Source: Phycisphaera sp.
GTDB taxonomy: Bacteria; Planctomycetota; Phycisphaerae; Phycisphaerales; UBA1924
Length of the DNA stretch: 64,000 nt
NCBI GenBank assembly: GCA_025916675.1
Contig: CP098402.1
Coordinates: forward strand, 2,165,205-2,229,204
Direction: 5' to 3'
Positions 1-64,000 of this stretch are shown here, piece by piece. The notes beneath the pieces were generated by a model. That model saw nothing but the letters and a program-made list of their open reading frames with translations. It was not told where the DNA came from and did no database searches. Position 1 is the first letter of the stretch. Every line of letters starts with the position of its first letter. The position numbers and the translations under genes are program-made.

Positions 1-61
1 TACGGGGCGTCCGTGCGGGAGTTGTTGGGGTGGTGGTTGAGACCGTGGTCGCTGTGGCCAT
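1..61 (-). CDS. N-terminal fragment of an unidentified protein, cut by window start
   Basis: On the minus strand an ATG at 59-61 opens a frame that runs off the window after about 20 codons. The readable part is MATATTVSTTTPTTPARTPR, a threonine/proline-rich N-terminus. A purine-rich AGGGGA lies about five bases upstream of the ATG. The gene would start 49 bases after the desaturase stop on the same strand, so it may be co-transcribed with it. Nothing in these residues identifies a family. The call rests only on the start, the ribosome-binding-like sequence and the strand; it could be spurious. Confidence 0.4.
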   Translation of the reverse strand, partial: MATATTVSTTTPTTPARTPR

Positions 62-109
62 GGGGTTCCCCTGCCGCCCCGCCGCCGTGCGGGGTGGATG
101 AAAAACATT

Positions 110-1246
110 TTAGGCCCGCGCCTCACGGTACCGAACCAGCCGCTCGTGCTCGCGGTCCCACAGGTTCAGCCGTAGGCAGGCCACGATGTCGCGCGGGCGC
201 AACGACGTCGCCACGGCGTCCTGCAACTCGGGGATGGCCGCCATCGCCTCGGGCAGGCGGTAGAAGGGGATCAGGGGGTTCAGGTGGTGGATGTGGTGGT
301 AGCCAATGTTGCCGGTAAACCACTGCATCACCTTGCCCAACCGCATGTAGCTGGACGACTCGGTGGCGCCGAGGTAGTACGACCAGTGGTCGGGCAGCAG
401 GATGCGCATGCCCTCGTAGTTGTGCTGGGCGTAGAAGAGGTACGCGCCCATGGCCGAGGCGATGGCAAAGGGCAGCATGAGCCCGAAGAACATCGCCCAG
501 AATCCGCCCAGCAGCCACAGCCCCGCGAGCACGCCCAAGTGCAGCACGATGGCGATGGCCCCATCCCAGTATCGACGCGGGTTGCGCAGCGTGGGCAGCA
601 GGCTCAGGCTAAAGAAGAAGACCGTGACATACGCCAGCGCGATGGTCGCCCAGTGCCGCTTGACGCGGTAGCGAAGACGCTGGGGAAACGTCGCACGCTG
701 CCACGCTTCGGTGGACATCAGCGGGAACGAGCCTAGGTCGGAAATCAGCAACAACTCGGCGCCCCTCGCCTCGGCGTGGCCCTCTGGCTCGTCGGTGCCC
801 ATGCCCGCCCCAGCCATCGTGGCGCCCACGATGCCCGCGTCGATGGCCGTCTTGGGCTCCAGGGGCTTGCCAACGTTGCCGTGATGGAAGTTGTGGCTGT
901 GCCGCCAGTATGTTGGCGGCGTGAGCATCAGCATCCCCACGGGGTAGAACATGACCTTGCCCCAGCGCGAGTTGCGCAGCAGGGCCTTGTGGATGAAATC
1001 GTGGTACAGGATGAACCCGCGGACCAGTAGCAGCCCGCCCAGCACCGATGCCGTCAGCCGCACGGGCACCCAGGGCGATATCACGGCCATCGCGAGCGCC
1101 ACCACGATGGCCGCGAGCGTCGACAGCACGTACCACCACGTGCGACCGGGCGACTCGACGCCAAAGGGTTTGGTGGCTTGGAACAGGGCCTTGCCGCTGC
1201 GTCCCGATCCACCGATGCGTGCTGTTTGATCTCGGTCGTTGGACAT
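110..1246 (-). CDS. Membrane fatty acid desaturase
   Basis: This 378-residue protein carries the three histidine clusters of the membrane di-iron desaturase/hydroxylase superfamily: HDFIH at about residues 82-86, HSHNFHH at 116-122 and YHHIHH at 316-321. Hydrophobic segments flank the boxes, at about residues 36-80 and 210-290. By family knowledge it would oxidise an acyl chain or a related lipid at the inner membrane using O2 and an electron donor; the substrate and bond position cannot be read. I start at the ATG at 1244-1246 (MSNDRDQ) because the longer reading, from a GTG at 1376-1378, adds about 44 residues of unlikely composition. No strong ribosome site is seen. The small gene upstream ends 172 bases away on the same strand. 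A carotenoid or sphingolipid desaturase is an alternative. Confidence 0.85.
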   Translation of the reverse strand: MSNDRDQTARIGGSGRSGKALFQATKPFGVESPGRTWWYVLSTLAAIVVALAMAVISPWVPVRLTASVLGGLLLVRGFILYHDFIHKALLRNSRWGKVMFYPVGMLMLTPPTYWRHSHNFHHGNVGKPLEPKTAIDAGIVGATMAGAGMGTDEPEGHAEARGAELLLISDLGSFPLMSTEAWQRATFPQRLRYRVKRHWATIALAYVTVFFFSLSLLPTLRNPRRYWDGAIAIVLHLGVLAGLWLLGGFWAMFFGLMLPFAIASAMGAYLFYAQHNYEGMRILLPDHWSYYLGATESSSYMRLGKVMQWFTGNIGYHHIHHLNPLIPFYRLPEAMAAIPELQDAVATSLRPRDIVACLRLNLWDREHERLVRYREARA

Positions 1247-1418
1247 GCGTGCGTAAATCTTGATGCCTGCGAAGCCATCGTATGTTACGCCGTGTCCCCC
1301 GCTCCCGGGACTCGCGATCGCCATGCCGCCCAGGACGCTCTCACGCCCCGAACAGTCTCTCTTCCTCTCTTCAGTCACCCGGTCGATGGGCCCTTGGGAT
1401 CAGGCCCACCCGCTTGCG

Positions 1419-1595
1419 CTACGGCTTGGTGGTCGCGGGCTTCTGACCTTGCTGCTGGTTAGGCTGCTTGTCGCCGCCGACGCCCTGGCCGGGCTTGCTA
1501 TCGCCGGGCTTGTTCTCACCGGTCTTGTTCTCGGCGGGCTTGGGTGCCGACGCGTCGGGCTTCATGGTCTGCTCGTTCTTGTTCTCGATGGTCAT
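1419..1595 (-). CDS. Small low-complexity hydrophilic protein (58 aa)
   Basis: A 58-residue protein beginning MTIENKNEQTMKPDASAP and composed mostly of Lys, Pro, Gln, Asn, Gly and Glu, with the repeated element ENK(T/P)G. It has no hydrophobic core, Cys or membrane segment, so it is probably disordered. The start is well supported by AAGGAG about eight bases upstream of the ATG at 1593-1595. Directly upstream of that ribosome site lie three evenly spaced inverted repeats (1616-1682) that would sit in its leader or promoter. I do not recognise the family. The start signal makes it a likely real gene despite the simple composition. Confidence 0.6.
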   Translation of the reverse strand: MTIENKNEQTMKPDASAPKPAENKTGENKPGDSKPGQGVGGDKQPNQQQGQKPATTKP

Positions 1596-1615
1596 GCGAA
1601 GACTCCTTTGTTGAT

Positions 1616-1682
1616 CGCCGCGCGTGCGGCGGTGATGTATCGCCGCGGGTGCGGCGTCGTGAATTCGCCGCGCGTGCGGCGG
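1616..1682 (-). repeat. Three 17-bp inverted repeats at exact 25-bp spacing in the leader of the 58-aa gene
   Basis: Read on the minus strand, the unit CGCCGCACGCGCGGCGA occurs three times; the middle copy has one base changed. Copies begin at plus-strand positions 1616, 1641 and 1666, a period of exactly 25 bp. Each is an inverted repeat (CGCCGC-N4-GCGGCG), while the 8-bp spacers differ completely. They end about five bases before the AAGGAG ribosome site of the small gene. They could be phased operator sites for a dimeric protein or three leader-RNA hairpins. The rest of 1683-1974 shows no gene I can support. Confidence 0.7.
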
Positions 1683-1974
1683 AGTTGGTTGGTACAAAGA
1701 ACGTCGGCCCATCGCCACGTGCGCATCCCAGAACGATCCCCCGCACACTTCAGAGAAGGGCGCGGGCGTCGGCGTGGTCGGAGCAATCCAATCGATGCGG
1801 CGCGGATAATGCCGGCTTTCCGCGAGCGTGATTCGACGCGTGCCCGAGGGCCGCAAGTCGTGAAGCTCGCATAAGAGCATAGCTGGTAGGCTGATCGCCA
1901 AGGGCTCGACGGCCCAATGCACGGGGAAACACATTCACCGTAGTGGCGTCAGAGCACGCACGGGCCACAAATAT

Positions 1975-1998
1975 AAAAAGGAAGCCTGCGTGGCTTCC
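1975..1998 (-). terminator. Rho-independent terminator of hppD
   Basis: On the minus strand GGAAGCC pairs with GGCTTCC across a five-base loop (1980-1998) and is followed by five T residues (1975-1979). It lies about 47 bases after the hppD stop codon, in the right orientation. Confidence 0.8.
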
Positions 1999-2045
1999 TC
2001 TCGTCGTGCGTTCACGGGTTCGACTTGTTAAAGCGTGAAGAAAAC

Positions 2046-3242
2046 TTACAGATTCCCCCGCTTCTCCTGCTCCAACTCCAACGCCTCGAACAGCGCCTTG
2101 AAGTTGCCCTTACCGAAGCTCTGTGAACCCCGGCGGCTGATGATCTCGAAGAACAGGGTCGGGCGGTCCTGCAGCGGCTTGGTGAACAACTGGAGCAGGT
2201 ACCCCTCGTCGTCGGCGTCGACCAGGATGCCAAGGTCCTTGACCTTCGTGTGGTCTTCCTTGACCGCCTCGTGGCCGTTCTCGGTGAGCATCTTGTTCAC
2301 GCGGTCCCAGACCAGCTCGTAGTAGGTGTCCGGCAGGCTCAGGAAATCGACGCCGCGGCGGCGCAGCTCGGCCACGCTCTTGAGCTCGTCGTCGGTGCGC
2401 AGGGCCAGGTGCTGGATGCCCGGCACCATGCTGTGCCACTCGAGGTATTCGAGGATCTGGCTCTTCTTCTTGCCCGGGGCGGGCTCGTTGATGGGCATCT
2501 TGATGAGGTTGTTGCCGCTGGCCATCACCTTGCTCATCAGCGCGCTGAACTCGGTGGAGATGTCCGCGTCATCAAAGTGCTTGAACATCGCGAAGCCCAT
2601 GACCTTCTCGTACCAGTCCACCCAGTAGTTCATCTTGCCCTCTTCGACGTTGCCCACGCAGTGGTCGACGAACTTGAGGCCGCAGGGGTGCTGCTTGTTG
2701 TAGTCGTTTAGCGAGAACGCGCCGAACTGGCGGAAGCCCGGGGCGAACGCGTCGCCGCTCTTGACCTTGTCCAGCGCGTACGCGCCCTCGCGGCTGACGA
2801 AGCTGTGCACGGCCCGGCCATAGGCCTTCACGCCGGCCATGGTCACCGAACCGTTCTCGTCGCTCTGGGTGTACGGCTCGTACGCGCTCTCGCCGCCGTT
2901 GCGCAGCACCTGCTCGTACGCGGCCGTCGCGTCGGCCACCGTCAGGGCCACGTCCTTCACGCCGTCGCCGAACTTGACCAACTCCTCGTTGATCGCGTGA
3001 TCGGGCGTGAGCGGCGTGGTCAGCAGCAGGCGGATGTTGCCCTGCGTGAGCAGGTACTGGGCCGTCTCGCGGCTGCCGGTGGTCAGGTCGGCGACCTGGG
3101 AGACCTGGAAGCCGAAGAGCTGGGCGTAGAACACGGCCGCCTGCTTGGCGTTGCCGACGTAGAAGCGGACGTGGTCGATGTCGATCAGGTCGAGCGGATC
3201 GACGACCTTGCTCGTGCTGGTGTTCGTAGCGGTGGAGGTCAT
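2046..3242 (-). CDS. hppD: 4-hydroxyphenylpyruvate dioxygenase
   Basis: A 398-residue member of the alpha-keto-acid dioxygenase family, of usual length for HPPD. It has the N-terminal vicinal-oxygen-chelate domain (DLIDIDHVRFYVGNAKQAA) and the catalytic C-terminal one. The expected Fe(II) ligands are visible as His in FVDHCVGNV, His in GIQHLALRTDD and Glu in LFFEIISRRG. The C-terminal GNFKALFEALELEQ helix that covers the active site is typical. It converts 4-hydroxyphenylpyruvate to homogentisate in the cytoplasm, for tyrosine breakdown or a pigment or quinone. I start at the ATG at 3240-3242 (MTSTATNTST), which has GGAG upstream; the longer reading lacks support. It ends in its own terminator and stands alone: no homogentisate dioxygenase is nearby. 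Confidence 0.95.
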   Translation of the reverse strand: MTSTATNTSTSKVVDPLDLIDIDHVRFYVGNAKQAAVFYAQLFGFQVSQVADLTTGSRETAQYLLTQGNIRLLLTTPLTPDHAINEELVKFGDGVKDVALTVADATAAYEQVLRNGGESAYEPYTQSDENGSVTMAGVKAYGRAVHSFVSREGAYALDKVKSGDAFAPGFRQFGAFSLNDYNKQHPCGLKFVDHCVGNVEEGKMNYWVDWYEKVMGFAMFKHFDDADISTEFSALMSKVMASGNNLIKMPINEPAPGKKKSQILEYLEWHSMVPGIQHLALRTDDELKSVAELRRRGVDFLSLPDTYYELVWDRVNKMLTENGHEAVKEDHTKVKDLGILVDADDEGYLLQLFTKPLQDRPTLFFEIISRRGSQSFGKGNFKALFEALELEQEKRGNL

Positions 3243-3447
3243 GATATGGTCTCCGAAACGGATCACCCGCTCCCGATGGGCCGCCCCCGCTCGCCGGATC
3301 GATTGCCCGGGTCTACGCGAAAGGCTGGCCAGCACGAATGTCCGTGTCTTGATTACATCCTATGCGTTCGGGGGGCGGGAGGTTCCCGATCGGCTGCCCC
3401 GGAAACCGCCAATAAACGAGTCCCAGAGGGGATTATGCTTGGCGGAG

Positions 3448-4395
3448 ATGACCGGTGACTATCCCAACTCGGGCCCAAAACGCGGCATCATGAGAGTGGC
3501 CCGGGCCCTGGCCCGCCAATGGCGGCCCATCGTCGCCGAGCGCGTGGGCGAGCGGACCGGCCTGCGATCCCCCGCCGAGCCCATGGCCCCCGCCGGTTCG
3601 CTCCCCGACCGCGACGCCTGGGACTCGGCCCAATTCGGGGCCTTCTGGTTCGGCCAGGCCACCAGCATGCTCCGCGTCGGCGGCCAGACAATATTGACCG
3701 ACCCCCACTTCGCCGAGCACGCCGGAGTTGGATTGCGAGGCAAGCCCACCGGACGCCGCCGCTCGATCGCCCTGCCCGCGACCGTCGACGACCTGCCGCC
3801 CATCGACGTGCTCGTACTCACCCACGCCCACATGGACCACTGGCACAAGCCGACGCTGGAGCGGCTCGTGAGCCCCACCACCACCGTCGTCGTGCCCAAG
3901 CACACTCGGAAACTCCTGCCCGATCGCGGCCGCGGCTTCAAGAACGTGATCGAGCTCCGCTGGCAGGAGACCGAGGACCTGAACGGCTTCGGCGTGACGG
4001 CCTGGCCCTGCAAGCACTGGGGCGCCCGCTACCTCATCGACCGCTTCCGCGGCTACAACGCCTACGTGATCGAGGACGACCAACGAAAGCTCCTCTTCGC
4101 CGGCGACACCGCCGACACCGACGCGTTCGATTCGCTCGCCGACGACACGAACCCCATCGACACCGCCATCCTTGGCATCGGCAACAGCTACGAGCCCTGG
4201 GACCGCGTCCACGCCACCCCCGAGCAGGCCGCCGGCATGGCCAGCCGTATGGGGGCGAACCGCCTCATGCCCATCCACCACAGCACCTTCCACGACGCCG
4301 CCGAGCCGGTGGGCCAGCCGCTCGAACGCCTCCGCGCCGTCTGGGCCCCGCGCGAGATGATCTGCGAGGACGTGGGGCAAGCGCACCTGGAGTGA
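3448..4395 (+). CDS. Metallo-beta-lactamase-fold hydrolase (UlaG / NAPE-PLD-like)
   Basis: The 315-residue product has the metal-binding motif THAHMDHW (T125-H131) of the metallo-beta-lactamase superfamily, plus later metal-ligand regions: a His in CKHWGARY, an Asp in FAGDTADTD and a His pair in MPIHHSTF. Order and length match the UlaG/NAPE-PLD branch (lactonases, phosphodiesterases) rather than glyoxalase II. The substrate is unknown. The start is uncertain: ATG 3448 (MTGDYPNSG) has GGCGGAG directly adjacent, and an ATG at 3490 would also work. It is transcribed divergently from hppD with about 205 bases between, and nothing clearly links the two. Confidence 0.8.
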   Translation: MTGDYPNSGPKRGIMRVARALARQWRPIVAERVGERTGLRSPAEPMAPAGSLPDRDAWDSAQFGAFWFGQATSMLRVGGQTILTDPHFAEHAGVGLRGKPTGRRRSIALPATVDDLPPIDVLVLTHAHMDHWHKPTLERLVSPTTTVVVPKHTRKLLPDRGRGFKNVIELRWQETEDLNGFGVTAWPCKHWGARYLIDRFRGYNAYVIEDDQRKLLFAGDTADTDAFDSLADDTNPIDTAILGIGNSYEPWDRVHATPEQAAGMASRMGANRLMPIHHSTFHDAAEPVGQPLERLRAVWAPREMICEDVGQAHLE

Positions 4396-4396
4396 G

Positions 4397-4413
4397 GGGG
4401 GCCGGGAGCCCCC
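4397..4413 (+). terminator. GC hairpin just after the hydrolase stop
   Basis: GGGGGC pairs with GCCCCC around a five-base loop immediately after the stop codon. There is no U-tract, so it may stabilise the 3' end or support weak termination. A run of 11 G residues lies at 4494-4504, a slippage or assembly-error risk. Confidence 0.3.
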
Positions 4414-4514
4414 GCGCTCTCGGACGTTGGGCCGCGACGCGCCCGGGGCCGCGTCGTGACCCGGCCCCGGCGTTTCTCGGACCGGCCCCGCGCGGGGGGG
4501 GGGGCGGCCCGGAT

Positions 4515-4850
4515 CGCCACCACCCTCGCCCGGAGCGCCGGCCCTCCCGTGAATCCTGCCGCCACCATCGCGCGGGCCGGCAGGAGGTTCGCGCCGATCG
4601 CCAGCGCTCGCGCGAGGGCCGGCGCTTCCCGCCCGCGGCCCGCCAGTTCCCTCGCGCGGACCGCCGAAACTCGCGCGAGGGCCGCCAATACCCTCGCGCC
4701 GATCGCCAGCGCTCGCGCGAGGGCCGGCGCTTCCCGCCCGCGGCCCGCCAGTTCCCTCGCGCGGACCGCCGAAACTCGCGCGAGGGCCGCCAATACCCTC
4801 GCGCCGATTGCCAGCCCTCGCGCGAGTCCTGGCAATCCGAGGCGCACGTC
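4515..4850. repeat. 21-bp-period tandem array with an embedded perfect 105-bp duplication
   Basis: From 4515 the sequence divides cleanly into about sixteen 21-bp units, mostly starting CGCC and often containing CTCGCGCG. Units 5-9 (4599-4703) are repeated exactly as units 10-14 (4704-4808), giving a 105-bp higher-order repeat of five units. The last two units are degenerate. Because 21 is a multiple of three, both strands read as long open frames of seven-residue repeats, but the codon pattern does not favour either strand and I do not call a gene. From 4851 to 5112 I see no further structure or gene. Confidence 0.85.
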
Positions 4851-5112
4851 CTGCGCTCGGGGCCTCCTGACGCTCCCTCCAGGGCGGCTAACGCGAACAT
4901 TGACCAGAAAAAATCTTCGTTCTCTGTTTGGAGCGGGGTTATCCTGGGATTGCGGCTGGTATCGGACGGGATGCGGGAGGCTTCTCGGGTCTCTGGCTCA
5001 ACGAATCCCCGTCGTGAGGTGGGGTCACGAGCCGCCGGCAGGGGCCCTGGGCACAAGGTGTCTGGTTAACAGCTCGAACCCATAACATGCCTTACGGGGT
5101 TATCCTCTAGCA

Positions 5113-8100
5113 ATGGCATGGTTTGGCAAGAATAAAAAATCGAATGAATGGTCACCCGTACAGGAGGGGCAAGACGATCCATCGCCTGCTGAAGCTACCG
5201 GGTCGGGACCGCCACCTTTGCCCGACAAGATTCGAAACGGGGAACAAGCAGAGGCGGCTCCGAATCCGACAACCGACGTAAGGCAGCGAGTCCTCGGGCT
5301 CTTGCGATTCCTTCGTGAGATTACCGAACTGAGCATCAAGTCCGTCCGGGATACGCAGTCCTACGAGCATTGTGTGTGGCTCCAGGACATCGCTGGCGCA
5401 CCGGGTTGTGTGTGCAGGGTGCCGGGGGAGCTCTGGACGCACGGCGATGAATTCTGGGCGGAAGTTGTCAACCAGCGCAAGCCCCCAGCGCCGCTCCCTC
5501 CCGAGGTCTGCGAGCGGTGGATTAAAGGGGTGTGGGACGACTACGAGCAAGAGCCCACTCTTCGCGATCGCGTGTTGGTACCCGCCGAGGCTCAACCTGA
5601 AACAGACGCCATCCGCGAGGACGCGGCCGAGATCACGCAATGGGAGGAGCCGACGAAGCTGTTCGCCAGCCCGGCGGTTTCAAAAGATGGCGCAAGCGAC
5701 GCAAATGCGCACGAGCTTGCGCTCGCCGACCATCCTGACGTCGCAGAGGCATGGCAAGCATATCTTGAGCAACAGTGGCGCCCATGGGTCGATCGGATCC
5801 AGACCTGGCTGCACAACCGCCGCATCTACCGCAAGTTCTTTGAGATCCATCAGGCCCAGGAACGACTGGGCGAGGCCTACGAGTTGGTCATGGGCTTCGG
5901 CCTGCTCGCGTGGGCACCTGAATCGGGTGAGCCGGTGCGACGGCATCTGTTGTGCGCCAACGTGGAACTTGAGCTTGATCCCAACAAGGGCGTGTTCACC
6001 CTGCGGCCCGCGTCCGAGGGGGTGAAGCTTCGTGTGGAACTCGACATGGTCCCCGTCGACCAGCGGCCGACCGACCTGCAAGAGCGCATGAGCGGCGCTG
6101 CACTGATCGCCGACGATGATCCCTGGGAACTGGGCCCGATTGAGAACGCGCTGCGGTCGGCCGCCCGGGCCCTGCACCAGGATGGCGAGTACGAGCGGGC
6201 AATGGAGCGTCCGGGGCAGGCCAATGCCGCTCCGCGCGTCCACATCGCGCCGGCGCTAATCTTGCGCAAGCGATCGACGCGCGACCTGCTCAAGGTGCTC
6301 GATGCCATCTCGCTCGATGTGGAAGAAGCCGGAGCACTCACGCCCCTGCTCCAGTTAGCCGTCGAAGCAACGGTCGATGCTCCAGAAAATGACGACCATG
6401 AGCGATCGCCGGTGGTCGACCTTCCCGAGCCGGTCTACATGCCGCTGCCGACCAACGACGACCAGGAGGCCATCGTCCACAAGGCGCGCCACGCCCACGG
6501 CGTGCTCGTTCAGGGACCGCCCGGAACAGGCAAGAGCCACACGATCGCCAACCTCATCTGCCACTTGCTGGCCACCGGCCAGCGCGTCCTCGTCACCGCT
6601 CAGACGCCTCGCGCCCTTCAGGTGCTCGTCGGTGATGGGGAGAAGGGTGGCAAGCTGCCCGAAGCCATCCGCCCGTTGTGCGTCGGCCTCATGGGACGCG
6701 GGCGTGACGAGATGCGTTCGCTCGGCGAGTGTGTCGGCCGGATCCTGGGAAAGCGCGAGGAATGGACCGAAGCGCACAGCGCGAAGACGATCGCGAAGCT
6801 GAAGCAGACGCTCGACGGGCTTCGTGCCCAGCAGGCGGGGCTTGCCTCGGACCTCCGCCAACTCCGCGAGCGCGAGACCTACCAGCACAGCTTCGGCGAT
6901 GGTGCCTACAAGGGCACGCTGGCCCGGATCACGCGGGATATTGAGGCCGATGCGGCGCGGCTTGGCTGGTTCGAGGACGAGCCCGAAGAGGATGCGAGCT
7001 TTGATCCGATCGTGCGCGATGACCTTGGAGAATTTCTCGGCCTGTTGCGCAGCATTTCGGCGGACGATGAGCGAGAGCTGGCCCAGTCGTATCCTCGCCG
7101 CCATGACCTTCCCTCGCCCCAGGACTTCGCAAGCCTTGCCGGACGCGAGCGGGACGCAAAGTCTGAGGCTGCGCACTGGAGCGAGCCCGGGCGATGGGGT
7201 GAGGCCCTCAGACGCACCCCGCGAGACTCGGTCGAGATCGTCGCGACCACCAGCCAGGCCCTGCGGGCCAAGATCGAGCAGGCGACCGCGCGGCAGCTCC
7301 CGTGGAGCGACCGGGCGGTGCGCGAGGTCCTGGGCGAGCATGAGACGCCATGGCGCGAGCTGCTCGACGGCTCGGCGAGGTTGATCGATGGCCTACGAGC
7401 ACGGGCACGCGATGCGGATGAGAAGCAGGTCCACGGTGCTCCCGAGAGCCTCGACGCCGAGGCCATGCGATTCGAGGCAACCCGCCTGGTGGAGCACCTG
7501 GAGGCCGGCGGGCGGTTGGGATGGAGCCCCTTCAAGCGCAGACCGAAAGCCGTTCGGAACGCGGCCAAGCTGATCCGGCCGGTTCGCATCGCGGGGCGTC
7601 CGTGCGAGGATGCGGCGGGGCTCCGGTTGCTGATCGAGCGAACCGAGACCGAATTGGCCGTGCGGCGGCTCTGCCGGCTATGGGCGGGCAAGGCTCACGC
7701 CGAGCACCCCCTGCTGGCCGATCGGGTCGCCGAGATCGAGGAACACAATGAGGTGCTCGCGGCCATCCTGGAAGCCTTCGAGCTGCTCGGCCCGTCGCAA
7801 CAAGGCGCCCTTGCCGCTGGCGTATCGCCGATGCCGGCGTGGAGCGATCCGCAGACGGCCGCCGAGCTCGCGGCCTCGGCGCAGTACGCGTTGAGCCGGC
7901 TGGACCTGTCCAGTCTCGAAGAACAGTGGCGGGCCACTGCCCGCGCGCTGCCGCGTGAGGGCGATGCCAACGCGCATCCCATCAACACGGAGCTGCGACG
8001 CATCATCGAGCAGCGTGATGCGCACGGGTTTGCCGCGATGTGTCCAAGTCTCGAAGATCTGTGGAAGAGATCGGCCGATCTGGCCCGGCGCAAGAGTCTG

Positions 8101-9807
8101 GAACGCGGACTATCTGAGGTGCTGCCAAGGCTCGTCGATACTGCCCACGCGCAGCCAGACGATGACCGATGGCCCGAGCGCTTGGCGGATTTGGACAAGG
8201 CCTGGGCTTGGGCGTGCAGCCGCCAAGCGGTGCGCGCCCTGCTTGAGCAGGATGACTCGGAGGAACTGGAGCGTCGGTACAAGGACACGGGCCGGCGGAT
8301 CGAGCAGGCCGTGGAGAATCTGGCGGCGGAGAAGGCGTGGCTGTCGTGCTTCACGACGATGAATGATGCGCACGCCAGCCACCTGAAGGGGTGGAAGCAC
8401 GCGGTTCAGAAGGTTGGCAAAGGCACCGGCAAGCACGCCGAGAAGTATCGCCGGGACGCTCAGCGTCATCTCGAAGCATGCCGGGAGGCCATCCCGGCAT
8501 GGGTCATGCCGTTGCACCGGCTTTACGAGTCCATCCAGCCCAAGGCGGGCATGTTCGACGTGGCCATCGTGGATGAGGCCTCGCAGTGTGCGCAGGACGC
8601 CCTCGTACTCGCGTACCTGGCCAAGCGCGTCATCGTGGTCGGGGACGACCAGCAGATCTCGCCTTCCGCTGGATTCATGGATGGCGACGTGGTTGAGATG
8701 CTTATCCGCAAGCACCTGGACTTCCTGGTTCACAAGGACCTGTTCCGCAAGGGCAATAGCCTTTACGACGCGGCAAACCGATGGTTTGGCAACAGCATCG
8801 TGCTCAAAGAGCACTTCCGGTGCGTGCCCGAGATTATCCGATTCAGCAACGACCTGTGTTATTCGGCGAGCCCGCTGATCCCGCTTCGTCAGGACCGCCC
8901 GAGTTTGGAGCCCCTCGTGTGCCGGCGCGTGCCCGAAGGCCATCGGGAGGGCAGGGGGCAGCGCGTGGTTAATAAGCCCGAAGCCGTCGCTTTGGCCGAT
9001 GCCATTGCGGAGTGTTGCAACGATCCCCGGTACCGCGGCAAGACCATGGGCGTCATCACGCTCCAGGGTTCCGGCCAAGCCCCGATGATCGAGAACCTGC
9101 TGCTCGATCGGCTGGGTCCAGAAGAGATCGAGAAGCGCCGGATCCTGTGCGGCGACGCCTACGCCTTCCAGGGCGACGAACGTCACGTTATGTTCCTGAG
9201 CATGGTGGCGGCCCCGAACGAACGCATTGGTGCGTTGACCAAGGAGGACGACAAACGCCGCTTCAATGTGGCCGCGAGTCGTGCTCAAGACCAGATGTGG
9301 TTGTTCCACACCGCCACACCCAACGACCTCAATCCCAACTGCGTGCGGCGGCGGCTTCTCGATTTCTTCCAAGACCCCCGAGGAACCTTCGAAAGGTCGA
9401 CCGGTGTGAGTGTCGAGCAGCTTGATCGCGCCGCGGTGAAGGGCGACCGGTACCCGGGTTCGCAACCTCACCCCTTCGATAGTTGGTTCGAGGTCGATGT
9501 CGCACTGCGGATCGCCAACACCGGCTACAGCGTGACGCCGCAGTACGAGCTCGCACGGTACCAGATCGATCTCGTGATCGAAGGGGAAGTCGACGGCAAA
9601 CTCAGGCGTCTCGCGGTCGAGTGCGATGGCGACCATTGGCACGGACCCGAGCAGTACGCCCAAGATGTACACCGGCAGCGACAACTCGAGCGGGCGGGGA
9701 TGCGATTCTGCCGAATCCGGGAGAGCGCCTTCTACGCCAACCAGGAAAAGGCGATGGAGCAAGTCTGGCAAGCTGTCTCGGATCTTGGGATTGGTAAGTC
9801 TCTGTAA
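5113..9807 (+). CDS. Giant SF1 (UPF1/DNA2-like) helicase fused to a C-terminal Vsr-like nuclease
   Basis: The 1564-residue protein has a poorly recognisable N-terminal 460 residues, then Walker A GPPGTGKS (468-475), a long charged helical insert, the DEASQ Walker B motif (about 1154), VGDDQQISP, an FRCVPEIIRFSN motif, and the late helicase motifs AYAFQGDE and FNVAASRAQDQ. Residues about 1460-1557 form a restriction-like domain of the Vsr/MTES_1575/DUF559 type with ECDGDHWH (Glu1503 onward) and a following RQRQLERAG helix. This architecture is known from predicted and tested phage-defence genes, so an invader-DNA or RNA role is inferred. No methylase or partner adjoins it. The ATG at 5113 (MAWFGKNKK) lacks a clear ribosome site. 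It sits between a repeat array and the thrS leader, as an inserted single gene might. Confidence 0.85.
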   Translation: MAWFGKNKKSNEWSPVQEGQDDPSPAEATGSGPPPLPDKIRNGEQAEAAPNPTTDVRQRVLGLLRFLREITELSIKSVRDTQSYEHCVWLQDIAGAPGCVCRVPGELWTHGDEFWAEVVNQRKPPAPLPPEVCERWIKGVWDDYEQEPTLRDRVLVPAEAQPETDAIREDAAEITQWEEPTKLFASPAVSKDGASDANAHELALADHPDVAEAWQAYLEQQWRPWVDRIQTWLHNRRIYRKFFEIHQAQERLGEAYELVMGFGLLAWAPESGEPVRRHLLCANVELELDPNKGVFTLRPASEGVKLRVELDMVPVDQRPTDLQERMSGAALIADDDPWELGPIENALRSAARALHQDGEYERAMERPGQANAAPRVHIAPALILRKRSTRDLLKVLDAISLDVEEAGALTPLLQLAVEATVDAPENDDHERSPVVDLPEPVYMPLPTNDDQEAIVHKARHAHGVLVQGPPGTGKSHTIANLICHLLATGQRVLVTAQTPRALQVLVGDGEKGGKLPEAIRPLCVGLMGRGRDEMRSLGECVGRILGKREEWTEAHSAKTIAKLKQTLDGLRAQQAGLASDLRQLRERETYQHSFGDGAYKGTLARITRDIEADAARLGWFEDEPEEDASFDPIVRDDLGEFLGLLRSISADDERELAQSYPRRHDLPSPQDFASLAGRERDAKSEAAHWSEPGRWGEALRRTPRDSVEIVATTSQALRAKIEQATARQLPWSDRAVREVLGEHETPWRELLDGSARLIDGLRARARDADEKQVHGAPESLDAEAMRFEATRLVEHLEAGGRLGWSPFKRRPKAVRNAAKLIRPVRIAGRPCEDAAGLRLLIERTETELAVRRLCRLWAGKAHAEHPLLADRVAEIEEHNEVLAAILEAFELLGPSQQGALAAGVSPMPAWSDPQTAAELAASAQYALSRLDLSSLEEQWRATARALPREGDANAHPINTELRRIIEQRDAHGFAAMCPSLEDLWKRSADLARRKSLERGLSEVLPRLVDTAHAQPDDDRWPERLADLDKAWAWACSRQAVRALLEQDDSEELERRYKDTGRRIEQAVENLAAEKAWLSCFTTMNDAHASHLKGWKHAVQKVGKGTGKHAEKYRRDAQRHLEACREAIPAWVMPLHRLYESIQPKAGMFDVAIVDEASQCAQDALVLAYLAKRVIVVGDDQQISPSAGFMDGDVVEMLIRKHLDFLVHKDLFRKGNSLYDAANRWFGNSIVLKEHFRCVPEIIRFSNDLCYSASPLIPLRQDRPSLEPLVCRRVPEGHREGRGQRVVNKPEAVALADAIAECCNDPRYRGKTMGVITLQGSGQAPMIENLLLDRLGPEEIEKRRILCGDAYAFQGDERHVMFLSMVAAPNERIGALTKEDDKRRFNVAASRAQDQMWLFHTATPNDLNPNCVRRRLLDFFQDPRGTFERSTGVSVEQLDRAAVKGDRYPGSQPHPFDSWFEVDVALRIANTGYSVTPQYELARYQIDLVIEGEVDGKLRRLAVECDGDHWHGPEQYAQDVHRQRQLERAGMRFCRIRESAFYANQEKAMEQVWQAVSDLGIGKSL

Positions 9808-9905
9808 AGCCGCCAGACCCCCTCAGTCTCGGAAGACCTCGACAGCTCCCCCGCTGGGAGCGGAGGAGCGGGTAAGAGCCCCTAGGGCGGGCGTACGGAG
9901 GGGAG

Positions 9906-9934
9906 CACGGCTTGCCGAAGACGGGCAAGCCGTG
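9906..9934. repeat. Strong palindrome after the helicase-nuclease gene
   Basis: CACGGCTTGCC at 9906-9916 pairs perfectly with GGCAAGCCGTG across a short GAAGACG-like loop. There is no T-tract on either side. It may be a U-less terminator for the preceding gene or a copy of a dispersed intergenic palindrome. The remainder of 9808-10034 holds no gene I can support. Confidence 0.6.
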
Positions 9935-10034
9935 GCACCCATTACCCCCCCATGGAGTGGGCGTGCTCACGCAGCGCGGCTCGGAAGGACGGGGCCGCCA
10001 CTCCCGCATTCCAGCCGTGCCGCCACCTGGCCGA

Positions 10035-10040
10035 TATACT
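10035..10040 (+). promoter_or_regulatory. Candidate -10 element TATACT of the thrS leader transcript
   Basis: TATACT matches the -10 consensus in five of six positions. Its usual start site, six to eight bases downstream, would fall on or next to the ATG of the leader peptide at 10046, making a nearly leaderless transcript. No good -35 hexamer is seen 17 bases upstream. Confidence 0.4.
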
Positions 10041-10045
10041 CCCAC

Positions 10046-10102
10046 ATGCCACGCCCCACCACCACAACCACGACCACTACGGAAACCCGCCCCCGCGGCT
10101 AG
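10046..10102 (+). CDS. Threonine-rich leader peptide of thrS (18 aa)
   Basis: The 18-codon frame encodes MPRPTTTTTTTTETRPRG: eight consecutive threonine codons (10058-10081), using all of ACC, ACA, ACG and ACT, and a ninth after Glu. It lies about 130 bases upstream of threonyl-tRNA synthetase and is followed by a Rho-independent terminator and an alternative pairing. By analogy with the enterobacterial amino-acid operon leaders, ribosomes would stall here when charged threonyl-tRNA is scarce. No ribosome site precedes it; the -10-like TATACT suggests translation from the extreme 5' end. The peptide itself probably has no function. It could be chance low-complexity sequence, but position and partner hairpins argue otherwise. 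Confidence 0.7.
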   Translation: MPRPTTTTTTTTETRPRG

Positions 10103-10140
10103 TCTCGGCGTGCCCACACACGATCCCCGAGCCCGGCCGC
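10095..10140 (+). promoter_or_regulatory. Putative antiterminator of the thrS attenuator
   Basis: GCGGC (10095-10099) is complementary to GCCGC (10136-10140), and CTCGG (10104-10108) to CCGAG (10127-10131), with a 4x4 internal loop. This fold would occupy the left arm of the terminator at 10132-10138. Its 5' strand overlaps the leader peptide's last codons and stop, so a ribosome finishing the peptide would block it, while one stalled on the threonine codons would leave it free. Confidence 0.55.
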
Positions 10141-10157
10141 ATGGCCGGGTTTTTGTT
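10132..10157 (+). terminator. Rho-independent terminator (attenuator) upstream of thrS
   Basis: CCCGGCC (10132-10138), loop GCAT, GGCCGGG (10143-10149), then TTTTTG and three more T residues. It stands between the threonine leader peptide and the thrS start 74 bases further on, with no other gene it could terminate. Confidence 0.8.
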
Positions 10158-10230
10158 TGGCCAGCAATCCTGAACGACCCCCTACCCTTGACCCTTATTC
10201 GAAGAGCCCCCAGCCCACGGAAGCAATCCC

Positions 10231-12321
10231 ATGAGCCACCCAGTCAAGATCACCCTCCCCGACGGCTCCACCCGCGACTTCGACGGGCCGGTCACCCCCC
10301 TCCAGGTCGCCCAGGACATCGGCGCCCGGCTGGCCAAGGCCGCCGTGGGGGCCCGCATCAACGGCGAACTGGCCGATCTGGACGCCCCAATCGTCGCCAA
10401 CTGCAACCTGGCACTGCTCACCGAGAAGACCCGCGATGGCAAGCCGGACGAGGGGGCCATGTACCTGCTGCGGCACTCGACTGCTCACGTGATGGCCGAG
10501 GCCATCCAGCGTGTCGTGCCCGGGGCCATGCTCGTGTACGGCCCGCCGCTGGACACCGGCTTCTACTACGACATCGCCTTCCCCGAGGACCGTCCATTGA
10601 GGGAAGGCGACTTCGAGGCCATCGAGGCCGAGATGGCCAAGATCGTGAAGGAAGACCGGCCCTTCACTCGCTACGACATGGAATACAGCGATGGGCTAGA
10701 GAAGCTCAAGGGCGAGGGCAGCAAGTACAAGCTCGACAACGCCCATCGCGCGCACGAGGCTGGCTCGCTCAAGCTCTCGTTCTACGCCACCGGCGAGCCC
10801 GGCAAGGACTGGGAGGACCTGTGCCGGGGCCCGCACGTGCCCAGCACCGGCCGCATCGGCGCGTTCAAGGTCATGAGCCTCGCCAGCAGCTACTGGCACG
10901 GCGACGAGAACAGCGACCGCCTCACCCGCGTCTACGGCACCAGCTTCTTCAGCAAGAAGGACCTGGCCGAGTACCTCGATCGCCTCGAACAAGCCAAGGC
11001 CCGCGACCACCGCGTGCTGGGCAAGAAGCTGGGGCTATTCCACATCGACGAGACCGTGGGCCAGGGCCTCGTGCTCTGGACCCCAGCCGGCGCGGTCATC
11101 CGGCACGAGCTCCAGCAATTCATCGGCACCGAGCTCACCCGCCAGGGCTACCACGAGGTCTTCACCCCGCACATCGGCAAGCTCGACCTCTACCGCACCA
11201 GCGGCCACTTTCCGTACTACGCCGACAGCCAGTTCCCGCCGCTGGTCGACCGCGAGCACATGCACCAGCTGAGCGAGGAGGGCTGCACCTGCGCGCAGCT
11301 CAGCAACAACCTCAAGGTCGGCCAGATCGAGGGCTTCATGCTCAAGCCCATGAACTGCCCGCACCACATCAAGATCTACGACAGCCAGCCGCACAGCTAC
11401 CGCGACCTGCCCCTGCGCCTGGCCGAGTTCGGCACCGTCTACCGCTGGGAGCAATCGGGCGAACTCAACGGCATGACCCGCGTGCGCGGCTTCACCCAGG
11501 ACGATGCGCACCTGTTCTGCACCCCCGAGCAGGTGGGCGAGGAGGTCCAGGGCTGCCTCGAGCTGGTCAAGATCATCTTCGGCGCCCTGGGCATGGAGGA
11601 CTACCGCGTCCGCGTGGGCCTGCGCGACCCCGATAGCGGCAAGTACACCGGCGACGCGGCCAACTGGGACAAGGCCGAGGAGGCCTGTCGTGAGGCGGCC
11701 AAGTCGCTGGGTGTGCCCTTTACCGAGGAGCCCGGCGAGGCGGCCTTCTACGGCCCCAAGATCGACTTCGTCGTCCGCGACGTCATCGGCCGCGAGTGGC
11801 AGCTCGGCACCGTCCAAGTGGACTACAACCTGCCCGAGCGCTTCGAGCTGACCTACATCGGCAAGGACAACAAGCCCCACCGCCCGGTGATGATCCACCG
11901 CGCCCCCTTCGGCAGCATGGAGCGCTTCATCGGCGTGCTCATCGAGCACTTCGGCGGCGCGTTCCCCCTGTGGCTCAGCCCCGAGCAGGTGCGCGTGCTG
12001 CCCATCAGCGAGAAGACCAACGACTACGCGCTCGGGGTCGTCGCCGCCCTCAAGGCCGCGGGCATCCGCGCCACCATGGACGACTCGGACGGCCGCATCC
12101 AGGCGAAGATCAAGAACGCCGCCGAGCTGCGCATCCCCTACCTGGCCGTCGTCGGCCCGCGAGACCAGGAGAACAACGCCGTCTCGATCCGTGCGCGAGG
12201 CGTGCAGAAGGATCTCGGGGCGCTGCCGGTTGGTGAGTTTGTTGAGGCGTTGGTGAGTGAGCGGGAGAGCAAGGGGACGGAGTCGGTGCGGGATCGGTTT
12301 GCGGAGGCGGCGAGCGTGTAA
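10231..12321 (+). CDS. thrS: Threonyl-tRNA synthetase
   Basis: The 696-residue class II synthetase shows the full bacterial order: N-terminal TGS domain (about 1-65), editing domain with the HSTAHVMAEAI motif (about 80-240), catalytic core and C-terminal anticodon-binding domain. The zinc ligands expected from the E. coli enzyme are visible as Cys in MKPMNCPHH, His in FTQDDAHLF and His in VMIHRAPFGSMERF. It charges tRNA-Thr with threonine in the cytoplasm. The ATG at 10231 is preceded by a CGGAAG-like ribosome site. Upstream is a threonine leader peptide with a terminator, so expression is probably controlled by transcription attenuation in response to threonyl-tRNA levels. The gene is not in an operon with infC or rplT, its common neighbours elsewhere. 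Confidence 0.97.
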   Translation: MSHPVKITLPDGSTRDFDGPVTPLQVAQDIGARLAKAAVGARINGELADLDAPIVANCNLALLTEKTRDGKPDEGAMYLLRHSTAHVMAEAIQRVVPGAMLVYGPPLDTGFYYDIAFPEDRPLREGDFEAIEAEMAKIVKEDRPFTRYDMEYSDGLEKLKGEGSKYKLDNAHRAHEAGSLKLSFYATGEPGKDWEDLCRGPHVPSTGRIGAFKVMSLASSYWHGDENSDRLTRVYGTSFFSKKDLAEYLDRLEQAKARDHRVLGKKLGLFHIDETVGQGLVLWTPAGAVIRHELQQFIGTELTRQGYHEVFTPHIGKLDLYRTSGHFPYYADSQFPPLVDREHMHQLSEEGCTCAQLSNNLKVGQIEGFMLKPMNCPHHIKIYDSQPHSYRDLPLRLAEFGTVYRWEQSGELNGMTRVRGFTQDDAHLFCTPEQVGEEVQGCLELVKIIFGALGMEDYRVRVGLRDPDSGKYTGDAANWDKAEEACREAAKSLGVPFTEEPGEAAFYGPKIDFVVRDVIGREWQLGTVQVDYNLPERFELTYIGKDNKPHRPVMIHRAPFGSMERFIGVLIEHFGGAFPLWLSPEQVRVLPISEKTNDYALGVVAALKAAGIRATMDDSDGRIQAKIKNAAELRIPYLAVVGPRDQENNAVSIRARGVQKDLGALPVGEFVEALVSERESKGTESVRDRFAEAASV

Positions 12322-12350
12322 GCATTTGCTTCACCGGGTTGCGGTGACTA

Positions 12351-13298
12351 CTACGGCCGGTTGTGACGAACCGCCGTCCAATCCCGCATCGTCGCTGAGT
12401 GCTCGTACGAGCGTCCGCATTCCGGGCAACGACCTGCCTCGGGCAGATCTCGCAAATCATACAGACAGGCGGTGCAAAGCAGGTTGTGCGCCCTCGCTGC
12501 ACGCCGAAGGCGACCGGCAATTGTGGGCAGGCACACCGACAACACGCCCACGAGGACTACAAGTGGCGCAAACGCGAACATCCACCACGGGTCGGGTAGT
12601 TGGAACCAGAACAGGCACAGCAACCCGGTCGCCGGCAAGAGGATGCACAGAGAGAGCAACATCGCGGCGTGCAAGCGTGACAGCGCGGGCACGACCCGTC
12701 CCTTGCTGAACTCGCGGTCGTGGATGGTCATGGCAAGCGAGGCGAGCAGGTGGATCGCTGCCAGGGCCGCCATCAGGAGTATCGCGATGTACACAATGTT
12801 CCACATGCGGGCGTGGCGATCGACGATGACGGCCGTGAGTTGGCCACGCGAGAGCAGGTCCAGGGCCACAGGCCTGGGGTCGAGTTTGTCTCCGGGCCAA
12901 CCGTGCGTGGTGTCACCCGATGCAAAGTCGGCACGGATCTGTGCCTGTGCCCATGTCAGCATCGCTGGGTCGGGTCTGGCGACATGGGCATCGTTCGTGG
13001 TGAGGTGAAATTGCCATTCGGTCGTATCGAGCAGTGGACCGACACCAGAACGACGCAATGCAAAGTGCAGGAGTTCGGACCGCGAACCGTTGCCCGGGCC
13101 GCCACGCGGGTGCCACCAGCCGGCCACCGTACCCCCACGCCCGGTGGTGCCGCCCAGGTCAAACGCCATCTCGAAGGCGACTAAACTAGCAAACGCCACG
13201 GCCACGACGCCTATCGAGAGCAGCGCCATCGGCCACCGGCGCCAACGGGGCCTGGGTTTTGATCGCAAGTTCGATGCGCGTCTGCCCGCCAATGACAT
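12351..13298 (-). CDS. Membrane protein with C-terminal zinc ribbon (CxxC...CPECG)
   Basis: A 315-residue protein with an N-terminal membrane anchor after a basic stretch (about residues 20-45), an extracytoplasmic segment, further hydrophobic segments at about 170-260, and a cytoplasmic tail carrying CTACLYDLRDLP followed by RCPECGRSYE, a four-cysteine zinc ribbon. The same tail design recurs at 22123-24168 and 43205-43828, apparently a lineage-specific family of unknown function. Start choice: ATG at 13296-13298 with GGAG directly upstream; a TTG two codons earlier is possible. It converges on thrS with 29 bases between them. No function is assigned. Confidence 0.75.
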   Translation of the reverse strand: MSLAGRRASNLRSKPRPRWRRWPMALLSIGVVAVAFASLVAFEMAFDLGGTTGRGGTVAGWWHPRGGPGNGSRSELLHFALRRSGVGPLLDTTEWQFHLTTNDAHVARPDPAMLTWAQAQIRADFASGDTTHGWPGDKLDPRPVALDLLSRGQLTAVIVDRHARMWNIVYIAILLMAALAAIHLLASLAMTIHDREFSKGRVVPALSRLHAAMLLSLCILLPATGLLCLFWFQLPDPWWMFAFAPLVVLVGVLSVCLPTIAGRLRRAARAHNLLCTACLYDLRDLPEAGRCPECGRSYEHSATMRDWTAVRHNRP

Positions 13299-13350
13299 CT
13301 CCAAGACTCGGATGATCTTACAGTATTATTGAACCATACCGCTATTTCAC

Positions 13351-13376
13351 AAAAAAGCCCGGGCTCGCGCCCGGGC
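13351..13376 (-). terminator. Rho-independent terminator of the lipoprotein gene
   Basis: On the minus strand GCCCGGGC pairs with GCCCGGGC around a four-base loop (13357-13376) and is followed by six T residues (13351-13356). It lies 24 bases downstream of the stop codon of the gene at 13400-13861. Confidence 0.85.
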
Positions 13377-13399
13377 CTCGTCAACAGGATCAGCGATGC

Positions 13400-13861
13400 T
13401 CAGCCCTCGCCACCCTCAACCGGCTCCCCACCCGTCGGCGGCAGCGGCGTCGGCTCGCCCTCGGGCGTCTCAAGACGCGGGTACTCGGGCTTGTCACGCT
13501 CGAACCAGTCGATGCGGCGGACGCCCTCGGGCGGGCAGGGCATCTCGCCCTCGTAGATGATGTCGCCGCTCTGGCCCGACTTAACCTCCCAACGCATCTC
13601 GTCGGGCATGATGATGTTGTCCTTGTCCCCCGACAGGAAGCGGATCTTCATCGAGTTGCCCACGCCCAGGTCGTACCGCCAGAGTTCTTCGCCCGTGCGG
13701 GTGTCGATCAGCAGAACGGTCTTGGGGCTGTAGGTCCGGCTGACGTAGGGGTAGCTATCGCTCGACGTGTAGCACCCGGCAAGTGGCAGCGCCAGCGCGG
13801 CACCAGCCAGCGCCAGGGCGGCCATGCGGACAGGACGGGAGTGGCGAGGGCTTGTCTTCAT
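13400..13861 (-). CDS. Hypothetical lipoprotein
   Basis: This 153-residue protein has a basic N-terminus (MKTSPRHSRPVR), a hydrophobic stretch and the lipobox LPLAGC at about residues 25-30, so it is probably lipid-anchored after signal peptidase II cleavage. The mature part contains one recognisable phrase, VLLIDTRTGEELWRYDL, resembling a single blade of PQQ-type beta-propellers, and then an acidic/proline-rich C-terminus with PPTGGEP. The family is unknown. The ATG at 13859-13861 has GGAG six bases upstream. A strong terminator follows. It is divergent from ispF. Confidence 0.75.
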   Translation of the reverse strand: MKTSPRHSRPVRMAALALAGAALALPLAGCYTSSDSYPYVSRTYSPKTVLLIDTRTGEELWRYDLGVGNSMKIRFLSGDKDNIIMPDEMRWEVKSGQSGDIIYEGEMPCPPEGVRRIDWFERDKPEYPRLETPEGEPTPLPPTGGEPVEGGEG

Positions 13862-14052
13862 CGAAGGCTCCGCGGATGTGGGCAAGGGGGCGGCGGTTGC
13901 GTCTGCGACCCGATCGACGTACGACGGGCGGCGTGATGGGTTCAATCCGGGTCCAACAGGACCCCGTTGGTCCCCAACCCTATCTCCCCTCTATCGTCAG
14001 GACAGCCCGCCGGCCCCACACCAACCGGCACCCAACCCGCCAAGGCCCCATT

Positions 14053-14601
14053 ATGACCCAAACAATACCCGGCCGATCATCGGATGACCCACCCCTGCGC
14101 ATCGGCCACGGCTACGACCTGCACCGCTTGGAGCCCCAAGCACCCCACGGATCGGGCAAGCCGCTGGTCGTTGGCGGCGTGAAGATACCCCAGGACACGG
14201 ACCGTCCGATCGGCCCGGTCGCCCACTCCGACGGCGATGCCCTCCTCCACGCGCTCACCGACGCCATCCTGGGAGCGGCCGCTTTGCCCGACATCGGGCA
14301 GCTCTTCCCCAACGACGACCCGGCGAATGAGAACGGCGATTCGGCACGATTTCTGGCCGAGGCGGTCCGGCTCATGCGGAATGCCAGCTGGCGGCTGGCC
14401 AATGTCGATCTGACCGTGCTGCTCCAGGCCCCAAAGCTCGGCCCGCACAAGGCCGCCATCCGCGAGCGCATTGCCGAAATGCTCGACCTTCCGCCGGATC
14501 GCGTGAACGTGAAGGGCAAGACCGGCGAGCACGTCGGCCCGGTGGGCCAGGGCAAGGCCATCGAGGCCCACGCCGTCGTGCTGCTCGTTCGAGAGGGGTG
14601 A
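14053..14601 (+). CDS. ispF: 2-C-methyl-D-erythritol 2,4-cyclodiphosphate synthase
   Basis: A 182-residue IspF of the MEP pathway of isoprenoid synthesis, converting CDP-methylerythritol 2-phosphate to the cyclic diphosphate. GHGYDLHRL supplies the Asp and His metal ligands, followed by AHSDGDALLHALTDAILGAA with the third His and the signature of the family; the C-terminal VKGKTGEHVGPVGQGKAIEAHA is also characteristic. Length is slightly above the usual 155-165 because of a short N-terminal extension and a GSGK insertion near residue 35. The ATG at 14053 is chosen as the first in frame near the conserved start; the ribosome site is weak. It is alone, without ispD. Confidence 0.95.
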   Translation: MTQTIPGRSSDDPPLRIGHGYDLHRLEPQAPHGSGKPLVVGGVKIPQDTDRPIGPVAHSDGDALLHALTDAILGAAALPDIGQLFPNDDPANENGDSARFLAEAVRLMRNASWRLANVDLTVLLQAPKLGPHKAAIRERIAEMLDLPPDRVNVKGKTGEHVGPVGQGKAIEAHAVVLLVREG

Positions 14602-14607
14602 TCGGCG

Positions 14608-14943
14608 TTAGCGCGCGGCGTCCTGGTGGGCCGTGGGCTTGCTCTCGACCTGCCCCGGTGGCCGAGCGCTCTCGGTCAGCCGTTCGCGTAACGCCGGGGC
14701 GGCCTTGAAGCCGCAGGTCTCGCTGGCCGGGATGCGGATGGGCTCGCCCGTTGTCGGTTTCGTGCCATTGCGCTCGGCCCGATGCCGGCGGGTAAAACCG
14801 CCAAAGGCGGTGATCTTGACCCGCCCGTCCTCTATCAAGCCCCGAGTGATGCCCTCGAGGACGGCATCGAGATATTGGGCGGCCTCTCCACGAGTGGCCC
14901 CAAGGCTCGAGGCGACACGATCAACTAAATCACTCTTATTCAT
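14608..14943 (-). CDS. HU/IHF-family DNA-binding protein
   Basis: The 111-residue product begins MNKSDLVDRVASSLGATRGE and contains ITAFGGFTRRHRAERNGTKP and IRIPASETCGFKAA, the dimerisation and beta-arm regions of the bacterial histone-like HU/IHF family. It bends and compacts DNA as a dimer. The C-terminal 20 residues (ARPPGQVESKPTAHQ) extend beyond the usual 90-residue length and look disordered. The ATG at 14941-14943 has GGAG nine bases upstream. It converges on ispF with only six bases between stop codons, and is divergent from clpS. HU versus IHF cannot be decided from sequence alone. Confidence 0.9.
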   Translation of the reverse strand: MNKSDLVDRVASSLGATRGEAAQYLDAVLEGITRGLIEDGRVKITAFGGFTRRHRAERNGTKPTTGEPIRIPASETCGFKAAPALRERLTESARPPGQVESKPTAHQDAAR

Positions 14944-15102
14944 TGGCGCAGGCTCCGCTTCCGCGCTGCCTGGAGAACGCACAGGCCATCGCCCCATGAA
15001 GACTTGTTCACATTGCGAGGGTTATCGGCGCAACAAGCCAAACGCATCAAGAACTTTCGCCCGCACACGACATCTTGCCAGACCGCTACGATCACGAACA
15101 CC

Positions 15103-15438
15103 ATGGCACACGCACCAGCGAAACCCAACACCAGCCCCTCTCCGACGACCGATTCCCAGCCGCTCAGGCCCTGGAACGTCGTGCTGCTGGACGATCAGGA
15201 CCACTCGTACGACTACGTCATCGACCTGCTCGGCCGGCTTTTTGGCCACGACCGGACGCGGGCCTTCGAGCTCGCCCGCAAGGTCGATACCGAGGGCCGG
15301 GCCGTGGTCGCGACCACCCACCGCGAGCTGGGCGAGCTCCGCGTCCAGCAGATCAGAGCATTTGGTGCCGATCCGCTGATGTCTCGCAGCAGGGGACCGA
15401 TGAGGGCGATCCTCGAGCCGGCCGAGAGCGGCGAGTAG
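15103..15438 (+). CDS. clpS: ATP-dependent Clp protease adaptor ClpS
   Basis: At 111 residues this is a typical ClpS: a disordered proline-rich N-terminal tail (about 1-20), then PWNVVLLDDQDHSYDYVID, the signature around the binding pocket for N-terminal destabilising residues, and GRAVVATTHRELGELRVQQI near the end. ClpS delivers N-end-rule substrates to the ClpA/ClpC unfoldase; no clpA or clpC gene is in the window. The ATG at 15103 (MAHAPAKPN) is the first near the conserved core; the ribosome site is poor. Ten bases separate it from the next gene, so the two are probably co-transcribed. Confidence 0.9.
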   Translation: MAHAPAKPNTSPSPTTDSQPLRPWNVVLLDDQDHSYDYVIDLLGRLFGHDRTRAFELARKVDTEGRAVVATTHRELGELRVQQIRAFGADPLMSRSRGPMRAILEPAESGE

Positions 15439-15448
15439 GACAAAAACC

Positions 15449-16402
15449 GTGAGCCGGGATAAGCCGCTGGTCATCCAGACCGAGACGCTCGACCCCACCG
15501 CTCAGGCCTGGCTGCGTGAGCGCGTCGACCTGCGAGTCTGCCCCTACGACGACCCCGGCTTCATGGATCTGCTGCCCCAAGCCGATGGGCTCGTCGTGCG
15601 GACCTATACACGAATAAACCGGGCCCTGCTCGATCGGGCACCCAACCTCAAGGTCGTCGGCCGCGCGGGCGTCGCGCTCGAGAACATCGACATCCCCGCC
15701 TGCCGGGCCCGCGGCATCGAGGTCGTGCACACGCCGGCGGCCAACACGCAGGCCGTCGTCGAGTTCGTGCTCTGCCTGCTGCTCGACGCGCTGCGGCCTC
15801 GCGTGTTTCTCGACGCCCCGCTCGAAGGCCGAGACTGGCACGATGCGCGCAACGAACTCCAGGGCGACTGCCACCTGAGCGATCTCGACGTTGGCATCCT
15901 GGGTTTTGGCCGCATCGGGAGCCGCGTGGGCAAGGTGCTCACGGCCCTGGGCTGCACCGTGCGATACCACGACATCCAGGACATCCCAGCCGACCAGCGT
16001 CATAGCTGCGAGCCCGTCTCGCTCGAAGAACTCCAGCAGACTTCGAAAGCCCTGACCATCCACATCGACTGGCGCGACGGCAACCACCACTTCGTCAACG
16101 CCGGGTTCCTGGGCACGCTCCGCCCCGACGCCATCGTCGTCAACACCAGCCGGGGTTTGGCAATCGATCCGAACGCCCTGGCCGATTGGCTCAAGGCCAA
16201 CCCCAAGGCCCGCGCCCTGCTCGACGTCCACGATCCCCACGAGCCCCTCGACCCCGGCTACCCGCTTCTGGGCCTGCCCAACGCCCACCTGGCCCCCCAC
16301 ATCGCCGCCGCCACCGCGCCGGCACGGTTGAATATGAGTTGGGTGGTGCGAGATGTGGTAGCGGTGCTAAAAGGCGAGACGCCCAAATGGCCAGCACCAT
16401 AG
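15449..16402 (+). CDS. NAD-dependent D-2-hydroxyacid dehydrogenase
   Basis: A 317-residue protein of the D-isomer 2-hydroxyacid dehydrogenase family, resembling phosphoglycerate dehydrogenase without the regulatory ACT domain. The Rossmann motif VGILGFGRIGSRVGK is intact, VVNTSRGLAI holds the substrate-binding Arg, and APHIAAAT holds the catalytic His. The usual catalytic Glu region reads LLDVHDPHEPLD, with Asp where Glu is most common. It would reduce a 2-keto acid or oxidise a D-2-hydroxyacid; the substrate is not readable. The start is the GTG at 15449, ten bases after clpS, with no alternative nearby that keeps the N-terminal strand. Confidence 0.85.
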   Translation: MSRDKPLVIQTETLDPTAQAWLRERVDLRVCPYDDPGFMDLLPQADGLVVRTYTRINRALLDRAPNLKVVGRAGVALENIDIPACRARGIEVVHTPAANTQAVVEFVLCLLLDALRPRVFLDAPLEGRDWHDARNELQGDCHLSDLDVGILGFGRIGSRVGKVLTALGCTVRYHDIQDIPADQRHSCEPVSLEELQQTSKALTIHIDWRDGNHHFVNAGFLGTLRPDAIVVNTSRGLAIDPNALADWLKANPKARALLDVHDPHEPLDPGYPLLGLPNAHLAPHIAAATAPARLNMSWVVRDVVAVLKGETPKWPAP

Positions 16403-16435
16403 GTATTCGTGCCAACGATTACAGTAGCAAAACGA

Positions 16436-16864
16436 CTACTCCGCGCTCCACACCACGTTGCCCGTCTCGTCGTAGAACTTCGCCACCGGCTGACCCGAGC
16501 GCATGACCCCAAAAAATGCCCGACTATTGCCGTCCTCGTCGGCAAAACCGATACGCAAGGCCTCCTTGGTGAACCCGAGCCAGGCGCGGGTATGGCCGTT
16601 CTCGTCGGCCAGAGTCATACCAGGGCCCGAGGACGTCAGCGATAGCTTCAGACGCACAGTGCCAGTATCGTCATGGAAAACAACAGTGGGACCAGTGCGG
16701 TCGGCCACGAGCACGGCGCGTTCGATGCCACTCTCGTCTACAAGCCGCAAAGACTGGGTAGACACGCTCACGGCCGCCTCGTTACGCAAGGCCGACAACT
16801 CAGCCTCGAGTTGCTCGATGCGGTACTCCAGCGAGTGCGTTGTGTTGTTGCTACCGTCGGGCAT
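16436..16864 (-). CDS. Hypothetical protein with coiled-coil N-terminus and repeated beta units
   Basis: The 142-residue protein has a short coiled coil (LEYRIEQLEAELSALRNEA, about residues 12-30) followed by four or five similar stretches of about 24 residues centred on (V/A)DE(S/N/D)G..RA, for example LVDESGIERAVL, LADENGHTRAWL and FADEDGNSRAFF. This suggests a repeated beta-hairpin fold, probably trimeric because of the coiled coil; oligomerisation is inference. The start at 16862-16864 is well supported by AGGAG seven bases upstream. It has no signal peptide. I do not know its function. Confidence 0.75.
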   Translation of the reverse strand: MPDGSNNTTHSLEYRIEQLEAELSALRNEAAVSVSTQSLRLVDESGIERAVLVADRTGPTVVFHDDTGTVRLKLSLTSSGPGMTLADENGHTRAWLGFTKEALRIGFADEDGNSRAFFGVMRSGQPVAKFYDETGNVVWSAE

Positions 16865-16931
16865 CGGTTTCTCCTATCTGCCACTGGCTCGGTCGACACA
16901 GAACCATATACGCTCGAAAGGGGCTGTCACC

Positions 16932-17834
16932 ATGCGTTCTCGCCCACGATACACCCGCCCAGGACTAGCCCTCCACGAAGTCATAGCTTCCATCTGTTCC
17001 TTCACTCTCGCCGCTGCCGTGGCCGCCCCCATGCTGGGTTTCAGCCAGACCAACTCAGCCTCGCAGTTAGCCATCGCCAACGCTCGCACCGTCGCCCACG
17101 GCATCGAATCCCTCGCCACCGACACCGGCCTCTACCCCCCGGCCTACCGCACCGCGCCCGACGGCACCATCACCCACCACTCTGCCGTGCTCATCGCCGG
17201 CGGCTACCTGGCCGAAACCGACTTCACCAGCCCCCTCGCCCCCGACGGCGGCGCGCCCAAGGCCGGCGATCACGTCGACCAAGCCGAGCGCACCGCCTTC
17301 ACCGTCAACGGCGCGATCATGCCGCCCGAGCCACTGGCCTACTCGGGCACCGATCGGCACTATCGGCTCGTCTCGAACGCGGGCACGGTTCCGCAGGCCG
17401 GCTCATGGCTCACGCGGCAGAGCGAGCCGATCTCCCCCGCCACCACGCTGCTGCTCACCGAGTGGTACGCCGGCGACGACTGGGGCGCCCTCGCCCAAGG
17501 CCCCACCATCATGAGCCACCGGCCCATCGTGCCGTTCGTGGGTGCGTCGTCTGGTCGCAGCCCCGAGCGCGAGCCCGTCGCCGGTTCGACCGATGCTCCG
17601 TTCGCCTACCCGAGTGCCGGCGACATCTTCGGCAACAACGGACACTTTCGCGAGGCCCTCACCAGCCACGGCCCCACCGAGATCAACGCCATGGGCCGCA
17701 GCCACGCGGGAGGCAGGGCCGCCCTCATCATGCTCGACGGCTCGGCCCGCCTGGCCACGCCACGCGAGAGCGTCGAGCAGCGGCTCTGGGGCGAGGCGTT
17801 CCACAGCATCACCGGCGGCCGTGGCGTGCGTTAA
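16932..17834 (+). CDS. Pseudopilin-like protein with H-x-DG C-terminus (DUF1559-like)
   Basis: The 300-residue protein starts with a basic leader ending in Gly and then LALHEVIASICSFTLAAA, a type IV prepilin-like segment with Glu at position five after the Gly, the place of the conserved E5. The C-terminus reads GRSHAGGRAALIMLDGSARL, like the H-x9-DG end of the large planctomycete DUF1559 pseudopilin family, though here ten residues separate His and DG. It is probably processed by prepilin peptidase and held in the inner membrane or assembled into a pseudopilus. AAGGGG lies about ten bases upstream of the ATG at 16932. It converges with and overlaps by four bases the stop of the DUF4132 gene. 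Confidence 0.75.
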   Translation: MRSRPRYTRPGLALHEVIASICSFTLAAAVAAPMLGFSQTNSASQLAIANARTVAHGIESLATDTGLYPPAYRTAPDGTITHHSAVLIAGGYLAETDFTSPLAPDGGAPKAGDHVDQAERTAFTVNGAIMPPEPLAYSGTDRHYRLVSNAGTVPQAGSWLTRQSEPISPATTLLLTEWYAGDDWGALAQGPTIMSHRPIVPFVGASSGRSPEREPVAGSTDAPFAYPSAGDIFGNNGHFREALTSHGPTEINAMGRSHAGGRAALIMLDGSARLATPRESVEQRLWGEAFHSITGGRGVR

Positions 17835-20800
17835 CGCCCTATCTGGCTCAGGATCGTGCGGTCCTTGATTTTGTCATCGTCGGCCAGCATGAACGCCTTG
17901 CTCAGGATGATCGCTAGCGTGCGGTCGCCCTCGAAGGGCAGGAACACGCCCCGGCCGGCCGTGCCGTCGTCGGCCCGCCCCTGCACGATGCACAGGTACT
18001 GGTCGTTTGGCTCCATCAGGATGTTGCCGCTACCCAGGTGGATCTTGTACGTCCGCTTCGTGCCACGAATGACCAGGTAGCGATCGTCCAGCGTACACAC
18101 ATCGGCGATGGCCAGCCGCGGGATCAGGCGGGACAGGATGTCGCGGCGGGTCTGGGCACTCTCGCCCAAAGTGCCGAAGCTGAACTCCTGCCAATAGGTC
18201 TGGAACCGCCCCTCGGGCCCGCCGTCGGCCCACTCGGGGTTATTGCCCACGCTGGCCACGCCGACGAACAGGTCCGCGTCCCGCAGGCACTCGCTCAGCA
18301 CGATGGGCGGCAACTGGTCCATCGCGACGGCGTCGTCGTCTTGGATGCGCTGCTCGGCACGGTAGAAGCGGACCTGGTCGGTGGCCAGATAGCGGAACGC
18401 CCCAGAATCCAGCACGAACTGGTCGTTGTAGTCGTCGCCCACGCCCGAGATCCAGAACTCCACACGCAGGTCCCACGCTGGAAGTTGGCGATGTGCGGGG
18501 CCATACTCCGCATCGACCATCAGCCGCGTTTGCGTTTTCCAGTACCGCTCACGCATCAAGGCGTTGAACTGGTGCTGCCGCACGATGTGGGCGGCAAAGC
18601 GGTTCGAGTATGTCTCGGTCGCTCGCTCGGCATCGGTCAGCAGGTACACCTCGCGGTGGGCCTGCTTGAAGGGCTGGCGGATGCGATGGTCCTCGTAGAA
18701 CGCACGCCACACCGCCACGTCCCCGCGGAGCGCGTCCTCGCCCGGCTTCGCATCCCCGTCGATCGGGTGCCACAGCGTGACGGCGCATCCGGGCTCGGGC
18801 TCGAACGCCTTGCCATCCGCACGCACCAGGCGGCCATCGGCGTGCGGCGGGCCATCGGCATCGTCGCGCAGCCATGCGGCGGCGGTCGCTCTTGTCCCAT
18901 CATCGAACACCCAGACCAACCGCCGCGCCACCGCGCCCACCAGCGGGTGGTCCAGGTACCGCTCACGCCACGTCTCCAAGGGCCACCGGTTGCGCTCCAG
19001 GAACAGCCCGTCAATCCGATCCCGCTGGGCCGGCAGCATCGCCTGCACGTCCTTGAGCGCGCCTTTCAGATCCTTCAAATCGTCGGCGTGGTCGCGCTTG
19101 ACCGCCGCGGGCGGTGCTTTCACCGCCTTGCCCTTGTCGTTGGTCCAGCGCAGCGACGCCGCCAGCGTCTCGCCCACGCGGATCTCCGCCGCGCACTCGC
19201 CGAGCTGCTCGCGTAGAAAGCCGACCCCTTCGAGCCCGTACGCGGGCACGGCCATCTCCTCGATCTCGCTCCGCGGCAGCCCCTCGCGCTCGGCGGCCCG
19301 GTCCAGCGCCTTGGCGATCATCGCCTGGGCCGTGCCGAACTTCACCTTGATGCGCAGCCGCGAGAGCTGGCCGAGCGCCGCCGTCCCCGGCATGGCCCCA
19401 AGCGCATAGACCGCCGCGTTGCCAACCTTCACCGCCCGAGCGCCCACGCCGGGCAGCTTGCGATAGCACGAGATCGCCAGCGCCCCGAGCGTGCGGGCCA
19501 TCTCGTCGGACTCCTCGGTTGCCGCCATCCAACAGAGCCCCTTGAGGATGGTGGCGTGGTGGTCGAGGATGAGGTGTCCGTCGAAATCGTGGTTGTACCA
19601 CCGCTGCTGCAACGGCTGCGTGCGAGGCTTGTCCACCAGTGGTAGCCACCTGAGCAACGCGGTGTTCACCTTCGCCCGCCCGATCTCTTTCGCCATCCGC
19701 TGGGCCTCGGCCACCCACTTCTTGCTCGGCGACCCGGCCGACGCGCTCAGGCAGTGCCCAAGCAACGCGTTCCACGCGGCGATCTTGTTGGGCTTGAGCT
19801 TGCCGATATCCGCCAGCGCAGCATCAGTCCACGCCTCACCATTCTGCATAGGTAAGTTGAGGTCGCCAAGCACCATCTTGCGCACGCGCGCAGCAAGATT
19901 CCGCCAGTCGTAGGCCTCATTCTCAAGCTTCTCGACAAGGAGGCGCAGCGACCCCTGCAAAGCGACATCATCAAGTACGTCCTGGTTCCAGCGGTCAAGT
20001 TGCTGGATGATCGGGTACAAGTGCGGCTGGTACACCCCCGATCGATTCGTCCGGCTCACCGATCCATCGATGATCCGGCTGAAGTCGGCAGCCGAAAGCG
20101 GCAGCTTGTGCGACAACGCCACGGCCATCAGTTTCATGAGTTGCTGGACCTTGGATTCCAACTTGCCACGCTCGACCTTGTCCTGCTGGGTCGTGCCCTT
20201 GCCACGAACCTTGTCCCACGCGTCGCAGAGCTCGTCAAAGACGCGCATCAGTAGCCACGCCCGATCGGGCCGCGAGAGTGCCCGCACGTCGTCTTCGAGC
20301 GCCCGAAACATCGAGTTCACATCCGGTGGAGCGAATTGGTCTGCCATCGAGTAGCTATTGATGAGCGACAAGCACGCCGTCAGCACACCCTTCGCGTCCT
20401 CACTGGGCTCGGAACGGGGTTCAGCGTTCTCAACTGTTTTTGTTTGCGGCACCTTGGGTGTCTCCAGCAGTCGGTCGATGCGCATGACCAGCTTGCGTTG
20501 CGGCGCATTCTCGATCGAGCGGCCCATGTCCGCAAGTTTCGCCATCTGATCTCGCACGCGATCATCCGAGCCCCACTCGCCCCAACGCTGCTCGCACAGC
20601 TTCACCACCGGCGTGATGAGTTGCATCGCCTCGTCGGAGTAGACCTCGAGCTTGATCGCGCATGCCATCATCGTGAGCGCGTGGTCGATCGTCAGTGGTA
20701 GCTTCCGACGCATAATGGCGGAGGCAAATTCTGGGACTACCATCGCGTGCGCTACGTCGTGGCGATAGTTCATCAATGCCCAGAATCGCTTCTCACCCTC

Positions 20801-21022
20801 GTATGGGCACGCCTCCGACATCCGCCCGGCCTGATCGAAAAGATCCAACAACACATCGACGGCTTGATCCGCTGGCAGCTTTCGGCACTGGGCCAGGAGC
20901 ACCGCAATCCTCGGGCTATTCGACGATCGAGCAAACAACTGGCACGACTGCACCAACCGCTGCACAAACTCTGTCCGAGGCTTGCCATACTTCCACACGC
21001 CGGAGGCCTGAGGCGTACTCAC
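17831..21022 (-). CDS. Large DUF4132-type protein
   Basis: A 1063-residue, mostly helical cytoplasmic protein. The C-terminal third contains RAFYEDHRIRQPFKQAHREV, then LLTDAE and a downstream RFAAHIVRQHQFNALMRERYW, the pattern of DUF4132 proteins (the E. coli MolR/YehI group). The N-terminal two thirds are helical-repeat-like. No enzymatic motif is evident. The start is a GTG at 21020-21022 (MSTPQASGVWKYGK) that overlaps the stop of the upstream ubiquitin-like gene as GTGA, so translation is probably coupled and the two products made together. Longer in-frame readings upstream lie inside that gene and are rejected. The role is unknown; in other genomes DUF4132 genes occur near AAA+ ATPase and WGR proteins, none of which is present here. 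Confidence 0.8.
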   Translation of the reverse strand: MSTPQASGVWKYGKPRTEFVQRLVQSCQLFARSSNSPRIAVLLAQCRKLPADQAVDVLLDLFDQAGRMSEACPYEGEKRFWALMNYRHDVAHAMVVPEFASAIMRRKLPLTIDHALTMMACAIKLEVYSDEAMQLITPVVKLCEQRWGEWGSDDRVRDQMAKLADMGRSIENAPQRKLVMRIDRLLETPKVPQTKTVENAEPRSEPSEDAKGVLTACLSLINSYSMADQFAPPDVNSMFRALEDDVRALSRPDRAWLLMRVFDELCDAWDKVRGKGTTQQDKVERGKLESKVQQLMKLMAVALSHKLPLSAADFSRIIDGSVSRTNRSGVYQPHLYPIIQQLDRWNQDVLDDVALQGSLRLLVEKLENEAYDWRNLAARVRKMVLGDLNLPMQNGEAWTDAALADIGKLKPNKIAAWNALLGHCLSASAGSPSKKWVAEAQRMAKEIGRAKVNTALLRWLPLVDKPRTQPLQQRWYNHDFDGHLILDHHATILKGLCWMAATEESDEMARTLGALAISCYRKLPGVGARAVKVGNAAVYALGAMPGTAALGQLSRLRIKVKFGTAQAMIAKALDRAAEREGLPRSEIEEMAVPAYGLEGVGFLREQLGECAAEIRVGETLAASLRWTNDKGKAVKAPPAAVKRDHADDLKDLKGALKDVQAMLPAQRDRIDGLFLERNRWPLETWRERYLDHPLVGAVARRLVWVFDDGTRATAAAWLRDDADGPPHADGRLVRADGKAFEPEPGCAVTLWHPIDGDAKPGEDALRGDVAVWRAFYEDHRIRQPFKQAHREVYLLTDAERATETYSNRFAAHIVRQHQFNALMRERYWKTQTRLMVDAEYGPAHRQLPAWDLRVEFWISGVGDDYNDQFVLDSGAFRYLATDQVRFYRAEQRIQDDDAVAMDQLPPIVLSECLRDADLFVGVASVGNNPEWADGGPEGRFQTYWQEFSFGTLGESAQTRRDILSRLIPRLAIADVCTLDDRYLVIRGTKRTYKIHLGSGNILMEPNDQYLCIVQGRADDGTAGRGVFLPFEGDRTLAIILSKAFMLADDDKIKDRTILSQIGR

Positions 21023-21441
21023 CCCCCCACCAACGGCACCAACCGCAGGAACGTCACCTCGCACCCCTTGCCGATCGTGATCGTCTCGTCGAGTTCGGTC
21101 GCCTGCGCCTCGCCCACCAGCACCAGCACGCGGCGGGCCTCGAAGGCTTGGGTCGCCAGCTCGAACTGGGCCTTCCAGTCGATCTCGCGCGGGCCCTGCT
21201 TCGGCGCGTTCGGCGAGGCTTCCTCGGGGGAGGGTTGCACCAGCCCCCTGAAACGGCCGGCGGTGCCCGACCGCCGCCTCAGGTTCTCGTCGGCCACCTC
21301 CTGGTACACCCGCTCGCGGATCAGCTCGCGCACGGTGATGGTCTCGCTGGGGAAGGTCAGCTCGAAGCTGTGCCCCTCCCGCTCGCCCTGGGCGTCCCGG
21401 CTCGAGAGCCCCTCGTCTCGGATCGTCAGCGTGGCGGTCAT
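21019..21441 (-). CDS. Beta-grasp (MoaD/ThiS/ubiquitin-like) protein with C-terminal Gly-Gly
   Basis: The 140-residue protein begins with a beta strand (MTATLTIRDEG), continues SFELTFPSETITVRELIRERV (strand, turn, central helix), has a linker of about 40 residues with PSPEEASPNAP, and ends LDETITIGKGCEVTFLRLVPLVGG shown here in parts: LDETITIGKGCEVTF then LRLVPLVGG. The ending closely resembles MoaD and ThiS tails (gDEVxxxPPVxGG), where the final Gly is adenylated and thiocarboxylated or conjugated. The start at 21439-21441 has GGGAGG upstream. The stop overlaps the DUF4132 start. It is too long and in the wrong context for plain MoaD or ThiS, and no E1-like enzyme is in the window. The beta-grasp assignment is inference from the pattern. 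Confidence 0.65.
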   Translation of the reverse strand: MTATLTIRDEGLSSRDAQGEREGHSFELTFPSETITVRELIRERVYQEVADENLRRRSGTAGRFRGLVQPSPEEASPNAPKQGPREIDWKAQFELATQAFEARRVLVLVGEAQATELDETITIGKGCEVTFLRLVPLVGG

Positions 21442-21555
21442 GATTGCCCTCCCATGGGGCCATTCTTTCCGCCCGGCACGGCCCGCGGTTGCACACACCA
21501 AGGCGCACCCGTCCGGGCAAACCCGCCAACCACTACAAAGTGCCTATCCTGCCCC

Positions 21556-22098
21556 GTGATCAAGGTCCAACGCATCACGCCACAGAGCCCGCTGTACCCC
21601 AGCTCGGTCGCCCTGCGCGAGTCGGTGCTGCTCAACTCCATCGGCTACGACCACCAGCGGTTCACCGCCGAGTACCCCGGCGTCGACGAGCGGGCCGAGC
21701 ACTTCGTGGCCGTCCTGGACCACCCCACCGGCCCCCGCGTCGTCGGCTGCCTCCTGCTGCTGACCGACGAGGAGCCCGCCGAGGACGGCAAGACCCGGGC
21801 CAAGGTCATGCAGATGGCCATTGACCCCCAGCGCCAAGGTGAAGGCCTGGGCCGTCGATTGGTGGTCGCCGCCGAGGCTCGCGCCTTCGGCGAGCTGGGC
21901 ATCAACCGCCTCTACTGCCACTCGCAGGACCCCGCCGTGGGCTTCTACGCCAAGCTCGGCTGGCACCCCGAGGGCGCCCCCTTCGAGGAGGCCGGCATCG
22001 GCCACCGCAAGATGGTCGTCGACGCCCCACCCCAACCCACCGGCGACGAGGCCGCGGCCGCGCTGAAGGGGGATCCGTTGTACGAGGATGGGGTGTAA
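21556..22098 (+). CDS. GNAT-family N-acetyltransferase
   Basis: The 180-residue product has the acetyl-CoA binding motif A of GNAT enzymes, VMQMAIDPQRQGEGLGRRLV (Q-x-x-G-x-G), followed by an alpha-helix and LYCHSQDPAVGFYAKLGW, the typical motif B region with Tyr. It would transfer an acyl group from acyl-CoA to an unknown amine. Start: GTG at 21556 (MIKVQRITPQSP), as no ATG lies nearby; the ribosome site is weak. The last 20 residues (PPQPTGDEAAAALKG) are a loose tail. It is divergent from the ubiquitin-like gene, 114 bases away, and converges on the zinc-ribbon trio. Just after the stop is a short degenerate repeat of GGCATCGGGCA-like words (22105-22136). Confidence 0.8.
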   Translation: MIKVQRITPQSPLYPSSVALRESVLLNSIGYDHQRFTAEYPGVDERAEHFVAVLDHPTGPRVVGCLLLLTDEEPAEDGKTRAKVMQMAIDPQRQGEGLGRRLVVAAEARAFGELGINRLYCHSQDPAVGFYAKLGWHPEGAPFEEAGIGHRKMVVDAPPQPTGDEAAAALKGDPLYEDGV

Positions 22099-22122
22099 GC
22101 AGAAGGCATCGGGCACTGGGCA

Positions 22123-22791
22123 TCAGGCATTGGGTACCGCGTCGAGCCCGCACTCGGGGCACACACGAACACCCTCGCCGAGCTCATACCCGCACGCCAC
22201 GCACCGGCCGCGAACGCGGCGCCGGCGCGTGCGCAGCCAGCGCCACCCCGCCATCAGCGAGAGCGTGAGGGCGGCGTAGAAGAGGGTGTTGGCCAGCAGG
22301 CCGGGCCAGATCGGGCGCAGCGGCAGCTTGAACGCAACCGGGCCGATCGCCACCGTCGGGATCCCCTCGCGCCAGACCCGCGAGGGCGTGCCGTCCATGA
22401 CCCCCCGCCCCTGGGCGGCCAGCCACGGCCAGCCCGCCGACGTCGACACGATCGACTGCACGTGCCCGGTGAACGCCCGCCGCGCGTACATCGGGCGCGG
22501 GTCGGACGCGGGCCGCTCGAACTCGGGCCCAGGCGCATCCGCCATGCCCGCCGGCACGATGCTCGACTCCCAATGCGCTCGGAACGGATCGCGACGGTGA
22601 TAGACAAAGATCTGGTGGTCGCCCTCATTGAGCCAGAACCGACCCTGCCATGCCTGCGCATTGGGGGTGCGCAGCACGCGATCGGAGACGATCTTCCCCA
22701 CCGGCACGCTCCCCACCGCCAGCACCATCCCCACCACGACGCTCACCAGCACCATGCGAACGGTCACGACGCAGTGCTTCGCCCCGGCCAT
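22123..22791 (-). CDS. Zinc-ribbon membrane protein, paralogue 1 of 3
   Basis: A 222-residue protein starting MAGAKHCVVTVRMVLVSVVV: one N-terminal membrane helix, an extracytoplasmic domain of about 130 residues containing SDPRPMYARRAFTG and SAGWPWLAAQGR, a second membrane helix (PGLLANTLFYAALTLSLMAG), and a basic tail RTRRRR ending in a zinc ribbon CVACGYELGEGV...CPECG. It is the third gene of a tandem trio, three bases after the preceding stop. Unlike its paralogues the tail ends DAVPNA. Function unknown; a two-helix sensor or assembly factor is only a guess. Confidence 0.75.
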   Translation of the reverse strand: MAGAKHCVVTVRMVLVSVVVGMVLAVGSVPVGKIVSDRVLRTPNAQAWQGRFWLNEGDHQIFVYHRRDPFRAHWESSIVPAGMADAPGPEFERPASDPRPMYARRAFTGHVQSIVSTSAGWPWLAAQGRGVMDGTPSRVWREGIPTVAIGPVAFKLPLRPIWPGLLANTLFYAALTLSLMAGWRWLRTRRRRVRGRCVACGYELGEGVRVCPECGLDAVPNA

Positions 22792-22899
22792 CGCTCAGGC
22801 CCCCTTCGCCAACGGACGCTTCGCCAGCCCGCACTCGGGGCACACGCCCACGCCCACGCCCTCACCGAGCTCGTACCCGCACGCCACGCACCGGCCGCG
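22746..22899. repeat. 154-bp perfect direct repeat, copy 1 (gene junction)
   Basis: Identical to 23424-23577 at a distance of 678 bp. It spans the start of paralogue 1, the three-base intergenic gap and the 3' end of paralogue 2, so the duplicated unit is gene-plus-junction. Confidence 0.9.
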
Positions 22900-23469
22900 A
22901 GCGCGACGGCGTCGCGTGCGGACGAGGCGCAGGCCGACCAGCAATACAAGCGTGATGGCGGCATACAAGATGGTGTTGCCGAGCAGCCCGCGCCAGATCG
23001 GGCCAACGGGCACCGTCCAGTCCCTCCCGAACAGCCTGGGCTCGGGCAGGAACTCTTCGTTATTGCTGGTCGCCGTCGACCACGTCCTGCCCTGCGCGGC
23101 GTGCAGCGGCCAGCCGGCACGGATGCACATGATGGAAAAGTCGGGATCATCGCTCTGGATAGCCACATACTCGGGTCGCGGATCGTGGCTGGTCATGTTG
23201 AAGTGTGGTGGAAACTGCCTGTTCGGCCTGAAGCGCAGGTTCGCCGCGTTCCAGATGTGGTAGCCGAAGCTGTCGTGCCGGTGGATCCACACCCCGTAGT
23301 CGCCCCGATCAAGCACGACGTCGATCACCGCGGCGGGGAAGGGAGGCTTCTGCTGAGCCTGCGCGATCAGCACCCCCACCGGCACACTCGCCACCGCCAG
23401 CACCACCCCCACGAGGGCGCTCGCCAGCACCATGCGAACGGTCACGACGCAGTGCTTCGCCCCGGCCAT
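22795..23469 (-). CDS. Zinc-ribbon membrane protein, paralogue 2 of 3
   Basis: The 224-residue product has the same plan as its neighbours: MAGAKHCVVTVRMVLASALV, an N-terminal helix, an extracytoplasmic domain with SHDPRPEYVA and RAGWPLHAAQGR, a second helix near PIWRGLLGNTILYAAITL, then RTRRRR and the zinc ribbon CVACGYELGEG...CPECG with tail LAKRPLAKGA. The extracytoplasmic part has diverged strongly from paralogue 1, while the first 19 codons and the tail are nearly identical to neighbouring copies at DNA level. Three bases (GCG) separate it from each neighbour, and a GAAGGGGG run in the previous gene's end serves as ribosome site. Function unknown. Confidence 0.75.
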   Translation of the reverse strand: MAGAKHCVVTVRMVLASALVGVVLAVASVPVGVLIAQAQQKPPFPAAVIDVVLDRGDYGVWIHRHDSFGYHIWNAANLRFRPNRQFPPHFNMTSHDPRPEYVAIQSDDPDFSIMCIRAGWPLHAAQGRTWSTATSNNEEFLPEPRLFGRDWTVPVGPIWRGLLGNTILYAAITLVLLVGLRLVRTRRRRARGRCVACGYELGEGVGVGVCPECGLAKRPLAKGA

Positions 23470-23577
23470 CGCTCAGGCCCCCTTCGCCAACGGACGCTTC
23501 GCCAGCCCGCACTCGGGGCACACGCCCACGCCCACGCCCTCACCGAGCTCGTACCCGCACGCCACGCACCGGCCGCG
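23424..23577. repeat. 154-bp perfect direct repeat, copy 2 (gene junction)
   Basis: Second copy of the repeat at 22746-22899. It spans the start of paralogue 2 and the 3' end of paralogue 3. Identity ends exactly where the basic tails diverge (CGCGAG versus CGTTTG). Confidence 0.9.
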
Positions 23578-24168
23578 TTTGCGTCGGCGTCGCGTGCGCC
23601 ACGAGCGAAGGCCCGCGAGCGGGACGAGCGTGAGCGTCGCGTAAAAAAGCGTGTTGGCCACCAGGCCAGGCCAGACAGGCGCGAGCGGGACGAGATGGCG
23701 ACCGGGGCCGATGTTCCAGTACGTCATGCGCACGAGGGAGGAGAGTTGGCCGGGGGGGTAGACCTGGCGCCCCTCGGCCGCGCGCCACGGCCAGCCGTGG
23801 CGAACGTGCAAGTAGGAAGCGTTTGCCGGCGTGCCGCCCCACGCGGGGCGCGCATAGCCGGGGCGTGGATCGGTCGCCGCCACTGGGACCTCGGACACGT
23901 CCCTCAGATCCTTGAGTGCCAACGCGCCGTTGGCCGACACGAACCAGAATTCCGCGCCAAATCCGACAGTGCGGAAGGCCTCCACACTGGCGGCACCGTC
24001 CTCGAACTGGGCGTGGGAGACGACGGTCGTCCACAGCACGCCGTACATGATCGCCGCCGACACCGGCACGCTGGCCACCGCCAGCACCACCCCCACGAGG
24101 GCGCTCGCCACCACCATGCGAGCCGTCACGACGCGGTGCCGCTTCTGGTTGGTCGTCCCATCGGCCAT
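23473..24168 (-). CDS. Zinc-ribbon membrane protein, paralogue 3 of 3
   Basis: This 231-residue protein is the first gene of the tandem trio. Its N-terminus MADGTTNQKRHRVVTARMVV differs from the other two, but the following helix VASALVGVVLAVASVPV matches paralogue 2, and the extracytoplasmic ATDPRPGYARPAWGG and RHGWPWRAAEGR correspond to the conserved blocks of both. A second helix (PGLVANTLFYATLTLVPLAG), RTRRRRKRG and the zinc ribbon CVACGYELGEG...CPECG end it. Start at the ATG 24166-24168; a GTG overlaps just upstream and the ribosome site is weak. It is divergent from the gene at 24395, with 226 bases between them in which I see no other gene. Confidence 0.7.
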   Translation of the reverse strand: MADGTTNQKRHRVVTARMVVASALVGVVLAVASVPVSAAIMYGVLWTTVVSHAQFEDGAASVEAFRTVGFGAEFWFVSANGALALKDLRDVSEVPVAATDPRPGYARPAWGGTPANASYLHVRHGWPWRAAEGRQVYPPGQLSSLVRMTYWNIGPGRHLVPLAPVWPGLVANTLFYATLTLVPLAGLRSWRTRRRRKRGRCVACGYELGEGVGVGVCPECGLAKRPLAKGA

Positions 24169-24394
24169 CACGCGGACGATACGGCCGCGCCCCCACCCCC
24201 GGTGGACGCGCCACTGCTCCGGTTGCGCGATCAATCGGGCCGGTGGCGCGGCCAGCGGGTCCCCCGGCGCACCCACACGGCCCGGTCGCGCGGGCACCCG
24301 GCCCCCGGGCGCGGCCATTGGCCCCGCGTGCTCGCCCATCGGCTCCCGTAGATTCCGCTCAAGTGGCCCCGGCAACCCGCCGAAGACCATCCCC

Positions 24395-25096
24395 ATGGGA
24401 CGCAACCTGCCATACAACCGCACCGACGCCCTCGAGCGGACCCTCTCGCACCTGGACCGCTGGGAGGACGTCGCCGGCGAGATCGGGCTCGACGAGCAAG
24501 GCGTGCAATCGATAGTGCAGGCCGCCCAGGCGGCCCGCGAGGCGATGATCCAGGCCGAGATCGCGCGGGCCCGGGCCAAGGCGGCCACCGCCACCTGGCA
24601 CCGCCTGGCCGACGCCATGAAGGCCGAGGTGTCGACCGCCATCGTCACCATCAAGGCCACCGCGGCCCAGGCCGGCCAGGCCCAGGGCGACCCCGCCGCC
24701 GAGCGGGCCGTGTACGGCACGGCCTGGCTGAGCTACGCCAACAAGCCGGGCGTGGCCCCGGCCCCCGACGAGCCGGGCCAGCCGACGACCGGCCTGGACA
24801 ACAACGGCGCCGCCGTGCTCGCCTGGACGGGCAAGGGCCCCGCCGGCACGCGCTACGCGGTGCGCCGCCAACTCGAGGGCGAAACGGGCTGGACGGCCAT
24901 CGGCGACACGCACGAGAAGGCCTTCGTCGATCGCACCCTGCCCGCCGGCACGCCCAGCGTGGCCTACCAGGTGGTGGCCAAGTACGGGCCGCACGCCGTC
25001 GCGGGGGTGCCCACCGTGATGCGGCTGGGCTCGGCGCCGGCGCAGACGCGCGCCGCCATGGCCGGTGGGTTGGCGCTGCAGCGCGCGGCGGGGTAG
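24395..25096 (+). CDS. Hypothetical protein with helical N-terminus and Fn3-like C-terminus
   Basis: The 233-residue protein begins MGRNLPYNRTDALERTLSHL and is strongly helical and alanine-rich for about 110 residues (AAQAAREAMIQAEIARARAK). After a proline-rich linker (APAPDEPGQPT) comes a beta-rich domain of about 90 residues with AVLAWTGKGPAGTRYAVRR, TGWTAIGDTHEKAFVDRTLP and VAYQVVAKYG, the strand order and phrasing of a fibronectin type III domain. There is no signal peptide, so it is probably cytoplasmic. The start at ATG 24395 is the first near the helix; the ribosome site is weak. Function unknown. Confidence 0.7.
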   Translation: MGRNLPYNRTDALERTLSHLDRWEDVAGEIGLDEQGVQSIVQAAQAAREAMIQAEIARARAKAATATWHRLADAMKAEVSTAIVTIKATAAQAGQAQGDPAAERAVYGTAWLSYANKPGVAPAPDEPGQPTTGLDNNGAAVLAWTGKGPAGTRYAVRRQLEGETGWTAIGDTHEKAFVDRTLPAGTPSVAYQVVAKYGPHAVAGVPTVMRLGSAPAQTRAAMAGGLALQRAAG

Positions 25097-25114
25097 GGAC
25101 GGCTTGGCCCGGAT

Positions 25115-25646
25115 GTTTCGGGTTGTTCGGTTGTGTCGATCGCGCGTTCTTGGGTGTTCGTGTTGTGCTGTTGGAGCGGGCTTGGACGCTCGAGTTGTCG
25201 TATTGGAGCGTTCTCGTACGCTCGACGCTCTGGCGGAGCCGAAGACGGCTGCGCCAGAGCTGCGCTCCGTTTGGTTGTTCTTGGGCGCTCGCTTCGCTCG
25301 CTTGCGGCCTCACGGCCGGGCCGCTCAGCGGCCGCGCCTCTCGCATGCGCTTTCGCTCGAAGACTCGCTCGGCGGATGCTTCGGCGTCAAGAGCCCACGG
25401 CGCACACCGGCACAAGGCGCCCGGGCGACGGGGCATCCGCACCAGCCGGTCTTCCGGCGCAGGGCGCATGTCCCGGCGCGGCGGCTTCTGCCGCCCGGCC
25501 GTGAGGCCGCAAGCGAGCAACGCGAGCGCTCAAAAGCACCCCCGTTGGGCGAGCGCTGGCTCAGCCGCCCTTGTCTTCAAGGGGGGCTCCGCCGAGCGGC
25601 GAAGAACCAAGAACGCACGATCGACACAACTCAACAGCCCGAAGCG
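25115..25646. repeat. About 530-bp imperfect palindromic element between two genes
   Basis: The outer arms 25115-25160 and 25602-25646 are inverted copies sharing TTGTGTCGATCG(C/T)GCGTTCTTGG, and the inner arms 25287-25319 and 25496-25530 share GCTTGCGGCCTCACGGCCGG inverted, with weaker matches between (GGCGGAGCC...GAAGAC). Both strands therefore translate to similar peptides (for example NARSTQ and LACGLTAG), which is why spurious long frames appear. Local hairpins lie at 25228-25260, 25317-25332 and 25568-25583. No transposase is present. It fills almost the whole 553-bp gap between the Fn3-like gene and the convergent helicase gene and may be a dispersed palindromic repeat. Confidence 0.75.
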
Positions 25647-25649
25647 AAT

Positions 25650-27071
25650 TTACCCGTGGCTGTTGGAATTGCTCCGACGCCGGCCACCCGACCGGCCACC
25701 GGGGCCAGCGGAGCGACCGCCGCCATATCCACCCCCACCGCTCTTGCCACGATGCCCACCGGGCTTACCGCCGCGATAGCCGCCACCGGAGCGCTGGCCG
25801 CGATAGTTCCCACCGCCGCCGCCACCCGAAGGCCGCGAGCCGCGCTCTGGCTTCACGTAGCCCTTGGCTAGGTCGGCCCCGCACTCGCCCGCCTCGATGA
25901 CCGCCTTGGTGCGGTGCTCGATGGTCGCCATGTCGCGCACCTCGGCAGGCTCGCAGAACGTGATGGCCACGCCCGAAGCGCCGGCGCGGGCCGTGCGGCC
26001 CACGCGGTGCACGTACGTCTCCGAGTCGGCGGGCATGTCGTAGTTCACCACGTGGGTGATGCCGCTCACGTCGATGCCGCGGCTGGCCACGTCGGTCGCG
26101 ACGAGCACGCCCTGGGGGTCGCGTTTGAAGGCATCGAGCGCGCGGGTGCGGGCGTTCTGCGTCTTGTTGCCGTGGATGGCGCTCGCGCCCACGCCGTCGC
26201 GGTTGAGCTGCTTCACCAGGCGATCGGCCCCGTGCTTGGTCTTGGTGAAGACCAGCGTGCGGCCGATGCCCTCGCCGCCGCTGGCCGCCGCCATCATGAC
26301 GGTGTTGAGCAGGGCGGTCTTGTTCTCCTTGGGCACGATGTAGGCCTGCTGACGCACCCGCTCGACCGTGGTCGACTCGGGCGCGGTCTGGACGTGCGCG
26401 GGATCCTTAAGCAGGCCGTTGGCCAGCGCCTTGATAGCCTTGCTGGCCGTCGCGCTGAACAGCAGCGTCTGCCGCGTGTCGGGCGTGAGGGCCGCGATCT
26501 TGCGCATGTCGGGCAAAAAGCCCATGTCGAGCATCCGGTCGGCCTCGTCGAGCACCAGAACCTCAATGGAACCAAGGTCGATCAGGCCCTGCTCGTGCAG
26601 ATCCATCAAGCGGCCGGGCGTGGCAACGAGCACGTCCACGCCGCCGCGCAGGGACTTCTCTTGCCGGTACTGGCTGACACCGCCGTAGACGGCCGTGTGC
26701 CGAAGCGGCAGGTTGCGGCCGTACGCGACGAACGAGTCGAAGATCTGCACCGCCAGCTCGCGCGTGGGGCACAAGACCAGGGCGCGGGGCGCCCGGCCGT
26801 GCTTGCCGCGGCCCTTCTTGTCGGCGTGGCCGGCCTCGAAGAGATCGTGCAAGATGGGCAGCGCGAACGCCGCCGTCTTGCCGGTGCCCGTCTGGGCCGT
26901 GCCGAAGACGTCGCGACCAGCCAGCACCTCGGGGATGGCCAGGGCCTGGATTGGGCTGGGCGTGGTGTACCCACGCTTGGCCAGCACCCGGGCGATGGGA
27001 TCGGCCAGGCCCAGGTCGTCGAAGCTGGGGGTGTCTGTCTTGGTGTTGGCAGGCGCGGTGGAATCGATCAC
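25650..27071 (-). CDS. DEAD-box RNA helicase (RhlE-like)
   Basis: The 473-residue protein contains all DEAD-box motifs: Q motif region FDDLGLADPI...PSPIQALAIP, Walker A AQTGTGKT, PTRELA, TPGRLMD, VLDEADRMLDMGF, SAT, and C-terminal VATDVASRGIDV and HRVGRTARAG. It unwinds or remodels RNA (ribosome assembly, decay). After about residue 400 comes a Gly/Arg-rich tail with GGGGGNYRGQRSGGGYRGG, typical of RNA-binding RhlE-type helicases. The start is uncertain: I use the GTG at 27071 (MIDSTAPANTK); a TTG at 27083 is possible. Divergent from polA. Confidence 0.9.
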   Translation of the reverse strand: MIDSTAPANTKTDTPSFDDLGLADPIARVLAKRGYTTPSPIQALAIPEVLAGRDVFGTAQTGTGKTAAFALPILHDLFEAGHADKKGRGKHGRAPRALVLCPTRELAVQIFDSFVAYGRNLPLRHTAVYGGVSQYRQEKSLRGGVDVLVATPGRLMDLHEQGLIDLGSIEVLVLDEADRMLDMGFLPDMRKIAALTPDTRQTLLFSATASKAIKALANGLLKDPAHVQTAPESTTVERVRQQAYIVPKENKTALLNTVMMAAASGGEGIGRTLVFTKTKHGADRLVKQLNRDGVGASAIHGNKTQNARTRALDAFKRDPQGVLVATDVASRGIDVSGITHVVNYDMPADSETYVHRVGRTARAGASGVAITFCEPAEVRDMATIEHRTKAVIEAGECGADLAKGYVKPERGSRPSGGGGGGNYRGQRSGGGYRGGKPGGHRGKSGGGGYGGGRSAGPGGRSGGRRRSNSNSHG

Positions 27072-27361
27072 GGAACTGTTGGACAAGTGCTCTGCTTTCG
27101 GCCCATACGGGCAACGCGGCTGGCGTGCATGCCAGCCTGGGGAGGTCGATTGATCAATGGCCCCGCCGCGGGTGCGACGCACAGAAAAGGCCAACTGACT
27201 CGTACCGAAGATGGGGCCGGGCAGTCAAACCAGGTCCAGAGCTTCGGGTGCGGTCGTCGGTCCGTTGCGTCGGAAGCGTCCGCTGAGGCATGAGTATAGG
27301 CCAACCGACAGGCCAGCCCCGGCATTCCAATCCACTTGGATGGCCGATAGCATCGCCCACC

Positions 27362-30274
27362 ATGGCTGCCAAGAACCTCAAGACCCTCTACCTCATCGAC
27401 GGCTACGCCCAGTTCTTCCGGGCCTACCACGCCATCCGCACGCCCATGACCAGCCCGGTCACCAAGGAGCCCACCAACCTGACCTTTGGGTTCGTGGGCA
27501 TGCTGCTCAAGCTGCTGGCCGGCAAGAAGGGTGGGGCCGGGCTGGTGGGCGACGGGCCCGACTACCTGGCCGTGGCCATCGACGTCTCGGGCGACACGCA
27601 GACCATCCGCAGCGACATCGCCAGCGACTACAAGGCCCAGCGGCCCCCGCCGCCCGAAGACCTGCCCGAGCAAGTGCAGCGCTGCCTGAGCATCCTCGAA
27701 GCCATCGGCGTGCCCGTGCTGGGCAAGGAGCGGTACGAGGCCGACGACGTCATCGCCGCCCTCGCGCGCACGCAGGCGGACAAGGCCAACATCCGCGTCG
27801 TCAGCAAGGACAAGGACCTCAAGCAGCTCCTGCACCCTGCGGGAGACGGCACGCGCGGCGCGTTCGAGCTCTACGACGTGCACAAGGACGAGCTGATCAC
27901 CGCCGAGTCGCTCAAGGAGGAGTTCGCCGTCACGCCCGCGCAGTGGCGCGACGTGCTCGCGCTCGCGGGCGACACCGTCGACAACATCAAGGGCGTCGAG
28001 GGCGTGGGCCCCAAGACCGCCGCCAAGCTCATCGCCGAGTACGGCAGCCTCGAAGCCCTGCTCGCCAACGCCGACAAGGTCAAAGGCAAGCGCGGCGAGA
28101 AGCTGCGCGAGGCCGGCGACGTGCTCAAGACCAGCCTCAAATTGGTCACGCTCATCGACGACATCGACGTGCCCTTCGATCTCGACACAGCCCGCGTGGG
28201 CGGCCTAAAGCTCGAAGCCCTCATGCCCATCCTCAAGGAACTCGGCTTCAACCGCTACCAGGACGAGCTCAAGAAGCTGATGGGAGATATCGAACCAGCC
28301 GAGGGTGAGGTGGAGGCCAAGCCAACAAAGACCGAGAAGAAGGCCAAGAACGACGGCCAGGGCGGGCTCTTCGACGCACCGTCCGAGGTGCAACAAGCCA
28401 ACGGCGACTACACCATCGTTCGCACGAAGAAGGACCTGACCGCGCTTGTGAAAGCCCTCAAGGGCTCGAAGATCTTCGCCGTCGACACCGAGACCACCAA
28501 CATCCGCGCCATGCGGGCCGAGCTCGCGGGCCTGAGCTTCTCGGTCAAGGCGGGCGAGGCCTGGTACGTCCCCGTCCGCTCGCCCAAGCAAGGCACCCAC
28601 CTCCACGAAGCCACCGTGCTCGACGCGCTCAAGCCCATCCTCGAAGCCGACACACCCGCCAAGACCGGGCACAACCTCAAGTACGACATCCTCGTTCTTC
28701 GCAACGCCGGCGTCGAACTGGCGGGCATCGCCTTCGACACCATGGTCGCCAGCTACCTCATCGACGCCTCACGATCGTCGCACAGCATGGACGCCCTTTC
28801 GCTCGCCCTGCTGAATCGCGAGAACATCTCCATCAAGACGCTCATCGGCACCGGCAACAAGCAGAAGCGCTTCGACGAGGTGCCCCTCGACCAGGCCGGC
28901 CCCTACGCCGCCGAGGACGCCGACGTCTCGCTCCAGCTCCACGGCATCATGGCCACGCAGATCAAGGACATGGGCCTGACCGCTCTGAACGACGACGTGG
29001 AAGTCCCGCTCATCGACGTGCTGGCCGAGCTGGAATACAACGGCATCCTCGTCGACCCCAAGGAGTTGGAAAAGCAGGAACAACGCCTCAACACCCGCAT
29101 CGAGAAGCTCAAGGAAGAGATCCAGGACGAGGCCATGGCCACCTGCGGGCGCACGTTCGAGCCCGACTCGCCCAAGCAGCTCGCGACCATCCTGTTCAAC
29201 AAGCCCGACGCGGCCGACCCGGGCCTGGGCATCAAGCCGCTCAAGCGCGGCAAGACCGGCCCCTCGACCGACGCCGAGGTGCTCGACAAGCTCGCGCAGG
29301 ATACAACCATCGAGAGCCCGCTGCCGCAGCTCATCCTCGAGTATCGCCAGCTCACCAAGCTGGTGAACACCTACCTCGTGAGCCTGCGCGAGGAGATCAA
29401 TCCCGGCACCAAGCGCATCCATGCGAGCTTCAACCAGACCGTCGCCGCCACGGGCCGGCTCAGCTCGAGCGACCCCAACCTCCAGAACATCCCCATCCGC
29501 AGCGAGGTCGGCCGCGAGATCCGCCGCGCGTTCGTCGCGCCCAAGGGCCGCGTGCTGATCGCGGGCGACTACTCGCAGATCGAGCTGCGCATCCTGGCGC
29601 ACTTGTCCAAAGACCCGGCATTGATCGCCGCCTTCGAGGCCGGCGAAGACATCCACCGCGCCGTCGCCGCCCAGATCCACGGCGTTGCCCCCAAGGATGT
29701 CTCCCGCGAGCAGCGCGACGGTGCCAAGATGGTCAACTTCGGCATCATCTACGGCGTCACCGCTTATGGGCTGGGCCGCCGCCTGGGCATCGGCAACACC
29801 GAGGCCGGCGAGATCATCGAGGGCTACAAAAAGAAGTTCGCCGGCATCACCACCTTCCTCGAAGAGTGCATCCAGCAAGCGAGAAGCAACGGCTACGTCG
29901 AGACCATGCTCAAACGCCGCCGCCCAATCACCGAGATCGACGCGAAGAACCCCCACCGCAAGTCGCTGGCCGAACGCATGGCCATCAACTCGGTCGTCCA
30001 GGGCTCGGCCGCCGACCTCATCAAGCTGGCGATGGTCGACCTGCACGCCCGCCTGAGCCCCCACGCCGCCCACCTGCGCCGCGGCAAAAAGCCCGAGATC
30101 GAGGGTGTGCTCATGCTCCTCCAGATCCACGACGAGCTCGTCTTCGAGGCCGACAAGAAGGACGCCGAGAAGGCCAAGACGCTCATCGTTGACCGGATGC
30201 AGAGCGCCATGGACCTGCGTGTGCCGCTGGTGGTCGAGGCCAGCGTGGCGAGTAACTGGTACGAGGGGAAGTGA
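27362..30274 (+). CDS. polA: DNA polymerase I
   Basis: The 970-residue enzyme has three parts: the 5'-3' exonuclease (about 1-300; LYLIDGYAQFFRAYHAI, KDKDLKQLL), a 3'-5' proofreading domain with its catalytic residues present (FAVDTETTNIRAM, Asp375/Glu377), and the family A polymerase domain with GDYSQIELRILAHLS (about 735), the O-helix KMVNFGIIYG and LLQIHDELVFE. It carries out gap filling and primer removal. The O-helix Phe is kept. A lysine-rich linker (KPTKTEKKAKND) sits at about 320. Start at ATG 27362 (MAAKNLKTLYL), just before the conserved first strand. The stop overlaps the next gene's start (TGATG), followed by another overlap, so polA heads a three-gene operon. Confidence 0.97.
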   Translation: MAAKNLKTLYLIDGYAQFFRAYHAIRTPMTSPVTKEPTNLTFGFVGMLLKLLAGKKGGAGLVGDGPDYLAVAIDVSGDTQTIRSDIASDYKAQRPPPPEDLPEQVQRCLSILEAIGVPVLGKERYEADDVIAALARTQADKANIRVVSKDKDLKQLLHPAGDGTRGAFELYDVHKDELITAESLKEEFAVTPAQWRDVLALAGDTVDNIKGVEGVGPKTAAKLIAEYGSLEALLANADKVKGKRGEKLREAGDVLKTSLKLVTLIDDIDVPFDLDTARVGGLKLEALMPILKELGFNRYQDELKKLMGDIEPAEGEVEAKPTKTEKKAKNDGQGGLFDAPSEVQQANGDYTIVRTKKDLTALVKALKGSKIFAVDTETTNIRAMRAELAGLSFSVKAGEAWYVPVRSPKQGTHLHEATVLDALKPILEADTPAKTGHNLKYDILVLRNAGVELAGIAFDTMVASYLIDASRSSHSMDALSLALLNRENISIKTLIGTGNKQKRFDEVPLDQAGPYAAEDADVSLQLHGIMATQIKDMGLTALNDDVEVPLIDVLAELEYNGILVDPKELEKQEQRLNTRIEKLKEEIQDEAMATCGRTFEPDSPKQLATILFNKPDAADPGLGIKPLKRGKTGPSTDAEVLDKLAQDTTIESPLPQLILEYRQLTKLVNTYLVSLREEINPGTKRIHASFNQTVAATGRLSSSDPNLQNIPIRSEVGREIRRAFVAPKGRVLIAGDYSQIELRILAHLSKDPALIAAFEAGEDIHRAVAAQIHGVAPKDVSREQRDGAKMVNFGIIYGVTAYGLGRRLGIGNTEAGEIIEGYKKKFAGITTFLEECIQQARSNGYVETMLKRRRPITEIDAKNPHRKSLAERMAINSVVQGSAADLIKLAMVDLHARLSPHAAHLRRGKKPEIEGVLMLLQIHDELVFEADKKDAEKAKTLIVDRMQSAMDLRVPLVVEASVASNWYEGK

Positions 30275-30888
30275 TGGATGCGCCGAAGCCCTGGACCAAG
30301 CCGGCAACGTGGCCCCTGCCCATCGAAACCGAACGGCTCATACTCCGCCCGCTCTCGCACAACGACGTACAAGCCGTCTTCGAAGCGATTGAGGCCAGCC
30401 GCCCGTCGCTCGTGCCGTGGATGCCGTGGCCCAACACCGAGAACCTCTCGATCGGCCAGACCCACTTCACCATCGAACGCTTCCTGCGCGACCTCGAATC
30501 CGATGTGCCCGAGAACATGCACACGTCCATCTTCGATCGCTCGACCGGCCAGTACCTCGGCGGCACCGGTCTGCACACGTTCGTGCCGAATTCGCACCAG
30601 GCCGAGACCGGCTACTGGGTCATCGAGGAGCGCCGCGGCGCGGGCATCTGCACCGAGGCGGTTGTCGGCCTGACCGAGGTCGCGCTCCGCACACAGGCGG
30701 CCGGCGGCATGGGCATGCGACGCTTAGAGATCGCCTGCTCAGCCGACAATGAGCCCTCCGCGCGCGTCGCGCTCAAGGCGGGCTACCAGCTCGAAGCAAC
30801 GCTCCGCCAGCACCGCTGGGTCGACACCATCGGATGGAGCGATACCCTCATCTTCGCCGCCCTGGCCGACTCCTGGAGCGCCCCATGA
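30274..30888 (+). CDS. RimJ/RimL-type GNAT acetyltransferase
   Basis: A 204-residue protein with the RimJ/RimL subfamily pattern: PIETERLILRPLSHNDVQAV, then LGGTGLHTFVPNSHQAETGYWV, the acetyl-CoA loop EERRGAGICTEAV and, near the C-terminus, RLEIACSADNEPSARVALKAG. Such enzymes acetylate protein N-termini, antibiotics or small amines; the target is not readable. The ATG at 30274 overlaps the polA stop by one base (TGATG); a GTG one codon earlier is possible. It ends with an ATGA overlap with prmC, so all three genes are translated from one mRNA. Confidence 0.85.
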   Translation: MDAPKPWTKPATWPLPIETERLILRPLSHNDVQAVFEAIEASRPSLVPWMPWPNTENLSIGQTHFTIERFLRDLESDVPENMHTSIFDRSTGQYLGGTGLHTFVPNSHQAETGYWVIEERRGAGICTEAVVGLTEVALRTQAAGGMGMRRLEIACSADNEPSARVALKAGYQLEATLRQHRWVDTIGWSDTLIFAALADSWSAP

Positions 30889-31763
30889 CCACAGCCGCAG
30901 AGGCCTGGACCACACGCCGCCTGCTCGACTGGCTCCGCGGTGCCCTCAAAGACAAGGGCATCGACGACGCCCGCCTGTGCGCCGAGTTACTGATAGCCCA
31001 CGTCATCGGCTGCCAGCGCCTTCGTTTGTATATGGAGGCGGACCGCCCCGCTTCGCCCGATGAGCTCAATGCCCTACGCGCCCTCGCCAAGCGGGCCCTG
31101 AGTCACGAGCCCGTGCAGTACCTCGTGGGCGAAGCCAGCTTCTACGGCATCGCGCTCAAAGCCGACAAGCGGGCCCTGATCCCACGCCCAGAAACCCAGA
31201 CCCTCGTCGACGAAGTTGTTGCCGCGATCAAGACCGTCACCGATCACCCACCACTCGTCGCCGACGCCTGCACCGGCAGCGGCTGCGTCGCCATCGCGAT
31301 CACGAGCCAGGCCCCCACCGTCATCGCCCACGCCTGTGACATCGACACCGACGCGTTGGCACTCGCCGCCGAGAACATCGAGCGAACCAGCCTTGCCGAC
31401 CGCATCTCGACCTTCGAGGGCGACCTGCTCGCTGCCCTGCCCGAAGGCGAACGCTACGACGCCATCGTCGCCAATCCGCCCTACATCCCCGACGACGAGT
31501 GGGAAGCGGTCGCGCCCAACGTGAAGGACCACGAACCAACGCACGCCCTGCGGGGCGGGAGAGATGGACTCGATCTTGTCCGACCGCTGATCGAACAAGC
31601 GGCCGATCGTTTGCGCCCGGGCGGGCTGCTCGCGATCGAGGTCGCCACCGCGCGCGCCGGCGAGGCACTGCGGGGGCTCACCGCCGACGATCGATACCGT
31701 GATGCGCAGATCGTGCGAGACTTCGCCGGGCGTCCCCGCGTGATCACCGCCGTGCGCGCATAA
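30885..31763 (+). CDS. prmC: Release factor glutamine methyltransferase
   Basis: The 292-residue protein has the N-terminal helical domain of PrmC/HemK (about 1-80), VQYLVGEASFYGIALKAD, ALIPRPETQTLVDEV, the SAM-binding ADACTGSGCVAIAI loop and the catalytic IVANPPYIPDDEW. It methylates the Gln of the GGQ motif in peptide-chain release factors. ATG at 30885 overlaps the preceding acetyltransferase stop as ATGA. No prfA gene, its frequent partner, is adjacent. A hairpin follows directly but its T-run faces the other strand. Confidence 0.93.
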   Translation: MTTAAEAWTTRRLLDWLRGALKDKGIDDARLCAELLIAHVIGCQRLRLYMEADRPASPDELNALRALAKRALSHEPVQYLVGEASFYGIALKADKRALIPRPETQTLVDEVVAAIKTVTDHPPLVADACTGSGCVAIAITSQAPTVIAHACDIDTDALALAAENIERTSLADRISTFEGDLLAALPEGERYDAIVANPPYIPDDEWEAVAPNVKDHEPTHALRGGRDGLDLVRPLIEQAADRLRPGGLLAIEVATARAGEALRGLTADDRYRDAQIVRDFAGRPRVITAVRA

Positions 31764-31786
31764 AAAGGCCCGCGGGTTCGCGGGCC
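31762..31786 (-). terminator. Rho-independent terminator of the sorting-tail gene at 31813
   Basis: GGCCCGCG (31767-31774) pairs with CGCGGGCC (31779-31786) across GGTT. On the minus strand five T residues (31762-31766) follow. It overlaps the prmC stop codon; on the plus strand there is no T-run, so its action for prmC would be weaker. Confidence 0.8.
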
Positions 31787-31812
31787 TCAAGTCATCTAAA
31801 CTCTCAGGTCGA

Positions 31813-32445
31813 TCAGCGGCGACGGCGAAGGCCAACGAACGCCAAGCCGGCGGCAGCCAGAGCGCCAGCCCCTGGCAAGGGTACCACAACCTCGAAGCCG
31901 CCACCGGGCACCTTGTCCGAGCCGCCACCCGTCAGGCCGCGGAAGCGGACGAGGAAGCCGGGCTCGTTGAGCGAGCCGAGGAAGTCGGCCGCCGAGATGG
32001 TCGAGGCGGTGGCCGACGTGATGCTGAACATGAACATGCCGCTCTCGCCGACGGCGAGACCATCGGACGGGTTGCCCCCGCCCAGGAAGCTGCCGTTCAG
32101 GGCCGCCCCGCCGTCGAACGTCCCGAAGGGCGCGCCCGACTCGGAACCAGTATGCAAGAACTCGGACGGATTCGCGGAACTGAGGCCCGTTCCGGTGACC
32201 GCGTCGGCCCGGAACAGGAACCCGGTCAGGAACCCGCCTACCGAAGCCGGCGTGTCGTTGGTCAGCGAGACCTTGAGCTCGCCCGTCGAGCCACCAATGA
32301 AGTTGTACTCGAGCGAGCCGGAGTAGGTCGCACCGGTTTGTTCGGTACTGCTTCCGACGACACCTTGGATGTCGACGCTGTCGGCTAGGGCAGCTCCCGT
32401 GCTCAGGCCGAGCACGGCAAGACTGGCAATCATGGCACGAGGCAT
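31813..32445 (-). CDS. Secreted protein with PEP-CTERM-like sorting tail
   Basis: The 210-residue protein has a signal peptide (MPRAMIASLAVLGLSTGAALA, cleavage after ALA), a glycine/serine-rich beta-type mature part with phrases such as GSLEYNFIGGSTGELKVSL, and a C-terminal sorting tail VVPLPGAGALAAAGLAFVGL ending RRRR. By analogy with PEP-CTERM proteins it is exported and processed at the membrane by an exosortase-type enzyme, then placed on the surface; no exosortase is in the window. GGGAGAG precedes the ATG at 32443-32445. A terminator follows and the similar gene at 32682 is upstream. Function unknown. Confidence 0.85.
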   Translation of the reverse strand: MPRAMIASLAVLGLSTGAALADSVDIQGVVGSSTEQTGATYSGSLEYNFIGGSTGELKVSLTNDTPASVGGFLTGFLFRADAVTGTGLSSANPSEFLHTGSESGAPFGTFDGGAALNGSFLGGGNPSDGLAVGESGMFMFSITSATASTISAADFLGSLNEPGFLVRFRGLTGGGSDKVPGGGFEVVVPLPGAGALAAAGLAFVGLRRRR

Positions 32446-32626
32446 GGGACTCTCCCTCTCTACAAATATGTTGATCCGCTCCTATGACAACTGTACCACG
32501 GCCTGGGATGCGGGAATACCGGTAAACAAAGAAAAATTGAAATTTGCCATAGGATTGCCTGGCCCAACCAGCAAGTTATCACAACCCGAGATTGCCCAAT
32601 TCCACACCTTACCTGCCAATAAACGA

Positions 32627-32656
32627 CAAGCCCGCGAGAACGAACTCACGGGCTTG
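32627..32656 (-). terminator. Hairpin downstream of the second sorting-tail gene
   Basis: CAAGCCCGCGAG pairs with CTCACGGGCTTG (one mismatch) across a six-base loop, 26 bases after the stop of the gene at 32682. The following minus-strand bases are TCGTTTATT, a poor U-tract, so termination is likely but not certain. Confidence 0.5.
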
Positions 32657-32681
32657 AGATTGTGAGATCAACTGTTCGTAT

Positions 32682-33209
32682 TCAGCGGCGGCGACGCAGC
32701 GCTACGAACGCCAGACCGCCAGCGGCCAATGCACCGGCACCGGGCAGTGGCACGACGACTTGGAAGCCGCCAGGATCGGTTTCTTCGGCTTGGCCGGACC
32801 CGGGACGGGTCACCACACCGGGTTGCTCATCGGGCTGGAGGCTGCCGATCAGGTCGGGGGTGGTCGGCGTGGCCTTCGAGAGAACACCCGGCGTGGCAGG
32901 GCCATCGCCGAAGCCACCGGCAGACAGATCGAAGATTACCGGCGACCCCGTCGCGATGTTGCCCGGACCAGCCAACGTGAGGAACAACATGCTGCTCATG
33001 CCCTCATCAGCGAAAGCGGGCCCATCGACGCTCTGCGCGACGTTGGAGGGGCCGGCGTAGCTACCGATGTATGTGAGCCACGCGGCCCCCGTGTTGCTTG
33101 GTTGGATTTCAGGGCCGACCAAGTCCGAAACGTCCGCCGGACCGGCGAGCGCCACGGACGCCGACAGACCAACGGTGGTCAGGATGGCGAGTGTCTCTTG
33201 TTGTCGCAT
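32682..33209 (-). CDS. Secreted protein with PEP-CTERM-like sorting tail
   Basis: A 175-residue protein with signal peptide (MRQQETLAILTTVGLSASVA), mature region rich in Gly, Pro and Ser (VIFDLSAGGFGDGPATPG), and the tail VVPLPGAGALAAGGLAFVAL plus RRRR, almost the same as the neighbour at 31813. The mature parts are unrelated at first sight, so only the sorting module is shared. The ATG at 33207-33209 has GGGAG eight bases upstream; the longer frame upstream has no support. It has its own hairpin downstream, so it is probably a separate transcript. Function unknown. Confidence 0.8.
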   Translation of the reverse strand: MRQQETLAILTTVGLSASVALAGPADVSDLVGPEIQPSNTGAAWLTYIGSYAGPSNVAQSVDGPAFADEGMSSMLFLTLAGPGNIATGSPVIFDLSAGGFGDGPATPGVLSKATPTTPDLIGSLQPDEQPGVVTRPGSGQAEETDPGGFQVVVPLPGAGALAAGGLAFVALRRRR

Positions 33210-33386
33210 CGATAATCTCCCTCTTGGATGGGATGCATTCCAATTGGGCAACATACCACAAATCCGGACGGGTGATGTCCGGATGAATGGGTATTCACAC
33301 AAATTGGGGAAGATCACGACGGCGGCAACGTCGCATAAGCGACAAGTTACCTAGATTACCCTAATTATCGACCCTGGAACCGCGGC

Positions 33387-35306
33387 TTATCGCCCTTCGA
33401 GAGTCAGGGTGAGGGTGACCTCCTCGTCGCCACGCTTCACGCCGACGTTCACGGCATCGCCGGCGGTGTGGCGGGCCAGCAACTGCCGCCACCCGTCGGC
33501 GTCGGTCAGCTTCTGCCCATCCCACCGCACGAGGCGGTCGCCCAGCCGCAACCCGGCCTTGGCGGCGGGCGAGTCTTCGGTGATCTCGGCGAGCACGACA
33601 CCATCGCCCTCCGAGTCGCTGTCGACCACTACGCCCACGCGAACGCTCACCTGCGGCCTCGCGGCCTCGGCGGCTGCGGCCTGCTGGCGGCGCGACTCTT
33701 CGGGGCTCACGTAGGCGAACCGCTCGGGACGCACCGACGCGTCGGCCACGATGCTCTCGTACAAGTGCACCGTCTTGACCGCGCCCACACGATTGATCTT
33801 CCACACCTGGTCGTCGGGCGTGTGGTAGTCGGCGTGGAAATCGGCGATGATCGAGAACAGCACGGGCACCCCGGCGCGATAGAACGGCGTGTGGTCGCTG
33901 GCACCGCTCATGGTCTCGGGCACGACGATCTCGAGCCCGCTCTTGGCGAAGTAGGGCTCGATAAAGTCGGCCATGCCCTCGCCCGTAAACCCGCCGGCAA
34001 GCAGCAGCCGCTCGTTGGCGACGCGGCCGATCATGTCCCAGTTGCACATCAGGGTGTGATCCTCGATGGGCGCGATGGGGTTGCGGGTGTAATAGGCCGA
34101 CCCGTTCAGCCCGCTCTCCTCGGCGTCGAAGCCCATGATGAGGATCGACCGACGGGCCGTGCCGTCATCGGCCAGGCGAGCCCCCAGGCGCTCGGCCAGC
34201 AGCAGCAGGCCGGCCGTGCCCGAGGCGTTGTCGTCGGCGCCGGGATGCAACTCGCCCGGGCCCGAGCGCGAGCCGAAGTAGCCCATGCCCAGGTGGTCCA
34301 GGTGGGCGCCCACGACGATCCACTCGTCGGCCAGGTCGCCCACGCCCTTGATGACGCCACCGACGTTCTCGGCCATCAGGCTCTTGCGCTCGGCCATTCC
34401 ATCGAGTTCCATCTCGAAGCCGAGTTCCATCGGCGATGCGTCCTCGTCGGCGTGCCGACGCAACGCGAGCATGGTGGTATCGCTACCCATGGCTTCCAAC
34501 AGTCGGTCGCCCGCATCGGACGACAACATCATCACGGGCACGCTCGATTGGGCCATGCCCTGGAACCGATTGAGCCGGCCGGCACGCGGATCGGAAGAAC
34601 CGGGCGGGTTGATGATGACGATGCCCGCGGGATCGCGCTTGGCAACCGCACCAACCTTGTTCGCAAACCCAGCCCTTCCACTCCAACCCCGGCGGCCATC
34701 GTTCCACTGGCTCTCACCCTGTTCGGTCATCGGCTCGAACCGGAAGATCACGGCGATCTTGCCCTCGAGCGACTCAACCCCATCGAAGTTGTTGTAACCA
34801 TCTGGCCCGTTCTCGATGCCGTAGCCTACGAACACGGCTTCGCCAGACGTGGTGCCATTCTGGCCCATGCCCGTAAGCATGAAGTCTTCTTCGGCCTCGA
34901 ACTCGATGCGCTTGCCGCCAGAGCTCGCCGACATCGCCTCGCGCTCTACGGTCCACGTGCCCGAGAGCGGGAACGGCTGGCGAAAGCTCGAGAACTCGTT
35001 GCCATCCTCGTCTGTGAATGCCGGCGTCAGGCCGGCGTCGCGGAAGTAGTGCTCGATGTAGTCCTTCGCCCGCTCGGCACCCTCCGATCCCGGCACGCGG
35101 CCCTGCATGTACGGGCTGGCCAGCGTCGAGATGTGGATGTCGAACGTCCGCACGTCGTCGGGCATCTGGGCCAGCGCGTCGGCGATGGGCGAGCCCTCAA
35201 CGCTCTGGACGCTGCTGTCGCTCTGGGCGGAGGCTGTGCCAGCGGTCGCGAATGCGGCGGCCAGGGCAAGAAGAACGGCGGGACGGCGGAGGCTGGTCTG
35301 GTCCAT
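33387..35306 (-). CDS. Secreted M28-family aminopeptidase with PDZ domain
   Basis: The 639-residue protein has a signal peptide (RRPAVLLALAAAFATAGTAS), a protease-associated-like region, and an M28 zinc peptidase core: GAHLDHLGM, HPGADDNASGTAGLL, DAEESGLNGSAYY, CNWDMIGR and GASDHTPFYRAGVPV, which supply the expected His, Asp, Glu-Glu, Asp and His for two zinc ions. After about residue 560 comes a PDZ domain (DSPAAKAGLRLGDRLVRWDG). It would remove N-terminal residues from peptides outside the cytoplasm. The start at 35304-35306 has AAAGGAAC upstream. It is divergent from the next operon, with 97 bases between. Confidence 0.9.
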   Translation of the reverse strand: MDQTSLRRPAVLLALAAAFATAGTASAQSDSSVQSVEGSPIADALAQMPDDVRTFDIHISTLASPYMQGRVPGSEGAERAKDYIEHYFRDAGLTPAFTDEDGNEFSSFRQPFPLSGTWTVEREAMSASSGGKRIEFEAEEDFMLTGMGQNGTTSGEAVFVGYGIENGPDGYNNFDGVESLEGKIAVIFRFEPMTEQGESQWNDGRRGWSGRAGFANKVGAVAKRDPAGIVIINPPGSSDPRAGRLNRFQGMAQSSVPVMMLSSDAGDRLLEAMGSDTTMLALRRHADEDASPMELGFEMELDGMAERKSLMAENVGGVIKGVGDLADEWIVVGAHLDHLGMGYFGSRSGPGELHPGADDNASGTAGLLLLAERLGARLADDGTARRSILIMGFDAEESGLNGSAYYTRNPIAPIEDHTLMCNWDMIGRVANERLLLAGGFTGEGMADFIEPYFAKSGLEIVVPETMSGASDHTPFYRAGVPVLFSIIADFHADYHTPDDQVWKINRVGAVKTVHLYESIVADASVRPERFAYVSPEESRRQQAAAAEAARPQVSVRVGVVVDSDSEGDGVVLAEITEDSPAAKAGLRLGDRLVRWDGQKLTDADGWRQLLARHTAGDAVNVGVKRGDEEVTLTLTLEGR

Positions 35307-35403
35307 GGATCGGGTTCCTTTCGCCCAAGGGGGATGCGCGGGGGTTCCCGCCACGTCAGGGCTGTCTGTGTGCAATATAGATGCGCCGGAGTACTATCGT
35401 TGC

Positions 35404-36720
35404 GTGCGGACTTCCCCGAGTCACCCAATTCTCCTCCTTCTGGCAGCCCTGTTGCTTGCCCCCTTTGCCATGGCCCACCCCCAGGACGGCCCCCATGCCG
35501 ACCTGCGGCTGGCCATCGACGCCGAGGGTGTCACGTTCCAAGTTGGGCTGAATCTCGCCTTCATCGACGAGGCCATCGCCCTGCCGCGCGAGGCCCTCGA
35601 TCAGGTCGCCCAGGTCGAAGCCGAGGCCCTCGAGCGGGGCCTGCGAGAGTTCATGGCCTCCCGGGTTGTCGTCGAAGTCGATGGGCGGGTCATCGCGCCA
35701 GACATCCAGAAGTACGCGTTCTTTGCCGAGCCCGAACAGTGGATGATCGGCGTGTTCCCGAAGTTCGGTGCCCGGGCGCTCATCCGCTGCGCGATCACCG
35801 CGCGGTACCCAACCGACGATCCCCAGATCGTGAAGGTCACCTGGCCCACGTATCCAAGAGACCAGGTCGCCGCCGAGATGGAGGGCCTGACCGGCCCGGA
35901 CGGCAAGGCACCATTCATGGTGCTCGAAGCACTGCTCCAGACCTCCGACGGCGGCGTGCAGATCGCGCCCTTCAGCAAGGCCAAGCCCACCATCGAGTGG
36001 CACGCCGACGAATCGGGCGACTCTCGCTACGCCGCCGTGCCACCCGTGCCCACGGCTCGCGCGTCCAACCACGTGTCGCTGCTGGGGCTTGCAATCGTGC
36101 TCTTTGGCCTGCCGGGGGCCATCATCGTGATGCGCAAGAACGGCGCGCTGCTGGGGGGCATCACGCTGGGCATTGCTGTCGGAGCGGGCGTGGCCGCGTC
36201 GCTGGTGATGCGCGTGGCCCTCGTGCCCATCCCTGGCACGGGCGGCGCTTTGGAATTGCCCACCGACGAGAGCGTCAAGGCCATCTTCGAGCCACTGCAC
36301 GCCAATCTCTACAAGGCCTTCGACCATGGCAGCGAGGGCGAGATCTACGACGCCCTCGAACGCTCGGTGAGCGGCCCGCTGCTCAAGACGCTCTACACCC
36401 AGGTGTACAACTCGCTGGTGCAGGCCGAGCAGGGCGGCATGCTGGGCATCATCACCGGCGTGGAACCGCTGGAGTTCGAGGTGCAATCGATCACGCTCGA
36501 CGAGGACGGCCGGGCACGAATCGACGTGCTCGACCGCTGGCGCGTCGAGGGCACGGTCTACCACTGGGGCCACAGCCACACGCGCGTGCACGAGTACGAG
36601 GCGGTCTACACCCTGGCCGGGCTCGAGCAGGGCTGGCGGATCGTGGACCAGCAGATGCGCGAGCAGCGGCGTGTGGACGAGGATGGGCTGGAGCCCGAGC
36701 CCGCGAGGGAGTCGTTCTAG
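35404..36720 (+). CDS. Exported protein with two internal membrane segments, first gene of ABC operon
   Basis: The 438-residue product has a signal peptide (SHPILLLLAALLLAPFAMA), a first extracytoplasmic domain (about 25-215), two adjacent membrane helices (HVSLLGLAIVLFGLPGAIIV and ITLGIAVGAGVAASLVM, about 220-270) and a second soluble domain in which WRVEGTVYHWGHSHTRVHEY is notable for its His cluster. The start is a GTG at 35404; the GGAG is rather far upstream. It ends 11 bases before the ABC ATPase. The context with a metal-binding protein gene suggests an accessory to metal or lipoprotein handling; this is inference. I do not recognise the family. Confidence 0.65.
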   Translation: MRTSPSHPILLLLAALLLAPFAMAHPQDGPHADLRLAIDAEGVTFQVGLNLAFIDEAIALPREALDQVAQVEAEALERGLREFMASRVVVEVDGRVIAPDIQKYAFFAEPEQWMIGVFPKFGARALIRCAITARYPTDDPQIVKVTWPTYPRDQVAAEMEGLTGPDGKAPFMVLEALLQTSDGGVQIAPFSKAKPTIEWHADESGDSRYAAVPPVPTARASNHVSLLGLAIVLFGLPGAIIVMRKNGALLGGITLGIAVGAGVAASLVMRVALVPIPGTGGALELPTDESVKAIFEPLHANLYKAFDHGSEGEIYDALERSVSGPLLKTLYTQVYNSLVQAEQGGMLGIITGVEPLEFEVQSITLDEDGRARIDVLDRWRVEGTVYHWGHSHTRVHEYEAVYTLAGLEQGWRIVDQQMREQRRVDEDGLEPEPARESF

Positions 36721-36731
36721 GCACCCTGCGG

Positions 36732-37439
36732 ATGGCTCGCCTATCACTACCTGTGCCAGATCTCCTGCTACGAGCCACCGACCTCCGCTTCTCTTTCGAC
36801 ATCACCGAAGGCCCACTATTCGACCTGCCCGAGTTCGTCGTACACCAAGGCGATCACACCGCCGTCGTCGGCCCCAGCGGCTGCGGCAAGACCACACTCT
36901 TGCGCCTGCTCACGGGCATCCTGACCCCGACTGCCGGCACGATCGAACTGGCCGGCCACCAGCTCGACCAACTGAGCGACGCCCGCCGCCGGGCGGTGCG
37001 GATCTCGGCGGTGGGCTTCGTGTTCCAGCGGTTCGCCCTGCTCGACTATTGCACCGCCTTGGAGAACATCCTGCTCCCGCTGCGGCTGCACGGGGCGGTC
37101 GCGCTCAACAGCGAGGCCCGCGATCGCGCGAACGAGTTGGCGAAGGCCACCGGCATCGCCCACACGCTCAAACGCCGGCCCGATCGGCTGAGCCAGGGCG
37201 AGCAGCAGCGCGTGGCCATCTGCCGGGCGCTCATCACGAATCCGAAGCTCATCGCCTGCGACGAGCCCACCGGCAACCTCGACCCCGCCCGGGCCGAGTC
37301 GATCATCGGGCTCATCCTCGAACAGGCCAACCGCACCGGCGCCACGGTGCTCCTCGTCACGCACGACCACGGGCTGCTGCCACACTTCAAGGAAGTCCTC
37401 GACATGGGCGCACTCGCGCGCGAGGCGGCGACGGTATGA
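36732..37439 (+). CDS. ABC transporter ATP-binding protein (LolD/MacB type)
   Basis: The 235-residue ATPase has Walker A GPSGCGKTT, the signature LSQGEQQRVAICRAL, Walker B LIACDEPTGNLDP and a switch His in LLVTHDHG. The DEPTGNLD phrase is typical of the LolD/MacB/FtsE class that works with FtsX-fold permeases, and the next gene is such a permease, overlapping by four bases (TATGA). The pair would drive export or extraction or couple to a periplasmic binding protein, rather than form a classical importer. The start at ATG 36732 is the first in frame after the previous stop. Confidence 0.9.
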   Translation: MARLSLPVPDLLLRATDLRFSFDITEGPLFDLPEFVVHQGDHTAVVGPSGCGKTTLLRLLTGILTPTAGTIELAGHQLDQLSDARRRAVRISAVGFVFQRFALLDYCTALENILLPLRLHGAVALNSEARDRANELAKATGIAHTLKRRPDRLSQGEQQRVAICRALITNPKLIACDEPTGNLDPARAESIIGLILEQANRTGATVLLVTHDHGLLPHFKEVLDMGALAREAATV

Positions 37440-38608
37440 AGCTGCTCCCGCTCATCTGGTGGCACGCGTGGCGGCATCGCGGTCGATCAATCCTGCTTAT
37501 CGCTTGTGTCGCGGTCGCAATGCTGGTACCGCTGCTCAGCCGATCGCTGGCCAGCCGCTTCGAGAGCGCCCAACGCGAGCGCGCGGAGATGGCCCCGCTG
37601 GTCGTGGGTGCCAAGGGCGGGCGGTTCGACCTGGTGCTCGCCTCGCTCTACTTCCGTCCCGCGCCGCTCGACCCGCTGGCCTTCAAGCAATTCGAGACGC
37701 TCGCCCAAGATCCCCTGGCCACCGCGATCCCCATCCATTCCCGGTTCACCGCCGCGGGCGATCCCGTCGTCGCCACCGACATCGGCTACTTCCAGCGCGC
37801 CAGCGTGCCGCTGCCGCTCGTCGATGGCCGCTTGTACTCCCGCATGGGCGAGGCGGTCGCGGGTGCATCAGCCGCAGCGCGCCACGAACTCGATGCTGGG
37901 GCCTCTATCTTCAGCGACGTGACCGAGGCGTACAACATCACCAAGTCCCCATCGCTCAAGCTCAACATTGTCGGTGTGCTGGCCCCCACCGGCACCAGCG
38001 ACGACGAGGCCATCTTCGTCGACCTCGAGACCGCCTGGCTGCTCGAAGGCTTCGCCCACGGCCACGACGACGCTCAGACCATCGAACGGCCGGACCTGGT
38101 CATCGCGAAGAAGGACGGCCAGGTCGCCCTGAGCGAGGCCCTGCGCACCTACGAAGAGGTCACCATCGACAACGCCGAGAGCTTCCACATCCACGGCTCG
38201 CGTGATGCCTTCCCGCTCACCGCCGTGCTGCTGTACCCCAACGACGATCGGGCCGCCACCATCCTCACCGCCCGGCTGAACGCCAGCGACGACGTGCAGG
38301 CGATCGAGCCCGCGGCGGTCGTCGACGAATTGATCGCCTTCGTCGTGCGCCTGCGGCTGGTCTTCGATGCCATCTCGATCGTGCTTGGCCTGAGCACGAC
38401 CGCCCTCATCACGCTCATCGCCATGCTGGGGTATCGGCTGAGGGCCGAAGAACTGCGCACGCTGGCCGACATGGGCGGCTCGCGCTGGACGGCGGGCGTG
38501 CTCGTCGGAGGCGAGTTGGGCTCGCTCGTGCTACTCGGCGCCATGATCGCCATTGGGTTGGCATGGATCACCCTCGCCATCGCGAGCGGTGCATCGGCGT
38601 TCGTATGA
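37436..38608 (+). CDS. FtsX/MacB-type ABC transporter permease
   Basis: A 390-residue permease with an N-terminal helix (RSILLIACVAVAMLVPLLS), a large periplasmic domain (about 45-300) and C-terminal helices with the FtsX-like phrase MLGYRLRAEELRTLADMGGSRW between them. Only three of the four helices expected are evident, with the last in LGAMIAIGLAWITLAIASGAS. It pairs with the ATPase upstream through a four-base overlap (ATGA). It lies directly before a ZnuA-like protein, a combination resembling the zinc-uptake operons described in Vibrio (ZrgABCDE) in which an FtsX-type permease is used; the assignment to metal transport is inference. Confidence 0.8.
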   Translation: MKLLPLIWWHAWRHRGRSILLIACVAVAMLVPLLSRSLASRFESAQRERAEMAPLVVGAKGGRFDLVLASLYFRPAPLDPLAFKQFETLAQDPLATAIPIHSRFTAAGDPVVATDIGYFQRASVPLPLVDGRLYSRMGEAVAGASAAARHELDAGASIFSDVTEAYNITKSPSLKLNIVGVLAPTGTSDDEAIFVDLETAWLLEGFAHGHDDAQTIERPDLVIAKKDGQVALSEALRTYEEVTIDNAESFHIHGSRDAFPLTAVLLYPNDDRAATILTARLNASDDVQAIEPAAVVDELIAFVVRLRLVFDAISIVLGLSTTALITLIAMLGYRLRAEELRTLADMGGSRWTAGVLVGGELGSLVLLGAMIAIGLAWITLAIASGASAFV

Positions 38609-38639
38609 TCCGCGAATCCGAGCCGAGGAGGACTCCCCA

Positions 38640-39572
38640 ATGCACGTCGCACGCGCCCTGACCGTCTCGATCTCGATCCTGATGTTCTCGCTGGCCGGCT
38701 GCAACGAATCGAGCCCGAACGCCCCGGCGGCCTCGCTCGACGACGCCGTACTCACGACCTTCTACCCCACACAATACTTCGCCGAGCGCATCGCCGGCGG
38801 CCTCGTGCCCGTGCGGAGCCCGCTGCCCGAGGGCGAGGACCCGATCTTCTGGCAGCCCGACGCCGACGCCATCTCCGAATACCAGAACGCCAGGCTCGTC
38901 ATCACCAACGGTGCCGAATTCGAGAAGTGGGTCGCCGGCGCCGCCCTGCCGCGAGCGCGGACGGTCGAGAGCCTCGACACGGAAGCCCTCGACGCCACGG
39001 GCGGGTCCATCACGATGGAGTCCACCACCCACAGCCACGGCCCGGGCGGCGAGCACACGCACGCGGGCCTCGATGGCCACACCTGGGTGAGCCCCAACAT
39101 CGCGATCTTGCAGGCGAAGAACATCGCCGAAGCCATGAAGGCCGCCTGGCCCGACCACGCCGACGCCTTCGACGCAAACCTCGCCTCGCTCATCGAAGAC
39201 CTCGAGATGCTGCGCACCTCGCTGATGGACCTTGCCCCGCTAGTCGACGAGCACCAGTTGCTTGCCAGCCACCCCGCGTACAACTACCTCATCCGCGACA
39301 TGGGCTGGAGCATCACCAACCTCGACCTCGATCCCGACAGCGAGGACATGGACGCGATCGTCGCCGGGGTCCGTGATGTGATCGAGGGCGACAAGCCGGT
39401 CATCCTGCTCTGGGAGGGCCAGCCCACCGACGCCATCGTCACCGCTCTGCGGGACGAGCTCGGCGTCACCAGCACCCTCTTCAGCCCCGCCGAGGGAACC
39501 CCCGACGGCGGCGACTACATGGACGTGATGCTGGCCAACATCGATCGCCTGCGCGAGGCCGTCGGCGGCTGA
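38640..39572 (+). CDS. Metal ABC transporter substrate-binding lipoprotein (ZnuA-like)
   Basis: The 310-residue protein has a lipoprotein signal (VSISILMFSLAGC, Cys at about 21) and the TroA/ZnuA fold pattern: LTTFYPTQYFAERIAGG, TNGAEFEKWV, a His-rich loop with HSHGPGGEHTHAGLDGHTWV, LLASHPAYNYLIRDMG and a later ILLWEGQPTD. Histidines in the second and third blocks are the expected zinc ligands. Preferred metal is probably Zn2+ because of the His loop; Mn2+ is possible. GGAGG is about eight bases before the ATG at 38640. It follows the FtsX-type permease by 31 bases; no ZnuB-type permease is present. Confidence 0.85.
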   Translation: MHVARALTVSISILMFSLAGCNESSPNAPAASLDDAVLTTFYPTQYFAERIAGGLVPVRSPLPEGEDPIFWQPDADAISEYQNARLVITNGAEFEKWVAGAALPRARTVESLDTEALDATGGSITMESTTHSHGPGGEHTHAGLDGHTWVSPNIAILQAKNIAEAMKAAWPDHADAFDANLASLIEDLEMLRTSLMDLAPLVDEHQLLASHPAYNYLIRDMGWSITNLDLDPDSEDMDAIVAGVRDVIEGDKPVILLWEGQPTDAIVTALRDELGVTSTLFSPAEGTPDGGDYMDVMLANIDRLREAVGG

Positions 39573-39590
39573 TGCCCCGTACCATCACGC

Positions 39591-40865
39591 ATGATCCGAA
39601 CGACCCTGATCCCAACAGCACTACTCACGGTCCTCGCCCTCACGCTCCCCGCCTGCGGCCAGCGGGCCGAATTGCCAACATCGGGCCCCTCGCCCATCTA
39701 CTCCGACAGCGAGGAGGACAGCCCCAAGGCCACGGGCTACCGCACCGAGACGGTCATCGAGGACCTCAACCGCCCCTGGGCCATGGCCTGGCTGCCCGAC
39801 GGCTCGATGCTCATCACCGAGCGCGGCGGCCGCGTGCTGCTGGCCGAGCCGCCGGGGCGATCGGGCTCGATGGCGCAGTGGTCGCTCACGCCCATCGAAG
39901 ACGCGCCCGAATCGAGCCGCCTGGGCCAGGGCGGCATGATGGACGTGTCGCTGCATCCCGATTACGAGACCAACAACCTCGTCTACTTCACCCACGCCAC
40001 CGGCGACGCCCGCGCCAACCGCACCGTGCTCTCGCGCGGCAGACTGGTGATCGAGCGCACCGACCAGCCCGATGCGCCCGATGGCGCCACCCTCACCAGC
40101 GTGCGCATGGAAGATGTCGAAGAGCTCTTCCGCGTCACGCCCGACAAGCCCGGCGGCCAGCACTTCGGCAGCCGCCTGCTCTGGCTGCCCGACGGCACGC
40201 TCTTGATGTCCACCGGCGACGGCGGCAACCCGCCCACCCGCGCGGGCGGCCGCCTGACCCGCGAGAACCCCCAGTACCTCGACAACGCGCTCGGTAAGAC
40301 CCTCCGCCTCAACGACGACGGCACCGCGCCCGCCGACAACCCCTTCGCCGACCGCGACGACATCGGCCACTTCATCTACAGCTACGGCCACCGCAACATC
40401 CAGGGCATGGCCATCGACCCGGCGACCGGCAACGTCTGGGCCACCGAACACGGGGCTCGAGGGGGAGATGAGCTCAACCGCATCACCCCCGGCACCAACT
40501 ACGGCTGGCCCGAGGCCACCTACAGCATCCACTACAACGGCGACGAGATCAGCGACAAGGTCACATTGCCCGACATGGCCGACCCGGTGTGCGTGTGGAC
40601 CCCCGTGCTCGCCGCGTGCGGCCTCGCCTTCTACACGGGCGACAAGTTTCCACAATGGCAGGGCGACCTCTTCGCCGGCGGGCTCATCAGCCGCCAGGTC
40701 CGGAGGGTCATGATCGACGAGACCAACGGCGAGAAACCCGTCCAAGGCAACGAGACCCTGCCTTTCAACGCCCGCGTCCGCGACGTGCGGCAGGGGCCCG
40801 ATGGGTACCTCTACATCCTCACCGACAAGCGTGATGGGGAGTTGATCCGCATCGTGCCCGAGTAG
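39591..40865 (+). CDS. PQQ-type sugar (glucose/sorbosone) dehydrogenase-like lipoprotein
   Basis: The 424-residue protein begins with a lipoprotein signal ending in LTLPACG and folds as a six-bladed propeller of the soluble glucose dehydrogenase / Hhip-like family: NRPWAMAWLPDGSMLITERGG, GGMMDVSLHPDYETNNLVYF, PGGQHFGSRLLWLPDGTL with the His used as base, SYGHRNIQGMAIDP, ATEHGARGGDELN and NYGWPEAT. These enzymes oxidise aldose sugars with bound PQQ in the periplasm; PQQ use and substrate are inferred from the family. It is 18 bases after the ZnuA-like gene and is probably the last gene of the operon. Confidence 0.9.
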   Translation: MIRTTLIPTALLTVLALTLPACGQRAELPTSGPSPIYSDSEEDSPKATGYRTETVIEDLNRPWAMAWLPDGSMLITERGGRVLLAEPPGRSGSMAQWSLTPIEDAPESSRLGQGGMMDVSLHPDYETNNLVYFTHATGDARANRTVLSRGRLVIERTDQPDAPDGATLTSVRMEDVEELFRVTPDKPGGQHFGSRLLWLPDGTLLMSTGDGGNPPTRAGGRLTRENPQYLDNALGKTLRLNDDGTAPADNPFADRDDIGHFIYSYGHRNIQGMAIDPATGNVWATEHGARGGDELNRITPGTNYGWPEATYSIHYNGDEISDKVTLPDMADPVCVWTPVLAACGLAFYTGDKFPQWQGDLFAGGLISRQVRRVMIDETNGEKPVQGNETLPFNARVRDVRQGPDGYLYILTDKRDGELIRIVPE

Positions 40866-40874
40866 GGACCCCGC

Positions 40875-42725
40875 TCACGGGCACCCCGCGTCGAAGGCGT
40901 TCTGGAACGCCAGGAAGTCGAAGATCGTGAATTCGCCGTCGCCGTCGAAGTCGGCGGCGGGGTCCATCAGGTCGAAGAGGTTCTGGAAGGCGAGGAAGTC
41001 AAAGATGGTCAGGCTGCCGTCGCCGTCGAGGTCGGCGGGGCAACCGCACTCGGTCGCGATGGGGTCGAACGCGACGGCGCCCTTGGTCGGGTCGTCGGCG
41101 GCGTCGTAGATGCGTTCGGCGATGGCCATGAGGTCGTCGGTGCCCCAGCAGTTGCCCGTGGCGTCGATGCCGACGCGGGCGTCGTTGTAGATGTCATCGC
41201 CGAGGTCCGCCGTGTTGCCCGTAAACCGGTTGCGTAGGTCGCCCTCGGCGGCGAGCGTCGCGGCCTGGAAGGTTCCCAGGGTTACGTTCACGGCGCCGCC
41301 CAGGCGCGCGACGTTGCCCTCGAAGGCGTTGCCGACGACCTCGATCCTGGCGTTGGGCACGACGCCCCCGATGGCCCCGCCGATGTCGGCCGCGTTGCCG
41401 CGGAAGGCATTGGACTCGATGCGCACCACGCCGCCGGGGGTGCTCCCCACGTCGATGCCGCCGCCACGGCCATCGGTCGTGTTGTCGAGAAATTCGTTGT
41501 CGCGTATGACCAGGTCGAGGGTATCGCTGCCCCGGAAGATCCGCACCGCGCCGCCGCTGCGGACGGCCGAGTTGCGCTCGAAGGTATTCCCCGCGACCAC
41601 ACCGCGGGCAATGGCCACGGCCAGGCCGCCGTTGCGGTCGCCATGATTGTCCTCGAACGTGCAGCCGAGGATCTCGACCTCGAACTGGCCGCCAGGCACC
41701 TCGGCCAGGAGCCCCGCTCCCGACGATTGCATGGACGTGTTGCCGATGAACCGGCACCGCTCGACGCGGACCGATCCGCTGGACGCGGCGATCCGCTGCC
41801 GCACGTCGGCCCCGCCGCCCGAGGCCCGGGCGGTGTTGGACAGGAAGTCGCAGTCGATGATCGTCGCGTCGACCGGATCGAGCGCGAGCCCGCCGCCGCC
41901 CACGCTCGAATCGTTCAGCACGTTCTGCTCGAAGAGGCACGCGCGGACGTCCCAGCTGCCCTTGAGGCGGGCGCCCCCGACGCCGTCGTCGCGCGTCGAC
42001 GCCGAGGAGCCGTTGCCCCGGAAGACGCAACGGAGCAGCTCGCCGTTGCCCGGGCTGGTGAATCGGTCCATGACCAGCCCGCCGCTGGCGTTGTCCTCGA
42101 AGTGGCAGTCGTGCAGCACCAGGCGCGACGAGGAGCCCCCCCTGAAACGCATGCCCATGCCCGCATCACGGAAGACCAAGCCCTTCATCCACATGGGCTC
42201 TTCGAGCAGAAAGACGAAGTACACCCCCGATTCCTGGCACCGCTCGATCTCGACGCCCTCAAAGTAATTCGGCGTCGGGCCGACCTCCACCGCGCGCACC
42301 GCCTCGACGATGCGCACGTTCCGGAAGATCGGGCCGCTGACGTACTCGCCCCCGAGCGTGGTGACCGCCGGCACGTCGAGGCTCGAGACCACGCCCTGCC
42401 AATCGCCCACCTCGCCGCTGGCCGACCGCAGCACGATCGCGCTCCCGCCAAGCCCGTCGGCGATGAGGACGCCCAGGCCCGAGTCCAGGGCCGTGCCCGC
42501 CTCGAAGGCGACCTCGACCCCCGGCTCGATGGTCAGCACCGCGCCGCCGATGAGTTCGATGGTTTCTTCGACGGTGTACGGACTCCCGTCCAGCGTCCAG
42601 GTCGTGTCCGTGCTGATCACCCCGCCCACGGTGGTCTGCCCGAGGGCCCGGCCACCGAACGGGCCGGACAGGCCGCCCAGCACCGCCGCCAGCATCACCA
42701 CATACGCCAGAAATCCGCTCCGCAT
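40875..42725 (-). CDS. Secreted right-handed beta-helix protein with dockerin-like C-terminal repeats
   Basis: The 616-residue protein has a signal peptide (FLAYVVMLAAVLGGLSGPFG), a long region of beta-helix rungs with repeated RNA(F/V)xGNxA and CxFxxN phrases (for example NAFRGNAADIGGAIGG, NAFEGNVARLGGAVNV), and a C-terminus with two calcium-binding dockerin-type repeats: DLDGDGSLTIFDFLAFQNLF and DFDGDGEFTIFDFLAFQNAF. The rungs suit a surface adhesin or polysaccharide lyase; no catalytic residues are identifiable. The dockerin-like pair may attach it to a cohesin-like partner, none seen here. Start at 42723-42725 with GGGAGGGCGAG upstream. It converges on the previous operon. Confidence 0.85.
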   Translation of the reverse strand: MRSGFLAYVVMLAAVLGGLSGPFGGRALGQTTVGGVISTDTTWTLDGSPYTVEETIELIGGAVLTIEPGVEVAFEAGTALDSGLGVLIADGLGGSAIVLRSASGEVGDWQGVVSSLDVPAVTTLGGEYVSGPIFRNVRIVEAVRAVEVGPTPNYFEGVEIERCQESGVYFVFLLEEPMWMKGLVFRDAGMGMRFRGGSSSRLVLHDCHFEDNASGGLVMDRFTSPGNGELLRCVFRGNGSSASTRDDGVGGARLKGSWDVRACLFEQNVLNDSSVGGGGLALDPVDATIIDCDFLSNTARASGGGADVRQRIAASSGSVRVERCRFIGNTSMQSSGAGLLAEVPGGQFEVEILGCTFEDNHGDRNGGLAVAIARGVVAGNTFERNSAVRSGGAVRIFRGSDTLDLVIRDNEFLDNTTDGRGGGIDVGSTPGGVVRIESNAFRGNAADIGGAIGGVVPNARIEVVGNAFEGNVARLGGAVNVTLGTFQAATLAAEGDLRNRFTGNTADLGDDIYNDARVGIDATGNCWGTDDLMAIAERIYDAADDPTKGAVAFDPIATECGCPADLDGDGSLTIFDFLAFQNLFDLMDPAADFDGDGEFTIFDFLAFQNAFDAGCP

Positions 42726-42857
42726 CGCTCGCCCTCCCCGCGACGCTGGCCGCGAATGGCCCAGCGTACCCGAAGCGGGCCCCCGACGCAACACGGAATG
42801 GCCCGCGCCAGCCGCTTCTCGGACCATATCCGCCCCCGATAGTCGCGAACCGGCCCG

Positions 42858-43025
42858 CGGTCAGCCGTGACCGGCTCTCGGTCGGCGGGAACCGAGGCTC
42901 GGTCACAGGAGCGCAGCCTTCGGTCACAGCAGCACGAGGCTCGGTCACCGGAGCGCAGCCCTCGGTCACCGCAGCGCGAGGCTCGGTCACAGCAACCCGG
43001 AGCCCGGTCACCGCCGACCGAGCCC
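42858..43025. repeat. Second 21-bp tandem array, eight units, motif CGGTCA
   Basis: Eight consecutive 21-bp units starting CGGTC(A/G) at 42858, 42879, 42900, 42921, 42942, 42963, 42984 and 43005. Units alternate between endings GCGCAGCC(C/T)T and GC(A/G)CGAGGCT. The unit has no similarity to the array at 4515-4850 except its length. On the minus strand it reads as heptapeptides such as AVTEPRA and PVTEGCA. No start or ribosome site favours a gene. Confidence 0.85.
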
Positions 43026-43070
43026 CGGGCTGGCCCGACGAGGCACGGCACGCCCGAGCCCATCCCCCCC

Positions 43071-43152
43071 TCTGCGACCTCTGCGACCTCCGCGACCTCC
43101 GCGACCTCCGCGTTGAAGATCTTGAACGCGGAGGTCGCGGAGGTCACGGAGG
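43071..43152. repeat. 9-bp tandem repeat folded into a long palindrome
   Basis: Four 9-bp units, T(C/T)(T/C)GCGACC, at 43071-43106 lead into TCCGCGTTGAAGATCTTGAA and then the inverted units GCGGAGGTCGCGGAGGTCACGGAGG. The left and right arms are complementary over more than 25 bases. There is no T-run, so it is not a standard terminator. It lies 50 bases before a membrane-protein gene. Confidence 0.8.
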
Positions 43153-43204
43153 ATTGGACGGCTGGCTCCGGGGTGGGGCCATCGCGCCCGCCGTACCATC
43201 CGCC

Positions 43205-43828
43205 GTGTTCGGGTGGCCGTCGAGCCTGGTCTACTTCATCTCGCCGGCGATCGTGCTCGCGGCGGCGGTGTCCATCCTCGCACGTCGAGAGCCGCGGCGC
43301 CCGCCGACGGGCACGATGGGCATGCTCGGCATGCCGGTGGTGTGGGCGTGCGTGGCCTCGCTCATCGGGCACGTGCCGGTGCTCGCGTGGGCGCTGCTAG
43401 GGCCAGCCGACGCCTTCGGATCGATCGCGTTGTTGATCATCGTGCTCGCGGCGGTGCTGATGGCCATCGTGGTCGCGTTGCCGATGGGCGTGGCCTCGCT
43501 CGCCGCCGCACGGCTCGGCGACGCGGCGATCTCCCGCATGATGTGGGCGATGGCCCTGGCCGCCGGTGTCTCCATGATTGTGGGGTACATCATCAGCGAA
43601 GCACTCTTCGCGCACGGCATGCTGCGGGACAACGGGATCGACCTGATCGCGCTCGCCGCGCTGTGCAGCGTCATCGGCGCGAGCGTGGGTGCTCTCGTCG
43701 CGGCACCAACGGCCCACCGGGCCCGGCCATTCACGGATCCGCCACTTGGCATCTGCCCCGACTGCGGCTACGACGCCTCGGGCTTGCTTCGCTGCCCCGA
43801 GTGCGGGGTCAAGATGCCCGAGTCATAG
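43205..43828 (+). CDS. Membrane protein with C-terminal zinc ribbon
   Basis: The 207-residue protein has four or five membrane helices (for example SLVYFISPAIVLAAAVS, ALLIIVLAAVLMAIVVALPM, MALAAGVSMIVGYIISEALF and LIALAALCSVIGASVGALVA) and ends with CPDCGYDASGLLRCPECGVK, a four-cysteine zinc ribbon like those at 12351 and 22123-24168 but on a polytopic membrane part. The start is uncertain: GTG at 43205 (MFGWPSSLVYF) fits the first helix; an upstream TTG at 43154 would extend it by 17 residues inside the palindrome. It converges on the phosphofructokinase gene with seven bases between. Function unknown. Confidence 0.65.
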   Translation: MFGWPSSLVYFISPAIVLAAAVSILARREPRRPPTGTMGMLGMPVVWACVASLIGHVPVLAWALLGPADAFGSIALLIIVLAAVLMAIVVALPMGVASLAAARLGDAAISRMMWAMALAAGVSMIVGYIISEALFAHGMLRDNGIDLIALAALCSVIGASVGALVAAPTAHRARPFTDPPLGICPDCGYDASGLLRCPECGVKMPES

Positions 43829-43835
43829 CGAGCCT

Positions 43836-45068
43836 CTACTCCAACAATTCGAACGGCGGCAACGCCCCCAGCAGCGGCGTGACGTACTGGATGAACTTCT
43901 CGCTCACGTCGTTGTGCCCCTTCATGTACGACTCGGGCATGTGCCGCGTCTTGGCGGCCACGGCCTCCAGCGGCTGGTGGTCGGCCACGCACTCGTAGGC
44001 CTCATTCGGACCGATGGTGCTCTTCCGAACGAGGTTCACCGAGACGCCGGCCTTGCCTTCGGCCGCGAGCTTCGCGGCATGGACGCCCACCATGCGGGCC
44101 TCGCGGGCGTCGACGGGACTGGCGTCGGGGTAGCAGCGCTGCAGGTAGCCCAGCGTGTCGGCCCGGACGCGCAGGGGCGTGCCGCCCTCGGGCGTCAGCT
44201 TGGCTTTGAGCAAACCCGAGAGCTGGTCGCCCAGCGCGCCAGACCCGCTCAGCTGCACGTTCCCGTGCGCATCCTTCTCTTCGCCCATCAGCAGCGCGCC
44301 GATCGACACGCCGTCCTTGTCTTGGATGCCCTCGCTCACGGCGATGTGGCAGCGCCCGAGCCGGTCGTAGACCTCGGCCACGTCCTGGATGAAGCGGTCG
44401 GTGATGAACGGCACTTCGGGAACGTAGACGAGATGCGGCCCCGCGTGCTCCTCGTGCCGAGCCGCAGCGGCGGCGGCGGTCAGAAAGCCCGCGTGCCGGC
44501 CCATGACAATATTAATCTTAATGCCCGGCAGGGCGGCGTTGTCCATGCCGTCGGCCATGTGCGCCAACGCAACGAAACGCGCGGCCGACGCGTAGCCGGG
44601 CGTGTGGTCGTTGCCCTCAAGATCGTTGTCCACCGTCTTGGGAACATGGATGCATCGCAGGTCGTAGCTGGCCGCCTTGGCCGCCTCGCTCACGATGCGG
44701 CAGGTGTCGCTGCTGTCGTTGCCGCCGATATAGAAGAAGTACCGTGCGTCGAGGGTCTTGCAGCTCTCGAAGATGCGGCCGCAGTACGACGCGTCGGGCT
44801 TGTCGCGCGTGCTGCCCAGGGCCGCGCTGGGGGTGTGCGAGACCCGGTCGAGCATGACCTGATCGATATCGGTCAGGTCGGTCACGCGGCCCTCGGTCAG
44901 CCCCCGCACGCCGTTGCGCATGCCCAGGATCTTCGTGGCATGGCCGGTCTTGTGCAGGCCGTGCCTGAGCCCCTCGACGACGCCCACCAGCGATTGGTTG
45001 ATGACCGCCGTGGGCCCTCCAGACTGACCAATCACCGCCGTGCCCTTGGGAAGATCTGCCTGCGCCAA
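43836..45068 (-). CDS. Pyrophosphate-type 6-phosphofructokinase
   Basis: The 410-residue protein is a phosphofructokinase: IGQSGGPTAVINQSL (nucleotide/PPi loop), YIGGNDSSDT, VPKTVDND, and MGRHAGFLTAAAA with the substrate-binding region. At the two positions that give ATP enzymes GGDGS and PGTIDND, this protein has Asp (GGNDS) and Lys (PKTVDND), the pattern of PPi-dependent enzymes; the residue before that Asp is Asn rather than the usual Asp. It phosphorylates fructose 6-phosphate reversibly in glycolysis. The start is a TTG at 45066-45068 with GGAGG upstream. Alone on its strand and divergent from mnmA. Confidence 0.88.
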   Translation of the reverse strand: MAQADLPKGTAVIGQSGGPTAVINQSLVGVVEGLRHGLHKTGHATKILGMRNGVRGLTEGRVTDLTDIDQVMLDRVSHTPSAALGSTRDKPDASYCGRIFESCKTLDARYFFYIGGNDSSDTCRIVSEAAKAASYDLRCIHVPKTVDNDLEGNDHTPGYASAARFVALAHMADGMDNAALPGIKINIVMGRHAGFLTAAAAAARHEEHAGPHLVYVPEVPFITDRFIQDVAEVYDRLGRCHIAVSEGIQDKDGVSIGALLMGEEKDAHGNVQLSGSGALGDQLSGLLKAKLTPEGGTPLRVRADTLGYLQRCYPDASPVDAREARMVGVHAAKLAAEGKAGVSVNLVRKSTIGPNEAYECVADHQPLEAVAAKTRHMPESYMKGHNDVSEKFIQYVTPLLGALPPFELLE

Positions 45069-45172
45069 CGCTCGCCTCCGCTCTCAATCTCGCTTGCCGT
45101 TCGGGTTCGATTCGTGATCAGAAGGGCATTGTTGGCCCGGCCCCGGGTTCACGCGTTCCTCTACAATGGCCG

Positions 45173-46345
45173 GTGCCGACAGAGATCCCAGCCCATGTCC
45201 TCGAATCCATCCCCCCCGCCGACGGCCGCAAGGCCCTCGTGGCGATGTCGGGCGGGGTCGATTCGTCCGTCGCCGCCGCAGCCATGGTGCAGGCCGGCTG
45301 GGATGTAGTCGGCTGCTTCATGCGCCTGGGCTCGCCCGACGAGGACCTCGACGCCGAGGGCACCCGCATCGGCCACCGCGGCTGCTGCTCGGTCGGCGAC
45401 GCCCACGACGCGAGGTTGGTCGCCGCCGACCTGGGCATCCCGCTGTACGTGTGCAACTTCCGCGACGACTTCGGCCGCATCATCGATTACTTCGTCGACG
45501 CCTACGCCCAGGGTCGCACGCCCAACCCCTGCGTGCGTTGCAACGACTGGCTGAAGTTCGGCAAGCTCCATAGCTACGCAAAAAGCGTGGGCGCCTCGGT
45601 GGTCGTCAGCGGCCACTACGCCCGCGTCGACCGCTCGGGTCCCACGACCCGGTTCCTGCGCGGCCGCGACCACGCCAAGGACCAGTCGTACGTCCTCTTC
45701 GGCGCACCACAAGATCGCTTGGCCGAGATGGTGCTGCCCATCGGCGAGTTCGAGACCAAGGCCGAGGTGCGCGACGCCGCCCAGGCCCTTAGCATGAACG
45801 TCGCCAGCAAGCCAGACAGCCAAGAGATCTGCTTCGTGCCCGACGACGACTATGCGGGCCTGGTCGAACGCCGCCGGCCCGAGCTCGCCGCCGCGGGCTC
45901 GGTGCTGACCCTCGACGGCAAGCCCCTGGGCGACCACGCCGGCCAGCACCGCTACACCATCGGCCAGCGCCGCGGCCTGGGCATCGCCGCCGCCGACCCG
46001 CTGTACGTGGTCTCGAAGGATCCCGCAGCAAACACCGTCACCGTCGGCCCGGCCGACGCATTGCACTGCGCCGCCGTCGAGGTTGGCGAAGCCAATTGGC
46101 TCGGGCCCAAGCCGGAAGACGGCTCGACCGTGCTCGTGCGCTACCGCGCCCACGGATACGAGTGTTCCGCCCGTATCACGCACCTGCCCGACGGCGATCG
46201 CTCGACACCCTCCGGCCGGTCCGGCCGCTTCGCCCTGGAGTTCGAACAGCCCCAGCGGGCCATCGCCCCGGGCCAGGCGGCCGTGCTCTACGACACAAAA
46301 AACCCCGATCTCGTGCTCGGCGGCGGCTGGATCGAATCGGCCTGA
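45173..46345 (+). CDS. mnmA: tRNA 2-thiouridine(34) synthase MnmA
   Basis: The 390-residue enzyme has the PP-loop MSGGVDSSVAAA, the catalytic Cys pair in TPNPCVRCNDW and DSQEICFVPDDDY, and the MnmA-specific GQHRYTIGQRRGLGI and C-terminal beta-barrel. With sulphur donors it thiolates U34 in tRNA-Lys, -Glu and -Gln. It also contains the RGRDHAKDQSYVLF phrase of the family. Start at GTG 45173 (MPTEIPAHVLES); no ATG is closer. The gene stands alone, separated from the following NRPS by 123 bases. Confidence 0.95.
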   Translation: MPTEIPAHVLESIPPADGRKALVAMSGGVDSSVAAAAMVQAGWDVVGCFMRLGSPDEDLDAEGTRIGHRGCCSVGDAHDARLVAADLGIPLYVCNFRDDFGRIIDYFVDAYAQGRTPNPCVRCNDWLKFGKLHSYAKSVGASVVVSGHYARVDRSGPTTRFLRGRDHAKDQSYVLFGAPQDRLAEMVLPIGEFETKAEVRDAAQALSMNVASKPDSQEICFVPDDDYAGLVERRRPELAAAGSVLTLDGKPLGDHAGQHRYTIGQRRGLGIAAADPLYVVSKDPAANTVTVGPADALHCAAVEVGEANWLGPKPEDGSTVLVRYRAHGYECSARITHLPDGDRSTPSGRSGRFALEFEQPQRAIAPGQAAVLYDTKNPDLVLGGGWIESA

Positions 46346-46468
46346 CCCGCCGGAGCGAATCGGCCCATACGACGCCCGGTTCGGCCGGATTTGGCCAAGG
46401 TGGGCCGACAAATCGTCCGAATATGTTGTACGGCTCCCCACGCTCGCATCCTTTTGTGTTGAGGTCCC

Positions 46469-49400
46469 ATGCCCCCCGGCGGCACCATTGTCTACCACCT
46501 TGAGCGAGCCATGGCGCAGCACGCCCGGCGTGTCGCCATCGAGGAGTGGCCAACTGGCCGGACGCTGACGTACGCCCAGCTCGACGCGGCGAGCCGAACC
46601 CTGGCCGCTCGCCTCGCGCGCGAGGGCATCGGGCCCGGCTCTCTGGTGCCGCTGGTGATGCCGCGCTGCGCAGGCTACCTCGTCGCCGTCGTCGCCATCC
46701 TCCGCCGCGGCGCGGCGTACGCACCCATCGACCCTGCCGCACCCCGCCGCGAGGCCATGCTCGAACCGCTGGGTTCCCCGGTTGTCGTCGGGCAAGAACC
46801 CGGCATGCTCGACCCGGCCAGCGTGGCCGACTCGGGTGAACCAAGTGGCTCGCCCGAAGCCGACACCAACCCCGACGCTCCGGCGTACGTCATGTACACC
46901 AGCGGCACAACGGGCACGCCCAAGGGCGTTGTCGTCCCGCATCGGGCCGTCGTGCGCCTCGTCATCGATACCGACTTCGCGAGCTTCGGCCCCCACCACC
47001 GCTGGGGCGTCATGAGCGCGGTGGCCTTCGACGCGTCCACGCTCGAGATCTGGGGCGCCCTGCTGCACGGCGGCTGTTGTGTCGTCCAGACCATGCCGGT
47101 GCCGAGCCTCGAGGACCTTGCCGACTACCTCACCAAGGGCCGCGTGAGCGACACCTGGCTCACCGCCTCGCTCTTCAATGCGATGGTCGACGAGCACCCG
47201 ACCGCGATGGCGGGCATGGGCCAGCTCCTCACCGGTGGCGAACGCGAGAGCGTCCCCCATATCAGGCGTTTCAAGGCCAGATGCCCGGACGTCAGGCTCA
47301 TCCACGGCTACGGCCCGACCGAGAACACGACCTTCAGCCTGTGCCACACGATCTCCGACGAAGACGCCCGGGGCGATCGCATCCCCATCGGCACGCCGAT
47401 CAGCGGGAGCACGATTCGGATCGTTGAACCCGGCGCTCCCGCCGATTCGCCAACGCAGCCGCTCAGCGAGGGCGAACTCATCGTCGGTGGCGCGGGGTTG
47501 GCGTTGGGCTACCTCAACGACGAAGCCCGAACCGCAGAGAAGTTCCCCATCGATTCCGACGGCCAGCGTTGGTACCGAACCGGTGACCTCGTCCGCATGC
47601 GCGAGGATGGTGCCGCAGTGTTCGTGGGCCGCGTCGATCGCCAGGCCAAGATCCGCGGCCACCGCGTTGAACCCGACGGTGTCGAGAGCGAATTGGCCGC
47701 GTGCCACGGCGTCGATCAGGCCGCCGTCGCGGTTACGGGCGACTCGGCGGAAACGCGGCGCATGATCGCGTTCTTCGTGCCATCTGCCAATGCCACCACG
47801 GCGATCGTGCGCGACCAGCTCGCCGAGCGCCTCCCACCCACGATGATACCCGAGCGGTTCATCGCCATCGACACCATGCCCATCGGCACCACGGGCAAGG
47901 CCGATCGCAACGCATTACTCGCCCAACTCAGGAGCCAAGCACCGCGGCATCCGCAACACGCATCGACCGACACCCAGGCACGATTGATCGACCTCTTCTC
48001 TCGGCGGCTGAACCACGCCGTCGCCGCACATGAACGCTTCCAGGACGCCGGCGGCCACTCGCTGCTGGCCATGCGTCTGGCTGCCGACGTGCGCCGCGAG
48101 TTCGGCGTGGCGCTGCCCGCCGCCGAGATCCTCCGCCGGCAGACGATCGCAAGCATCGCTGACTTGGTCGACGAGTTACCACCCGCCAGCGACGAACGCT
48201 CCGATAACGCAATCGATCCCGTTGGCGACATCCGACGCCGTGCCAGCCTCGAGCACGCCCGCGACGCCACGGCCGGTGCCATGCTCGTGCATCACGCGTG
48301 GCACCTGTCCACCGCCATGGACACCGATCGCCTCCGCGCGGCGTGGCTCGCGCTGCTCGACCGACACGACGCCCTACGCACCAGCGTCGCCTTCACCGAC
48401 ACCGGCCCGATGCTCGCCGAACACGATCCACACCGGGCCGATGTGTTCCACGCCGAACACGACCGCCTCGCCGCGCCAGACGGTGGCGATCCGTCCGTCC
48501 GCGCCGCCGCGCTCCGCACCATCGGCCCCGATGACCCACCAGCACGCATGCACGTCTGGGACGTGAGCGATGGCTCGCAACTCGTGCTCATGGTGTTCCA
48601 CCACGCCGCCATCGACGAGTGGTCGCTCGACATCATCACCGATGAACTCGACAAGTTGCTTGCCGGTGCGCCATTGCCCGCTGCCCAGCCATACACCACC
48701 TTTGTGCGCGCCGAGAGCATGATGCGCAGCGATAACTTGGCCTCAGATCTCGCAGAGCGCATCGCCCGCGGCCACCCCCCCACCGCCGATCTGCCGCCCG
48801 CGGGCCCGCAGCCCGGCTTGAATCACCTGATTTCTGATCCGGCGTTGACGACCGAGGCGCTGGACACTCGTGCCGCACAACTTGGCGTGGGCCCGGCCGC
48901 TCTGGCCGCGGCCGCACTCGGCATCGCGCTCCGCGAGCGCTACGGCCCACCAGGACGGTGGATCATGTCGCCCTTCGCCCGCCGCCCCAGCGACACACTC
49001 CAGCGTGTTGTTGGCTGCTGCCTCGACATGCGGTTGATCGAAGCCGCCGGTGAGGACTTCGCCTCGGTAACGCACACCCTGCACCAGCAGATGCTCGCCG
49101 CCCAGGAGAGCAACACCCTGCCACTCGAGTCGCTGATCGATGTCGTCCGCGGGTCCGATTCGGCGCGCGCGGACGATGCGACGCGCTTCGGGCTCACCTA
49201 TCGCCACATCGACGACGCGCCCCGCCCGTTGGGTGAGACCACGGCGGTGCCAATCGATATAGGCGTCTCTGCTGCTCGTTTCGGATTGTGCCTGCATGTG
49301 GAACGGCGATCGGCCGGGCTGCGCGTATGGCTCGAAGCATCGCAGTCCCACTTCACAACCGAATCGCTCGACCAGCTCTCATCGCGCATCGTTGATATCC

Positions 49401-50551
49401 TGCTCGATCGCTCGACAAGCCCAGACACCTCCACGCCGCGAGCATCAATCGCGACGAGCAACACCACCGAACCAATCGGTTCGATCCACGAACGGCACGA
49501 GCTCGCCCACCTCTGGCACGACCTTTTAGGTGTTCACCCGGACAAGAACAGCAACTTCTTCCATGGCGGCGGAACAAGCCTTCTCGCGATGCGGATGGCC
49601 GCGGCTATCCACAAGCGTCTTGGCCGGAAGTTGATGCTGAACCAGTTCCTCCGCCGCCCCACCTTTGATGGGTTGGTGCAGAGCATTCGCGACGACATCG
49701 AGCATCCGTTTGCCGAATTCTCCACAACCGATGCCGGCGAATGTCGATCGGACACACCATGGTGCGTCGCGATCCCGGGTTCTGCCGGTCGTGCGATCGA
49801 TTTCTATCGGTTCTGGTCAGAGCTGGACAAGAACGGTACGCCCGCGATGGACATGCTCGCCTTTGACCTGGCCACGATCGCGCTGGGCGAAGCGACAACG
49901 TTCGACCCCAAGCGTTTTTTTGCTCGGTTCACCGCGCTCACGCACTCGTACGCCATCACGAACGAACGACGCGGCCCACTGACCATCATGGGTTATTCAC
50001 TCGGCGGGTTGGTGGCGCTCGACATGGCCAACAAGCTCGCCCAGCTCGGCCACACGATCGACCGGGTCGTGCTGCTCGACGCGTACGCGCCGCCATATCT
50101 CAGTCGCACACCCGCGTGGTATCTGGGCAAGATCAACGCGCGAGTCCGGCAGTTTGGCAGACCCAGAATACCCACGCACAAGGCCAAGGCGCAACACGCC
50201 AGCGGCGACGCCCACGCCGCGGAAGCCAGCCGAGCAGCATGGCAGAGCATTCACGGCCAGCTTGTTCGGTGGTCGCCGCCAACATTGGATATCCCGACCA
50301 CGCTCATACGATCCGGCCCGGCATGGAAGCACGTACGCCCGGTCCGTCGCGCGGCAACAAACGGACTCGGACGGGCCCTTCGTGGGCCCGTTGATATCCG
50401 TGTGCTCGACGTTGAACACCTAGCCATGCTGACATCTGGCGCGGACCGACTCGCCAATGAGTTGCAAGACCTGCTCACAACCCAAACCACTGCCCCTACA
50501 CCCGGATTACGCGAGAACCAGCCGTCGCCCATCGCGCGTCTCCCGGACTGA
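46469..50551 (+). CDS. Nonribosomal peptide synthetase, order A-T-C-T-TE
   Basis: The 1360-residue protein has an adenylation domain with [13 protein letters not shown] (from Y143), [15 protein letters not shown] (281), YRTGDL (369), [15 protein letters not shown] and Lys477 in GKADRN; a first carrier domain with GGHSL (Ser531); a condensation domain with HHAAIDE (His711; usually HHxxxDG); a second carrier domain with GGTSL (Ser1037); and a thioesterase with GYSLGG (Ser1177) and EHLAML near the end. The Asp of FDAS indicates an amino acid substrate. There is one A domain for two carrier domains, so the second must be loaded by the same domain or in trans; product, by inference, a dipeptide-like or cyclic small molecule. 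ATG 46469 has GAGG five bases upstream. No transporter, regulator or phosphopantetheinyl transferase is nearby. It overlaps the convergent pdeM end by 56 bases. Confidence 0.9.
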
Positions 50552-51173
50552 CCTTCACGATTGCCCCATCAACAAAGCTCGAGAATGCGGGCAGCACCAA
50601 TGCTTGGAATTCCACGCTGTGCCAGAAGCAGGGCAGCTTCATCGATTCGGCACGGCCACGCATGCGCACCGCGGGATGGACATGGCCGCAGAGCGTGGCA
50701 CTCGATGCCGCGACTGGAGGCTCATGGGACAGCTTCAGGCCACCGATATCGACGATGGGCGGGAGCGATACGATGCCCCACCGCTCGAGCAAGCCCGAGG
50801 CGCGAGGGCTGGTGACGACCCGATCGTGATTTCCGGGGACGAGGGCCAAATCACACGGCAACGATGGCCGCCACTTCTGGATCAGATCGTCCATGCCTCC
50901 GGCCAGAGACGAACGGTTGTGGACCAAGTCACCCAGAACCACCACGCGTTCGGCCTCGACCCGCCTCGCCACGGCGCACAAGCGATCAAGGTCGGCCTGC
51001 AATGGACCCACGGGCAACGCGCTGCCCGCGTCTCGGAACGCCTGGCACTTGCCCCAGTGCGTATCGGCCACGAACAACCATCGATGGCTTGGCCAATACA
51101 CCGCACGCTCGGGCAACAGCCACAGCTCGTGGCCCGCCATCGTCACTGTGACGTCCCCGATCACCACGCTCAT
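50496..51173 (-). CDS. pdeM: Ligase-associated metallophosphoesterase PdeM
   Basis: The 225-residue protein shows the calcineurin-type metallophosphoesterase motifs: LFVADTHWGK (D-x-H), VVVLGDLVHNRSS (GD), LALVPGNHDR (GNHD) and LCGHVHPA (GHxH). Length and the pattern ADTHWGK...GPLQADLDRL match the ligase-associated DNA damage response family PdeM. It has phosphodiesterase or nuclease activity in repair, inferred from the family. ATG at 51171-51173 overlaps the helicase stop (ATGA), so the two are co-translated. Its 3' end overlaps the end of the convergent NRPS gene by 56 bases. Confidence 0.88.
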   Translation of the reverse strand: MSVVIGDVTVTMAGHELWLLPERAVYWPSHRWLFVADTHWGKCQAFRDAGSALPVGPLQADLDRLCAVARRVEAERVVVLGDLVHNRSSLAGGMDDLIQKWRPSLPCDLALVPGNHDRVVTSPRASGLLERWGIVSLPPIVDIGGLKLSHEPPVAASSATLCGHVHPAVRMRGRAESMKLPCFWHSVEFQALVLPAFSSFVDGAIVKVSPGDARWATAGSRVIRV

Positions 51174-53647
51174 GATTCGGCCTGCATCTCCGCCTGCATG
51201 CGAGCCAGGCGGGCCTCGACGTCTTCGCTCGACATGGTGTGGCTGCCGATCCGCTCGATCATGAGCGGGAGCGCGAGCGGGCTGGGCTTCTCGATCGTGA
51301 CAACTCGAAACCGGCTCGCCGCGATCCGATCGAGCGCGGCGGCCAAGCGGCCTTGCTCGAACTGGTTTTCGAGCACCTCACGCCTGGCTTGCGTGAGCAG
51401 CAGGTGATCCGGGTCGAACTCGCGGAGCACGTCGTAGATCAGCCCACTCGACGCCTGGAGGTGCTTGCCCGCGGCACGATTTCGGCTGCCGGGGTACCCC
51501 TGGAACACCAGCCCCGACACCCGCGCGACCTCGCGGAACTGGAGACGCGCCAGTTCGGCCGTGTTGACGCTCTCCAGGGCATCCTCGACCAGGTTCCCTC
51601 GCGAAAACAGCTCGGGCGTCAGATAGTCCTCGAACGCGAACGGTTCGGGGCATAGCAACTCGAAGCCGTAGTCGTTGAACGTCGTGGTGAACGTCGCCGG
51701 CGTGATTCGGCCAAGCCGGAGCGAAAGCAGCGCGCTGATACCGCTATGAACCAGCCGGCCCTCGAACGGATACGCGAACAGCCGGTGGCCGTCGCGGCCG
51801 GAGTACATCTCGAACAGCACCTCATCGGCCGCGGGAACAATCGATCGACGCGACTGCGACGCAACCACCGGCAGGAACGCTTCCAGTTCGTTTGGCAACC
51901 CGTCCGCGTCGCCCGTCTCGACGGCGTGCGCAGAATCCTCCAACGATTTGCGGACCGCCCGCGATAAACTCTCGCTGATCGGTAGCCTCGTGCCCCCCCA
52001 GATGGGCGTGAGGTTCGTCTTCTTCGAGCCGCGCCGCACCAGCGCAACATCGGCTTGCACGCCAACGAACCGAAGCACCTGGCCGGCGAACGTGAAGTGC
52101 TGGCCCTCTCGCAAGCGCCCAACGAAGCTGTCCTCGACGTGGCCCAGGCTGCGACCATTCACGAACCGCATCTCGATGGTGCTTGGCCCGGTAATCGTGC
52201 CGACATTCAGCCGATGCAACTGCGCGACACGCTTATTGGGCACGCGGTACACACCCTCCACCAATTCCACCTTGTGGAAGCGTTCGTAGGCGCTCAGCGT
52301 CGTGCCGCCCTGGGTGACCAGCAGCAATGTCCAATCGAACGCCTCGCGCGAAAGGTACCGGAACGACCACGCCGTGCGGACTTCATCGAACAGTTCATCG
52401 GCAACAAACCCGCCCCCGAGTGCCACCGTGACCATGTGCTGGGCCAGCACGTCGAGCGGCTGGTTTACCGGATCGCGCGGCTCGACGGCACCGGCATCGA
52501 TAGCCTCGCGGACCGCGGCGATCTCGAGCAACTCGAGCGCATTGGTGGGCACGCACGTGATCTCGCACGGCTCGCCGGGCCGGTGCCGCGCGCGGCCGGC
52601 CCGTTGCATGATCCGCGCCACGCCCTTTGGTGAGCCGATCTGCACCACCCGCTCGACGGGCGCGAAGTCGACGCCCAGGTCGAGCGAGCTCGTACACACC
52701 ACGATGCCGATGCCGCCGGCCTTGACGCCAAGCTCGACGCGCTCACGCTCTTCGCGATCGATCGAGCCGTGGTGCAGCGCGATGCGGCCCTCCCACTCCG
52801 GCCGCTTGATCGCGATCGCGTGGTACCACTTCTCGGCCTGCGAACGCGTGTTGGTGAACAGGAGCGTCGGCTTCGAAGGGTCGAGGTAGCTCAGCACCTC
52901 GTCGAGCATGGCCAGGCCCATGTGGCCGGCCCAGGGGAAGCGGCGGACATTGGTCGGGCGGAGTGACTCGACGATGACCGGGCGATCGATGGGGGCGCGG
53001 ACGACGGCTGGCTCGGCTCCGGTGCCGACGAGCGCGGCCGCAGCCTCGGGCGCGTTGGAGATGGTCGCGCTCAGGCCCCAGGTTCGCACTCCGGGAGCGA
53101 ACTTCCGCAGCCGCGCCAGGGCGAGCTCGACCTGGCTTCCGCGCTTGCTGCTGAGCAGCTCGTGCCACTCGTCAACAACGATCGATTGAAGGTCCGAGAA
53201 CTTTTCGAGGGCCCCCTCCTGCGTCAGCAGCAGGCACAACGATTCGGGCGTGGTGACCAGCACGCTCGGCAGGCTTCGTCTCTGGCGGCTGCGGATCGTG
53301 CTCGACGTGTCGCCGGTGCGGCTCTCGACCGAATAGGGCAGGTCCAACGCCTCGATTGGGGCTCGTAGGGCCTGCTCGATATCCCGGGACAGAGCGCGAA
53401 GCGGGCTTATATATAAGATGGAGAGGCCGCGGGGCTTGGCACCGGCGTCGGCCAGCTCCGCAAGAGGGCCGAGATAGGCGGCATAGGTCTTCCCCGAACC
53501 CGTTGGGACGAGGATCAGGCCGCTCCGACCCTCGGCGAGGAGGGCCCACGATTCCTCCTGGAAGGCGTGGGGTTGCCAGCCGCGATCGGCGAACCAGCCG
53601 CGGAGGCGGTCGAGGGTCGACCCAGGTTTTGTTTGGGTTTTGGACAT
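51170..53647 (-). CDS. Ligase-associated DEXH-box helicase (Lhr-like)
   Basis: The 825-residue protein has helicase motifs LILVPTGSGKTYAAY, ISPLRALSRDIEQAL, VTTPESLCLLLTQ, VVDEWHELLSSKRGSQVEL (DEWH instead of DEAD), SATISN, TLLFTNTRSQAEKWY and QRAGRARHRPG, followed by a long C-terminal region with the winged-helix and Lhr-specific domains. This is the bacterial Lhr-core type often encoded with a DNA ligase, PdeM and an MBL-fold exonuclease for DNA repair. Only PdeM accompanies it here. Start at the ATG 53645-53647 (MSKTQTKPG), divergent from the addB-like gene, 67 bases away; the longer frame runs into that gene. Confidence 0.9.
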   Translation of the reverse strand: MSKTQTKPGSTLDRLRGWFADRGWQPHAFQEESWALLAEGRSGLILVPTGSGKTYAAYLGPLAELADAGAKPRGLSILYISPLRALSRDIEQALRAPIEALDLPYSVESRTGDTSSTIRSRQRRSLPSVLVTTPESLCLLLTQEGALEKFSDLQSIVVDEWHELLSSKRGSQVELALARLRKFAPGVRTWGLSATISNAPEAAAALVGTGAEPAVVRAPIDRPVIVESLRPTNVRRFPWAGHMGLAMLDEVLSYLDPSKPTLLFTNTRSQAEKWYHAIAIKRPEWEGRIALHHGSIDREERERVELGVKAGGIGIVVCTSSLDLGVDFAPVERVVQIGSPKGVARIMQRAGRARHRPGEPCEITCVPTNALELLEIAAVREAIDAGAVEPRDPVNQPLDVLAQHMVTVALGGGFVADELFDEVRTAWSFRYLSREAFDWTLLLVTQGGTTLSAYERFHKVELVEGVYRVPNKRVAQLHRLNVGTITGPSTIEMRFVNGRSLGHVEDSFVGRLREGQHFTFAGQVLRFVGVQADVALVRRGSKKTNLTPIWGGTRLPISESLSRAVRKSLEDSAHAVETGDADGLPNELEAFLPVVASQSRRSIVPAADEVLFEMYSGRDGHRLFAYPFEGRLVHSGISALLSLRLGRITPATFTTTFNDYGFELLCPEPFAFEDYLTPELFSRGNLVEDALESVNTAELARLQFREVARVSGLVFQGYPGSRNRAAGKHLQASSGLIYDVLREFDPDHLLLTQARREVLENQFEQGRLAAALDRIAASRFRVVTIEKPSPLALPLMIERIGSHTMSSEDVEARLARMQAEMQAES

Positions 53648-53714
53648 CGCTCGGTCTACACTATGCCTGCTCGCGGCCCGAGCGGCTGGGCCGAGTCCCA
53701 CGGAAGGGGTGATC

Positions 53715-56435
53715 ATGAAGACCCACCGGCTCGACCCCTCGATGACCCCAATGGGGGCCGCGGTCGAGTGGTTGCTTGGCCGGGCGGGCGAGGGTGCCCT
53801 GGATCTCTCCAAGACGCTGGTCGCCACGCCGGGTGCCCGGGCGGGGCGTGTGCTCATCACCCTGCTCGCGCGGGCCTGCCAGGATCGCGGGCTGGCGTTC
53901 TGGCCTCCGCAGACCGTGACCGCCGGCCGATTGGCCGAGACGCTGGCGCCTGCGGCATTGCCGGCTGGTGAGGTCCACCGCACGCTGGCGTGGCGGGTTG
54001 TGTTGAATGGCGCACCGCGGGAGGCCCTTCGGGCGGTGCTGCCCAACGCGAATGATCCGGCGAGGTGGGCCGAGGAACTCGCGCAGGCCGCCGAGGAACT
54101 CGCGCGAGGCGGCCTGCGATGCGCCGACGTGGCCGGGGCCGAACTGCCGCCGCTCGAGGAGCCCGAGCGGTGGCACGCGATGGCGGCGTTGCAGGCGGGC
54201 TACGAGGCTTTGCTCGCGCAATCGGGGCTGGCCGATCCGTCATTGCACGCGATCGACACAGAAGCCAGCCTCGGCATGGGGCTCGACGCCGTTGTCCTGT
54301 TGGGTTGCGTTGACATGACCAACCTCGCGCGTTCGCTGTTGCGACGCGCCACGTGCGAGGTCCACGCGCTGGTAGCGCTCGATTCGGGGTTGCACGACGA
54401 CGGCGTTGTGGATGAGACGTACTGGCATAACGTGGAGATCGATGTCGACCCGCGAGATGTGTTCGTCACCGGCGGGCCCGAGGAACAGGGCGCGATGGCC
54501 GTGCGAGCGGCAGCAGACCTGGATACCAGCGCGATCGGTACTGCCGACGAGTCGCTCGCCGGTGCGGTTCGGCGGGCAGCCGGCGGGCATGGCCTGAGCG
54601 TGCATGTCGCCTGGGGTGTTCCGGCTGCGGCGTCTGGCCCCGGACAGTTGCTCGGCGATATTGGCTTGCTCCTGCGCGAACGGAGCTTCGCGGCGATGGC
54701 CCGCGTGCTGCGTTGCCCGATGGTGGTGGCCTCGCTCGCCGAACACGACCAGCGGTTCCTGCAACTGCCCCGCGCGCTGGACGACTATGAGGCGGCGGCG
54801 CTGCCAGCTTCGGCGTTCGGCACGCTCCCCGAGGGTCACGAACGGGCAAAGCGTGCGCGCCGCATCGTCATCCATGCGCGTCGGGCGCTGGCTGGGGCCA
54901 TCAAACCGCTGCGTGGCAGGGCGCGGACGCTCCGAGAATGGGCCCCGGAGATCGAGTCGGCCCTCGTTGCGTTGCTCGAACCGGCACAGCAAGGGCTGGG
55001 CCCGGCTTCGATCGCCGCCGTCGAGGCCATCGGCCAACAACTCCGCACGCTCGCGGCACTCCCCGGACCGATTGATGCGAGCCGGGTGCCCGCACACGAG
55101 GCGATCTCGCTGGTCCTATCTCAACTCGCCCAACGCGGCACCCCCGGCGAGCCGGGCGGCGAGGACGTGGACGTCTTGGGCTGGCTCGAACTGCCGCTCG
55201 ATCCATCACCCGCGCTGGTGGTGATGGGCGCACACCACTCGGCCCTGCCCGGCGCGAGCACGCCCGGGCCGCTGCTGACCGAGAGCCTCCGCAGATCGCT
55301 TGGGTTGCCCGGAGAATCACGCAAGCTCGCACGAGATGCGGCCAGCCTGGCGACACTCCTTCGAGGCACGCGCCGCGTGCGATTCGTGCTGGGCACGGTC
55401 GACACCTCGGCCGAACCGCTGCTGCCCAGCACGTTGCTGCTGCGGGGCTCGGGCGATGGGCCCGCGCGCGTGCTGGAGCGTGTGCGTTCGGCGTTCGAGA
55501 CGCCGCCAGCCGAGCCCGAACTTGATGCGTGCCAGTATCGGGTGGGCGTGTTGCGCGAAGCACCGGTGATCGACAGCATGGCCGTGACGAGCTTCAGGAC
55601 ATACCTCGAAAGCCCGTACCTATTCTATCTGCGCCACGCCCTGAAGCTGCGCGAGGTCGAGCCCCCGTCGCTCATCGCCAGGCTCGAAGCCAATACCTTT
55701 GGCACGCTGCTCCACGAGGCGCTCCGCCGGTTCGCCCTCGAACCCGGCACGCGGAACATCACCGACCAGAGCAAGATCCGCCAACTCATGCACGCCGGGT
55801 TGTGGGAAGCAACCGAGCAACTCACCGGGCAGGAACGGAGCGCTACCACGCTCGCGCAGATCGACGCGGCCGAACGCCGGCTGGCGGCGTACGCCGCGGT
55901 GGAAGCCGATCGCAGGCTCGCGGGGTGGCGCACCATCGAGGTCGAGTGGAGCCCGGCCGAACACCCCTTGCTGGGTGATACGGGCGTGTCGCTCCGCGGC
56001 GCCATCGATCGGATCGATTGGCACGAACGGGATCGCAAGCTGGCGCTGCTCGACTACAAGACTGCCGACACGGGCAGGTCTCCGAAGCAGACCCACAGGC
56101 GGCGTGACGGATCGTGGATCGATCTGCAACTGCCCCTGTACGAGGTGCTCGCGCAGCCGGTAGCCCGGGTGTACGAGCTCGAGCACCCACCCACGCTTGG
56201 CTACATCACGCTCGCGGGCTCGGAGGCCAAGGTCCTGGAAGCCTGTTGGGAGCACGACGACGTTCTCGACGCCCAGCACTGCGCGGCGGACATCGCCCGT
56301 CGCGTACGCACGGGTGTCGGGGCGATGGCCGACATCGGCAAGCCCAGGTACGAGGGACCACACGCGCGACTGGCCGGTGTGGGCATGCTGCTGGATCCCG
56401 AGCACGTGGCGCCGCCGGCGGGAGGTGGCTCGTGA
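53715..56435 (+). CDS. addB: AddB-like PD-(D/E)XK nuclease/helicase-fold protein
   Basis: The 906-residue protein has an N-terminal UvrD-like fold without a convincing Walker A (VATPGARAGRVL at about residue 38 is a relic), long variable middle, and a C-terminal PD-(D/E)XK domain: GTLLHEALRRF, LRGAIDRIDWHERDRKLALLDYKT and LQLPLYEVLA. In the RecBCD-equivalent AddAB complex this subunit recognises Chi-like sites and cuts one strand. The Cys cluster of the Fe-S AddB type is absent. ATG 53715 has GAAGGGG six bases upstream; a GTG two codons earlier is possible. It overlaps the next gene as GTGA, the usual addBA order. Confidence 0.78.
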   Translation: MKTHRLDPSMTPMGAAVEWLLGRAGEGALDLSKTLVATPGARAGRVLITLLARACQDRGLAFWPPQTVTAGRLAETLAPAALPAGEVHRTLAWRVVLNGAPREALRAVLPNANDPARWAEELAQAAEELARGGLRCADVAGAELPPLEEPERWHAMAALQAGYEALLAQSGLADPSLHAIDTEASLGMGLDAVVLLGCVDMTNLARSLLRRATCEVHALVALDSGLHDDGVVDETYWHNVEIDVDPRDVFVTGGPEEQGAMAVRAAADLDTSAIGTADESLAGAVRRAAGGHGLSVHVAWGVPAAASGPGQLLGDIGLLLRERSFAAMARVLRCPMVVASLAEHDQRFLQLPRALDDYEAAALPASAFGTLPEGHERAKRARRIVIHARRALAGAIKPLRGRARTLREWAPEIESALVALLEPAQQGLGPASIAAVEAIGQQLRTLAALPGPIDASRVPAHEAISLVLSQLAQRGTPGEPGGEDVDVLGWLELPLDPSPALVVMGAHHSALPGASTPGPLLTESLRRSLGLPGESRKLARDAASLATLLRGTRRVRFVLGTVDTSAEPLLPSTLLLRGSGDGPARVLERVRSAFETPPAEPELDACQYRVGVLREAPVIDSMAVTSFRTYLESPYLFYLRHALKLREVEPPSLIARLEANTFGTLLHEALRRFALEPGTRNITDQSKIRQLMHAGLWEATEQLTGQERSATTLAQIDAAERRLAAYAAVEADRRLAGWRTIEVEWSPAEHPLLGDTGVSLRGAIDRIDWHERDRKLALLDYKTADTGRSPKQTHRRRDGSWIDLQLPLYEVLAQPVARVYELEHPPTLGYITLAGSEAKVLEACWEHDDVLDAQHCAADIARRVRTGVGAMADIGKPRYEGPHARLAGVGMLLDPEHVAPPAGGGS

Positions 56436-59400
56436 GCGATCACCCTGCGCTGCGAGATTCGTTCGAGGTCGTCATGGCCTCGGCGGGCACCGGCAAGACG
56501 TTCGCGCTCACCAACCGCATGGCCGGGCTGCTGGCTCGTGGCGTGCCGGTGGAACGCATCCTCGCGGCTACATTCACGCGCAAAGCGGCTGGCGAGATCC
56601 GCGAACGGCTGCTGTCGCGCATCGCGAAGGCAGCTGGCGAAGAGGGGGCTGCCGCCGAGCTCTCGGCGCACACCGGCACCACGCTCGACGCCGCGGGATG
56701 GCTGGACGTTCTGAAACGGCTGTCCCGTGGCATCCATCGCGTCCGCATCGGCACGCTGGATAGCCTCGCGCAGACCCTCGCCCGCTCGCTCGCACCCGAG
56801 CTTGGCCTGGCGGCGCCCTGGCGGCAGGCGTTCGATCACCTCGAGCGGCAGCTTCGCGCCGAGGTCGTCGAGCGCGTGCTCGCCGAACTCCCGACCGCCG
56901 AGGATCGCGAGCCGATTCGGACGCTCACGGGTAGCGACGGGAACGCGAGGGGCGATGCCAGGCTCGCCGATCTGCTCCGAGACTCGGGCCAGGAACTGCG
57001 GCGGGCGAGCGATGACGCGTGGCGGTGTCTGGATCCCGAGATCGGACACGGCCCGAGCCTCGAAGAAGTCCATGCCGCCGCAGAGCGGCTGCGATCACTC
57101 CCCGGCCCGACGACCAAGAAGGGCTTGCCCAACCAGAACTTCGCCAAGGCGGTGGATTCGATCTCGGCCTGCATCACGGGGAATCAGTTTGCGACCTTGT
57201 TGACAAAGAAGATGCTCGCCGATTCGGGGAGCACGTCTCCCACGTATTACAAGATCGATATCCCCGAGGCGTGGATCCCCGAACTCCAGACCATCCTGCA
57301 CGGCGCAATCCGAGCCGAGCTCGAAGCCCTGCACACGCGGAACCTCGCCGCCGGCTCGTTGTTGAAGCGGGCGGTCGAGCTGGACGACCTCGTGCGCCAA
57401 GAACGCCGAGCGTATTCGCTGGGCGACCTCTGGCGGGCGTTGGCCGAGACCGATCTAGAGAGCCAGCAGGTCGCCTATCGGCTCGACGCCCAGTACGACC
57501 ACGTGCTGCTCGACGAGTTCCAGGACACCTCGATCGACCAGTGGCGCGTGCTCGAGCCGCTCATCGACGAGGCCGTGGCCGGCGGTGAGCGGCCGCGCTC
57601 GGTGTTCGTGGTCGGCGACGTCAAGCAGTCGTTGTACAGCTGGCGCAATGCGCAGGCCGAGTTGCTGCCCCACGTCGCCGTTCGGTGGCCGCAGATGCGA
57701 AGCGACACGCTCTCGAAGACGTATCGATGTGCGCCGGCGATCGTGGAGGCGGTCAACACGCTGTTTGGTTCACTGGCCACGAACGAAGCACTCACCGACC
57801 ACGCCGCCGCGGCGCAACGGTTCACCGATGAGTTCCGGGTCCACGAGTCGGCGGTGGAGTCGCCCTCCTTGGTGAACCTGGTCGACATCGACGCGGCGAT
57901 CGAAGACCCCGAGAGCGAAACCGAAGCGATGGAATTCGTCGCCGACCGTGTGGCTCGGTTGCACACCCAGCGGCCCGGGGCGGACATCGCCGTGCTCGTG
58001 CGCCGGCAGAGGCCAATCGGCACCCTCGTCTCAGCACTCGCGTCGCGCAACGTTCCAGCGGTATCCGACGCTTCGGCTAGCCCGTGCGATCATCCGGCGG
58101 TCGAGGCCGTGCTCGCGGCCTTGCACCTGGCCGAGCACCCCGGTGATGGGCCGGCGCGATTCGCGGTGGCGACCGGCCCGCTGGGGGTCGAGCTGGGGTT
58201 CGAACGGTTGGATGATCGAGCCGGGGCGGGTGCGCTGTCCCACGCGTTGGGCGGCCGGCTGTTCGAGCATGGGCTGGCGCGTACGGTCGAGTGGCTGGCG
58301 ATGAAGGCGAACGCCGGTGCCAATGCTCGGGGTCGAGCGCGGCTGTTGGACCTCGTCTCGCAAGCCGAGGCGTACGAAGCCGACGGGGCCGAGTGGGCCG
58401 GTGTCGATGACTTCATCGAATCTGCCAGGGCAAGCCGGGTGCAACCACGAAGAAGCGGCGTGGTGCGGGTGCTCACGCTGCACGGGGCCAAGGGCCTGCA
58501 ATTCGACGCGGTGGTCCTTACCGATCTCGATCGACCGCTCGCGGCACGGAGCCCGTCGTTCCTGGCCGATGCGACAGGACAGGAAGCCCTCGACCCCGCA
58601 GCACCGCCAACACGGATGAGCCTGGCGGGGACCAAGGAACTCCGTGAGCACAGCTCGGTGCTGAGCCAGATGTACGAGCGTTGGCGCGAGCGGGCCGCGT
58701 ACGAAGAGCTCTGCCTCCTATACGTAGGCATGACGCGAGCCAAGACGCATCTGGAACTGCTCGTACGCCCATCCAAGAGGGGGCTCGGGGCGGTGGCCTG
58801 GGCCGGGCTTGGGGCGAGCGGGACCGAGAACGAGTCGGGGCACGGCCAGCGGCTTGCTCAGGACCATCCAGCCGGGGACCATCAAGATAGAACCGAGCCA
58901 ACCCGGCAACCCACACCCGCATGGGCCTCGCCTGACGCGGTGTCGCCGAAGTGGGCCCATGCCCGTGAGCCGTGGCGCGTGGCGATGGTCCAACCCTCGA
59001 GCTTGGGGGATCGGCAGGGCGTTGCCGGCCTGCTGGCAGCGGACAATCCCGCAGCAGATCTGGGTACCGAGGTCCATCGGCTGCTCGAGGCGGTCGAGTG
59101 GCTTGAAGACATGCCCGAAGATCCGATGGCCTGGGTCCGAGAGCATGGCCCCAATACGAAGGAAGCGGCGGCACGCATCAGCGCGGCACTCGCTTCGGGC
59201 CAGCTCGCCGGGGTGCTCTCAAGGGGTGGAATCGCCGAGCGATGGGCAGAAGGCCTGGACCTGAGCGTTGATCGAGAGCGTGCCCTAGCCGTTGCGGTCG
59301 AACTCGAGGGCAAGCCAGCGTTGATCCATGGACGGGTCGATCGGCTCGTGGTGGGCCGGCGGGCGGGAACGATCGAGCGGTGCCTGGTCGTCGACTTCAA

Positions 59401-59515
59401 GACCGGGGCCATTGATGAGGCAGGGCGAGGCCAGGTTGGCATCTATCAGCGAGCGGTTGCAACGATGCTGGGCACCCCGGTGGATCGAGTCGAAGGAGAT
59501 TTGGTTTGTGTTTGA
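56432..59515 (+). CDS. addA: AddA-like UvrD-family helicase-nuclease
   Basis: This 1027-residue protein has Walker A MASAGTGKTFALTNRM (Lys22), AATFTRKAAGEIRERL, LLDEFQDTSIDQW (Asp361), GDVKQSLYSWRNA, LTLHGAKGLQF and YVGMTRAKTHLEL, all UvrD/RecB-like helicase motifs, then a C-terminal PD-(D/E)XK nuclease with GRVDRLVVG (Asp970) and VVDFKTG (Asp988, Lys990). With the AddB-like partner it would process double-strand DNA ends for recombination. The GTG at 56432 overlaps the partner's stop (GTGA). The helicase and nuclease residues needed are present, so it is likely active. No terminator was found in the following 221 bases, where I see no other gene. Confidence 0.88.
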   Translation: MSDHPALRDSFEVVMASAGTGKTFALTNRMAGLLARGVPVERILAATFTRKAAGEIRERLLSRIAKAAGEEGAAAELSAHTGTTLDAAGWLDVLKRLSRGIHRVRIGTLDSLAQTLARSLAPELGLAAPWRQAFDHLERQLRAEVVERVLAELPTAEDREPIRTLTGSDGNARGDARLADLLRDSGQELRRASDDAWRCLDPEIGHGPSLEEVHAAAERLRSLPGPTTKKGLPNQNFAKAVDSISACITGNQFATLLTKKMLADSGSTSPTYYKIDIPEAWIPELQTILHGAIRAELEALHTRNLAAGSLLKRAVELDDLVRQERRAYSLGDLWRALAETDLESQQVAYRLDAQYDHVLLDEFQDTSIDQWRVLEPLIDEAVAGGERPRSVFVVGDVKQSLYSWRNAQAELLPHVAVRWPQMRSDTLSKTYRCAPAIVEAVNTLFGSLATNEALTDHAAAAQRFTDEFRVHESAVESPSLVNLVDIDAAIEDPESETEAMEFVADRVARLHTQRPGADIAVLVRRQRPIGTLVSALASRNVPAVSDASASPCDHPAVEAVLAALHLAEHPGDGPARFAVATGPLGVELGFERLDDRAGAGALSHALGGRLFEHGLARTVEWLAMKANAGANARGRARLLDLVSQAEAYEADGAEWAGVDDFIESARASRVQPRRSGVVRVLTLHGAKGLQFDAVVLTDLDRPLAARSPSFLADATGQEALDPAAPPTRMSLAGTKELREHSSVLSQMYERWRERAAYEELCLLYVGMTRAKTHLELLVRPSKRGLGAVAWAGLGASGTENESGHGQRLAQDHPAGDHQDRTEPTRQPTPAWASPDAVSPKWAHAREPWRVAMVQPSSLGDRQGVAGLLAADNPAADLGTEVHRLLEAVEWLEDMPEDPMAWVREHGPNTKEAAARISAALASGQLAGVLSRGGIAERWAEGLDLSVDRERALAVAVELEGKPALIHGRVDRLVVGRRAGTIERCLVVDFKTGAIDEAGRGQVGIYQRAVATMLGTPVDRVEGDLVCV

Positions 59516-59736
59516 AATAATGGCCTGGCGCGTATCTGATAGGGGTAATCCGTATTTATAGGACGTATCAACTCGCGAGCTGGGACGAACAGTGGGTACT
59601 ACGCAAAAAAATGCGTGCTGATTGCTGGCGTGATTTGGGATCGGTGGTAGGTTGTTGGTGAATAGGTCGCAAGCAGACGACTGATGAACCAAGGCTTTCG
59701 GGGCACACGGCCCCGGTCGCGTGAGGAGATGTAGAT

Positions 59737-60303
59737 ATGAAGAAGGCTTTTGCCCTCGTCGCCGTCGCCGGTGTTGCCGCTGCCGCCAGCGCCCAGTCCA
59801 TTAACATCGATGTTGCCGATGCCACCCTGGCTCCCGGTGAGAGCACCACGGTCACCCTGACCGCCGGCTTCGATTCCGCCGACTTCGCCGTCGCCGGTAT
59901 CGCCACCAACTTCATTAGCTCGGTTGGCTCGGACGGCTGGAGCGACATCGCTCTGGTCGCCCCCATGGACGGCCCCGGCACCAGCGCTGGCGCTGGCTCG
60001 GCCACCGGTGTGGACGGCGTGCTCGCCGGCCAGCTGAACTTCCCGCCCGCCGGCATCTACGCCGACTCGAGCAACCCCATCGCGTTCTGGAGCGCCACCT
60101 ACACCGCTTCGGCCGAGGGTGTGATCGACCTGAGCACCGATACCAGCCGCTTCGATGTGTACATCGACATGATGAGCTCGACCAGCGAGAGCCGTCTGGG
60201 CGACCTGACCGAGGGTGCCGCCACGATCACCGTGGTTCCCGCCCCCGCCAGCTTGGCCCTGCTGGGCCTCGGCGGCCTGGCCGCCGCCCGTCGCCGCCGC
60301 TAA
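59737..60303 (+). CDS. Secreted protein with PEP-CTERM-like sorting tail, copy A
   Basis: A 188-residue protein with a short signal peptide (MKKAFALVAVAGVAAAASAQ), a mature part of beta character (ESTTVTLTAGFDSADFAVAG, FWSATYTASAEGVIDLSTDT) and the sorting tail VVPAPASLALLGLGGLAAA plus RRRR. GAGGAG is about nine bases upstream of the ATG. It is clearly related to the two following copies but differs at many residues. It has its own terminator. Surface location and exosortase processing are inferred from the tail; role unknown. Confidence 0.85.
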   Translation: MKKAFALVAVAGVAAAASAQSINIDVADATLAPGESTTVTLTAGFDSADFAVAGIATNFISSVGSDGWSDIALVAPMDGPGTSAGAGSATGVDGVLAGQLNFPPAGIYADSSNPIAFWSATYTASAEGVIDLSTDTSRFDVYIDMMSSTSESRLGDLTEGAATITVVPAPASLALLGLGGLAAARRRR

Positions 60304-60338
60304 AACGGCACCTGCGACCAGTCTTTGACTAAATTAAC

Positions 60339-60371
60339 GCGATCCCAACGAGAGTTGGGATCGCGTTTTTT
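60339..60371 (+). terminator. Rho-independent terminator of copy A
   Basis: GCGATCCCAAC pairs with GTTGGGATCGC across a GAGA tetraloop, followed by GTTTTTT. It lies 36 bases after the stop codon. The rest of 60372-60549 is AT-richer and shows no gene. Confidence 0.92.
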
Positions 60372-60549
60372 ATCGCGTGTGCTGTCGCTATCGCCCTTCG
60401 GTCTAAATCACGCATTTGCAGAGTCTTGTATTGCGTGCCGACGGCAATTTACCTAACACATTTCTTACATATTGGGGCAATCAAGATGATTATCGGTCTA
60501 TTTATCGTCACGATCGGCACATTTGAGTGAACATAGCGTGCAAAATGGC

Positions 60550-60578
60550 TTGTCGGCACCGTTGACTTCGGTTACACT
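60550..60578 (+). promoter_or_regulatory. Candidate promoter of sorting-tail gene copy B
   Basis: TTGTCG (60550-60555) and TACACT (60573-60578) are separated by exactly 17 bases. The corresponding place before copy C has TTGCAC-17-TAGAAT, and both share TTCGGT just before the -10, so the element is conserved between copies whose flanks have otherwise diverged. Confidence 0.65.
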
Positions 60579-60683
60579 CTGGATGTCGATCCACGGGTCA
60601 GCAAGTCTTGGATCGACGAACTGTTGTTGTGTGAATCGAAACGAACCGAACAAGGTTTCTTGAGCTCAAGAGGAGAGACCAAG

Positions 60684-61256
60684 ATGAAGACTGCTGCTAT
60701 TCTCGCCGTTGCTGGTGTGGCCGCTGCTGCCGCCGCCCAGTCCATTAACATCGATGTTGCCAACCCCACCCTGAACCCGGGTGAGAGCACCATGGTTACC
60801 CTGAGCGCCGGCTACGGCGGTACCGACTACGCCGTCGCCGGCGTCGGTACTAACTTCATTAGCTCGGTCGGCTCGACCGGCTGGAGCGATATCGCTCTGA
60901 TCGCCCCCATGAACGGCCCCGGCACCAGCGGTGGCGCTGGCTCGGCCACCGGCGTGGACGGCATCATCGCCGGCCAGCTGAACTTCCCCCCCGCCGGCAT
61001 CTACGCCGACTCCAGCAACCCCATCGCGTTCTGGAGCGCCACCTACACCGCTTCGGCCACCGGCGATGAGGGTGTTGTCGACCTGAGCACGCAAACCAGC
61101 CGCTTCGACGTCTACGTCGATCGCGGTAGCTCGCTCAGCGAGAGCCGTCTGGCCGACATCCGCGAGGGCGCCGCCACGATCACCGTGGTTCCCGCCCCCG
61201 CCAGCCTGGCCCTGCTGGGCCTCGGCGGCCTGGCCGCCGCCCGTCGCCGCCGCTAA
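60684..61256 (+). CDS. Secreted protein with PEP-CTERM-like sorting tail, copy B
   Basis: The 190-residue protein has a signal peptide (MKTAAILAVAGVAAAAAAQ), then a mature part that starts SINIDVANPTLNPGESTMV and is about 75 percent identical by eye to copy A, and the tail VVPAPASLALLGLGGLAAA plus RRRR. Its amino acid sequence is identical to copy C. AGGAGAG lies seven bases before the ATG. The gene belongs to the 682-bp direct repeat 60650-61331/61548-62229, with promoter before and terminator inside the repeat, so each copy is a complete transcription unit apart from the promoter. Role unknown; duplication suggests demand for dosage. Confidence 0.87.
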   Translation: MKTAAILAVAGVAAAAAAQSINIDVANPTLNPGESTMVTLSAGYGGTDYAVAGVGTNFISSVGSTGWSDIALIAPMNGPGTSGGAGSATGVDGIIAGQLNFPPAGIYADSSNPIAFWSATYTASATGDEGVVDLSTQTSRFDVYVDRGSSLSESRLADIREGAATITVVPAPASLALLGLGGLAAARRRR

Positions 61257-61289
61257 TACGGCCTGACGGACGCAGATTGATTTGATTGG

Positions 61290-61323
61290 CACGACCCCGA
61301 TGAGAATCGGGGTCGTGTTTTTT
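61290..61323 (+). terminator. Rho-independent terminator of copy B
   Basis: CACGACCCCGAT pairs with ATCGGGGTCGTG across GAGA, followed by six T residues. It has the same GAGA loop as the copy A terminator but a different stem. Confidence 0.92.
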
Positions 61324-61453
61324 GTGTGCAGGTTCAACCTGAAGCTGCTTGTAGATGACAATCAAAATGCAAATTAGCAGGTTGCATGCAATTATTATAG
61401 GACTATTATCGTTCCAGTCTATCTGATTAGTGTGCAGAGCTGACCACTTTGGC

Positions 61454-61482
61454 TTGCACGCTGCTGGCGATTCGGTTAGAAT
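61454..61482 (+). promoter_or_regulatory. Candidate promoter of sorting-tail gene copy C
   Basis: TTGCAC (61454-61459), 17 bases, TAGAAT (61477-61482), a good match to the sigma-70 consensus. It is about 100 bases upstream of the ATG and aligns with the promoter of copy B. Confidence 0.7.
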
Positions 61483-61581
61483 TTCACTGAATCGATCCAA
61501 CCGGTCAGCAAGCCATGGATCGAAGAATTGCTGTTTACACACACGAGACAAGGTTTCTTGAGCTCAAGAGGAGAGATCCAG

Positions 61582-62154
61582 ATGAAGACTGCTGCTATTC
61601 TCGCCGTTGCTGGTGTGGCCGCTGCTGCCGCCGCCCAGTCCATTAACATCGATGTTGCCAACCCCACCCTGAACCCGGGTGAGAGCACCATGGTTACCCT
61701 GAGCGCCGGCTACGGCGGTACCGACTACGCCGTCGCCGGCGTCGGTACTAACTTCATTAGCTCGGTCGGCTCGACCGGCTGGAGCGATATCGCTCTGATC
61801 GCCCCCATGAACGGCCCCGGCACCAGCGGTGGCGCTGGCTCGGCCACCGGCGTGGACGGCATCATCGCCGGCCAGCTGAACTTCCCCCCCGCCGGCATCT
61901 ACGCCGACTCCAGCAACCCCATCGCGTTCTGGAGCGCCACCTACACCGCTTCGGCCACCGGCGATGAGGGTGTTGTCGACCTGAGCACGCAAACCAGCCG
62001 CTTCGACGTCTACGTCGATCGCGGTAGCTCGCTCAGCGAGAGCCGTCTGGCCGACATCCGCGAGGGCGCCGCCACGATCACCGTGGTTCCCGCCCCCGCC
62101 AGCCTGGCCCTGCTGGGCCTCGGCGGCCTGGCCGCCGCCCGTCGCCGCCGCTAA
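61582..62154 (+). CDS. Secreted protein with PEP-CTERM-like sorting tail, copy C
   Basis: The 190-residue product is identical to copy B over its whole length, including signal peptide (MKTAAILAVAGVAAAAAAQ) and sorting tail VVPAPASLALLGLGGLAAA plus RRRR. AGGAGAG precedes the ATG. The only differences from copy B lie before the start codon (GAGATCCAG versus GAGACCAAG) and further upstream in the promoter region, so the two may be regulated differently while making the same surface protein. Function unknown. Confidence 0.87.
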   Translation: MKTAAILAVAGVAAAAAAQSINIDVANPTLNPGESTMVTLSAGYGGTDYAVAGVGTNFISSVGSTGWSDIALIAPMNGPGTSGGAGSATGVDGIIAGQLNFPPAGIYADSSNPIAFWSATYTASATGDEGVVDLSTQTSRFDVYVDRGSSLSESRLADIREGAATITVVPAPASLALLGLGGLAAARRRR

Positions 62155-62187
62155 TACGGCCTGACGGACGCAGATTGATTTGATTGG

Positions 62188-62221
62188 CACGACCCCGATG
62201 AGAATCGGGGTCGTGTTTTTT
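62188..62221 (+). terminator. Rho-independent terminator of copy C
   Basis: Same stem, GAGA loop and T-run as the terminator at 61290-61323, as part of the direct repeat. It also faces the convergent apt gene, 48 bases away. Confidence 0.92.
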
Positions 62222-62268
62222 GTGTGCAGCGCAATCGCTTGCCACTCAACTACTTGTCGATCGTGGGC

Positions 62269-62790
62269 TCAGAGCTTCAGGACCGCATGGAGCGGGTCAA
62301 TAGAAGGTAGCTTGGCTCTGCCCGCCAAGGCGGCCAACTCGATGAGGACGGTCGCGCCGATAACCCGTGCCCCCGCCATCGCGGTCAACTCTGCCGACGC
62401 ACGGAGCGTGCCGCCGGTCGCCAGGAGATCGTCGACAATCAGCACCCGGCTATCTGCGGGGACATCGCCCGCGTGGATCTCGAGACGATCAGATCCGTAC
62501 TCGAGCTCGTATTCCACATGATGGACTGGGCGGGGCAGCTTGCCGGCCTTTCGGATCGGCACGAATCCAGCCGACAGGGCTTGCGCGATCGCGGTGCCAA
62601 AGATGAAGCCGCGAGACTCCGCCCCCAGGACCAGGTCAACACCCTGGCCTCGGAAGGGGTTGACCATGAGCTCGACGGCGAGCGCGAGCGCGGCGGGATC
62701 GGCCAGGAGCGGGGTGAAGTCCTTAAACACGATGCCGGGCTTTGGGAAGTCGGGCACGTCTCTGATGAAGGCCAGTAGTTGGTTGTGCAT
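62269..62790 (-). CDS. apt: Adenine phosphoribosyltransferase
   Basis: The 173-residue enzyme has the APT N-terminus IRDVPDFPKPGIVFKDFTPL, LVLGAESRGFIFG, IRKAGKLP and the PRPP-binding VLIVDDLLATGGTLRA. It salvages adenine to AMP with PRPP in the cytoplasm. Length is standard. ATG at 62788-62790; the upstream GAGAG is a moderate ribosome site. It is divergent from the groES-like gene, 129 bases away, and has no visible terminator of its own apart from the convergent one of copy C. Confidence 0.95.
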   Translation of the reverse strand: MHNQLLAFIRDVPDFPKPGIVFKDFTPLLADPAALALAVELMVNPFRGQGVDLVLGAESRGFIFGTAIAQALSAGFVPIRKAGKLPRPVHHVEYELEYGSDRLEIHAGDVPADSRVLIVDDLLATGGTLRASAELTAMAGARVIGATVLIELAALAGRAKLPSIDPLHAVLKL

Positions 62791-62919
62791 GTGGTCGATC
62801 TCTCGAGGGGCTGTCGGTGGGATGCACGGGCGGAGCTAGGATAGCGGTCGCAAGACTGGTCAACCTCACACGAACGTGCGGGCCGTAGGAGGCCTTGGTA
62901 CTTGGAAGGAGCGGATTGG

Positions 62920-63264
62920 ATGGCGCAGGCTCGTTCGGCCAAACGGATCGAGACGGTCGAACCGATCGGCGCTCGCGTGCTCATCCGCAAGGACGAGGAC
63001 AAGAAGCAGACCAAGGCCGGCCTGCACCTGCCCGATAAGATGGAGATTCCCACGCTGACCGGTCGGGTCGTGGCGATCTCGAGCCAGGTGGCCGGCGACG
63101 AGGACTACCCGGTGCGGCAGTACCAACGGGTGCTGTTTCACCCCGGCAAGGCGATCCCGGTCGACTTCGAGGGCGATAACCGGCTGTTCGTGGTGCCGAT
63201 TACGGACGTCGTGGCCGTATTTCGTACGGCTGGTGACGACACGGATGCCGACGGCGGGGCGTAA
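62920..63264 (+). CDS. GroES-like co-chaperonin
   Basis: The 114-residue product matches the GroES fold: VEPIGARVLIRKDEDKKQTK, the mobile-loop region TKAGLHLPDK, LTGRVVAIS and QRVLFHPGKAIPVDFEGD, and a C-terminal strand FVVPITDVVAVF. It is longer than the usual 95-100 residues because of N- and C-terminal extensions. GroES caps the GroEL chamber; no groEL follows, so it is an orphan or a second GroES paralogue. The start at ATG 62920 has AAGGAG eight bases upstream. 29 bases separate it from aroA. Confidence 0.8.
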   Translation: MAQARSAKRIETVEPIGARVLIRKDEDKKQTKAGLHLPDKMEIPTLTGRVVAISSQVAGDEDYPVRQYQRVLFHPGKAIPVDFEGDNRLFVVPITDVVAVFRTAGDDTDADGGA

Positions 63265-63293
63265 TGCTCGCAGCGGAGACGAGGCGAGCCCAC

Positions 63294-64000
63294 ATGCCCG
63301 ATCATGCCCAACAGATCACCGCGGAGCAACTGGCCGGACAGTTGGCATCGCCGCTCGACGCACTCGTTGATCCGTTGCCGGTGCCGACGCTGCGTTCGAT
63401 CCGTGGCCAGAGCCCGTTCGATGTCACGCTCCGACCGCCGGGCAGCAAGAGCCTGACCAATCGGGCGTTGCTGCTGGCTTCCTTGGCGGGCGGGGGATGC
63501 GAACTGCGTGGCGCACTGACCGATGCGGTCGACACACGCGTGATGGCCGGGGCACTGGGCGCGCTCGGTGCCGGCGTTGAGGTGGATGGGACGACCATCC
63601 GCGTGCGCGGCGTCGGCGGTCGGTGGAAGCCCACGAGCGGTGGCGAGGTCACGCTCGATCTGGAGAACGCCGGGACGGCGGTACGGTTCCTTGCGGCGGC
63701 GTGCGTGTTGTCGCCCGTCCCGGTCGTCATCACTGGCAACGAGCGTATGTGCCAGCGGCCTATTGGCGAGCTTGCCAGCGCCCTGGGTGATCTCGGAGCC
63801 AAGATCGAGAGCCTTGGCGAGCCGGGCCGCCCGCCCATCCGTGTGACGCCGCCGGCCAGCTTGCCCGAGTGCGGCCAGGTGGTTTTTGATGAGTTGCCGT
63901 CGAGCCAGTTTGTGTCGGCGGTGCTGCTGCTTGGTGCCTTCCTGCCGGGCGGGCTGTCGGTCGAGATCTATGGCGAGGCGACGAGCGCATCGTATGTGCG
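63294..64000 (+). CDS. aroA: 3-phosphoshikimate 1-carboxyvinyltransferase, 5' part
   Basis: The first 235 codons of EPSP synthase are visible; the gene is cut by the window end. A roughly 40-residue N-terminal extension precedes LRPPGSKSLTNRALLLASLA, the shikimate-3-phosphate/PEP binding motif, then LENAGTAVRFLAAACV, GNERMCQRPIGELASAL and PSSQFVSAVLLLGA. It makes EPSP in the shikimate pathway. ATG 63294 has a GAGGCGAG-like ribosome site. It follows the GroES-like gene on the same strand. Confidence 0.93.
   Translation, partial: MPDHAQQITAEQLAGQLASPLDALVDPLPVPTLRSIRGQSPFDVTLRPPGSKSLTNRALLLASLAGGGCELRGALTDAVDTRVMAGALGALGAGVEVDGTTIRVRGVGGRWKPTSGGEVTLDLENAGTAVRFLAAACVLSPVPVVITGNERMCQRPIGELASALGDLGAKIESLGEPGRPPIRVTPPASLPECGQVVFDELPSSQFVSAVLLLGAFLPGGLSVEIYGEATSASYV

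Follow-up and report, generated by a model that had tools for sequence, protein, structure and literature searches.

In this work, the thrS gene of Phycisphaera sp. (Phycisphaerales) was found to be preceded by an element which is very probably a classical ribosome-mediated (leader-peptide) transcription attenuator. The element is located in a 64,000-nucleotide stretch of contig CP098402.1 (referred to as “the window”), for which an initial annotation had proposed attenuation of the trp/thr type, a reading that is now supported computationally by conservation, predicted folds, co-evolution and the position of a −10 box. Considering those features which can be examined at the level of the sequence, the element is real and is a member of the leader-peptide attenuators: it comprises a short translatable ORF rich in cognate codons, an intrinsic terminator located before the first structural gene and, according to thermodynamic prediction, an antiterminator and a terminator which are mutually exclusive, the choice between them being set by the position of the ribosome. 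The corresponding features (positions of the window) are as follows:

10035–10040, + strand: −10-like box TATACT, as read in the sequence, separated from the leader ATG by 5 nt.
10046–10102, + strand: leader ORF MPRPTTTTTTTTETRPRG of 18 codons (ATG at 10046, stop codon TAG at 10100–10102), without a Shine-Dalgarno-like motif.
10058–10081, + strand: eight consecutive Thr codons in the sequence (ACC ACC ACA ACC ACG ACC ACT ACG), the proposed stall site.
10082–10153, + strand: outer helix of the antiterminated fold (10082–10089 with 10146–10153), predicted for the stalled state.
10095–10140, + strand: predicted antiterminator hairpin GCGGCUAGUCUCGG...CCGAGCCCGGCCGC, −23.4 kcal/mol, with 99.1% of cells paired across seven congeners.
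10129–10154, + strand: intrinsic terminator, consisting of a hairpin (10129–10152) which begins 26 nt after the leader stop, and a U-tract (10150–10154).
10183–10188, + strand: TACCCT, an uncertain −10 box of a possible second promoter 3’ of the terminator.
10231–12321, + strand: thrS, encoding threonyl-tRNA synthetase (TIGR00418, 638.7 bits against a cut-off of 383.65), the gene proposed to be controlled.

The mechanism which we infer from these features involves leaderless initiation, ribosome stalling, termination in vivo and a response to threonine. Transcription would begin on the leader AUG or right beside it, and the ribosome would load directly on this leaderless start. When Thr-tRNA is ample, the ribosome would pass the eight Thr codons, reach the UAG and cover positions 10095–10108; because the 5’ strand of the antiterminator straddles the leader stop codon, a ribosome finishing the leader would mask it, and with the antiterminator blocked the terminator at 10129–10152 would fold and RNA polymerase would stop before thrS. 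When Thr-tRNA is scarce, the ribosome would stall in the Thr run, leaving 10095–10108 free to pair with 10127–10140. This pairing would capture the 5’ arm of the terminator, transcription would proceed into thrS, and the extra synthetase would bring charging back. Since the Thr leader and the associated off-switch are kept in many relatives, threonyl-tRNA synthetase (ThrRS) is probably produced for the most part under a shortage of charged threonine tRNA.

At the locus, the 18-codon frame with its eight consecutive Thr codons before thrS, as described in the initial annotation, proved exact to the base, and the Rho-independent terminator with a U-tract that had been reported after the leader stop was recovered at 10129–10154. 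The two alternative pairings which had been proposed are also present in the sequence (GCGGC at 10095–10099 with GCCGC at 10136–10140, and CTCGG at 10104–10108 with CCGAG at 10127–10131), and to these an inner CGTG/CACG pairing and the outer helix are now added. In the predicted folds, the antiterminator thus spans the leader stop codon with its 5’ strand and takes the terminator 5’ arm with its 3’ strand, and the 3’ strand of the outer helix (10146–10153) is made up of the terminator 3’ arm and the U-tract. The folding-energy z-score of the stretch is −3.46, with one of 200 shuffles folding as well. A single terminator-like site, taken alone, is unremarkable in a GC-rich stretch such as this (shuffles give 0.4), and the weight of the evidence at the locus is provided by the combination of features and their conservation, not by a lone terminator.

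A known Rfam element was ruled out as the identity of the thrS element, as no family matched at gathering score in the window or in nine further loci, and the six weak matches obtained at E-values up to 10 within 9900–10260 (E 0.13–3.7) all belong to unrelated families. The Rfam Thr_leader family, which we take to be RF00506, gave no gathering-score match in the window or in the nine further loci and is absent among the six weak matches, and the T-box model gave no match before thrS either at gathering score in the window or at E-values up to 10 in 9900–10260. Beside the thrS start no tRNA gene was detected by ARAGORN, a result which says nothing on an operator of the E. coli ThrRS type.

Conservation was assessed by looking for thrS in 41 relatives and among 121 genomes belonging to the order, together representing 132 different genomes, from which 109 loci were examined; left out were two genomes in which thrS was unmatched (G019 and G108), one in which the contig starts inside thrS (G014) and 20 from genera already represented. 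The stretch scanned 5’ of thrS was 450 nt for the first 99 loci and ≈600 nt for most of the later ones (292 nt for L223 and 1224 nt for L283), and a leader was defined across the order as a short ORF with at least five Thr in 10 codons. Within the genus, all seven genomes compared carry a Thr leader (at least seven Thr in 10 codons) with a terminator after it. Across the order, a Thr leader precedes thrS in 44 of the 109 loci (42/99 in the first set and 2/10 among those added), being found in 22/44 loci of family f1, 1/23 of f2, 1/1 of f3, 5/6 of f4, 4/9 of f5 and 11/26 of f6; at 65 of the 109 loci, including 22 of the 23 in f2, no leader was recognisable within the scanned stretch. Among the short ORFs 5’ of thrS, Thr is the only amino acid enriched to this degree: at least eight Thr in 10 codons are reached at 24/99 loci, the maximum for any other residue being 7/10.

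Of the 42 leaders of the first 99 loci (to which the later finds L273 and L278 do not belong), 41 have a terminator-like hairpin after them, the exception being L033 of family f1, where the Thr leader MLRRATTTTTEPGSRG precedes thrS and no terminator was found. This hairpin begins 24–43 nt after the leader stop in 40 of the 41 cases; at L023 the best-scoring hairpin lies farther away, and the nearer one was taken for the folding, duplex and chimera tests described below. The Thr run plus terminator, whose presence in relatives had been put forward initially as a check, are therefore kept. At three loci (L032, L036 and L140) leader and terminator are located ≈300–440 nt before thrS. A small gene encoding a Cys-containing DUF6487 protein of 77–78 aa lies between them and thrS at L032 and L036, and is apparently within the attenuated operon.

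The consequence of ribosome position was predicted by folding for the 41 leaders with a terminator, which are not independent since they include close relatives and seven species of one genus. With the ribosome placed at the stop codon, the probability of the terminator, P(terminator), is at least 0.5 in 41/41 predicted folds, with a mean of 0.97. With the ribosome stalled mid-run, the mean is 0.44, and P(terminator) is below 0.5 in 23 leaders and at least 0.5 in the other 18. The same mid-run stall combined with dinucleotide-shuffled spacers yields a mean of 0.90, and for 25 of the 41 leaders at most five of 100 shuffles are as low as the leader’s own mid-run value. In 13 of the 41 no stall position brings P(terminator) below 0.5 (12-nt mask); varying the ribosome mask between 9 and 18 nt left the outcome nearly unchanged. 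At the thrS locus of the window, P(terminator) goes from 0.98 with the ribosome at the stop to 0.00 when stalled mid-run, which, together with the 23 leaders below 0.5, bears out as a prediction the claim of a mutually exclusive fold that disables the terminator; if the ribosome stalls instead at the outlying final Thr codon, the value is 0.83. When no ribosome is present, P(terminator) is 0.00 at this locus (predicted readthrough) and has a median of 0.96 over the 41 leaders. Therefore, the default state of the untranslated RNA is not conserved.

Because the sequences differ between genera, spacers were joined across species in a chimera test, in which each species’ spacer was combined in silico with the terminator of every other species, using one representative per clade. 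Among the 30 clades, own pairs have a mean P(terminator) of 0.564 versus 0.811 for permuted pairs, with 0 of 20,000 permutations being as low; in other words, the terminator of a clade is disabled more effectively by the antiterminator segment of that clade than by those of other clades. The chimera test took the place of a cruder and weak duplex test between the stop region and the 5’ arm in fixed windows (29 of 5000 permutations; 5/41 within the best 5%). Covariation, which had also been suggested as a check, is thus obtained between clades and genera, but not within the genus, where the arms are nearly invariant and no compensatory changes were seen in either the antiterminator or the terminator, the latter with 98.6% of cells paired.

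Regarding the start of the transcript, a −10 hexamer usually ends ≈6 nt before the transcript start point. For 25 of the 42 leaders, a TANNNT motif was found to end 4–9 nt upstream of the leader start, versus 5 of 168 equally wide background spans (5/156 without three loci that have too little upstream sequence), and for 32/42 it ends 4–11 nt upstream; a Shine-Dalgarno-like motif precedes the leader in 2/42. Considering the position of this box and the usual spacing, transcripts would start on the start codon or only a few bases away from it, and the leader is probably translated leaderless. The TATACT box, which had been read as placing the start at the leader ATG, therefore has a counterpart at or near the matching position in most leader-bearing relatives. 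No match to a leader promoter with a −35 hexamer was found at the locus. Passages of PMC5397173, where one planctomycete genome is tabulated, group planctomycetes with phyla using few Shine-Dalgarno sequences, and suggest leaderless and/or S1-dependent initiation.

A further TANNNT motif is located 35–47 nt before thrS in six of the seven congeners, and it is possible that a second promoter in the genus could bypass the switch. The same boxes speak for an alternative in which the hairpin serves simply as a terminator or insulator and a separate promoter 3’ of it (TACCCT at 10183) drives thrS, the leader being incidental or involved only in fine-tuning. Over all terminator-bearing leaders, however, such boxes are not enriched (22/41 versus 23.1 expected), which rules out a second promoter 3’ of the terminator as a general feature, and own-promoter expression leaves unexplained the Thr run, its steady distance from the terminator and the antiterminator, and is thus unlikely.

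Thr leaders also occur beyond the order. In other orders of the class 52 genomes were considered (three were unmatched, and G137, G142 and G150 were left out), and the same leader criterion recovered a Thr leader in 7 of the resulting 46 loci. Two of these (L225 and L282, family f11) have a strong terminator after the leader. In family f15, Thr leaders are present in five of seven loci (L234, L236, L238, L251 and L254). Examples of these ORFs are MNTTTTTTTTC and MATTLTTTTTC; in three of the five, Cys is the last residue before the stop, and no convincing intrinsic terminator was found at these five loci. These f15 leaders are possibly a Rho- or translation-based version, and a leader can therefore exist without a terminator. 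Together with the terminator-less L033 in the own family, they agree with an explanation in which translation of the leader determines whether the thrS start, or a Rho site, is accessible, the intrinsic terminator having no role. For the element described here this is very unlikely, since in the genus a strong hairpin with a U-tract follows the leader in 7/7 genomes and the predicted alternative pairing is present.

Named public thrS loci were also scanned, over up to 650 nt upstream, using the best 80 of 594, of which 78 have at least 150 nt upstream; they represent Phycisphaerae, other planctomycetes, Verrucomicrobiota, Bacteroidota, archaea and others. Some of the matches begin inside the gene, so that part of the scanned stretch is coding. 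Among these best 80 of 594 (78 usable), a single locus (L051) reaches six Thr in 10 codons, and its longest Thr run does not exceed two. The nearest named matches, 73% identical at best, place the organism in the class Phycisphaerae.

Repeat-rich short ORFs were counted in order to judge the Thr run against its genomic background. The window contains 43 short-ORF tails with at least six of 10 identical residues; a terminator is found after 3 of the 43, and a single-residue run longer than four occurs in the thrS leader only. Six consecutive ACN codons are found at seven places in the 3.6 Mb genome, of which only the thrS site is followed, no more than 120 nt after the stop, by a terminator exceeding 5 kcal/mol. 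A chance Thr-codon run is ruled out by these counts and by the Thr enrichment before thrS, and a simple repeat is ruled out by the mixture of synonymous Thr codons: 94 of 239 adjacent pairs in the leaders are identical versus 91.3 expected, and among the congeners the third codon positions of the run vary with Thr mostly being kept. That the leader has nothing to do with regulation, being instead a genuine small protein or a low-complexity repeat, to which the six-codon Thr runs at six other genomic places might point, can practically be dismissed, given the synonymous mixing, the lack of conservation between genera outside the Thr run (as judged by eye) and the strong terminator found only after the thrS copy. 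Elsewhere in this genome (C1:2772293–2772315, L208), a run of eight Thr codons lies in a long open frame and is not a leader; by eye, it falls close to the N-terminus of a protein that has a signal-peptide-like stretch.

Attenuators of the enterobacterial thr, trp and his systems combine a leader with cognate codons, a terminator, an antiterminator that includes the leader end, and a switch determined by ribosome position. The thrS element shares with these the cognate-codon run, the intrinsic terminator, the antiterminator comprising the leader end and the (predicted) ribosome switch, but differs from them in that it would control a synthetase gene, is probably leaderless, has no Rfam match and belongs to Planctomycetota. 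In Firmicutes, thrS is controlled by the T-box through antitermination, in which the RNA binds tRNA-Thr directly and senses its charging; signal, target and the use of antitermination would be the same in the element described here, but the T-box has no leader peptide. In E. coli, ThrRS represses the translation of its own mRNA through tRNA-like operator arms near the thrS start. Polycysteine leaderless short ORFs of mycobacteria reportedly act as an attenuator (according to the title of Canestrari et al. 2020), which would likewise be a leaderless attenuator with a single-residue run, the residue being cysteine and the target operon another one.

The initial annotation had stated that no case was known for a synthetase gene in a planctomycete-like organism. 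According to part of PMC1262725, pheST in gamma-proteobacteria and trpS and leuS in Streptomyces are under classical leader-peptide attenuators; these are likewise tRNA synthetase genes, for other amino acids and in other phyla. Parts of PMC2965389 describe His leaders ahead of hisS paralogues in bacilli and state, as of 2010, that demonstrated leader-peptide systems were otherwise confined to Proteobacteria and Actinobacteria, with ermC as an exception. The closest case is found in sections of PMC8079986, namely a leaderless thrL with two Thr codons (MKRVRPFLETTPGFVPAR) before thrS in Streptomyces lividans TK24, at which its authors see no clear Rho-independent terminator. It is likewise a candidate leaderless leader peptide before thrS, yet a weak one, its two Thr codons contrasting with the eight found here together with a terminator, an antiterminator and conservation. 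As regards planctomycetes, a survey counts, in the part concerned, no T-box in its single planctomycete genome (PMC2494555), and leader genes are counted in planctomycetes in PMC4833913, the main text of which, as far as it is available, is without thrS, threonine or Phycisphaerae. A search of openly accessible published papers for planctomycetes or Phycisphaerae combined with leader peptides or attenuation retrieved no described system among the papers listed. The statement therefore does not stand for synthetase genes as such, given pheST, trpS, leuS, hisS and the S. lividans candidate, and stands for the phylum. As synthetase attenuators were already known, the element represents a new phylum for a known mechanism and not a new mechanism. 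What is new is the occurrence in this phylum, how strong the case for thrS is, and a candidate sister system at hisG.

Classical attenuation is in this manner extended, with comparative evidence, to Planctomycetota and to thrS, whose best-known modes of control are translational autoregulation in E. coli and the T-box in Firmicutes. The cell organisation of planctomycetes is much debated, and the element would imply transcription-translation coupling in this lineage, because attenuation needs a ribosome close behind RNA polymerase. Moreover, the apparently leaderless start would make the element a natural test of how a 70S ribosome loaded on a bare AUG keeps pace with the polymerase.

Cognate leaders are not limited to thrS, since hisG of the same genome is preceded by a His leader, located as follows:

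C1 1426949–1427398, − strand: stretch before hisG (L287) with the His-rich leader MFQTCFHHHHGHATHPRRGWL in its sequence.

A TAATCT box is found 9 nt before the ATG of this leader, and a terminator 38 nt after its stop. Among the 41 relatives, hisG was matched in 20 and is preceded by a His leader in 12, these comprising 7/7 congeners and 12/13 loci of the family, with 0/7 in two other families; a terminator-like hairpin follows 10 of the 12 His leaders. At 13 other synthetase-type loci of the genome (PF00587, PF00133, PF01409 and PF00579; L188 being a sub-cut-off match) neither a Thr leader nor a short ORF with at least five of 10 apparently cognate codons was found, the identities being assigned by eye, in a scan by which leaders with two or three cognate codons (as for Trp) would be missed and which had the Ala, Arg, Lys/Asp/Asn and Glu/Gln families outside its scope. 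Two chorismate-binding genes have no convincing cognate leader, with short ORFs containing two or three Trp located nearby, and none was found for hom, where an open frame reaches the edge of the stretch and the upstream region lies beyond it.

The hisG leaders point to more switches of this kind. We lean towards a reading in which Phycisphaerae use leaderless poly-codon leaders as a general sensor of tRNA charging (in one genome at least for both thrS and hisG), while another family of the class would have an offshoot that lacks the terminator and works through Rho or translation. The lineage would then possess an attenuation network of its own built on leaderless translation, in which 70S loading on a 5’-terminal AUG replaces Shine-Dalgarno initiation in the timing between ribosome and RNA polymerase. 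If true, this would be an attenuation network in a phylum for which no description of an attenuator was found in the open literature.

Just 5’ of the thrS leader, the window encodes a helicase/nuclease-like protein of 1564 aa (5113–9807, + strand), which matches the PADLOC models PDC-S37, MkoC and MkoA and bears a resemblance, far below cut-off, to the anti-phage proteins ProA and Hhe.
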